This document shows, piece after piece, positions 1 through 27,054 of a stretch of DNA of 27,054 bases. The notes beneath the pieces were generated by a model. It did no database searches. It was not told the origin of the DNA and saw only the letters and a program-made list of their open reading frames with translations. Position numbers and translations under genes: made by a program. Each line of letters starts with the position of its first letter. Positions within the stretch are counted from its first letter, which is position 1. The DNA is from a virus: positions 1-27,054 of IMG/VR virus record IMGVR_UViG_3300001419_000037, one strand, 5' to 3'.

Positions 1-4
1 ATGT

Positions 5-63
5 TGAAGCGGCGCGCGATAAATGGCATTGAATTTGTAAGATAAATGGCGTGTATTTTGTTT
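5..63. repeat. Prophage right terminus with tandem transposase-site repeats
   Basis: From base 5 the sequence reads TGAAGCGGCGC, which matches, from memory, the terminal bases of the Mu right end. Two direct repeats follow, starting GATAAATGGC at 18 and at 41, 23 bp apart (about two helical turns) and matching at 17 of 21 positions; both finish in TTTGT. Mu also has GATAAATG in its right-end site. I infer these are the end-binding sites for the transposase encoded at 22579-24345. Only four flanking bases (1-4) are visible, so the 5-bp target duplication cannot be tested. No matching sites were found at the other side of the window. Confidence 0.75.
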
Positions 64-91
64 GCGCATTATGCAACTTAATTGCCAAATG

Positions 92-292
92 TTAAACGGG
101 CGGCAACGTGACAGGGATGCCGTTGGAATCGAACGCTGTTTGGAATGCGTTGTATTGGGTCAATGTGATGACGTTAGTTGTCATCGCATCAACAACCAGC
201 GCATCGACATCTATCCAAATTTGCATGTTAAACGAATCGGTAAACGCAGGATAATGTTTTAGCAGATTATTCAACACAAATATGCCACCCAA
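92..292 (-). CDS. Small hypothetical protein at the right end of the prophage
   Basis: This is an open frame of about 66 codons after the tail fibre assembly gene, ending some 30 bp inside the terminal repeats. The start is unclear: no ATG is near the beginning, only TTG at 292 and GTG at 277, and the GAGGAG ribosome-site-like sequence at 315-320 is about 22 bases from the TTG. The product reads like a folded domain, with an aromatic and hydrophobic N-half and a C-terminus ending in VTLPPV. I do not recognise a family. Position suggests a tail-end or lysogenic accessory gene, comparable to the place of mom in Mu, but there is no sign of similarity to Mom. Confidence 0.45.
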   Translation of the reverse strand: MGGIFVLNNLLKHYPAFTDSFNMQIWIDVDALVVDAMTTNVITLTQYNAFQTAFDSNGIPVTLPPV

Positions 293-311
293 CGCGCACG
301 TCTTTTTTTAA

Positions 312-749
312 CTACTCCTCGATCGAATTCGCAAGATGAAACAAGTCGTCGATTTTCTCTGGCGTGGCACCGCACGCTGCCGCCAGCGACAATGTGAACG
401 GCGATAAACGCTTGAACACCCTTGCCCGATTCCACATATCCTGTGTATCCTGATCTGCTTTTGCCACTTCCGCTTCCACCACTTCACGCAAGCCAATTTG
501 CGTAAGTGCGCGGCATATTTTCCACGACTCTGCTTGCATGGATGCCCGAACATCACTCATCAACAGCGGAGCCGGACTAGAAAGCACGGGCATGCCGCTC
601 ACGGGGTCAGCAGTAATAATTTGTCCGGCGACTTCGCCGGCACGCAGAGACGCGTGCTCAGCACTAGATATCTCAACCGCGTCGGCAGGAATAACACCCC
701 GAAAAATAGATAAATCATAAAAACCATTTGTTGTCGCCGAATAATACAT
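312..749 (-). CDS. Tail fibre assembly protein (gpU-like)
   Basis: A 145-aa protein directly downstream of the tail fibre gene. The N-terminus has the usual tail-fibre-assembly pattern: YYSATTNGFYD, then PADAVEIS, then a short spacer before a helical C-terminal half (about residues 85-145). In Mu and P2-like phages such proteins are chaperones that help the distal fibre fold and trimerise. A GGAGG sequence inside the last codons of the fibre gene lies at good distance from its ATG, so translation is probably coupled to the fibre. The C-terminal half is less typical, so the specificity for the small fibre upstream is inferred from adjacency. Confidence 0.75.
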   Translation of the reverse strand: MYYSATTNGFYDLSIFRGVIPADAVEISSAEHASLRAGEVAGQIITADPVSGMPVLSSPAPLLMSDVRASMQAESWKICRALTQIGLREVVEAEVAKADQDTQDMWNRARVFKRLSPFTLSLAAACGATPEKIDDLFHLANSIEE

Positions 750-750
750 A

Positions 751-1236
751 TTAGCCTCCTATTGCAAAAAACCAACCGCCCTGAGCAATCGCCGAATTAT
801 TTGAAACCACCAGTTGCGACGCGGTCGAGGTGCTGTTAACTGATAGCGCGATTGGCGTAGAACTCAACCCAATTGAGCTACACGTCAGAAAAATAGCGTA
901 CACATCATTAAACGTTGTGGGGAACGTCACATTAACGGCCCCGCCACTGGCAATAACCGGAACCACACCCCACTGAACTAATATTCCGCCGGGGAGTGTT
1001 AGATACCCGCTGCCAGCAACATTTTTAGGCAAATCCCAGCCTGATGTCAAAGCCTGCAATAGCTGAGTCAAATCACCGCCGGCAGGTGTCAAACCCGCCG
1101 CCTCAATAACAGATACAATTTCACGCTGAGGATGTTCGATCGCCGCCGCAGGCGGAATTGATCCAGCCGACACACCGACCACACCATCGACATACGGATC
1201 GCCGGGAGCACCCCCGACAGGTTGTTGGTATTCCAT
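751..1236 (-). CDS. Short tail fibre protein with gp53-like C-terminal domain
   Basis: A 161-aa protein at the place of the Mu fibre gene, between gp48 and the assembly protein. Residues 1-75 hold a short baseplate-proximal part (VDGVVGVSAGSIPPAAAIEHPQRE pattern is shared by fibre proteins); residues 80-161 resemble the beta-rich C-terminal receptor-binding domain seen at fibre tips, with GYLTLPGGILVQWG near its start and a GGWFFAIGG end. It is far shorter than Mu S (about 500 aa), with no shaft repeats, so reach must be short or supplied by another protein. A clear AGGAG lies 7 bases before the ATG. Confidence 0.75.
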   Translation of the reverse strand: MEYQQPVGGAPGDPYVDGVVGVSAGSIPPAAAIEHPQREIVSVIEAAGLTPAGGDLTQLLQALTSGWDLPKNVAGSGYLTLPGGILVQWGVVPVIASGGAVNVTFPTTFNDVYAIFLTCSSIGLSSTPIALSVNSTSTASQLVVSNNSAIAQGGWFFAIGG

Positions 1237-1245
1237 GCTTATCTC

Positions 1246-1860
1246 CTATGGGACATAGTTAAAATGTAAATTGCGATGTGCCTCGTTGATGCGTCTAAAG
1301 CGGCACTCCAGATCGGTTGCAGGCACATATTTCATCAGCGGGTCTATCCCGCACTCAGACTCGCCGCAACGGAAATAGGTCACACGAGGCCCCAGCACCG
1401 TGACGGTCCAATGATGACGGACGGTATGGCCGCCGCTCCATAGCTGGTCAATGCCGCATTGGCTGATGCCGCACACAAACGGTTGATACTCGGTAATCGT
1501 GATGCTGTAGCCCATCGCTGTCGCCAACGCCAGATAAAACGCACGTGTCTGGCCGCCGGTATAGGTCAATTTGGACACTAACGCCAGGCGACGCTCTTGC
1601 AGCGTGGTATTCACACCGGCGGCACAGGGGTCCGGCAGGCCGGCGTAAACCTCCCAATCGTTTAGCAATTCCGATGTATAGCGGGGATCCAGTTCGTTGC
1701 GCAACTGATCTGCGCGCGCATCAATGCGGGCCAGCTCTTCCGCTTCCGCTGCCAGCAACTCATAAACGCCGGAACCAGGCTGGCGCAGGTCGTCCCACAA
1801 CTTGCCATTGGGTAAATGCGCCAATAACGCGGTTAAATAATCGGCGGCGGATGCGCTCAT
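1246..1860 (-). CDS. Baseplate wedge/tail protein gp48 (DUF2313, YmfQ-like)
   Basis: 204 aa, the usual length for Mu gp48. The N-terminal ADYLTALLAHLPNGKLWDD is the typical opening of DUF2313 proteins (LLPxGxxW). Four cysteines occur as two GISQCGID/GESECGID repeats near residues 130-175, a common feature of this family. The ATG overlaps the stop of gp47 as ATGA. In Mu-like tails this protein joins gp47 to the fibre at the baseplate periphery; that role is taken from the family and order, not from sequence detail. Confidence 0.85.
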   Translation of the reverse strand: MSASAADYLTALLAHLPNGKLWDDLRQPGSGVYELLAAEAEELARIDARADQLRNELDPRYTSELLNDWEVYAGLPDPCAAGVNTTLQERRLALVSKLTYTGGQTRAFYLALATAMGYSITITEYQPFVCGISQCGIDQLWSGGHTVRHHWTVTVLGPRVTYFRCGESECGIDPLMKYVPATDLECRFRRINEAHRNLHFNYVP

Positions 1861-2936
1861 AACGTCGTAAATGTGACCGTGCCCAGTGTGACGATTTGGC
1901 CGGTGGTAGGCTCAACGTTCGCTGTCGGGCTGGTTAGACTGTGATCGGTTTCGCCGACGGCAATCGATATGGCCTCGCGAATATGACTGAGCAACAATTT
2001 ACCGGCGCCGGTGCCGTCTTCCACCCGCGCTTCATCCAAAATCAACGCCGCTAATTGGGCTTCAACGGCTGCCCGCACCGTGGCATTATTCGGCGCCAGG
2101 GCAATCTCAGGATTTAATGGCGCTGCAATAGGTGGCACTACGTACAAACCGGACATGCCGGCCGGCCGCAACGGATCGATATAGTTATAAAGAGCCGTGG
2201 CGTCGGCTGTTAACGGAACGCCGTCGGCATAGGTATTGTGCATCATGAAATACACCACCACCGTGCCGTCGCCCATACCATTCGATACTGCATAGGCGCG
2301 GGTGACGCCGGGAAATTCCAGGGCCCAGGTTTCATAATCCGATTGCGAACCGCCCTGTACCGGATTGCGCACGCGGCGGAAATAACGCGTCTGTAAATTG
2401 TCGTCGCCCTCGATGTCGGCGCCACCGGTCAAACCATCGCCTGTGAGCATCAACGTCGATGTAACGCCGGCGATCGGGCTGACGAGCGATAACACCTCGC
2501 CAGCCGCTAGGTTACCCGCAGCACCGGTAGCTACCGCCGTGACCGTGGCCGCCGCGACACCAGTCGCAATAACTACCTCGGCATCAGTAGCATATTCGAC
2601 GCCGTATTTGCTTTGCAGTAGAGTGCCAGCCAATATTATCGCGCCATTAGTGCCGGCAAACGTTATAGCGCCAGCGGCCGGCGTGGCCGCCAGATTGGTC
2701 AATCCGTGCACGGCGGCAAACTGCTTTAATGACAAACCTGATGCGGTAAAGGGGTGATACTGAGTGGCCAGCCAATCCAAATGACCATGCAACCCATGCG
2801 ATACGCCCGCCAACGATTGCTTAATGCCCTCGATAATCGCGTTGTATTGAGTTTGATCGACGCCGCCAACCACGTGCATATCCACGCCAACGCGGGTCAA
2901 TATTTCCGGTAACGTGGGTTTAGTGAAATTGCTCAT
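1857..2936 (-). CDS. Baseplate protein J-like (Mu gp47)
   Basis: 359 aa, a baseplate wedge protein of the Mu gp47/P2 gpJ family. Signs are the N-terminal FTKPTLPEILTRV helix, the beta-rich middle (roughly 80-180) with repeated Ala/Gly/Val strands, the SDYETWALEFPGVTRAYAV segment characteristic of the family near residue 200, and a C-terminal domain with PLRPAGM. It builds the ring around the central hub that triggers sheath contraction. ATGA overlaps on both sides tie it to gp46 and gp48. The middle insertion is compositionally simple (Ala, Gly, Thr) but in frame. Confidence 0.9.
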   Translation of the reverse strand: MSNFTKPTLPEILTRVGVDMHVVGGVDQTQYNAIIEGIKQSLAGVSHGLHGHLDWLATQYHPFTASGLSLKQFAAVHGLTNLAATPAAGAITFAGTNGAIILAGTLLQSKYGVEYATDAEVVIATGVAAATVTAVATGAAGNLAAGEVLSLVSPIAGVTSTLMLTGDGLTGGADIEGDDNLQTRYFRRVRNPVQGGSQSDYETWALEFPGVTRAYAVSNGMGDGTVVVYFMMHNTYADGVPLTADATALYNYIDPLRPAGMSGLYVVPPIAAPLNPEIALAPNNATVRAAVEAQLAALILDEARVEDGTGAGKLLLSHIREAISIAVGETDHSLTSPTANVEPTTGQIVTLGTVTFTTL

Positions 2937-3412
2937 CCTGTCACCGAATCGAATTGGGTTTGCCAGACACTGCCATCCGGCTGGGTAATGTCAATCGAGC
3001 AACCCAGCATGGACGGCGCATGCCACCAGGCATCGACACCGATTTCAATAGCCCGGTCGGTATCGATCAGCCATTGCAGTGACTGCTCTATATAAATGAT
3101 AGCCAGCTGTCTTGTTTCTGCCGTTTCCTTTGCACGATGCAACACCCATAGCAAAGAGCCGTGTGGGCGAGCTTGCGCGCCTGGTTCACTACCGTCGGAC
3201 GGGTAATCGTCGCCCCAATAACCGCCTGCGTAGTTTTGAATATCATCTGCCAGGTGTTGCGGGCGTGGGTCATCCGCCGTCAGGCGGCGGTCGGTAAACA
3301 AGCTGGCGATGACGGCGGCTTGTAATGTGTTATCGATAGGCGGGTTGCCGGTCGATAGGTCCAGGTAAAAGCGGCCGGTGGCGTCTTGTGTTGAGAAAAA
3401 ATCCTGGTTCAT
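2933..3412 (-). CDS. Tail protein gp46 (Phage_GP46 family)
   Basis: 159 aa, equal to the family norm. The GP46 family is recognisable by DGRRL-like 'TDRRLTADDPRP', then a conserved YAGGYWGDDYPSDGSEPGA stretch near residues 60-80 and the LLWVLHRAKETAET helix. It corresponds to P2 gpW / T4 gp25-type baseplate components in location. It overlaps gp45 upstream and gp47 downstream by ATGA, so expression ratios are probably fixed by coupling. Confidence 0.88.
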   Translation of the reverse strand: MNQDFFSTQDATGRFYLDLSTGNPPIDNTLQAAVIASLFTDRRLTADDPRPQHLADDIQNYAGGYWGDDYPSDGSEPGAQARPHGSLLWVLHRAKETAETRQLAIIYIEQSLQWLIDTDRAIEIGVDAWWHAPSMLGCSIDITQPDGSVWQTQFDSVTG

Positions 3413-3900
3413 AACGACTTTACCTTGTCTGAACCCTCTTCAATCGGCCACAACCCCGCACTGGAACCGGAACCGACATTTACCCGATCGCCGATCCGCG
3501 CCACTTTTGCGCCACCCTCACCTCCCAGATTGATATCATCAGACTCAATCACCACCTTCGGCGCTTTAACATGGATATGGTCACGCTTAAGGGTAATGGT
3601 TTGGCCTAAATCGTCATAAATCGCCACTTCCCCAGCTTCCAGGTCTTTTAACCGATATTGCCGATCGGCCACGCAAATCGCTATTTCGTGTCCACTACGG
3701 CCGCCGGCGCTGAGGGTAATTGCTTCCGAACCTGGGTGGGCGTGGGCGGTAAATCCATAGGGTTCAAAATGCTCGACGCTATCCAGCGCCAATGCGCCAA
3801 TGGTTTTCACTTGCAGCATTTGCAATGCCGTTGCGCTATCCACCAGCGAGACAATGCCCCGAGTAACCAACAACTGTAGGCGGCGTTTTAGACTCTCCAT
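3409..3900 (-). CDS. Baseplate assembly / central spike protein gp45 (gpV-like)
   Basis: 163 aa from the ATG at 3900, which overlaps the stop of the hub gene as TGATG. A longer frame upstream exists, but it only shadows the hub gene, so I chose MESLKRRLQ. The middle (residues 55-125) carries an OB-fold-like beta segment with AHPGSEAITLSAGGRSGHE, followed by repeated beta strands (HIHVKAPKVVIESDDINLGG) typical of a spike stem. In Mu, gp45 is the membrane-piercing spike below the hub. The C-terminus is short, so a metal-binding tip like that of longer gpV proteins is not evident. Confidence 0.85.
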   Translation of the reverse strand: MESLKRRLQLLVTRGIVSLVDSATALQMLQVKTIGALALDSVEHFEPYGFTAHAHPGSEAITLSAGGRSGHEIAICVADRQYRLKDLEAGEVAIYDDLGQTITLKRDHIHVKAPKVVIESDDINLGGEGGAKVARIGDRVNVGSGSSAGLWPIEEGSDKVKSL

Positions 3901-4943
3901 CACCACCCTCCATTGCCGCTGTTCGGCTCGGGTTCCGGCTGCGGCTCCAGGTCGAATGCCTGTTTCGGGGTCACTTCCAGAACGGTAATGCTGCCGCCGT
4001 TGTCGTCTATGCTGTAGGTGACCTGGCTGATCAGCAACCGGGCCATAACGTTTAGCAATGGGTCTTCCACGTCCACCAGTACATTCGGCTCCCACAGCCC
4101 TTGAGCATGATGCCATCCGCGCACCGTGTAGCTAATGCTTTGGCCTTCGCCGGCGCGGCGGTTCATTTCGGCGGCGCTGCGGGTTTTGCAGTCGGCGGCA
4201 TGGGCCGGGCCGTCGGCAATGATACAGGTGGGGCGATATCGCAGGTTAAGGTCTTTTACCAACGCCTCGGCATGCGCGGCTTGGTCGCCGTGGAATAGAT
4301 CAGTGCCGCTAGTTTGGCCCAATACCCGGTATTCGCTGAATCGCTCGGAACTGCTGAAACGGCCGGAGGCGGACTTGATGTTTTGGCCGTAGACCAATTT
4401 AGTCGGCGCCACGGCGGTACCGGTGCGGATAAACGCCAACGAACCGTCGGACTTGCTGACGATGCGCACGCCGCGAATCCGCGATAATTCGTTCAAAAAG
4501 TCGAAAATACTTTGCCCGGCTTCCAGCGCCACCTTGGCAAACGGCCCGCCGATATCGGTTTCCGCAGCTACGGCAATACCGAACGGCGCGGCCAGATCGG
4601 CGGCGATTTGTAATAAGGTGCGCCCGGAAAACTGTCGGCCCTTGGTGCTGCTATCCACCAGATCGGCGGCGGCGCTGAGCCCGGATACCGCAATCGAATG
4701 GCTTAGCTCGTCATAGCTGGGCATCACCTCAAACACGTAACCGCTAATGATGATATCGCCATCGATCCACACCTGGCATTTTGAATCGTCTCGGATCGGC
4801 CGCAGATTAGGTTGGCCGGCCCAACGGTCGGTCAACTCCAAATCGAAGGTATTGGCCGCCTGCTTAATGCTGCGCACCACCCGAATCGAGGTCCATCCAT
4901 CCCAGGCTTTGTCGTCTATTTTTAGAGCAAGTTGATTAGTCAT
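3900..4943 (-). CDS. P: Baseplate hub protein P (Mu gp44)
   Basis: 347 aa, close to Mu gpP (about 380). The opening LALKIDDKAWDGWTSIRVVRSIKQAANTF.LELTDRW is the standard gp44/gpD-type hub N-terminus. The mid part has ISGYVFEVMPSYDE and the TKGRQFSGRTLLQIAADLAAPFGI element, typical of tail-hub proteins that link tube and spike. The last 20 residues are Pro/Glu-rich and probably flexible. Its ATG overlaps the stop of the 59-aa gene upstream by 8 bases. Confidence 0.9.
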   Translation of the reverse strand: MTNQLALKIDDKAWDGWTSIRVVRSIKQAANTFDLELTDRWAGQPNLRPIRDDSKCQVWIDGDIIISGYVFEVMPSYDELSHSIAVSGLSAAADLVDSSTKGRQFSGRTLLQIAADLAAPFGIAVAAETDIGGPFAKVALEAGQSIFDFLNELSRIRGVRIVSKSDGSLAFIRTGTAVAPTKLVYGQNIKSASGRFSSSERFSEYRVLGQTSGTDLFHGDQAAHAEALVKDLNLRYRPTCIIADGPAHAADCKTRSAAEMNRRAGEGQSISYTVRGWHHAQGLWEPNVLVDVEDPLLNVMARLLISQVTYSIDDNGGSITVLEVTPKQAFDLEPQPEPEPNSGNGGW

Positions 4944-5115
4944 CTGACAATGTGTTTCTTATCTTTTCAATAACATCAAGACCCTTCCATGCTAAATACC
5001 CAAGAAGTGGTGTTACAGCGATCAATATATATATCCCAAAAGTTTCATTATGTAGCAGCGCCCGATAGGCGTTTAATGACCACATAATACTGATCAAAAA
5101 TACCGATCTATTCAT
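4936..5115 (-). CDS. Small membrane protein between tail genes N and P
   Basis: A 59-aa gene that is easily missed. It starts at ATG 5115, which overlaps the stop of the circularisation gene as ATGA, and its stop lies 8 bases inside gene P. GGAGG sits about 10 bases ahead of the start. The product begins MNRSVFLISIMWSLNAYRAL and has one hydrophobic helix at the N-terminus and a stronger one near residues 27-43 (FGIYILIAVTPLLGYLAW), then a basic, amphipathic tail. It is more AT-rich than its neighbours. Mu has no gene here. I do not recognise a family; an inserted accessory gene, holin-like or exclusion function is possible but unproven. Confidence 0.75.
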   Translation of the reverse strand: MNRSVFLISIMWSLNAYRALLHNETFGIYILIAVTPLLGYLAWKGLDVIEKIRNTLSDD

Positions 5116-6473
5116 ACACTCAACACCTCCAACTCAACCCCGCCCGGCACCATGGCAGGATGTTCAATCCACGGATTGCGCGCCAATATCTCGGTTTCGC
5201 GAGTGGCGGTACCGAAATGGTTGTAACTGATCACCAGCGCCGACAGCGTGGCGTTATAGCTAAGCGTGGTCAGGCTGGCGTTTTGGTTGCCGCGCGCGGT
5301 CAAGTCCTTATGCACGGCGGCCCGCAGCTTTTGCAGTTCCACGTAAACCGCGTATTCAGCGGTTTTGGCGAGTGTAGCCAGGCGGTTGCTAATGTAATCG
5401 CGCACCGCGTAGGCATCCTGTTTGCTGGGATATTGCAGCGCCGCGCTTAAGCGAGCCTGCTCGATGGCGCTGATGTGTTCCAGCGCCGCCCGGGTCGCGG
5501 CTTGGTTGCGGGCGGCCTGCTCTTTGCCTGCAGTGCCGCTGGGCAATGCCGACCAACTAACGGCCGGCTCCAACGACTTGACCAACCGCAGTGCGGTCAT
5601 CGGCCGGGCCGAATAGGCCGGGGCCGGCGTGCTGGCGGCTTGCGCGGCAATGGCGCGGCTGGGTGCCGGCACCGGCGAACCGCCGAAAAAATTGGAGGTG
5701 GTGCCCAAATCGGTCAAAGCCCCGGCCCGCAGCAATTGCGAATAGCCGACTTTGACCGCCCGCGACAACAATCCGGTGGAACCGCTGGCCACGCTGACCA
5801 TGGCCGACACCACGCCGGCCGGCGAGGATAACTGGCCCAGCACAGCGGATAGCGGGTTACGGCCCAATAAAATCGCCTCGCCGGCGGATAATGCGGAATC
5901 CAGCAACCCGCCCGGCATCGGCAGGTTGCCGATCATGGCGGTTAACCCGCTGTCCATGGTGTCAATGAGGCCTTGCATGTGGCCCTGCAGAAACGACGAG
6001 GGCGAAAAATCCACCAGCTCGGCGAATGTATCCATCACGGTTTGCTCCGCCACTTTGCCTCGAATAATGGTCCACGCCGGGGTACTGTCGGTCGCTGCCG
6101 GTAACACATCTTCGCCGGCTTCGTAAAACGAGAAATCCAGCGTCACCATGCCGCCTTCGCGGGTGGATTCGGACGGGGTCATTTGCTCGACCACCACATT
6201 CATGCGGCCCAACCACGGATGCACCAGGCGTTTTTTGCCGCCCTTGGCCACCTCTTTTAATAACTTATCGCGGCTGCTGATGTAATCTGCGCCAATCACA
6301 AATGCCTGAATACTGTATTGACGGGCTTTGCGGCCTAGTGTTTCTATGTAGGGCAGGTCGCGACCGGGATATTCATGCACCGCCAATCGCTGGCCGACCG
6401 GGGCACTATGCGAATCGACGAAAAACGGAATGTCTTCCAAACTGCCGGGTAATAGTTCGTCGATAAAACTCAT
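5112..6473 (-). CDS. N: DNA circularisation / tail protein N (Mu gp43)
   Basis: 453 aa, near the length of Mu gpN (about 490). Residues 1-120 form the recognisable DNA-circularisation N-terminal domain: a start with DELLPGSLEDIPFFVDSH, then RRxAVHEYPGRDLPYIE and HPWLGRM, ending TLDFSFYEAG. The rest is Ala-rich and helical. In Mu the protein is a tail/baseplate component; the family name is historical. The ATG overlaps the tape measure stop (ATGA at 6473-6470). Confidence 0.88.
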   Translation of the reverse strand: MSFIDELLPGSLEDIPFFVDSHSAPVGQRLAVHEYPGRDLPYIETLGRKARQYSIQAFVIGADYISSRDKLLKEVAKGGKKRLVHPWLGRMNVVVEQMTPSESTREGGMVTLDFSFYEAGEDVLPAATDSTPAWTIIRGKVAEQTVMDTFAELVDFSPSSFLQGHMQGLIDTMDSGLTAMIGNLPMPGGLLDSALSAGEAILLGRNPLSAVLGQLSSPAGVVSAMVSVASGSTGLLSRAVKVGYSQLLRAGALTDLGTTSNFFGGSPVPAPSRAIAAQAASTPAPAYSARPMTALRLVKSLEPAVSWSALPSGTAGKEQAARNQAATRAALEHISAIEQARLSAALQYPSKQDAYAVRDYISNRLATLAKTAEYAVYVELQKLRAAVHKDLTARGNQNASLTTLSYNATLSALVISYNHFGTATRETEILARNPWIEHPAMVPGGVELEVLSV

Positions 6474-7972
6474 GGAAAATGCACCCCGGCGCGTGGGTTT
6501 TTAACATCGATTTGGCCACTGTTAGCTTGTAGAGATTTTACTGCTACAGGTGCGCCTTGGATTTCAACTACTAATTTGCCGTCGGCAGGTTTTGGCAGAG
6601 AATGCATGTTCACACGATTAGCAAACCCAGGGGCGTAGCTGGGGGCAGATGGCAACGGCGCAGCGAATAACTTCTCACTCGATCCAAACGGATTTAGTCC
6701 ATTTACGATACCCCTAAAACCATCACCCAACGCTTTAATAGTGGTTTTTACAGTGTTAATAGCGGCTGCAAACTTTTCCGAAAACCAGCTGACAATCGCA
6801 TCGATACCGACCCTAAATCCACCAACGACGTCATCCCAGTTTTTAATGACATATACCAGCCCAGCGGCTATGGCCATGATGCCGGCCAGCATAGGATTTG
6901 CCGAGAATGCCGCAAATAACCAAATAATACTTTGCGTCAACTGAGCTACAGCCAACAACAACGGTCCGGTCATGATTGCCGCGACAACACCTAAACTAAT
7001 TTTGGCTAAATTGCCAAAACCGCCAACGCTATCGGCTAGCTTGTTCAATACTTCATAAATCTTTTTACCAGCTGCCCAGCCCATTTCAAAACCGCGTTGC
7101 AATTTTTTGCCTACATTGCCGGCCCAACGCTCTAACGAACCATCGGCGGCCATGCGGTCTATGATCGCCAATAGATTAGCCAGTCTGCCTTTCATCCAGT
7201 CGAATAGGCCAGCTTCCATAATTTTTAATTTAAAGCGTGTCCATTGGTCGCTGACATTTGACATCATGCCGTCCCATGTTTTGGCCATTAAGGCCATTGA
7301 TCCGGCATATCTGCTATTGAAAATGGCTTCCAGCGTTGACTGGATCATCATCTTATTTCGGCTATCAACAGATTCGGTGATAGTTTTTCCGTTATCGACG
7401 TAGGTGTACTCGATTTTGTGTTTTTTTGAGTTTACTGACGCCTTAATACCAAACTCTTTTAGCCGCTCATTTTCACCCATCACGGCTTCTGCAATGGCTT
7501 CTACGGCTTGGTCAAGCGGCTTTCCCATAGCGGCAGCGGTATCCCCTAAAGTTTTTAATAATCCGTTGGTAGGGTCGAAACCGTAATTTCGCAATTTGAT
7601 AAATGAATCGGTCACTTCATCAAATTCAAACGGTGTTTTAGTGGCAAATTCAGAAATCCAATCCATGGATTTTTCGGCTTTAGCGGCGCTGCCTTCTATT
7701 GTTTTTAATTTGGCATTGAATTTCTCGAACTGCGCCGCAGTCCCCAGCAGCTCGTTTTTTACAAACAACGCCCCAATTCCCGCCGCCACCGTACCCATGG
7801 CCGCCAATGTACCGGTTAAGCGCGCCGCTTTTCTGGTGACGTTAGCCAGATCGCGGCCTACTCTAGTAGCCGGCGATGACAAGCTTCTCACCTGAGCATT
7901 AATGCGCCGTAACGGACCGCTCAGTCTATCGATCGCGCTGAGGGTTAGTTTCAGTTTGAGATTATTGACCAT
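6470..7972 (-). CDS. Tail tape measure protein
   Basis: About 500 aa starting at ATG 7972 (MVNNLKLKLTLSAIDRLSG), preceded by AGGA; an in-frame ATG at 7993 would add MARQLGL but lacks a good ribosome site. The N-terminus (SAIDRLSGPLRRINAQVRSL) is the common opening of Mu/P2-type tape measures. Two hydrophobic stretches near residues 320-385 would be the membrane-inserting part. The length sets tail length and is shorter than Mu gp42 (about 690), so tails should be shorter. It follows the chaperone pair as expected and overlaps the downstream gene end. Confidence 0.88.
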   Translation of the reverse strand: MVNNLKLKLTLSAIDRLSGPLRRINAQVRSLSSPATRVGRDLANVTRKAARLTGTLAAMGTVAAGIGALFVKNELLGTAAQFEKFNAKLKTIEGSAAKAEKSMDWISEFATKTPFEFDEVTDSFIKLRNYGFDPTNGLLKTLGDTAAAMGKPLDQAVEAIAEAVMGENERLKEFGIKASVNSKKHKIEYTYVDNGKTITESVDSRNKMMIQSTLEAIFNSRYAGSMALMAKTWDGMMSNVSDQWTRFKLKIMEAGLFDWMKGRLANLLAIIDRMAADGSLERWAGNVGKKLQRGFEMGWAAGKKIYEVLNKLADSVGGFGNLAKISLGVVAAIMTGPLLLAVAQLTQSIIWLFAAFSANPMLAGIMAIAAGLVYVIKNWDDVVGGFRVGIDAIVSWFSEKFAAAINTVKTTIKALGDGFRGIVNGLNPFGSSEKLFAAPLPSAPSYAPGFANRVNMHSLPKPADGKLVVEIQGAPVAVKSLQANSGQIDVKNPRAGVHFP

Positions 7973-8072
7973 CAATCCTAACTGCCTCGCCATGCCACAT
8001 CAACAGCTCGCCTATCTCCATTGCCCACAGTTCGGACGGCGGAAAATGAAATATGTAGGCGACATCCGCCAT
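7962..8072 (-). CDS. GpE'-type tail assembly protein, second chaperone ORF
   Basis: A 36-aa frame in the -1 register relative to the upstream chaperone. It begins MADVAYIFHFPPSELWAMEI and continues with the GELLMWHGEA motif, the standard signature of GpE/E'-type proteins of Mu/P2-like phages. Its ATG overlaps the upstream stop as TAATG (8074-8070), so it could be made by re-initiation. It could instead be the C-terminal part of a frameshift fusion: upstream lies the in-phase slippery heptamer T TTT TTG (8108-8102), and slipping back one base gives a 126-aa fusion ending at the same TAA. Both routes give the same domain. Confidence 0.8.
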   Translation of the reverse strand: MADVAYIFHFPPSELWAMEIGELLMWHGEAVRIDGQ

Positions 8073-8341
8073 TACTTGCTGCCAGTTGCAGGGGCACGAT
8101 CCAAAAAACCGGCGAACACCTCATTATTAGAAATAGCGTCCAGGTCTTCGGCATCGATTTGATCGACGGCATACGCCGGTAAATCAGCAAGCACGCCGAT
8201 CAGTGCGGCGATTTTGCCGATATCGCCATTAGCGCTGTCCATGGCTTTTAAATGCTTGAGCTTTACCCGATCCGGAAACTCGATGCTATCCACCAATTTA
8301 TCGTTGTGGTTAATCGGAAATTGCAGCTTGATTTTAGGCAT
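8072..8341 (-). CDS. Tail assembly chaperone (Mu gp41-like, Phage_TAC_7)
   Basis: 89 aa, between the tube and the tape measure, where Mu-like phages encode the chaperone that coats the tape measure before tube polymerisation. Sequence signs are PINHNDKLVDSIEFPDRVKLKHLKAMD and the later ALIGVLADLPAYAVDQIDAEDLDAI, typical of PF10109-type tail proteins. The start overlaps the tube stop as TAATG. The last nine codons follow a TTTTTTG slippery heptamer, so a minor longer form is expected (see the neighbouring entry). Confidence 0.87.
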   Translation of the reverse strand: MPKIKLQFPINHNDKLVDSIEFPDRVKLKHLKAMDSANGDIGKIAALIGVLADLPAYAVDQIDAEDLDAISNNEVFAGFLDRAPATGSK

Positions 8342-8700
8342 TAGATTTCCTCCGCAATATCGCCCGACACTTCCAGGTCATAGGTGCCATTGCTTGAGTC
8401 CAGCGGCACCGTGTTCGAGGTAAACGCATTCCGAATCATCCATTTTTGCCCGGTATCGGCCTCAAACAACACTGTCGCATCGTTAAACTTCAGTTGTGCC
8501 GAGGAAATATCCGGCGTGGCCATGATTTTGCAACTCAGCTTAGACGCCTCGACCTTATCCATTCGATAGATACGGCCATTGTCCGCAGGCTTAGGTTCGC
8601 CAATGACGCCGCCTGGGTCCAGCGTCGCTCCTTTTTCGGTTGCCACCTCACCAATTGCACCCAGGCTAATTTTTGCCCGGCCAACGACTTGATTACTCAT
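8341..8700 (-). CDS. M: Tail tube protein M (Mu gp40-like)
   Basis: 119 aa, the standard size of Mu-type tube proteins. Family features are VGRAKISLGAIGEVATEKGATLDPGG at the N-terminus and the later NAFTSNTVPLDSSNGTYDLEVSGDIAEEI, with the beta-rich composition of a tube monomer. Hexameric rings of this protein form the inner tail tube inside the sheath. Both junctions are TAATG overlaps, so synthesis is coupled to the sheath and chaperone. Confidence 0.88.
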   Translation of the reverse strand: MSNQVVGRAKISLGAIGEVATEKGATLDPGGVIGEPKPADNGRIYRMDKVEASKLSCKIMATPDISSAQLKFNDATVLFEADTGQKWMIRNAFTSNTVPLDSSNGTYDLEVSGDIAEEI

Positions 8701-10172
8701 TATCTAAACTCCGTATGAATAGCGACAATGCGCAGGTTGTTGATTAATACCGGGCTATCGTAAATATCCAAGCGGTTTTTATTGTCCGCGTTTACCTCGG
8801 CCAGGATGGTCTCTTTGTACGACTCATAATCCTGAGTCCAGCCTTTGTCCATAAAGTTTTTGTACAGCCCCAACATTTCCATGATGGCTTTTTTCGGCTG
8901 CATGATCGGCTGCCCAGGCGGCACGTCGTAATTGTCGCCGGCCAACTTCCAGTTGGGATAACGTTGGGTGAAATAATGCCGCTGTTCCAGGCGGATACGT
9001 TCCAGGGTTTCCGGGGTGTTGATGTACAGCCAGGCATCGTCGGCTACACCGCCGCTATTGAGCTGGTACATGCTGATTTGTGCCTCGATCATCACCTCGC
9101 CGGCGCTGCTGATGGTGGTAGTAGATATACCATCGAATAACAACGTATTGCGCTGCGGATCGTCCCAACGATCGGGCTTTTCCGGCGGCAATACGCCGGG
9201 CAACACTTTGCCGCGCAGCTGGCGGGAGGGGTCGATCGACAATGCCTGGCCACCGATGGCCATATTGATAGCAGACCACAACCAAACCGGCGTCGGCGAG
9301 GCACCGGCTGCCATGCATGTGACGTGTAAATTATTGCGGGTATTGCCGAAACTGCCGGTCGCGGAATGGGTGCCGGCGAATGCAGTAAACGCCCGGCCGC
9401 CAATGTGGCGCATGGGCCCGAAGCGACTGCCGAGTTCGGTTTCTAAAATCGTCATATTGGCGGCATCGGTGTACGGTACCGCCAGCCAGTTAAACCACTC
9501 GTCGCCCAGCGCATCAATGGCCGGGGTAATATCTGGGTTACCGCTGCCGGCGGTGGTTTGAGATACGGTTAATGCCAAACCCGCGGGCGTTTTGTCGCCC
9601 TCGTAATAACCCACACGCACGTCGACACCGGAACCGGTCTCGCCTTTCCAGCGACAGGTTAAATCCACCTCGTAGGCATTGGTGCCGTTCACTGTGGCCA
9701 CCATAGGCTGGTCTGTTTGCAGGTTAATAGCGGCAATCAGTGCAGTAGCGATGTCTGTGGCGATATCGCCCACCGCAACCGCAATTTGTACCCGGTAGCC
9801 GCCGATGTAGACATTCAATGTACCGGCCTCGGTCGCCGGGCCGGTAATGCTAATTTTTTTTACGCATTTGACGCCGGCCACATTGTCATCCAGGGCGATG
9901 GCATACATGTTTAGCCACGGTGCAGCCTTTTTGGCGGCCTTAATCATTTCAGCCAACATGCTGCCGCGGCCGAATTGTTGCTCTACCGCCGCGCTGTTGC
10001 CGCTAACCTGGGTTAACACGCCCTCGGCCACGGCGCCAGTGCTCAAACGCTGGCCGATAATCACGACCTGGGCATCAAATACTGCGCGACCGGCCAGGCG
10101 GCCGTCAAACTCGATATAAACGCCCGGCACACGCAGTGTAGCGCCGGGGATGTCGTTAAATGCAATAGCCAT
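8700..10172 (-). CDS. L: Contractile tail sheath protein L
   Basis: 490 aa, as in Mu gpL (495). The start AIAFNDIPGATLRVPGVYIEFD is the family hallmark; later come GDEWFNWLAVPYTDAANMT, GRAFTAFAGTHSATGSFGNTRNN and the C-terminal sheath segment with RHYFTQRYPNWKLAGD and a final LRIVAIHTEFR. The protein forms the contracting outer tube. It overlaps gp38 upstream (TAATG). The presence of an intact sheath, tube and baseplate set shows the tail module is complete. Confidence 0.93.
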   Translation of the reverse strand: MAIAFNDIPGATLRVPGVYIEFDGRLAGRAVFDAQVVIIGQRLSTGAVAEGVLTQVSGNSAAVEQQFGRGSMLAEMIKAAKKAAPWLNMYAIALDDNVAGVKCVKKISITGPATEAGTLNVYIGGYRVQIAVAVGDIATDIATALIAAINLQTDQPMVATVNGTNAYEVDLTCRWKGETGSGVDVRVGYYEGDKTPAGLALTVSQTTAGSGNPDITPAIDALGDEWFNWLAVPYTDAANMTILETELGSRFGPMRHIGGRAFTAFAGTHSATGSFGNTRNNLHVTCMAAGASPTPVWLWSAINMAIGGQALSIDPSRQLRGKVLPGVLPPEKPDRWDDPQRNTLLFDGISTTTISSAGEVMIEAQISMYQLNSGGVADDAWLYINTPETLERIRLEQRHYFTQRYPNWKLAGDNYDVPPGQPIMQPKKAIMEMLGLYKNFMDKGWTQDYESYKETILAEVNADNKNRLDIYDSPVLINNLRIVAIHTEFR

Positions 10173-10366
10173 TAGTCGGCTCCTTTTTTGGGTTTGGCGG
10201 CGGCGGGTTTAACGATTTCAATCGCGCCGTCGTTTAAATGATTGCGCCAAAATCGATTGTCCGGCACGTTGCCGCCTTCATCCGGTAAATGCACAAAGCC
10301 GCGCTCGGGTTGTCGCAGCTTAAAGGGTTGCCCGGTGGCCGGGTCGATGGTCGGTTTGACAAACAT
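10172..10366 (-). CDS. Small tail-associated protein gp38 (DUF2635)
   Basis: 64 aa, with the DUF2635 pattern MFVKPTIDPATGQPFKLRQPERGFVHLPDEGG, then VPDNRFWRNHLNDGAI, and a Lys/Ala-rich tail. In Mu-like genomes it sits just before the sheath gene, as here. Its exact role is unknown. AGAGGA precedes the ATG by about six bases. Confidence 0.88.
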   Translation of the reverse strand: MFVKPTIDPATGQPFKLRQPERGFVHLPDEGGNVPDNRFWRNHLNDGAIEIVKPAAAKPKKGAD

Positions 10367-10374
10367 GGAATCCT

Positions 10375-10923
10375 CTAGGGCAGGTCGAATTCGTTAATAA
10401 AATCGGTGACAGCATCGGCGTTGATATCCGATTCCGCATGAAACGTAATAAAGTCGCCCAGCGTCGCGTCATTAAAGGCGTCTTTTAGCGATAGTGACAG
10501 GGTAAATGTCATGGCATACACCGTGCCGCCCAGCTGGGTCAGCACGTTCGCAAACAGGTTGGCTAGGTTAGCGCCCTGCAGCGTGCCGACGCCGGCTATG
10601 GTGTGGTTGTGCAGTTTTTCCGCGCAGGCGGCGATAATGTCGTACGCGCCGATTGCAGTAAGCGAACCGCGGCGGCGGTTGATCTCTTGCGGTTCTTTAG
10701 TTACGGCATACACATCGAAACGGGCATCGATCATGCACATGTTGTTTGCGCGAAACGGGCCACCGTTGAATGCGACATAGACCGCCGGCGCGCGCTGTAG
10801 CAACTGCCGCAACAAATCCGGCGACCAGGCGCCGGGCAGCGAGCCGCTGTCGCGCAGCTTGCCGGGTAGCGCTGTATTGATTACGGAGAGAATGTCGTCT
10901 TCGACGTCGGAAATAATGCTCAT
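10375..10923 (-). CDS. Tail completion-type protein gp37 (DUF1834)
   Basis: 182 aa from ATG 10923 (MSIISDVEDDILSVIN). An ATG at 10932 would add three residues, but alignment of the upstream region with that of the protease gene at 16277 places the shared start at 10923. DUF1834 features are the N-terminal VEDDILSVINTALPG, the central AVYVAFNGGPFRANN and RFDVYAVTKEPQEINRRRG, and the FHAESDINADAV end. In Mu it is a neck/tail-terminator protein that joins tail and head. No Shine-Dalgarno sequence precedes the start; a conserved promoter-like leader does. Confidence 0.87.
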   Translation of the reverse strand: MSIISDVEDDILSVINTALPGKLRDSGSLPGAWSPDLLRQLLQRAPAVYVAFNGGPFRANNMCMIDARFDVYAVTKEPQEINRRRGSLTAIGAYDIIAACAEKLHNHTIAGVGTLQGANLANLFANVLTQLGGTVYAMTFTLSLSLKDAFNDATLGDFITFHAESDINADAVTDFINEFDLP

Positions 10924-10999
10924 GGACCGCATGCTACGCGGCCATGCCTAAACGGGGAATCTGAAGGGCTTCAGTGGTGCGGGATTATTTTGAATGGGG
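10924..10999 (-). promoter_or_regulatory. Predicted late promoter copy 2, upstream of gp37
   Basis: This leader matches the one ahead of the protease gene (16278-16347) from the start codon outwards. It holds CTGAAGGGCTTCAG (10961-10974), with a GCGGCCA element and CGGGG between it and the gene. The best -10 is TAGCAT (10936-10931), which would put the start of transcription at about 10924 and centre the dyad at -43.5. No -35 consensus is seen, as expected of a Mor/C-activated promoter. It is placed in a 166-bp gap after gp36, so gp37 onward is likely its own late unit. Confidence 0.5.
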
Positions 11000-11014
11000 G
11001 TGCCAATCCGTGGC

Positions 11015-11071
11015 AGAGGCCTTTCAACTGCGGCCTCTAATTAGTCCTCTCTCTCATGGGGGGTTGAAAGG
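11015..11071. repeat. Inverted repeats in the gap between gp36 and gp37
   Basis: Two overlapping stem-loops are possible. AGAGGC (11015-11020) pairs with GCCTCT (11033-11038) across a 12-base loop. CCTTTCAAC (11020-11028) pairs perfectly with GTTGAAAGG (11063-11071) across 34 bases. Neither is followed by a T-run on the minus strand, so a simple intrinsic terminator is not shown. They may end or process the protease-to-gp36 transcript before the next promoter. Confidence 0.4.
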
Positions 11072-11089
11072 TTCATAAAAAGGCCAGGC

Positions 11090-11503
11090 TCAATACGCAT
11101 CCCGGCTAAATACCGATTCTGCAGACTGCATCGACACCGTTTCGCTCGGGCGTTGGTCGATATCGCCATTACTATCCGGGCCTAAACCGAGATCGCCTTT
11201 GCCAACTTTTTCCAGATAGCGCAACGCGCGATCGTAGGCTTTTTGCACCGCATCGGTCGGGCTGTCTTTATACAGATAAAACCGCACGATATCGCACGCC
11301 ATACGCACGAAATTAGCGGGCACCGGCGACAGCGGCAACCAGGCGGCAATATAGGCGTCAATTTCCGCGCCCGCATCGGCAATGGCCTGGTCCAGCACGG
11401 CATCATCAACCACCACAGCGGACACGTCGTCCGGGTTGGTGAGGCGGATGAGCTCTTCGGCGCCGAAGCGGGCGGTCAGGTGGGTTTGTGTGCAGTAGGG
11501 CAT
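11090..11503 (-). CDS. Head-tail connector-type protein gp36 (DUF1320)
   Basis: 137 aa, the typical size of Mu gp36. DUF1320 features are the opening MPYCTQTHLTARFGAEELIRLTN, the DAGAEIDAYIAAWLPLSPVP segment, and the RMACDIVRFYLY helix; the C-terminal part ends with VSMQSAESVFSRD. In Mu it acts at the neck. It starts four bases after the stop of the SGNH hydrolase gene, so the two are co-transcribed. Confidence 0.88.
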   Translation of the reverse strand: MPYCTQTHLTARFGAEELIRLTNPDDVSAVVVDDAVLDQAIADAGAEIDAYIAAWLPLSPVPANFVRMACDIVRFYLYKDSPTDAVQKAYDRALRYLEKVGKGDLGLGPDSNGDIDQRPSETVSMQSAESVFSRDAY

Positions 11504-11507
11504 TAGG

Positions 11508-13181
11508 CTAACCGACTGAATTAGCTATCAGGTTTTGCAGATCGATTGCAATAACATCCGCGCCGGCCTGATTCGGATGTAGACCATCACCGCTGTCATA
11601 CGTTGCTGACAGCGAATATCGGTCAGCCGAATCGCCGACAGATCGTTTAAAATCGAACACTATGCATCCTATTCGCGCCGCTATATTTTGAATAATTTGA
11701 TCGTGTTTTTGCGCGGAAAAATATTTGTTATCGGATATCCAGGTCGCAATCCCTAATTTACATGGTTGAATTAACGTCAATATCGGAATAATCCCGTTCG
11801 ATATAGCGAACATTGCGGCCGCCTCTATCTCCGCTGTATCAGCAGCTATTGCCGCATACTGAGCCGACAATCCTGTCTGATTGATCGTATTCAGCGATGA
11901 CTGAATAATGACGAATGCCGTGAGGTGATTTTTGTCGATGAGTCGTTGAATTCTTGCGTTAAATGTCGATAAATAGGACGACGGCCGTGTGCCTGCCACA
12001 GTCGATCCGGCGACTGTTTCCCGTTGGACCCAAACCGCCACACGCGGATTGCTTAATAATCGCAACCGATCGGGATAGTCAATCGTATCGTTTACCCAGC
12101 TATCACCAAATACTGCTAATGAGAATCTATCGCGCGGCAGGCTTTGAACATTTGTTGTTAATGTTAGCAGCCCGTGAGTTTGACTAGTGAGTGACCCGGA
12201 ATAGTCTGCACTAATTGAAATCGCTTGTTTCGGGTCCGGAGCCGGCGGCGGGATCGCAATTGACGATTCAGTTAGATCAACAACGGAAATTTCATCAATG
12301 ACGCAACTAGAATCGCCAGTTGTCACATCATTTGTTCCCATGCCAATCCGCCAACTGATTGCTTGTGACGTTGTCGGCTGAAAAATAATCGCATACGTAC
12401 CGTCCACCGACAGCTCAGTCATCGCTAACGATTCGACGCCTAGATCAAGGGCCGGCGCTACGCCGGTACGCGCTATAAACGGAGAATTGGTGCTGGTTGG
12501 TTTTACTAAATTAGAAATTCGAACGGATAAACAATAAATGTGACCAGCAACAAATGTCTTTGCCGTTGAAAATATTGTAATAAACCCACGGCCGCCAGAC
12601 TGACAAACGATCGCTATCGATTGATTGTCGTCATCCGCTGTAACGGTCGCGCCTGTTTGAGTTTTCGATATCTGCGATACGAATTCCTTATCTAATAAAT
12701 TCTCTACGACCAGCCCGTTATTCAGATTGTGCCGCAAAAAATTAACGCAACCTTGTATTGTTTGCGGGCCAGCCCGAGCCGATCTAAAACCTAAATCCGC
12801 CGGGGCAGGAAGGTTGGCAATAGAACTCGCAACAGTAACCGCTGTTTCATTTGAGCGAGGCAGGTCAGGCATATCAAACACCGCCTCAGCCGACGGGTCC
12901 GAGTAGTTTCCGGCGGCATCGAAGGCCCGCACAACCACGCTATGCGCCCCCGCTGGCACGCCGGACAGTTGAATAGCAGTGGTCGCGCTGCGCGCCGCCT
13001 CGGCCGGGCTGCCGTCTAAAAAGGCGGCATAACCCGCTACGGCAACGTTATCCGTGCTGGCTGTGACAGTGACCGTGGCGGTTTGATTGGCATTAGCATT
13101 CGTCACCACTGGCGTGCCGGGGGCGGTCGGTTTGGTGTGGTCTACCGTGGGTGGCGTGCCGGCGTAGGGGGCTGGGGACAT
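11508..13181 (-). CDS. FN3-domain SGNH/GDSL hydrolase, probable virion cargo enzyme
   Basis: 557 aa. Residues 17-105 read as a fibronectin type III/Ig-like domain (TKPTAPGTPVVT...NVAVAGYAAFLDGSP...DAAGNYSDPS). Residues 120-330 look like a beta-sandwich of the carbohydrate-binding type (NLLDKEFVSQ...SWRIGMGTND...CVIDEISVVDL). Residues 350-557 are an SGNH hydrolase: FGDSW with Ser361 (block I), a candidate block III Asn in SSLNTIN near 431, and DGLHPN giving Asp532 and His535 (block V). The catalytic set is complete. It lies between the head gene for the FluMu-type protein and gp36, where Mu has no enzyme. No signal peptide is present, so it probably rides on the particle and removes acyl groups from surface polysaccharide; substrate is inferred. 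Confidence 0.82.
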   Translation of the reverse strand: MSPAPYAGTPPTVDHTKPTAPGTPVVTNANANQTATVTVTASTDNVAVAGYAAFLDGSPAEAARSATTAIQLSGVPAGAHSVVVRAFDAAGNYSDPSAEAVFDMPDLPRSNETAVTVASSIANLPAPADLGFRSARAGPQTIQGCVNFLRHNLNNGLVVENLLDKEFVSQISKTQTGATVTADDDNQSIAIVCQSGGRGFITIFSTAKTFVAGHIYCLSVRISNLVKPTSTNSPFIARTGVAPALDLGVESLAMTELSVDGTYAIIFQPTTSQAISWRIGMGTNDVTTGDSSCVIDEISVVDLTESSIAIPPPAPDPKQAISISADYSGSLTSQTHGLLTLTTNVQSLPRDRFSLAVFGDSWVNDTIDYPDRLRLLSNPRVAVWVQRETVAGSTVAGTRPSSYLSTFNARIQRLIDKNHLTAFVIIQSSLNTINQTGLSAQYAAIAADTAEIEAAAMFAISNGIIPILTLIQPCKLGIATWISDNKYFSAQKHDQIIQNIAARIGCIVFDFKRSVGDSADRYSLSATYDSGDGLHPNQAGADVIAIDLQNLIANSVG

Positions 13182-13189
13182 GGTTTATC

Positions 13190-13879
13190 CTATTTTTTTT
13201 TGCGTGATGCCCTGGCGGGTTTGTCCACCTGGGCCGGTTCGGGTTTTGCGGCGGCGGTTTCAGCCGCGTCCGTGCCCGCGTCCGCAGGGTCCGTGTTTAC
13301 GCTGGCTGCGTTAGGTTCGCCATCCGTGACGGGCGTTTGGGTTGGTCCTTTATCCTCCGCCTGATTTTCGGTGTTTTTCTTGTTTTTCAGCGATTCGCCC
13401 TCAGTCTCCCAGGCGGTGTCACTCACTTCCGTGTCCGCCTGGGCTTGGTCCTTCTGCCTGTCGCTCTCTTGGTGGGTATTGGGTTCTGCCAGATTAGCGT
13501 CTGATTTATACAGATCGGTTTCCGGCATGTCGTCTGTAAAAGGACCGTGCAAGTTTCCTTTCGTATCGACACCGAAAAATTGGTCGTCGATACGTTGTCC
13601 TTCCGGTATCTGCAATTCAATGCCTTTTTTAATAACTTTTATACGTGTAAATGGCCCAAACCAGCCGCCAACGTCACTGTACGCATAAATGCCGTCCGGC
13701 AGATTTTCGCTTTTGACGATATCGGCATCGACAACCTTTACATCCAGTAACGGCTCGTCAAACAACGTCTGCAACTGCTCGTCTGTAAACTGATCGTCCG
13801 GATAGACTTTAGGCTCCGTGGTATGCGCGATGCCGCAACGGCGGAAGCCGTCGCGTTTTGCGCTAATTTCTAAAGGCAT
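13190..13879 (-). CDS. FluMu-type head-region protein with long acidic/charged tail
   Basis: 229 aa. Residues 1-60 resemble the FluMu N-terminal domain found in Mu gp35-like proteins (EISAKRDGFRRCGIAHT...PDDQFTDEQLQTLFDEPLL). Residues 60-120 contain a compact GWFGPFTRIKVI / DTKGNLHGPFTDD duplication of a short beta motif. From 125 on the chain is low-complexity, rich in Asp, Glu, Thr, Gln and Ala, and ends with a basic ARASRKKK. The gene follows the major capsid, as in Mu-like prophages. Function is unknown; the acidic linker and Lys tail suggest a surface or scaffold-like tether. A run of nine A before the stop was checked and does not fuse it to the next gene. Confidence 0.75.
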   Translation of the reverse strand: MPLEISAKRDGFRRCGIAHTTEPKVYPDDQFTDEQLQTLFDEPLLDVKVVDADIVKSENLPDGIYAYSDVGGWFGPFTRIKVIKKGIELQIPEGQRIDDQFFGVDTKGNLHGPFTDDMPETDLYKSDANLAEPNTHQESDRQKDQAQADTEVSDTAWETEGESLKNKKNTENQAEDKGPTQTPVTDGEPNAASVNTDPADAGTDAAETAAAKPEPAQVDKPARASRKKK

Positions 13880-13889
13880 GGCTTACCCC

Positions 13890-14783
13890 TTAACCCAGCC
13901 AGGGACTTTCGATCAGATCCACCGCTTTGTACAGCGGGTTTTTGGTGCCGGCTACGTACTCGGTCAGAATTAAATCCTCTACCGCGTCGCGGCTGGATGG
14001 GCCGAAGATCAGGTGGGTAGCGCGCACCGGCAGCGGGCGGCCGCCGGGGCGGCGTTGGGTGCCGAGCGCCAGGCGGGCGGCCTTGAAATTGGTCGCATCC
14101 AGAGTGGCTTTGGAGCCGAACGCCAGCTGGTGAAAACCGAACCCAGCCACGTAACGGGCATCCGCGCCGAACACGAATTCTTTGTTCATAAACACGTTGT
14201 CATCGTCGACACGCGTCATCGACACGAACTGCGGCGCTTTGCGGTTTTGGAATATCAACGGCTTCATAAAGTTTTTGGACAGGTCGGCCAAAAACCAAGG
14301 CTGGCCGGCACCGCCGCCGGTATTGCTCCACGATACCTCCGCGCCGGCAGCATTGTAGCCGACGTGATCGGTGTCGAAAAAATACTGACCGTCGAAACCG
14401 GTGGTGCTAAAGCCGTTCGGCAGCAAGCCCCAAACCAGTTCGTCCGGATGGCTGGCGACTACTTCGCCTTGCATACTGAATATGTTGTTGAATATGCCGA
14501 GTTCGTCGTCTTCGATGGCAGTACGGGACACCGATATGGTGTGCTCCCAATCCTTGTTTTCCAACAGGGCGCTGGTGGCTTCCAGGTTATGGATAACCCG
14601 CGCGCCGATCCATTCGCGCATACCGGGCAGCTCTTTCAGCCAGCCGTAATTCTCGATTTTGGTCTTCGACTGAATCACCATAGCGATTTGTGTGTATGTC
14701 GGCGTTACAGAGCCGAACCCCGACATGAAAACTTGTTGAAAGCCTTGGTTCAGGGCTTTAAGCGTTGCGTTACTGATGTTCAT
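13890..14783 (-). CDS. T: Major capsid protein T (Mu gp34)
   Basis: 297 aa, near the Mu gpT length (305). The opening NISNATLKALNQGFQQVFMSGF and the following YTQIAMVIQSKTKIENYGWLKELPGMREWIG are the strongest family signatures; the rest matches the HK97-like fold pattern, including HPDELVWGLLPNGF and FFDTDHVGYN. It is intact with no interruptions. Upstream are the decoration protein and protease/scaffold, so capsid shell assembly could proceed, though no portal gene is present in the window. Confidence 0.93.
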   Translation of the reverse strand: MNISNATLKALNQGFQQVFMSGFGSVTPTYTQIAMVIQSKTKIENYGWLKELPGMREWIGARVIHNLEATSALLENKDWEHTISVSRTAIEDDELGIFNNIFSMQGEVVASHPDELVWGLLPNGFSTTGFDGQYFFDTDHVGYNAAGAEVSWSNTGGGAGQPWFLADLSKNFMKPLIFQNRKAPQFVSMTRVDDDNVFMNKEFVFGADARYVAGFGFHQLAFGSKATLDATNFKAARLALGTQRRPGGRPLPVRATHLIFGPSSRDAVEDLILTEYVAGTKNPLYKAVDLIESPWLG

Positions 14784-14796
14784 AAATTCTCCGAAA

Positions 14797-15225
14797 TTAC
14801 AGGCCTAACGCCATTTGCACCCAAACGCCGTCGGAATCGACAGCGACGATTTTGCCGGCCCGGCTGCGGGTAGAACCGCCGTTGGTTTTAGCCACGGTTT
14901 GGTCGTCCACGATGTAGCAGTCCGCGCCGACGTCGGCTTGGGCAATTAAATCGCCGGCGGATGAATTAGCGAATTTGAAGCGGCCGCCTTTAACCACCGC
15001 CTTCTTGGCGCCGGCCGCGCCGGAGGTGTTGTCCACCTCATCCTCGAAGCGGCCCACGGCGATTAAACCGGTGGCAGTCACGCCGGGCTTGACGTAGCCG
15101 GCCGCCAAAACGGCAATGCCCCCCTGTTGGCATTTAACGGATGCAGCAACGGGGTAATCTTCGTTGTTAAATTCCAGCCCGCCGGAGCGTTTCTGGGTAT
15201 TGCGTGGTGCGGATAATGCGGCCAT
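14797..15225 (-). CDS. Head decoration-like protein
   Basis: 142 aa between protease and major capsid. The first 30 residues are flexible (SAPRNTQKRSGGLEFNNEDYPVAAS), then a beta-rich fold with repeated Gly/Val/Ala strands (GGIAVLAAGYVKPG, GGRFKFANSSAGD, ADCYIVDDQTVAKTNG, AGKIVAVDSDGVWVQMAL). This resembles DUF2190/gpD-like capsid-stabilising proteins found at this position in several Mu-like phages. It overlaps the protease stop by one base. Confidence 0.72.
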   Translation of the reverse strand: MAALSAPRNTQKRSGGLEFNNEDYPVAASVKCQQGGIAVLAAGYVKPGVTATGLIAVGRFEDEVDNTSGAAGAKKAVVKGGRFKFANSSAGDLIAQADVGADCYIVDDQTVAKTNGGSTRSRAGKIVAVDSDGVWVQMALGL

Positions 15226-15725
15226 TACTTGCCTCCGATCATGGTTTTAACGTCGATGCCCAATTGCGCGGCAACGGCTTCTTGTTCCGGAGTGGCGAAC
15301 AGCGCCGCGGTTTCTGGCACGGTTTTACCAGCGGTTTGCATGCCGGATAGTGCGGCAATGCCCGGCATGGCATCCAGATACGCGGACAGCGCAGCCAGGT
15401 CTTTTTTGCCGAAATCGGTAGCCCATTGCTTGGCCTCTTCGCCAATCAATTTTCCGGTTTTAACGCCGTCGTCGACCAGTTTGGCAACCTTGCTTTCCAG
15501 GCTGTCGCCGGACAGCGCGGCCAGTTTTTGCACCGCCTCGGTATACATGCCGATCGGCACAAATTTGCTCATGTCCGGCGCGGCCGTTTGTTGTGCCTTA
15601 GCCGATAGTGCGGCGACTTGGGTTTGATGTTCTGTGGCTTGGGCTTGTAATGCTTCCACGGCAGCGCACGCGGCGGCCATGTCGGCATCGGCGGCCAGGC
15701 CGAGCAGTTGTAGCAGTTTTTCCAT
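15225..15725 (-). CDS. Z: Nested scaffold protein (Mu Z-like), in-frame within protease gene
   Basis: An internal start at ATG 15725 (residue 185 of the protease) has GGAG six bases ahead (15735-15732), a better ribosome site than the one for the full-length protein. The product would be 166 aa (MEKLLQLLGLAADADMAAA...), mostly helical with coiled-coil-like Ala/Gln/Glu stretches. In Mu, gene Z is nested in-frame in the protease gene I in exactly this manner and supplies the scaffold for the procapsid. The internal ATG follows a Glu/Thr/Pro linker, where the protease part ends. Confidence 0.7.
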   Translation of the reverse strand: MEKLLQLLGLAADADMAAACAAVEALQAQATEHQTQVAALSAKAQQTAAPDMSKFVPIGMYTEAVQKLAALSGDSLESKVAKLVDDGVKTGKLIGEEAKQWATDFGKKDLAALSAYLDAMPGIAALSGMQTAGKTVPETAALFATPEQEAVAAQLGIDVKTMIGGK

Positions 15726-16277
15726 CGGTGGCTCCGTGGTGGTTTCGGGTGAGTGTTCCGTGTTTAGCAGCGCGGATGCAGCGGCCAGGGTGACGGGTTT
15801 CATGTCGTCGATGGCAGCGTTGTTGGTCAGCGACACGTTAATAATGTCTAGCACCTCGCCGGTTTCGGCGTCGTAGGTGAATAGCGGCGATTGGTAGCGG
15901 TATTCGTCGGCGGCAATGTGCGCCGAGGCGGCGGCCGTCCATCGCGGGCTTTTTGCGTAGAGGCCGGGTTTGTCGTGGGGGGCGTCGCGCCATTCCAGGG
16001 CATCGGTGCCGATCCAGCCGGCGGCGACCACGGGTTTACCATTGGCCGCGGCATGCAGCAGTTGATGTTCGTAGTCGATTAAAATATCGTTTTTACGCTG
16101 CGATACGGCGGCGATTAAGCGAGCGGCCGAGTCGGCCGTCATACGCCACGGGCCTTTGCCGCGCAACGAGCCGCGCTTGGCGTCGAATTCGCCGGCCGGA
16201 AAAATCTGCAGCGCGCCATCCTGCGAGGGTTGCAGCATAAAGGCCAGGGCAGCGATGTGAGTGTGTTTTTTTGCCAT
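15225..16277 (-). CDS. I: Prohead protease with C-terminal scaffold (Mu gpI)
   Basis: 350 aa. The protease domain (residues 1-170) shows LQIFPAGEFDAKRG, then ILIDYEHQLL with a likely catalytic His, and LDIINVSLTNNAAI with a likely nucleophile Ser, the expected pattern for the Mu I protease. The C-terminal half is the scaffold (see the nested entry). It cuts the scaffold and its own chain during head maturation. No Shine-Dalgarno is seen before ATG 16277; instead the conserved leader with the CTGAAGCGCTTCAG dyad runs up to the start codon. In Mu this is the site of late promoter PI. Confidence 0.9.
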   Translation of the reverse strand: MAKKHTHIAALAFMLQPSQDGALQIFPAGEFDAKRGSLRGKGPWRMTADSAARLIAAVSQRKNDILIDYEHQLLHAAANGKPVVAAGWIGTDALEWRDAPHDKPGLYAKSPRWTAAASAHIAADEYRYQSPLFTYDAETGEVLDIINVSLTNNAAIDDMKPVTLAAASALLNTEHSPETTTEPPMEKLLQLLGLAADADMAAACAAVEALQAQATEHQTQVAALSAKAQQTAAPDMSKFVPIGMYTEAVQKLAALSGDSLESKVAKLVDDGVKTGKLIGEEAKQWATDFGKKDLAALSAYLDAMPGIAALSGMQTAGKTVPETAALFATPEQEAVAAQLGIDVKTMIGGK

Positions 16278-16347
16278 GGGCCGCAGTGTAGGCGGCCACG
16301 GTTAGCGGGGTAATCTGAAGCGCTTCAGTGGAGCGGGTTTGATGGGG
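16278..16347 (-). promoter_or_regulatory. Predicted late promoter copy 1 (PI-like), upstream of protease gene
   Basis: Reading towards the gene, there is CTGAAGCGCTTCAG (16315-16328, a perfect 14-bp palindrome), then the shared leader, TACACT (16290-16285) as a -10, and the ATG at 16277. With that -10 the predicted start of transcription is about 16278 and the palindrome is centred at -43.5. The same arrangement occurs before gp37. Mu has a late promoter at the same gene, activated by C. The activator here would be the Mor/C-family protein at 17236. Confidence 0.55.
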
Positions 16348-16357
16348 CCCCGGTAGC

Positions 16358-16384
16358 GGGTGACTACGAACAGCGTAGCCACCC
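16358..16384. repeat. Stem-loop at the head of the truncated late region
   Basis: GGGTGACTACG (16358-16368) pairs with CGTAGCCACCC (16374-16384) over a five-base loop, 10 of 11 positions. No T-run follows on the minus strand. It lies between the lone membrane-protein gene and promoter copy 1, near where the packaging genes are missing. It may be a transcript end or a dispersed repeat left at the junction. Confidence 0.5.
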
Positions 16385-16503
16385 ATCGGGTTTAAATTAC
16401 TCTACCACAAACGTCAATGCGCTTTCGTCCGGCAAGCGAGCCGAGAGCACCGTTAGCAAGCAGGAGACTTCTTCGGTGCTGGCTTTTGAATTGTCAACGT
16501 GAC
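16385..16503. other. Non-coding stretch, possible gene remnant
   Basis: On the minus strand a frame without a start codon reads SHVDNSKASTEEVSCLLTVL and onwards to a stop near 16397. It has a protein-like composition but no start or ribosome site. It might be the tail of a gene lost in the deletion. I see nothing else in this stretch. Confidence 0.25.
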
Positions 16504-17109
16504 TTATTTCGACGACTCAATCGTAATGTTCAAGATCGACAGCTCTTTATAAAAAACCACTCGAATTATTTTTCCGTCTACCGTTTTCTCTTTTTTAGCT
16601 TGACTGGATTTTTTAGACTCAAGGACGTCGGCTATCGAATCACTCACCCATTGATTTGATTCTGGCCAGTCGGTAAAAACCTGGTTTACAAACATAAATA
16701 CCAACACAGTATTTCCGAAATTATGCTGACCGTCGGATGAAATGCCCAACATCAATGTGGCGTGGGTAATATCGGATGGATCTCCGATCAATTCCATGCT
16801 GGCTATTGATTGTGAGTCGTCGCCTTTGGCTATTACTCTCGGCTCGCCATCGACCGGCTGGGCATAATCAAAATAAAATCCCTTTCCGCGAAAAGTTTTT
16901 GAAAACGCGTCGAGAGTGACACCCAAACCCATCTTGGGTGGCATTTGCACGTCTTTGGTTTCTAAAGCCGGCGCAGCAACTTGCTGCTCAGGTTGTTTAA
17001 CAGCCTGAGCAGAGCTAAAAAAATCATAAATCCAAAATCCGGCGGCAATTAAGACAATTGCCGTCAGCATGCTTGCTGTTTCCTGTTGTGTATTTTTTGC
17101 TTTTTTCAT
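16504..17109 (-). CDS. Membrane-anchored protein of unknown function in the packaging-gene gap
   Basis: 201 aa. The N-terminus is Lys/Gln-rich and cytoplasmic, followed by one hydrophobic helix (about residues 14-31, MLTAIVLIAAGFWIYDFF), a Pro/Gln/Ala linker, and a periplasmic-like domain of about 150 residues with many hydrophobic strands. AGGAGG lies six bases before the ATG. It is more AT-rich than the neighbours. I do not recognise a family. It sits alone between the Mor/C gene and the protease, exactly where Mu has lysis, terminase and portal genes, and so may be a cargo (lysogenic-conversion or superinfection-type) gene inserted there. Confidence 0.75.
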   Translation of the reverse strand: MKKAKNTQQETASMLTAIVLIAAGFWIYDFFSSAQAVKQPEQQVAAPALETKDVQMPPKMGLGVTLDAFSKTFRGKGFYFDYAQPVDGEPRVIAKGDDSQSIASMELIGDPSDITHATLMLGISSDGQHNFGNTVLVFMFVNQVFTDWPESNQWVSDSIADVLESKKSSQAKKEKTVDGKIIRVVFYKELSILNITIESSK

Positions 17110-17235
17110 ACTGCCTCCTAATCAAAAAACCGTTTATAAAGCATTTATGAGGCCCGCTGCCGGGTTTTTGTGCTGTGTTGCGGCGGGTTATAGCCACCAA
17201 CAGTGCGCACGGGCCTTAAATCGCCGCTGCTTCAC
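17110..17235 (-). promoter_or_regulatory. Intergenic region ahead of the lone membrane gene, possible promoter
   Basis: This 126-bp gap separates the early operon from the membrane-protein gene. A TTTATAAA at 17133-17140 could serve as a -10, with no -35 consensus, as in Mor-activated middle promoters. The CTGAAG dyad of the two late leaders is absent. A four-base GC stem (CCCG/CGGG near 17153-17164) is too short to call a terminator. Confidence 0.3.
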
Positions 17236-17634
17236 TTAAGCGAATAAATCGTAATTCGGATCGTCGTCGGCTTGTTCAGCGGCCAGTATGAGATATACGG
17301 CACGCTCGGTCAGGTGGTATTTGCGCCCCAGCGCCATGGGGCTCATATGAGCGCGGTCAGCAACGATGGCCAGATTGCGCAATTTGCGCTTAGCGGCGCT
17401 GGCCAGCGGGATATCTGTGAGCGTTTGTCCGCCGTAAATATCGCAAAATGTCAGCGCATCCTTTAGCCCTAGCGCATGCGCTAGGGGGTGGTCGCGATTG
17501 AGGGATGCCGCGCGCGGCACGTATAAATGGCCGCCACCATAGGCATCCCATAGCTTCCACATGATTTCCTCGCCACAATAGTCTGCGATTTCGCGCAGGC
17601 GCGGCGGCAGCAGGTGTTTAGGCAAGTTGGACAT
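17236..17634 (-). CDS. mor: Mor/C-family transcription activator
   Basis: 132 aa, the expected length (Mu Mor 129). The N-terminal half (PPRLREIADYCGEEIMWKLWDAYGGGHLYVPR) is the dimerisation part with the family YGG motif; the C-terminal half carries a helix-turn-helix (DRAHMSPMALGRKYHLTERAVYLILAA). Mor/C proteins bind dyads near -43 and recruit RNA polymerase. It is the only such gene in the window, so it probably controls the late promoters at 16278 and 10924 directly, with no separate C. It overlaps GemA by 17 bases. Confidence 0.88.
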   Translation of the reverse strand: MSNLPKHLLPPRLREIADYCGEEIMWKLWDAYGGGHLYVPRAASLNRDHPLAHALGLKDALTFCDIYGGQTLTDIPLASAAKRKLRNLAIVADRAHMSPMALGRKYHLTERAVYLILAAEQADDDPNYDLFA

Positions 17635-18082
17635 TTTTCCTGGCGGCCCATTGTTTCAGCGCTTCGATTACCCGACTGGCCTGTGCCGTACTGAGCCACT
17701 GCAGGGCCTCGACATGAGTTTGGCGTTTAACGTAGGCGCACAAACTCGCCTCGGACGGATCCCGCACCACGCCGGCGTCGTGCAATGCTAGCCAAAGGGC
17801 GCGGATTTTTTTGGACTGATCGTCGTCCGCCAAGGGCCTGGATTTTTGATTACCGTTTTTAGCTTTGACCTTAAAACCGGCTGTTTTCATGGCCTCCAGC
17901 GCCTTAAATAACTGAGTATTACTGAGGGTGCTGGCGGAGTATTTGCCGTCTTTTTTTGTGGCGCCCTGCATTGGCAGCCAGATGCCGTAGTAAAACTCGT
18001 CGTCCCAGCAGAGCTCCTGTTTGCCGACCTGCAGCAGCGTGTAAAAGCGGTTGCGGTCGAATTGTTTAGCAGTGTCGTTCAT
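17618..18082 (-). CDS. gemA: GemA-like regulatory protein (DUF1018, Mu gp16)
   Basis: 154 aa. GemA/DUF1018 signatures are KQELCWDDEFYYGIWLP, the QLFKALEAMKTAGFK segment, SKKIRALWLALHDAGVVRDPSEASLCAYVKRQTHVEALQWLS, and the C-terminal helix VIEALKQWA. In Mu, GemA modulates host gene expression and DNA supercoiling during lytic growth. It overlaps the previous gene by ATGA and the Mor gene on the other side. Confidence 0.88.
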   Translation of the reverse strand: MNDTAKQFDRNRFYTLLQVGKQELCWDDEFYYGIWLPMQGATKKDGKYSASTLSNTQLFKALEAMKTAGFKVKAKNGNQKSRPLADDDQSKKIRALWLALHDAGVVRDPSEASLCAYVKRQTHVEALQWLSTAQASRVIEALKQWAARKNVQLA

Positions 18083-18660
18083 TTTCGCTCCTGATTGCGC
18101 AGTTGGTTGAGCTTGTCTTGCAACGTGTCCAGTTGCTGTTTAATTTTGGGGTCTTTGCCGGCTTGGTAGAGACTATTGAGCGCGGCGATTTCATTAACCA
18201 GCCGGTTGTGTTCCATGCGTTTGCGTTTGCTGTCGTCTACCGGGGCTTTGCTGTAATCCAGCCAACGCATTTCGTACAGCCAGCCCTGTGCCATTTTACG
18301 CACCTGGCCTTGCGTCAACGGGCGCTGGGCCTCTTGCGCGGCGGCGTCGGTAACGGCCTGGTACTGCTCCGGTGTGATGTAACCGCGCTGGCATAGCTGG
18401 GTCCAGCGCATGGCCGCGCCGTTGCGATCTTTTTTAAGATCAAACGCTTTCCAAAACGCATCGAACCCGGCTTTTTGCGCCGGCGCCAATTCCGCATACC
18501 AGTTGCGCATTTCGCGCGGCTGGCCGGGCTGATCCGCACCGTAGCCGCGCTGGCTCAACTCATCCCAAGCCTGCTCGGCGTAGCGGATGGTGTTTTGCAG
18601 CTCGGCCAGCGGCGGCAAACGCCGCACTACCACGGATTGAATAAAGCGCTTTTTGCTCAT
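18079..18660 (-). CDS. Early-region hypothetical protein
   Basis: 193 aa from ATG 18660 (MSKKRFIQSVVVRRLPPLAELQ), chosen because it overlaps the previous stop as ATGA; an earlier frame exists but would start inside that gene. The protein is helical with a Trp-rich middle (RNWYAELAPAQKAGFDAFWKAFD, WLYEMRWLDYSKAP) and a C-terminal coiled coil (residues about 150-193). Similar proteins precede gemA in several Mu-like phages; function unknown. Confidence 0.75.
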   Translation of the reverse strand: MSKKRFIQSVVVRRLPPLAELQNTIRYAEQAWDELSQRGYGADQPGQPREMRNWYAELAPAQKAGFDAFWKAFDLKKDRNGAAMRWTQLCQRGYITPEQYQAVTDAAAQEAQRPLTQGQVRKMAQGWLYEMRWLDYSKAPVDDSKRKRMEHNRLVNEIAALNSLYQAGKDPKIKQQLDTLQDKLNQLRNQERK

Positions 18661-18899
18661 GCGTTGTCCGGCATCAGAGCAATGACGCAATCCATCAGCA
18701 TCAGATCCATGGCATCTAGACTGGCGGCCAAATCGGGCGGCAGTACGTCAAACAAATCGTCACCCAATTTTGAAATGCAGGTGCCGCCGTCTGTGATTTC
18801 GATCGTTTGCTCGGCAATCACGGCACGCGTGGCCTGCACTTCGACGGTGTAACCGCTGCCGTCGATGGTAATCACCACTTTGTCGGCGGGTGTGCTCAT
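18657..18899 (-). CDS. Small early-region hypothetical protein
   Basis: 80 aa, with ATGA overlaps at both ends. The N-half has beta-strand character (DKVVITIDGSGYTVEVQATRAVIAEQTIEITDGG), the C-half is acidic and helical (LGDDLFDVLPPDLAASLDAMDLML). I do not recognise a family. Position and coupling make it a real gene of the early operon. Confidence 0.75.
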   Translation of the reverse strand: MSTPADKVVITIDGSGYTVEVQATRAVIAEQTIEITDGGTCISKLGDDLFDVLPPDLAASLDAMDLMLMDCVIALMPDNA

Positions 18900-19042
18900 G
18901 CGTCGTTCCCCAGCTTTTCAACAATCGCCATGGCCTCGTCCGCTAATATCCCAAGCTCTTCGCAATGCTGTATAAATCGTGACCAATGTTCGTCGATAAA
19001 TTGCTTGATCAGCAGTTGTTCAAATTCAGTTAATGGTTTCAT
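18896..19042 (-). CDS. Tiny early-region gene, 48 aa
   Basis: A 48-aa gene with an ATGA overlap at each end (19042-19039 with the DUF3164 gene, 18899-18896 with the next gene). GGGAGG lies five bases before the ATG. The product (MKPLTEFEQLLIKQFIDEHW... ending EKLGNDA) is acidic and helical. No family recognised. The exact couplings and ribosome site are strong evidence that it is expressed. Confidence 0.75.
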   Translation of the reverse strand: MKPLTEFEQLLIKQFIDEHWSRFIQHCEELGILADEAMAIVEKLGNDA

Positions 19043-19713
19043 GCCGCCTCCCGCTTTCCGTCCGGCAGTGCAAAATCGAAGCCGGCTGGAAAGTCGACCG
19101 CCGATATCGACAGCGGGATATTTTGTTTTTTACCGGTGTTGTCGATAGACCAAGCGTCTATAAACCAGCAGGAGCGCATTGGCTTATACGCGTTGACGAT
19201 GATGTTCACGCCGTCTGTAAACTCGGCGTTATTGAATTTTTCGGTTAGTTTGCGCAGCTCGATGACCCGATTGGCGCGTAGGTTACCGGCTGCGTCCTTT
19301 TTCAGCAGGTTGAACACCGTCTCCACCAGCGCAGCTGAGTTGTCGTCGCGGGCCAGCGTGGCGATAAAGCCGTTTACCTTGGCAACCCCGGCGCTGGCGG
19401 TGTCGTCCCAGCCGTCAATGATGCGGTAGCCTATCGTGATGCCAAACTGTTCTGTGCTGAAGGTATGGGAACGCTGGTCGCCTTTGATGCTGTAAACCTC
19501 GTCTTTCATGGCCAACACGGTTTTGAACATTTGAAAAATCTCCGCCTTGATCTCGGCCAGAATGACCGAGGCGGCCTGCAGGCGGTGGCAGGCTGTGTCT
19601 ACCGTATCGTCGACGATTTGCCGGTAGGCCTCGCGGTCGCGGTCGCGCTTGGCGCGTTTGGCGGCCAGCGCATCTTCCAGTTGTTGTTCGGTTAAATCGT
19701 TGATGTCGGTCAT
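19039..19713 (-). CDS. DUF3164 family early protein
   Basis: 224 aa from ATG 19713 (MTDINDLTEQQLEDALAAKRAKRDRD), with CGGAG at seven bases; a longer frame upstream is in fact a different gene. DUF3164 features are the N-terminal helices with YRQIVDDTVDTACHRL, then MKDEVYSIKGDQRSHTFSTEQFGITIGYR, and RANRVIELRKLTEKFNNAEFTDGV near the end. It is a common early protein of Mu-like phages and BcepMu relatives, of unknown role. The last residues overlap the 48-aa gene. Confidence 0.87.
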   Translation of the reverse strand: MTDINDLTEQQLEDALAAKRAKRDRDREAYRQIVDDTVDTACHRLQAASVILAEIKAEIFQMFKTVLAMKDEVYSIKGDQRSHTFSTEQFGITIGYRIIDGWDDTASAGVAKVNGFIATLARDDNSAALVETVFNLLKKDAAGNLRANRVIELRKLTEKFNNAEFTDGVNIIVNAYKPMRSCWFIDAWSIDNTGKKQNIPLSISAVDFPAGFDFALPDGKREAA

Positions 19714-19715
19714 GG

Positions 19716-19871
19716 TTAACTCCGTTTGGCTTGAAAATGGCGGCCGTTGCGGTCCAGCGCTTTGTAACGCGCAGTCGGTTCCCGCCGGCGCAAGGGTTGG
19801 TAATAGCCGTTGTTTTTGAATAACGGGCCGCCGGGGCGGTCCAGGCTTGTTTGTATGTCGTTTGCGGTCAT
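19716..19871 (-). CDS. Tiny basic early-region gene, 51 aa
   Basis: ATG 19871 overlaps the previous stop as ATGA and is preceded by GGAGGA. The product (MTANDIQTSLDRPGGPLFKN...) is very basic, with a NNGYYQPLRRREPTARYKAL segment and a final RNGRHFQAKRS. It ends two bases before the DUF3164 ATG. Basic and aromatic content would suit nucleic-acid binding, but this is only composition. No family recognised. Confidence 0.7.
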   Translation of the reverse strand: MTANDIQTSLDRPGGPLFKNNGYYQPLRRREPTARYKALDRNGRHFQAKRS

Positions 19872-20290
19872 GCATCCTCCGAATACCATGCAGGGCGCAC
19901 GCGTACTGTGTGCGTTTGCGGTTGAGTGCTTCTAGCTACCAGTTTTTTAAATTGGATCTCTGTGCGCTGCTGTGCCGGCAGATAAGCGCCGGCGAGAAAT
20001 CGCGCGGCCGCGCGGTTAAAGGCATCTTTATCCTTGTCCGATTTAGGCGCAGGGGTGTGTACTTTGCTGGAGTACTGTTTACGCCGCTCTGCGTGCGCTT
20101 TTTTAATCTCGCCGGCAATATCCCGGCCCGCAGCCCACGCCGTTACAGCGTCCCAGTTGAACCGCTTGCAGTTTCCACTCGCCTCGAGCGGCTCGGGAAA
20201 GCCCGCCAGGTACGGGCGTGCGGCAGACAGATACACCAATTGCACATTCAGCGCATCGGCGATTTCTGTGAGCGTTAGTGTGCCAGCCAT
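19868..20290 (-). CDS. Helix-turn-helix-type early protein
   Basis: About 140 aa from ATG 20290 (MAGTLTLTEIADALNV); an ATG at 20299 would add three residues but has its ribosome site too close. The first 60 residues resemble an excisionase/MerR-like HTH (LTEIADALNVQLVYLSAARPYLAGFP...CKRFNWDAVTAWAAGRDI), the rest is basic and flexible. In Mu-like phages such proteins sit in the early operon as possible regulators. Target unknown. Confidence 0.7.
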   Translation of the reverse strand: MAGTLTLTEIADALNVQLVYLSAARPYLAGFPEPLEASGNCKRFNWDAVTAWAAGRDIAGEIKKAHAERRKQYSSKVHTPAPKSDKDKDAFNRAAARFLAGAYLPAQQRTEIQFKKLVARSTQPQTHTVRVRPAWYSEDA

Positions 20291-20529
20291 GTCATCCACC
20301 CGATGTAACCGGTTTCTGCCAGCACCAGCAGGCCGACAGCGGCCAGCGCGAGGCGGTATTTAGCCAGGCGCCTGCTCAGCCGTACCCCATACCCTACATA
20401 GCTGTGTCCTAATGCCGGCGGATACAGGTGGTCGCCGTAGGCCAATATGGCTGCGGCGAAAAAGCCGACAACACTGCCGCCAGCCACCAGGGCCAGGCCC
20501 AGCATGAATAGCCAGAATGGATCATTCAT
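20275..20529 (-). CDS. Two-helix membrane protein of the early operon
   Basis: 84 aa with two clear hydrophobic helices (about residues 5-29 and 60-80) separated by a loop containing YPPALGHSYVGYGVRL. ATGA overlap with the previous gene. It is next to another membrane protein. Such pairs can be holin/exclusion-type proteins; a lysis role would be notable as the normal lysis genes are missing, but an early position argues against it. Function not shown. Confidence 0.7.
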   Translation of the reverse strand: MNDPFWLFMLGLALVAGGSVVGFFAAAILAYGDHLYPPALGHSYVGYGVRLSRRLAKYRLALAAVGLLVLAETGYIGWMTWLAH

Positions 20530-20741
20530 GACACACCTCCCGTGTTCGCCAGCAGGCCGTACAGCGCAATCAAGGCGATGGCGACGGTGACGGCCAGATC
20601 GGCGGTGTTAATCGGGCGCGGCTGCGCCTGTTGAAATCGATGCCAGGCGGCATTGCGTGCGTCGCGCTCGCGCTGCAGGCGCTTAGTGCGGGCCAGGAGA
20701 ATAGCGGCTTGGGTGGGTTTATCGTGTATGTTGGCGTGCAT
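20526..20741 (-). CDS. Small single-helix membrane protein
   Basis: 71 aa. A basic, helical N-terminal half (AAILLARTKRLQRERDARNAAWHRFQQA) precedes one hydrophobic helix (about 49-66, VTVAIALIALYGLLANTG). AGGGAGG is well placed ahead of the ATG, inside the end of the ATPase gene. No family recognised. Confidence 0.7.
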   Translation of the reverse strand: MHANIHDKPTQAAILLARTKRLQRERDARNAAWHRFQQAQPRPINTADLAVTVAIALIALYGLLANTGGVS

Positions 20742-20743
20742 AG

Positions 20744-21985
20744 CTAGGCCTCCCTTACAATGTCGGCGGATACGGTTTTGAACCCAAAATCTGCAGCCAT
20801 TTTCATGGCAGATGCGGCCAGGTTGTTGATCGCGAGCGGGTACAGCAGCGAAACTTGCTCGCTTTGCTTGCCCCGGGTTTTAGTGACTAACAATCGTTCG
20901 CGGATGGCGTCCGTCGCGCCCGGTTCGAAAATGTCGTTTAACCCCTTGCCAACCCGTTCGAACTTGAAACGCAGGTACGCTTCCAGATCGGCGCCGAGGC
21001 TGCTTAGCGTTACCACTTCGCAGCGCTGGATGACTTCGCGCGCATCCCAGTTCATGCGCATACTCAAGTTATCCGCCAGGCCGGGCTGGCCGATCAGCAG
21101 CACGCCTAGCAGTAGCCGGGTGCCGTCTTTTTCTTCGCGCAGCCGTTTTAGCTGCCGCATGGTTTGGGTGCGCAGCTGGTGCGCCTCTTCAATAATCAGC
21201 AGGTTTTTGTACCCGGCACGGGACGATGTAACCAAGGCCTCTTTAACCTGGCGCTGGCGGGCTTGCGAGCCGCGGCGCAGCGTCTTACCCGGCGTCAATG
21301 TCGCGACAATGGCGTCGTTGATGTCGGTCATGGTCAGCGGCCGGCCGCGCTTGTCTTTTTCGTCGTCCATTTCGGTCACGCCCGGGGCAATGACGGCCAC
21401 GTTTTCATGCCGCAGGTCGTCGAGCATACGGTCTTTCAGCGTGGTTTTGCCGCTGCCGGATTCGCCAACCAAGGCGGTAAAGCCCTGGTTTTTCCAGCAG
21501 GCACGCAGCGATTCGTAGGCGTAGCGCTGTTCGCGGCCGTCGATATACACGTCGTCCGGTTCGTTGACGTCATCGTCGAAGGGGTTGGCGAATAGTCCGA
21601 AATGTTTTAATTCCGGTTGTTTTAATGTGATGCGTTCTAGTAACATGTTCTCGACCTCCTCGGTCAGTACTTCGACTCCGCTCAGCAACCGAGCTGAGTC
21701 TGTGTGTGTATCGGCTGCCGCTCGTACCCTGAGCGGAGCCGAAGGGTCCGTTCCAGCCGTTGGCGCGGTTGGGACGGGTTCAAATAATGCAGCCTGGATG
21801 CTCGTTTGGCCCATGCCTCGCAGCGCTTTCACAATCGACAACTCAAAATATTCCGGCGCTGGCGTGGTCGGCCATTGCTCGTGATTGAGTAATTGCGCCA
21901 TGGTGGCCGGGCTAACGCCTACCGCTGCCGCCAAACGGGCCTGGCTAATGCCCGCCGCTTGCAGGTAGGGTTTTAATGCCAACAT
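20744..21985 (-). CDS. B: Transposition ATPase B (MuB-like AAA+ with N-terminal HTH)
   Basis: 413 aa. Residues 1-50 form a HTH (AGISQARLAAAVGVSPATMAQLLN), as in MuB. Residues 125-330 are the AAA+ domain, with FGLFANPF, Walker A GESGSGKTT (174-182), Walker B LLIIEE (262-267) and a following LIGQPGL. MuB binds target DNA non-specifically, brings it to the transposase and gives target immunity. The linker between HTH and ATPase (about 80-106) is encoded by an inverted repeat resembling a chromosomal dispersed repeat (see that entry). No damage is seen. Confidence 0.9.
   Translation of the reverse strand: MLALKPYLQAAGISQARLAAAVGVSPATMAQLLNHEQWPTTPAPEYFELSIVKALRGMGQTSIQAALFEPVPTAPTAGTDPSAPLRVRAAADTHTDSARLLSGVEVLTEEVENMLLERITLKQPELKHFGLFANPFDDDVNEPDDVYIDGREQRYAYESLRACWKNQGFTALVGESGSGKTTLKDRMLDDLRHENVAVIAPGVTEMDDEKDKRGRPLTMTDINDAIVATLTPGKTLRRGSQARQRQVKEALVTSSRAGYKNLLIIEEAHQLRTQTMRQLKRLREEKDGTRLLLGVLLIGQPGLADNLSMRMNWDAREVIQRCEVVTLSSLGADLEAYLRFKFERVGKGLNDIFEPGATDAIRERLLVTKTRGKQSEQVSLLYPLAINNLAASAMKMAADFGFKTVSADIVREA
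21670..21744. repeat. REP-like inverted repeat inside the ATPase B gene
   Basis: Arms CTTCGACTCCGCTCAG (21670-21685) and CTGAGCGGAGCCGAAG (21729-21744) pair at 15 of 16 positions, with 43 bases between them. Inside is a smaller CTCAGC/GCTGAG stem (21681-21698). The ACCCTGAGCGGAGCCGAAGGGT type of palindrome is a common dispersed intergenic repeat in bacteria. Here it is read in frame as the inter-domain linker of the ATPase, encoding about residues 80-106. Confidence 0.7.
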
Positions 21986-22191
21986 CTCGCCGCCTCTTGT
22001 TCGGACTCGACCGATGCGGCATACAGCCGGCGCGACTCCTGCATGATGATGTCGAGCTGGCTTTCCAGTTCGGTTGCGATTAGATTGGCCCCGGTTTCAG
22101 AGCCGATGGTCTCCTTACCCGCCGCCTGGCGTATCACGTCGATACGCACGCCGCCGTCGGCCTTATCTTCGATGATGATGCAGATTTTCAT
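21973..22191 (-). CDS. Small early-region hypothetical protein
   Basis: 72 aa between the DUF551 gene and the ATPase; overlaps the ATPase start by 13 bases. The first half is beta-like (MKICIIIEDKADGGVRIDVIRQ), the second helical with ATELESQLDIIMQESRRLYAA. No family recognised. Coupling and context support it as a gene. Confidence 0.68.
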   Translation of the reverse strand: MKICIIIEDKADGGVRIDVIRQAAGKETIGSETGANLIATELESQLDIIMQESRRLYAASVESEQEAARCWH

Positions 22192-22398
22192 TCAAACCCC
22201 CATGGGCATATCTGCCCAGTGTGTGACTGCGCGTTGCGGCAACAGCCCGCCTTGCACCTCGTACCAGGCGCCGTCGTGGTGGTAGCCCAGCCAGACCGGC
22301 TCGTTTTGATCCGGATGCGAGAGCATGACGGTCATGTCGTCATCCGGTAGTTTTTCGCTGACGGGGTGCCAGACGATGATTTCGGTTTTTGTGCTCAT
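22192..22398 (-). CDS. DUF551 domain protein
   Basis: 68 aa from ATG 22398, coupled by ATGA to the zinc-ribbon gene and preceded by GAGGAA. DUF551 is recognised by WHPVSEKLPDDDMTVMLSHPDQ, then VWLGYHHDGAWYEV and VTHWADMP. Such proteins are common in phages and plasmids, function unknown. An earlier start at 22437 would overlap the previous gene by 40 bases and is less likely. Confidence 0.83.
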   Translation of the reverse strand: MSTKTEIIVWHPVSEKLPDDDMTVMLSHPDQNEPVWLGYHHDGAWYEVQGGLLPQRAVTHWADMPMGV

Positions 22399-22577
22399 TG
22401 TGTTTCCTCGGTTAATGGGTCTATCTCGTAATCGCAAATCGATTCATGGTTGGAGCAAAACTTAAAGCCGGTCTTTTTCACTAACACCATGCGAGATTTG
22501 CAGTATGGGCAGCGCTCTTCGGTGAGTTGATGCACGCATCGACCGCCGCCACAATTTAAAACATTGCATTTCCACAT
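22395..22577 (-). CDS. Small zinc-ribbon protein
   Basis: 60 aa, just after the transposase. Seven cysteines: a CNVLNC.GGRC cluster at the start, then CPYC (23-26) and FC...C (41, 48), in a CxxC-x14-C-x6-C pattern like the topoisomerase-type zinc ribbon. It probably binds zinc and perhaps DNA. It precedes a DUF551 gene. No known homologue in Mu. Confidence 0.72.
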   Translation of the reverse strand: MWKCNVLNCGGGRCVHQLTEERCPYCKSRMVLVKKTGFKFCSNHESICDYEIDPLTEETQ

Positions 22578-22578
22578 C

Positions 22579-24345
22579 TCATACCGCCTGCAACCGGGCT
22601 TTGCCGCCCGCCGTGCGCCCGGCTTGCAGGTCTGTCAGCACCTGTTCCAGCTCCGGCTCGGTAGCGCCATTTGGAAAGCGCTGCTCCAGCTCGGCGCGGA
22701 TGTCCGGGTTGAATGCGTCGCCCAGGCGGGTGCGCAGCCAATTGAGCTGCTTGACGATGTTCAGGCGTTCCAATTCGACGGTTGGGGTTGCCACGTCCAG
22801 CGGCGTGCCGCGTTTTTTCATAAAGTCCGGCAGCGGCTGTCTGGAGGGCAGCAGCGGGTCTATGCGGCCGTCGAACGGCGTGTAATCTTTTCTCGACTGT
22901 TTTTTCTCGGTTTCGTCCAGGGTGTTTGTGCCGGCGGCGATTTGCGCGATGCGCTTGCGGTTGGTATCGGCGACCGTGTCCGGCTTGGCCTTGTGCCCTT
23001 GGCCGATGACGGCGGCGTCCTCGAAAAACCCCAAGGCGTTTTGTTTTTTTTCCGGTAAGGCGATATGGGTTTCGTGGCCGTCTTCGCCCCAAATTACCGC
23101 CATGGCGGTATCCGCCATAAACGGGTGCCAATGCACGTACAAATCATCTTTCACCATCACGCCCGGTACGTCTTTGACGTCCCAAAACCGGGATTTGAAT
23201 TCGACGACCAGATTGCCTTTCACCTGGCGCTTAACCGGTTCTTCCGTCGCCAATTGCAGCAATACGTTGGCGGGCGGCGTGGTGCGCAGTTGTTCGGCGG
23301 TGATGGTCAGCCACACGTCAAAGCGGGTGCGTTTTGTGCGGCTGTGTATCTTGGTGGCGTTCCACCACAGCTGATAGGTTTCCGCCAAGGCGTTAAGCTG
23401 GTCGAAGCTGGCCGGGCGGGGCTTTAAGTAACGCAGGGTTTGCTCAAAGCTGGTTTCGACCAAATGGTTGCCCTTTTCCACGCTGCCCTTGGCACGGGCA
23501 TTCTTGCGTTTGTTAACGATCAGCTCGATCCCCATGCGGTGGCAAAAGCGCTTCACTAAACCGCCGGCGGTGGCGCCGGGGTCTACCATGACGATAAACG
23601 GCGCACCGTTAAACGGATCGTTGCCGTCCTTGGGCGCCATGGCCCAGGCCAAAAAGCGTACGCTGTGCTGGCCGCTTTCCGCATGCGGGTAGTAACGGTA
23701 ACGCACGGTGCCGCTGGCGTGGTCTGTGACGACGTAGCGAATCACCCGGAATTGTTCGATGGCTTTGAGGTTTTGCGGTTTGTTTTTGTAATGCACCGCA
23801 TCGTCCAGTTCCACCAGTTCGGTGCCGCCGTCCGGCAGGTAATAAATCACGCACACCGAGGCATCCACTTGCCATACGTGATTAGGGTGCAGCGATTGTA
23901 AATCGGTATGCGGCGTGGGCCGGCGCAGTTGCTCCGGGTGTAATGCGTAGGTGCTTAAAGCCCTGGCCACGGCGGAATCCGACAAAGGCAGGATTGCGCC
24001 GGTTTCGGTATCCAGCGTGCCGGCCACGACTTCGCCGTTATCGCGCAAGACCCGCAGCGCTTCTTTAAGCGAGGTGATTTTGCGGTTGTTCTTGCGATAG
24101 CCCGCCATCATGTACGCTGAAATGATTTCCGCTTCCGCCAACGGCAATACCACGTTGCCGGCATCGCTGCGGCGTTTGCGCGGTTTGGCGACCGCCACGG
24201 CTTTTAAATGCTTCAGCAGCGTGGCGCGGCTTTTGCCGAGTTGCTCGCAGGCGCGCTGGTAAATCGACTCTTTTTTGCCGTGGCCGGCCGCCGCCGCTGC
24301 ATCGGCAATGCTGACCAGCTGCTGAATGTAAGCCGGGTCAAACAC
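22579..24345 (-). CDS. A: Mu-type DDE transposase A
   Basis: 588 aa from GTG 24345, which has CGGAG at eight bases; an ATG at 24378 lies inside the previous gene and has no better ribosome site. The N-terminal 90 residues are helical DNA-binding (RATLLKHLKAVAVAKPRKRR, then EAEIISAYMMAGYRKNNRKITSLKEALRVLR). The catalytic rve domain gives D161 (WQVDASV), D255 (VMVDPG) and E290 (KGSVEKGN) with a 35-residue D-E spacing. A Mu-type beta barrel follows (KGNLVVEFKSRFWDVKDVPG). All catalytic residues are present, so it is presumably active on the ends at base 5 and the unseen other end. Confidence 0.93.
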   Translation of the reverse strand: MFDPAYIQQLVSIADAAAAAGHGKKESIYQRACEQLGKSRATLLKHLKAVAVAKPRKRRSDAGNVVLPLAEAEIISAYMMAGYRKNNRKITSLKEALRVLRDNGEVVAGTLDTETGAILPLSDSAVARALSTYALHPEQLRRPTPHTDLQSLHPNHVWQVDASVCVIYYLPDGGTELVELDDAVHYKNKPQNLKAIEQFRVIRYVVTDHASGTVRYRYYPHAESGQHSVRFLAWAMAPKDGNDPFNGAPFIVMVDPGATAGGLVKRFCHRMGIELIVNKRKNARAKGSVEKGNHLVETSFEQTLRYLKPRPASFDQLNALAETYQLWWNATKIHSRTKRTRFDVWLTITAEQLRTTPPANVLLQLATEEPVKRQVKGNLVVEFKSRFWDVKDVPGVMVKDDLYVHWHPFMADTAMAVIWGEDGHETHIALPEKKQNALGFFEDAAVIGQGHKAKPDTVADTNRKRIAQIAAGTNTLDETEKKQSRKDYTPFDGRIDPLLPSRQPLPDFMKKRGTPLDVATPTVELERLNIVKQLNWLRTRLGDAFNPDIRAELEQRFPNGATEPELEQVLTDLQAGRTAGGKARLQAV

Positions 24346-24350
24346 GATGA

Positions 24351-25307
24351 TTACTCCGCTGATTGCGCTTGCTGCCATGCCATAAACTCCTCTGCGTCGC
24401 GTTTGGCCGGGTTATCGGTCGCGGCTTCCGGATTGGTGTCGATCGTGAGAAAAAGGTCTTCGGCCACGCCGTAAGCGGCGGTGACGATTAACCCCAAGGC
24501 TTGGGCGGCGGCTAGGCGGATGTGGGCCGGCGGCTCGTTGCCGTAGATGTCGAATAGTTTGACGATCTCGCTGCGCACGGTGGCGGACACGCGGGACGCG
24601 ACCGAATTGGCGTACCCTTGCAGCGCTTCCAGTTCGACGTGGCCGGGCATGTAGTGCTCTTCTACGTCGCCGGCAACCGGTTTTTTCTGCTCCAGCAGCG
24701 CCAGTTTTTCGGCTTGGTCGTCAATGGACGCGTTCTTACTGGCAATGACGGCGTCCTTGGCAGTCAGCATGCCGTTGGCTTCGCGCAGGGCTTTTTTTAG
24801 CTCGCTTACAGATAGGGTTTCGATTTTGTCCAGGGTTAAGCCACGTACCGAGTCGCCGGATTCAAGGGCTTCGATTTCGCCGTCGTCCAGCACTAAAAGC
24901 TCTAACATTTTGGTTTGATTTCCTGCCGCGTTCAAAAGCGAATTCGAATTCGCATTTGAAAACTTCAATACTGACGACATAAATTTTTGAGCCATGCGGG
25001 GCTGAATGCCTAACAACTCAGCACGTTTAGCAAACTCGCCGTGCGGCGACAGCTCTTTCATAATCAAGAGAGATTTGCCAATTTCGAAAACCTCCTCGAT
25101 AGTGCGCCGCATGGATTGGCGGATGCGATCTTCAATAGCCCCCAATGTTAACGGGCCGTCGTAACCGATTTGGCGCGCCACGGCTACGGCATTCTCATTC
25201 TCGGTTTGGCTGATGGCACTCAAATAATCCACCGCTTGCGCCATGGTAGTGACATCGGTTTCATCGTCGTATCGATCGACTTCGGTAATTGCTGGCGTTC
25301 TACTCAT
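24351..25307 (-). CDS. DUF3102-like early protein
   Basis: 318 aa. The N-terminal 120 residues match DUF3102-type proteins (MRRTIEEVFEIGKSLLIMKELSPHGEFAKRAELLGIQPRMAQKFM), an all-helical module common in plasmids and Mu-like phages ahead of the transposase. A coiled coil (residues 170-215) and a C-terminal domain follow. A 30-bp near-perfect palindrome lies within the gene (24931-24960). It overlaps the HTH gene by eight bases and ends six bases before the transposase GTG. Role unknown. Confidence 0.8.
   Translation of the reverse strand: MSRTPAITEVDRYDDETDVTTMAQAVDYLSAISQTENENAVAVARQIGYDGPLTLGAIEDRIRQSMRRTIEEVFEIGKSLLIMKELSPHGEFAKRAELLGIQPRMAQKFMSSVLKFSNANSNSLLNAAGNQTKMLELLVLDDGEIEALESGDSVRGLTLDKIETLSVSELKKALREANGMLTAKDAVIASKNASIDDQAEKLALLEQKKPVAGDVEEHYMPGHVELEALQGYANSVASRVSATVRSEIVKLFDIYGNEPPAHIRLAAAQALGLIVTAAYGVAEDLFLTIDTNPEAATDNPAKRDAEEFMAWQQAQSAE
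24931..24960. repeat. 30-bp near-perfect palindrome within the DUF3102 gene
   Basis: The arms TTCAAA-A-GCGAATTC and GAATTCGC-A-TTTGAA make a palindrome with only one mismatched pair; the inner 16 bases GCGAATTCGAATTCGC are perfect. It encodes SNANSNSLLN in the host gene, outside the recognised DUF3102 motif. It could be an operator or partition-like site for a dimeric protein. No other copy was noticed. Confidence 0.7.
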
Positions 25308-25659
25308 GACCTAATATCCTGTTTTTAATACGATTGGCTTCATGTTCCGAGCTGCCGTGCAGGCGGCTTTTAATTTCTTTAACCTTGGCTTCCGCTGCAT
25401 CCATAGCCTGCAGAATCTGTAAGGCAAGGCGCGCAAACTTCGTCATACCCGGACGAATTCGCCCTGTTTCATGAATACGCTCGGCATAGCCGGCTTCGAT
25501 CAGCGTATTGACATAGCCGTTGATCGCGCTCAGGCTGAAACCTGTTTCAGCGGCAATCTCGGTAGGGCTAAACCCGTGGTAATAATTACGAGCCAGCACA
25601 TCCAGCACTTTGAACACCTTCACAGCACTGCCGCTCATGCGTTGTTTAGCAGGCTCCAT
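25300..25659 (-). CDS. IclR-type helix-turn-helix regulator
   Basis: 119 aa. The N-terminal half is a winged-helix typical of IclR-like proteins (SAVKVFKVLDVLARNYYHGFSPTEIAAETGFSLSAINGYVNTLIEAGYAERIHETGRIRPGMT). The C-terminal part is a helix with MDAAEAKVKEIKSRL, suited to dimerisation. ATG overlaps the upstream stop (TAATG) and GAGGAG precedes. It likely controls the early promoter or transposition; target unknown. Confidence 0.78.
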   Translation of the reverse strand: MEPAKQRMSGSAVKVFKVLDVLARNYYHGFSPTEIAAETGFSLSAINGYVNTLIEAGYAERIHETGRIRPGMTKFARLALQILQAMDAAEAKVKEIKSRLHGSSEHEANRIKNRILGHE

Positions 25660-25919
25660 TACTCCTCCTCATCCTCTGATTTCTTAAATAACTGCACATA
25701 TTCAGAGTAACTTTCATCGCTAAAACTCGCCCAGGCCTCACCGCAGCCAGGGTTTGAGATATATAGATATCCTCTTTTTTCAAGCGATCTCGCCGTCGCC
25801 ATGCTGTGGCTGTGGCTGCCTAAAAAACACAAAACCTTTATGCCGCCGCCGCTGTTCTCGTAATCGAACGCGCATTGATCCAATAACGCGCGCTGTTTTT
25901 TCGTAAATTTTTCAGACAT
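25659..25919 (-). CDS. Small winged-helix-like early protein
   Basis: 86 aa from ATG 25919 (MSEKFTKKQRALLDQCAFDYE), chosen since GAGGAGG lies at seven bases; a frame from 25937 is open but its start overlaps the previous gene end. The pattern SMATARSLEKRGYLYISNPGCGEAWASFSDESYSE looks like a small winged-helix with an aromatic wing. The C-terminus is acidic (KKSEDEEE). Unknown regulator. Confidence 0.68.
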   Translation of the reverse strand: MSEKFTKKQRALLDQCAFDYENSGGGIKVLCFLGSHSHSMATARSLEKRGYLYISNPGCGEAWASFSDESYSEYVQLFKKSEDEEE

Positions 25920-25920
25920 C

Positions 25921-26400
25921 TCAATCCTCCTCATCAAACGGCAGCTCCGGCTGCCGGTATTTTTGAACGTTGCTGCGGTGCCAGGCGGTTTGCTCCAGCG
26001 CCGTTTGTATGGCGGCTAGCGTGTCGTCCACCTCGCCGAGTTCGTCGTAAAATTTGAGCAGCATGCCGACTGCATCGGTGTACGCGATTTGCAGCTGGTT
26101 CACGTCGCCGGCGCCGCATTTTTTACCGCGCGGGATATCCATAACCATTTTTCCGCTGCTTTCCACTAACCAGCGACTGACGTAATCGATACCGCAGGCA
26201 TTTTCAAAGGGTTTAATCAGCTTGGCCGGCAATCCGCCAGTCGCCAGATATTTGTAAAAGGTATTGATGCTGTTGACGCCGGATAGCGCGCAAACACCCT
26301 CTGTTGAGCGGTTGTATTTAGCTAGCGCATGTTCCATGCACAATTCCATTGCATGGGTGAGATTGCGCGGTCGAATCGCTGCCCAATTTTTACGTTTCAT
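25921..26400 (-). CDS. CII-like / phage regulatory HTH protein
   Basis: About 159 aa from ATG 26400 (MKRKNWAAIRPRNLTHAMELCMEHA). An open frame runs farther back, but the ribosome site and operator region make 26400 the start. The pattern resembles phage CII-type HTH proteins: helix, then LSGVNSINTFYKYLATGGLPAKLIKPFENACGIDYVSRWLVESSGKMVMDIPRGKK. It is the first gene of the early operon, like Ner in Mu. It probably binds the operators just upstream. Confidence 0.72.
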   Translation of the reverse strand: MKRKNWAAIRPRNLTHAMELCMEHALAKYNRSTEGVCALSGVNSINTFYKYLATGGLPAKLIKPFENACGIDYVSRWLVESSGKMVMDIPRGKKCGAGDVNQLQIAYTDAVGMLLKFYDELGEVDDTLAAIQTALEQTAWHRSNVQKYRQPELPFDEED

Positions 26401-26511
26401 TGTGCATACCCCATCAATCCGCCACACAAACAAAAAACCGCTTTGCATATATGCAAGCACGTTGCACAATGCCAAACTAAATCCCGCCTTAAACACGAAC
26501 GGGAAACAAAC
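26401..26511. promoter_or_regulatory. Divergent early control region with operators
   Basis: This 111-bp gap separates the two divergent genes. TTGCATATATGCAA (26443-26456) is a perfect 14-bp palindrome, and TTGCACAATGCCAA (26462-26475) resembles a degenerate second copy. For the minus-strand operon, TTGGCA (26475-26470), an 18-bp spacer and TATATG (26451-26446) make a plausible promoter overlapping the palindrome. For the plus-strand gene, TTGCAT (26443-26448) with CACAAT (26465-26470) is possible. The arrangement suits a lysis-lysogeny switch. Motifs are seen; the regulator assignment is inferred. Confidence 0.6.
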
Positions 26512-26820
26512 ATGACTAACGACCAAATCCGCAGCCTCATACAAATTGAGATAGCCGAAGCCCAACAACCACTACTGGAGCGAATCGCCGAGCTTGAAGG
26601 CATCGTGGACCAGATGATGGATGAGGTTTTAACCAGCAAGATCATGCTATCGAGCCTTGAGAAGCTGATTCCGGTGCATCTGGCCGCCGAGATTGCCGAA
26701 TCTCTGGAGGCCGAGCTGGGCATGGTGCTGGAGCCTCAACGGAGTTCAACGGCGCTGCGCTCTCTGTACAATTTGCAGCAGCGGCTCGCAGACATTGGAC
26801 GGCTCTGGCAACGGATATAA
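26512..26820 (+). CDS. Coiled-coil protein in the repressor position
   Basis: 102 aa, the only clear plus-strand gene. It starts at ATG 26512 with a weak GGGAAA ribosome site. The sequence is acidic and helical (IAEAQQPLLERIAELEGIVDQMMDEV... ending ADIGRLWQRI), typical of coiled coils; no HTH is visible. In Mu the divergent gene here is the c repressor. It could be an anti-repressor, a cofactor, or an unrelated small protein. Its end overlaps, in antisense, a transposase-like fragment. Confidence 0.6.
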   Translation: MTNDQIRSLIQIEIAEAQQPLLERIAELEGIVDQMMDEVLTSKIMLSSLEKLIPVHLAAEIAESLEAELGMVLEPQRSSTALRSLYNLQQRLADIGRLWQRI

Positions 26821-27022
26821 GGCGCTTACCATTTTTATAGGTATGCGCCAGCAAATACGCTGAAACCGCTTCCGCTTCATGCGGTTCGAACAAGGGCGTG
26901 GCGCGCTTATGCTGCTCGCCAATGACCGGGCCGGCGGCGTTGAAGCCCCAAATGTCGGGCGACGTTTTGGCGTGGGTTAATCGGGCCTCTCGGCGGCGGT
27001 GGTAGCCTGGGTGCTTTAACAT
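26786..27022 (-). pseudogene. Fragment resembling Mu-type transposase N-terminus
   Basis: From ATG 27022 (AGGAG at six bases) a frame runs to the end of the plus-strand gene. Its part EAEAVSAYLLAHTYKNGKRL and the following ISVARAVQCLR align with EAEIISAYMMAGYRKNNRKI and TSLKEALRVLR of the transposase at 22579-24345. After about residue 80 it becomes antisense-like and Pro/Ala-rich, so no catalytic domain follows. It may be a remnant of another Mu-like element, a duplicated DNA-binding part kept as a regulator, or chance. The window ends just upstream, so completeness cannot be judged. Confidence 0.4.
26821..26849. terminator. Stem-loop after the coiled-coil gene, weak terminator candidate
   Basis: GGCGCTTACC (26821-26830) pairs with GGTATGCGCC (26840-26849), nine of ten positions, over a nine-base AT-rich loop, starting right after the stop of the plus-strand gene. 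A proper T-tract is missing on the plus strand, so termination is uncertain. The same bases form part of the transposase-like fragment on the other strand. Confidence 0.4.
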
Positions 27023-27054
27023 GGCGGCTCCTAAGCGGGGTGGTAACGGTCGGT

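Follow-up and report, generated by a model that had tools for sequence, protein, structure and literature searches.

The leaders of the first head gene and the first tail gene of a Mu-like prophage probably act as late promoters that depend on a Mor/C-family activator, from which essentially leaderless mRNAs would be made, and a GC-rich inverted repeat around the -10 element may gate any RNA that reads through from upstream. The element occupies the window, by which we mean the whole stretch of 27,054 nucleotides that was analysed, and is a defective Mu-like prophage whose genes, like all features described here, lie on the minus strand. The head unit opens with the Mu-like head maturation protease I (15225..16277; Pfam Mu-like_Pro, E 2e-79), the A of whose ATG is at 16277, and the tail unit with a Mu gp37-like protein (10375..10923; Pfam Phage_Mu_Gp37, E 7e-15). 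The latter is read without a Shine-Dalgarno (SD) sequence from the ATG whose A is at 10923, the downstream one of two in-frame ATGs and the one used in the preliminary description of this DNA, the second being at 10932. The portal and F genes are missing from the record, and this copy may thus be no longer under selection.

The protease leader (16275..16340) and the gp37 leader (10921..10986) are identical at 51 of 66 positions in an ungapped alignment, and among all pairs of the 453 minus-strand ATGs they are the sole pair with a leader identity of at least 42/66. This bears out the earlier observation that the two match from the ATG outwards, with a dyad beginning 38 bp upstream of each start codon. 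The proposed operators are the perfect dyads CTGAAGCGCTTCAG of the protease leader (16315..16328) and CTGAAGGGCTTCAG of the gp37 leader (10961..10974; CTGAAGCCCTTCAG on the coding strand), both centred 44 nt before the ATG. They have CTGAA/TTCAG arms with a 4-bp spacer or, in an extended reading, 6-bp arms with a 2-bp spacer. No further match to CTGAAGNNCTTCAG exists in the window even when 2 mismatches are allowed; however, shuffled sequences contain a mean of 0.46, and 8 out of 100 reach the observed 2, so the motif by itself does not settle the matter. Likewise, perfect 5-bp arms placed 42-46 nt before an ATG occur eight further times in the window, so that the evidence lies in the leader pair and in the relatives rather than in any single palindrome. 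Exact scans of viral contigs with the leaders gave no match, and a DNA search of phage records with them recovered two weak partial matches only (E 7). A shorter leader pattern had one match, a chance occurrence within a tail gene on an unrelated contig.

Searches for close relatives with the protease and with Mor/C found no matches and that with gp37 only two 19-residue fragments; relatives were collected with the capsid protein, yielding 80 + 58 loci. Among 92 distinct protease leaders of these relatives, dyads with 5-bp arms and a 4-bp spacer are centred 42, 43, 44 and 45 nt before the protease ATG in 5, 2, 13 and 6 cases, respectively (26/92, under an ATG-choice rule fixed after some leaders had been seen), as against a mean of about 0.1-0.3 and at most 2 in shuffled controls. 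The peak at 44 nt coincides with the position of both dyads of the window. A strict dyad between 38 and 55 nt is present in about 30 of the 92, many relatives being without one, and the cultured phage JBD30 shows the same layout. The preliminary description had proposed looking for its dyad in related prophages: its position, often along with a GAA-N4-TTC core, is indeed kept, whereas none of the relatives' protease leaders contains CTGAAG-N2-CTTCAG exactly. As only these features persist, a view restricted to the exact motif looked negative at first. Apparent dyads of the CCCGC/CCCCC type in L062 and L128, where no Mor gene was found, are probably composition effects.

The relatives also carry the dyad at other late genes. 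In 22 loci, 12 extra exact copies of a phage's own arms were found, some of these arms having been assigned by eye, versus 0.9 expected with the arms of other lineages as the control. These copies sit at the head-tail junction as well as 7-8 kb upstream and 8-12 kb downstream of the protease, and in L017, L029, L030 and L043 they occupy positions like those of the Mu promoters Plys, PI and PP. The lysis-packaging block is missing from the window, and the copies remaining there are those at the protease and gp37 only. In L030, three copies keep the dyad followed by 24 nt and TATGAT, TACACT and TACACT; the two TACACT promoters, at 12576 and 20700, have longer, SD-bearing leaders. That the distance is retained despite the leader length indicates that the conserved quantity is the one from the dyad to the -10 element.

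The candidate reader of the dyad is the Mor/C-family protein encoded at 17236..17634, with the recognition helix LTERAVY. The family assignment made previously holds up, with a Pfam Mor match (PF08765) at E 6.6e-10 (39.4 bits against a cut-off of 24.9) and one to PHROG 836, late transcriptional activator, at E 1e-24. Among solved structures, none has a sequence close to that of the window's Mor/C. PF08765 was found in 26/43 and 18/28 of the relatives' records, and the pairing of dyads with activators used Mor genes on the prophage's own contig, leaving out those on other host contigs. The distance between operators is correlated with that between Mor/C proteins (r 0.48, p 0.0002), also when capsid distance is controlled (r 0.49, p 0.0002), whereas it does not correlate with capsid distance itself (r 0.08, p 0.17). 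When the test was rerun with automatically called arms (n=26), the Mor/C correlation was r 0.54 and 0.50 (p 0.0003), and a raw capsid correlation of 0.23 (p 0.005) was gone given Mor/C (-0.03). In these comparisons, then, the dyad sequence tracks the Mor/C protein and not the capsid. At the level of residues, arginine at recognition-helix residue 3 is paired with a G in the third arm position and a hydrophobic residue with an A (R/non-R against G/A, 17/0 and 0/9), an association that reflects one main split of the Mor/C tree and two small independent changes, with a Fisher value overstating the independence of the cases. The GTGCA arms arose twice, both times with an S-R-R helix start. The window's Mor/C is sister to that of L030 (98/83) and both have CTGAA/TTCAG arms, while their capsids are 54% identical.

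The hexamers proposed as -10 elements are TACACT for the protease (16285..16290), shared along with the dyad offset by the two longer-leader L030 promoters, and TAGCAT for gp37 (10931..10936). Both are weak, and a scan for the sigma-70 consensus found no site in either leader, -10-like hexamers being present without a -35 hexamer. With +1 set seven bases past the last T of the -10 hexamer, the mRNAs are predicted to start at 16278 and 10924, one base before the respective ATG, and both dyad centres compute to -43.5, as previously calculated. This is the position from which Mor of Mu acts at its 16-bp dyad (PMC4390567), in agreement with the spacing given for Mu in the preliminary description. 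An SD sequence is present in none of the 29 dyad leaders of the relatives, whereas at three other late genes 80/86, 96/112 and 35/36 of the leaders have one. Taken together with the geometry, this implies that the late mRNAs should start almost exactly at the start codon and be leaderless.

Each -10 hexamer lies within an inverted repeat adjoining the ATG: GGCCGC-CTACACT-GCGGCC at the protease (16279..16297; 30-nt RNA fold -11.6 kcal/mol, z -2.5) and GGCCGC-GTAGCAT-GCGGTC, with one G-U pair, at gp37 (10925..10943; -11.9 kcal/mol, z -1.6). Both this placement and the leaderless consequence of the implied start site had been overlooked in the preliminary description. An ATG-adjoining stem of at least 5 bp occurs in 44 of the 92 relatives' leaders, against a mean of 12.6 and at most 22 in shuffles. 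An excess in folding over the long-leader promoters is not significant with composition controlled (p 0.065), and we do not claim it; a search of Rfam gave no match.

These observations suggest a mechanism in which a Mor/C dimer bound to CTGAA-N4-TTCAG at -43.5 would stand in for a -35 element and recruit the host RNA polymerase to the weak -10, with the protease-leader promoter driving the head genes and the gp37-leader promoter the tail genes. With transcription beginning roughly one base upstream of the ATG, each unit would have its first gene translated from an mRNA that has essentially no leader and no SD sequence. The inverted repeat would be excluded from the late mRNA and form only in read-through RNA from upstream, where it may mask the start codon, which has no SD sequence, and hold the gene silent until transcription from the late promoter sets in; this role is the least certain step. 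The earlier proposal of a candidate activator operator with Mor/C as its likely regulator thus gains support from the kept position, the recurring copies and the co-variation with Mor/C.

Transcription from the same Mor/C promoters might instead start further up- or downstream, in which case the mRNAs would have leaders and the repeat would simply be a 5' UTR hairpin of the ordinary kind. It is favored by the weakness of the -10 hexamers, by the start sites being predictions and by Mu itself, whose gene I follows a short leader that includes a ribosome-binding site; nevertheless, we regard this as rather unlikely given the lack of SD sequences in the dyad leaders, the same dyad-to-(-10) spacing in the SD-bearing L030 promoters and the action of Mu Mor at -43.5 (PMC4390567). 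A perfect palindrome across the -35 region would equally suit a phage repressor or another regulator silencing the late genes in the lysogen, but the dyad follows Mor/C in sequence and its copies mark the starts of late units, with none near the early genes in the window, which makes such an operator quite improbable.

It is more improbable still that the leader pair arose by recent duplication, or as a mosaic patch, and has no regulatory function: the two are 77% identical and both stand at unit boundaries, yet relatives of unrelated sequence keep the spacing and their own matching copies, and most differences between the leaders spare the dyad and the inverted repeat, as selection on those parts predicts. 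We give equally little credence to the dyad being an RNA hairpin for processing or attenuation of read-through mRNA rather than a DNA site. It does fold as a small stem-loop in both leaders; against this stand the negative Rfam search, the involvement of the recognition helix of a DNA-binding protein in the co-variation and the fixed position relative to the -10.

If the favored reading, that of Mor/C-dependent leaderless promoters, is true, late viral gene control would act on transcription and on start-codon access at one place. We tentatively extend it, with somewhat less than even confidence, to a broad family of Mu-like phages, in which the protease and, in some, the first genes of other late units would have leaderless mRNAs; the -10 repeat would shut the start codon of read-through RNA; one activator would control both transcription and the form in which the message can be translated; and the operator code would be readable from helix residues 2 and 3. 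The favored reading itself would bring a wide range of relatives, uncultured and cultured alike, under Mor/C late control of the Mu kind and predict that a head assembly protease is systematically translated without a leader. It would also offer a testable base-residue code for these transcription factors, a family for which Mu alone provides the DNA sites known here. The kept spacing could also be used to annotate late promoters directly in Mu-like prophages.

Comparable gating is known from T4 late genes and homing endonucleases such as I-TevI (PMC2988022), where a late promoter yields RNA without the structure that blocks read-through translation, as proposed here. The likeness is at most one of working, the systems being unrelated: T4 hides an SD sequence and uses its own late sigma, whereas the present leaders lack an SD and have their predicted start at the ATG, what is observed being the over-representation of the stem. 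The B3-like relative Fc02 of Pseudomonas aeruginosa, for which a strand-specific RNA-seq set is published, carries a single mor homologue, situated in its early operon, and transcribes three late clusters once induced (PMC9936078); an inverted repeat is present in its protease leader, without a clear dyad. Mu, as the preliminary description noted, also has a late promoter at its protease gene I, which is C-dependent (PMC4461284, PMC4287176). The Mu late promoters, including PI, resemble those proposed here in preceding the protease gene, recurring at the starts of late units and using a Mor-family activator, and PI too has an inverted repeat near its start (TGCTCA/TGAGCA). The differences are that a ribosome-binding site is annotated in the short leader of gene I, that Mu has separate Mor and C while one Mor-family gene is recognised here, and that the second promoter lies at P in Mu and at gp37 here. 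With Mu Pm (PMC4390567, PMC4287176) the shared elements are a 5-bp-arm dyad at -43.5, predicted in the present case, a -10 without a -35 and, as proposed here, a Mor-family dimer working with the sigma-70 polymerase; Pm drives middle rather than late genes and its arm sequences differ. Its spacer is 6 bp and G/C-rich, compared with 4 bp here, a difference that the preliminary description had passed over. The 6-bp spacer is a feature of Pm and not of all Mor/C sites, and the 4-bp spacer argues for a variant geometry. On the present sequence comparisons, the predicted promoters are a new variant of the Mor/C promoters of Mu.

The leaders of the protease gene (ATG at 16277) and of gp37 (ATG at 10923) are identical at 51 of 66 positions in an ungapped alignment, and are the sole pair to exceed 41/66 among all pairs of the 453 same-strand ATGs of the window. 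As the preliminary description had noticed, the two leaders match and carry a dyad at the same distance from the start codon: it is perfect in each (CTGAA-N4-TTCAG) and centred 44 nt upstream. Since a scan of the window shows that a perfect dyad at such a distance from some ATG is by itself not rare, relatives are needed as the deciding evidence. These were gathered via the capsid protein (80 viral and 58 prokaryotic-genome loci; best identity 67%), and 92 protease leaders, distinct at 85%, were lined up by their start codons. In 13 of the 92 an inverted repeat of 5-bp arms and a 4-bp spacer has its centre 44 nt before the ATG, and in 26 the centre lies at 42-45 nt, as against 0.1-0.3 per position (maximum 2) in dinucleotide shuffles. 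The arms themselves vary among the phages, with CTGAA in the window and loci L030 and L026, and CGGAA, CCGAA, GTGAA, GTGCA, CTAAC, CTAAA, GTAAA and CCGAC in others. A conserved position with a variable sequence fits an operator co-evolving with its protein. The cultured phage JBD30 (locus L197, near 574) has GAA-N4-TTC centred 44 nt ahead of the protease start codon, and right at that codon a GCCA-N-TGGC repeat, without a Shine-Dalgarno (SD) sequence, making it a convenient laboratory test case.

A scan of 22 loci, each of at least 12 kb, recovered 12 extra exact copies of a phage's own arms, with 0.9 expected when the arms of other lineages are used. They lie 7-8 kb before the protease gene (L017, L043, L076, L085, L115), at the head-tail junction (L029, L030) and 8-12 kb after the protease gene (L017, L029, L030, L043), a layout resembling that of the Mu late promoters Plys, PI and PP (PMC4461284). 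The junction copy of L030, ahead of gp38 and the sheath gene, is near in position to the gp37 copy of the window. In all three L030 copies the dyad is followed after 24 nt by a -10-like element (TATGAT, TACACT, TACACT); two of them stand before ordinary leaders with an SD sequence, and this constant spacing despite differing leaders indicates that the fixed quantity is the stretch from dyad to -10, a property of the promoter. The pair in the window is very probably a real promoter pair, as had been proposed.

The PF08765 (Mor/C) family is present in 26/43 and 18/28 of the records searched, and many of those without a match are short fragments. The 31 phages for which a Mor/C protein and a readable dyad are both available show a correlation of arm distance with Mor/C distance (r 0.48, p 0.0002; r 0.49 controlling for capsid distance) and none with capsid distance (r 0.08, p 0.17). 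With automatically called arms (n=26) the correlation is 0.54, or 0.50 given capsid distance, while a raw capsid correlation of 0.23 is gone once Mor/C distance is controlled. In the alignment, residue 3 of the recognition helix goes with arm position 3: phages with G in the arm all have R in the helix, and those with A all have I, M or V (17/0 versus 0/9 when four or more of the five arm pairs are required). The independence of this association is limited by the tree, as the A-type arms form one clade adjoining Mu's Mor and C. GTGCA arms have two origins, each with a helix beginning S-R-R. The proteins of the window and L030 are sisters (98/83), and the two loci have the arms CTGAA/TTCAG in common, yet their capsids are only 54% identical. 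The earlier nomination of the Mor/C protein at 17236 as the regulator is well supported by comparison. One Mor-family gene is recognised in the window, as opposed to two (Mor and C) in Mu.

The 27,054-base record holds a Mu-like transposable prophage with its genes on the minus strand: a transposase (22579-24378, assigned via similarity to phage transposases) and MuB-like ATPase, GemA, Mor/C, protease I, capsid, gp36, gp37, sheath, tape measure and baseplate genes. Between Mor/C and protease (16340-17236) the expected genes for lysis, terminase, portal, F and G are absent. No terminase was recognised in the window, and neither the portal (PF06074) nor the F (PF04233) family has a match there, while both are present in 10/10 relatives tested; in L017 the two are flanked by a Plys-like dyad and that of the protease. 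The interval holds only a 201-aa ORF (16504-17109; GC 43% versus 55% for the window) with its own SD sequence, a hydrophobic N-terminus and no family match, probably a cargo gene. This prophage copy seems defective, possibly through a deletion between two copies of the leader, which would take out the missing block. Between the gp35-like gene and gp36, where Mu has no counterpart, lies a gene for a 557-aa protein (11508-13181; GC 50%) with an Fn3-like N-terminus and a weak GDSL/SGNH hydrolase match below the Pfam curated cut-off. The longest ORF of the gp45-like gene (3409-4116) shares 217 bases, in a different frame, with the gp44-like gene (3900-4943); the gp45-like gene probably begins in fact at an internal ATG (MESLKRRL).

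Mor acts at -43.5 in the Mu middle promoter Pm (PMC4390567, PMC4287176), and the same geometry here would place +1 one base ahead of the ATG in both leaders. AGGA, GGAG or GAGG occurs at the usual SD place in 0 of 29 dyad leaders, as against SD sequences before 80/86 next genes, 96/112 capsid genes and 35/36 sheath genes. Taken together, the predicted start and the missing SD imply that the late mRNAs of protease and gp37 should be leaderless. Around the -10 of the window's leaders, moreover, lies an inverted repeat (GGCCGC-N7-GCGGCC/GCGGTC) ending one base before the ATG. Stems of at least 5 bp at the ATG occur in 44/92 relatives' leaders versus 12.6 (maximum 22) in shuffles, with differing sequences (CCGGCA/TGCCGG, TCCGCCAC/GTGGCGGA, GCCTGCACA/TGTGCAGGC), and reappear with new ones in the second copy of L008 and the third of L017. 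Downstream of the latter dyad (18578), a perfect 9-bp stem, GCCTTGAGA/TCTCAAGGC, abuts the ATG of a different late gene. A late mRNA from the predicted start would not include the repeat, whereas read-through RNA would carry it, its stem set against an SD-less start codon. We offer such gating of the start codon as a hypothesis, because the stem excess over long-leader promoters is only suggestive with composition controlled (p 0.065).

A parallel to this repeat around the -10 is furnished by T4 genes in which the late promoter lies within a hairpin that silences earlier RNA (PMC2988022). The novelty here would lie in a predicted late mRNA that is both leaderless and start-codon-gated. Mu PI (L174, 8960-9060) has an inverted repeat, TGCTCA...TGAGCA, near the start site and just before the gene I RBS. 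Mu gene I itself is preceded by a short leader in which an RBS is annotated, and leaderlessness would accordingly belong to the window's branch.
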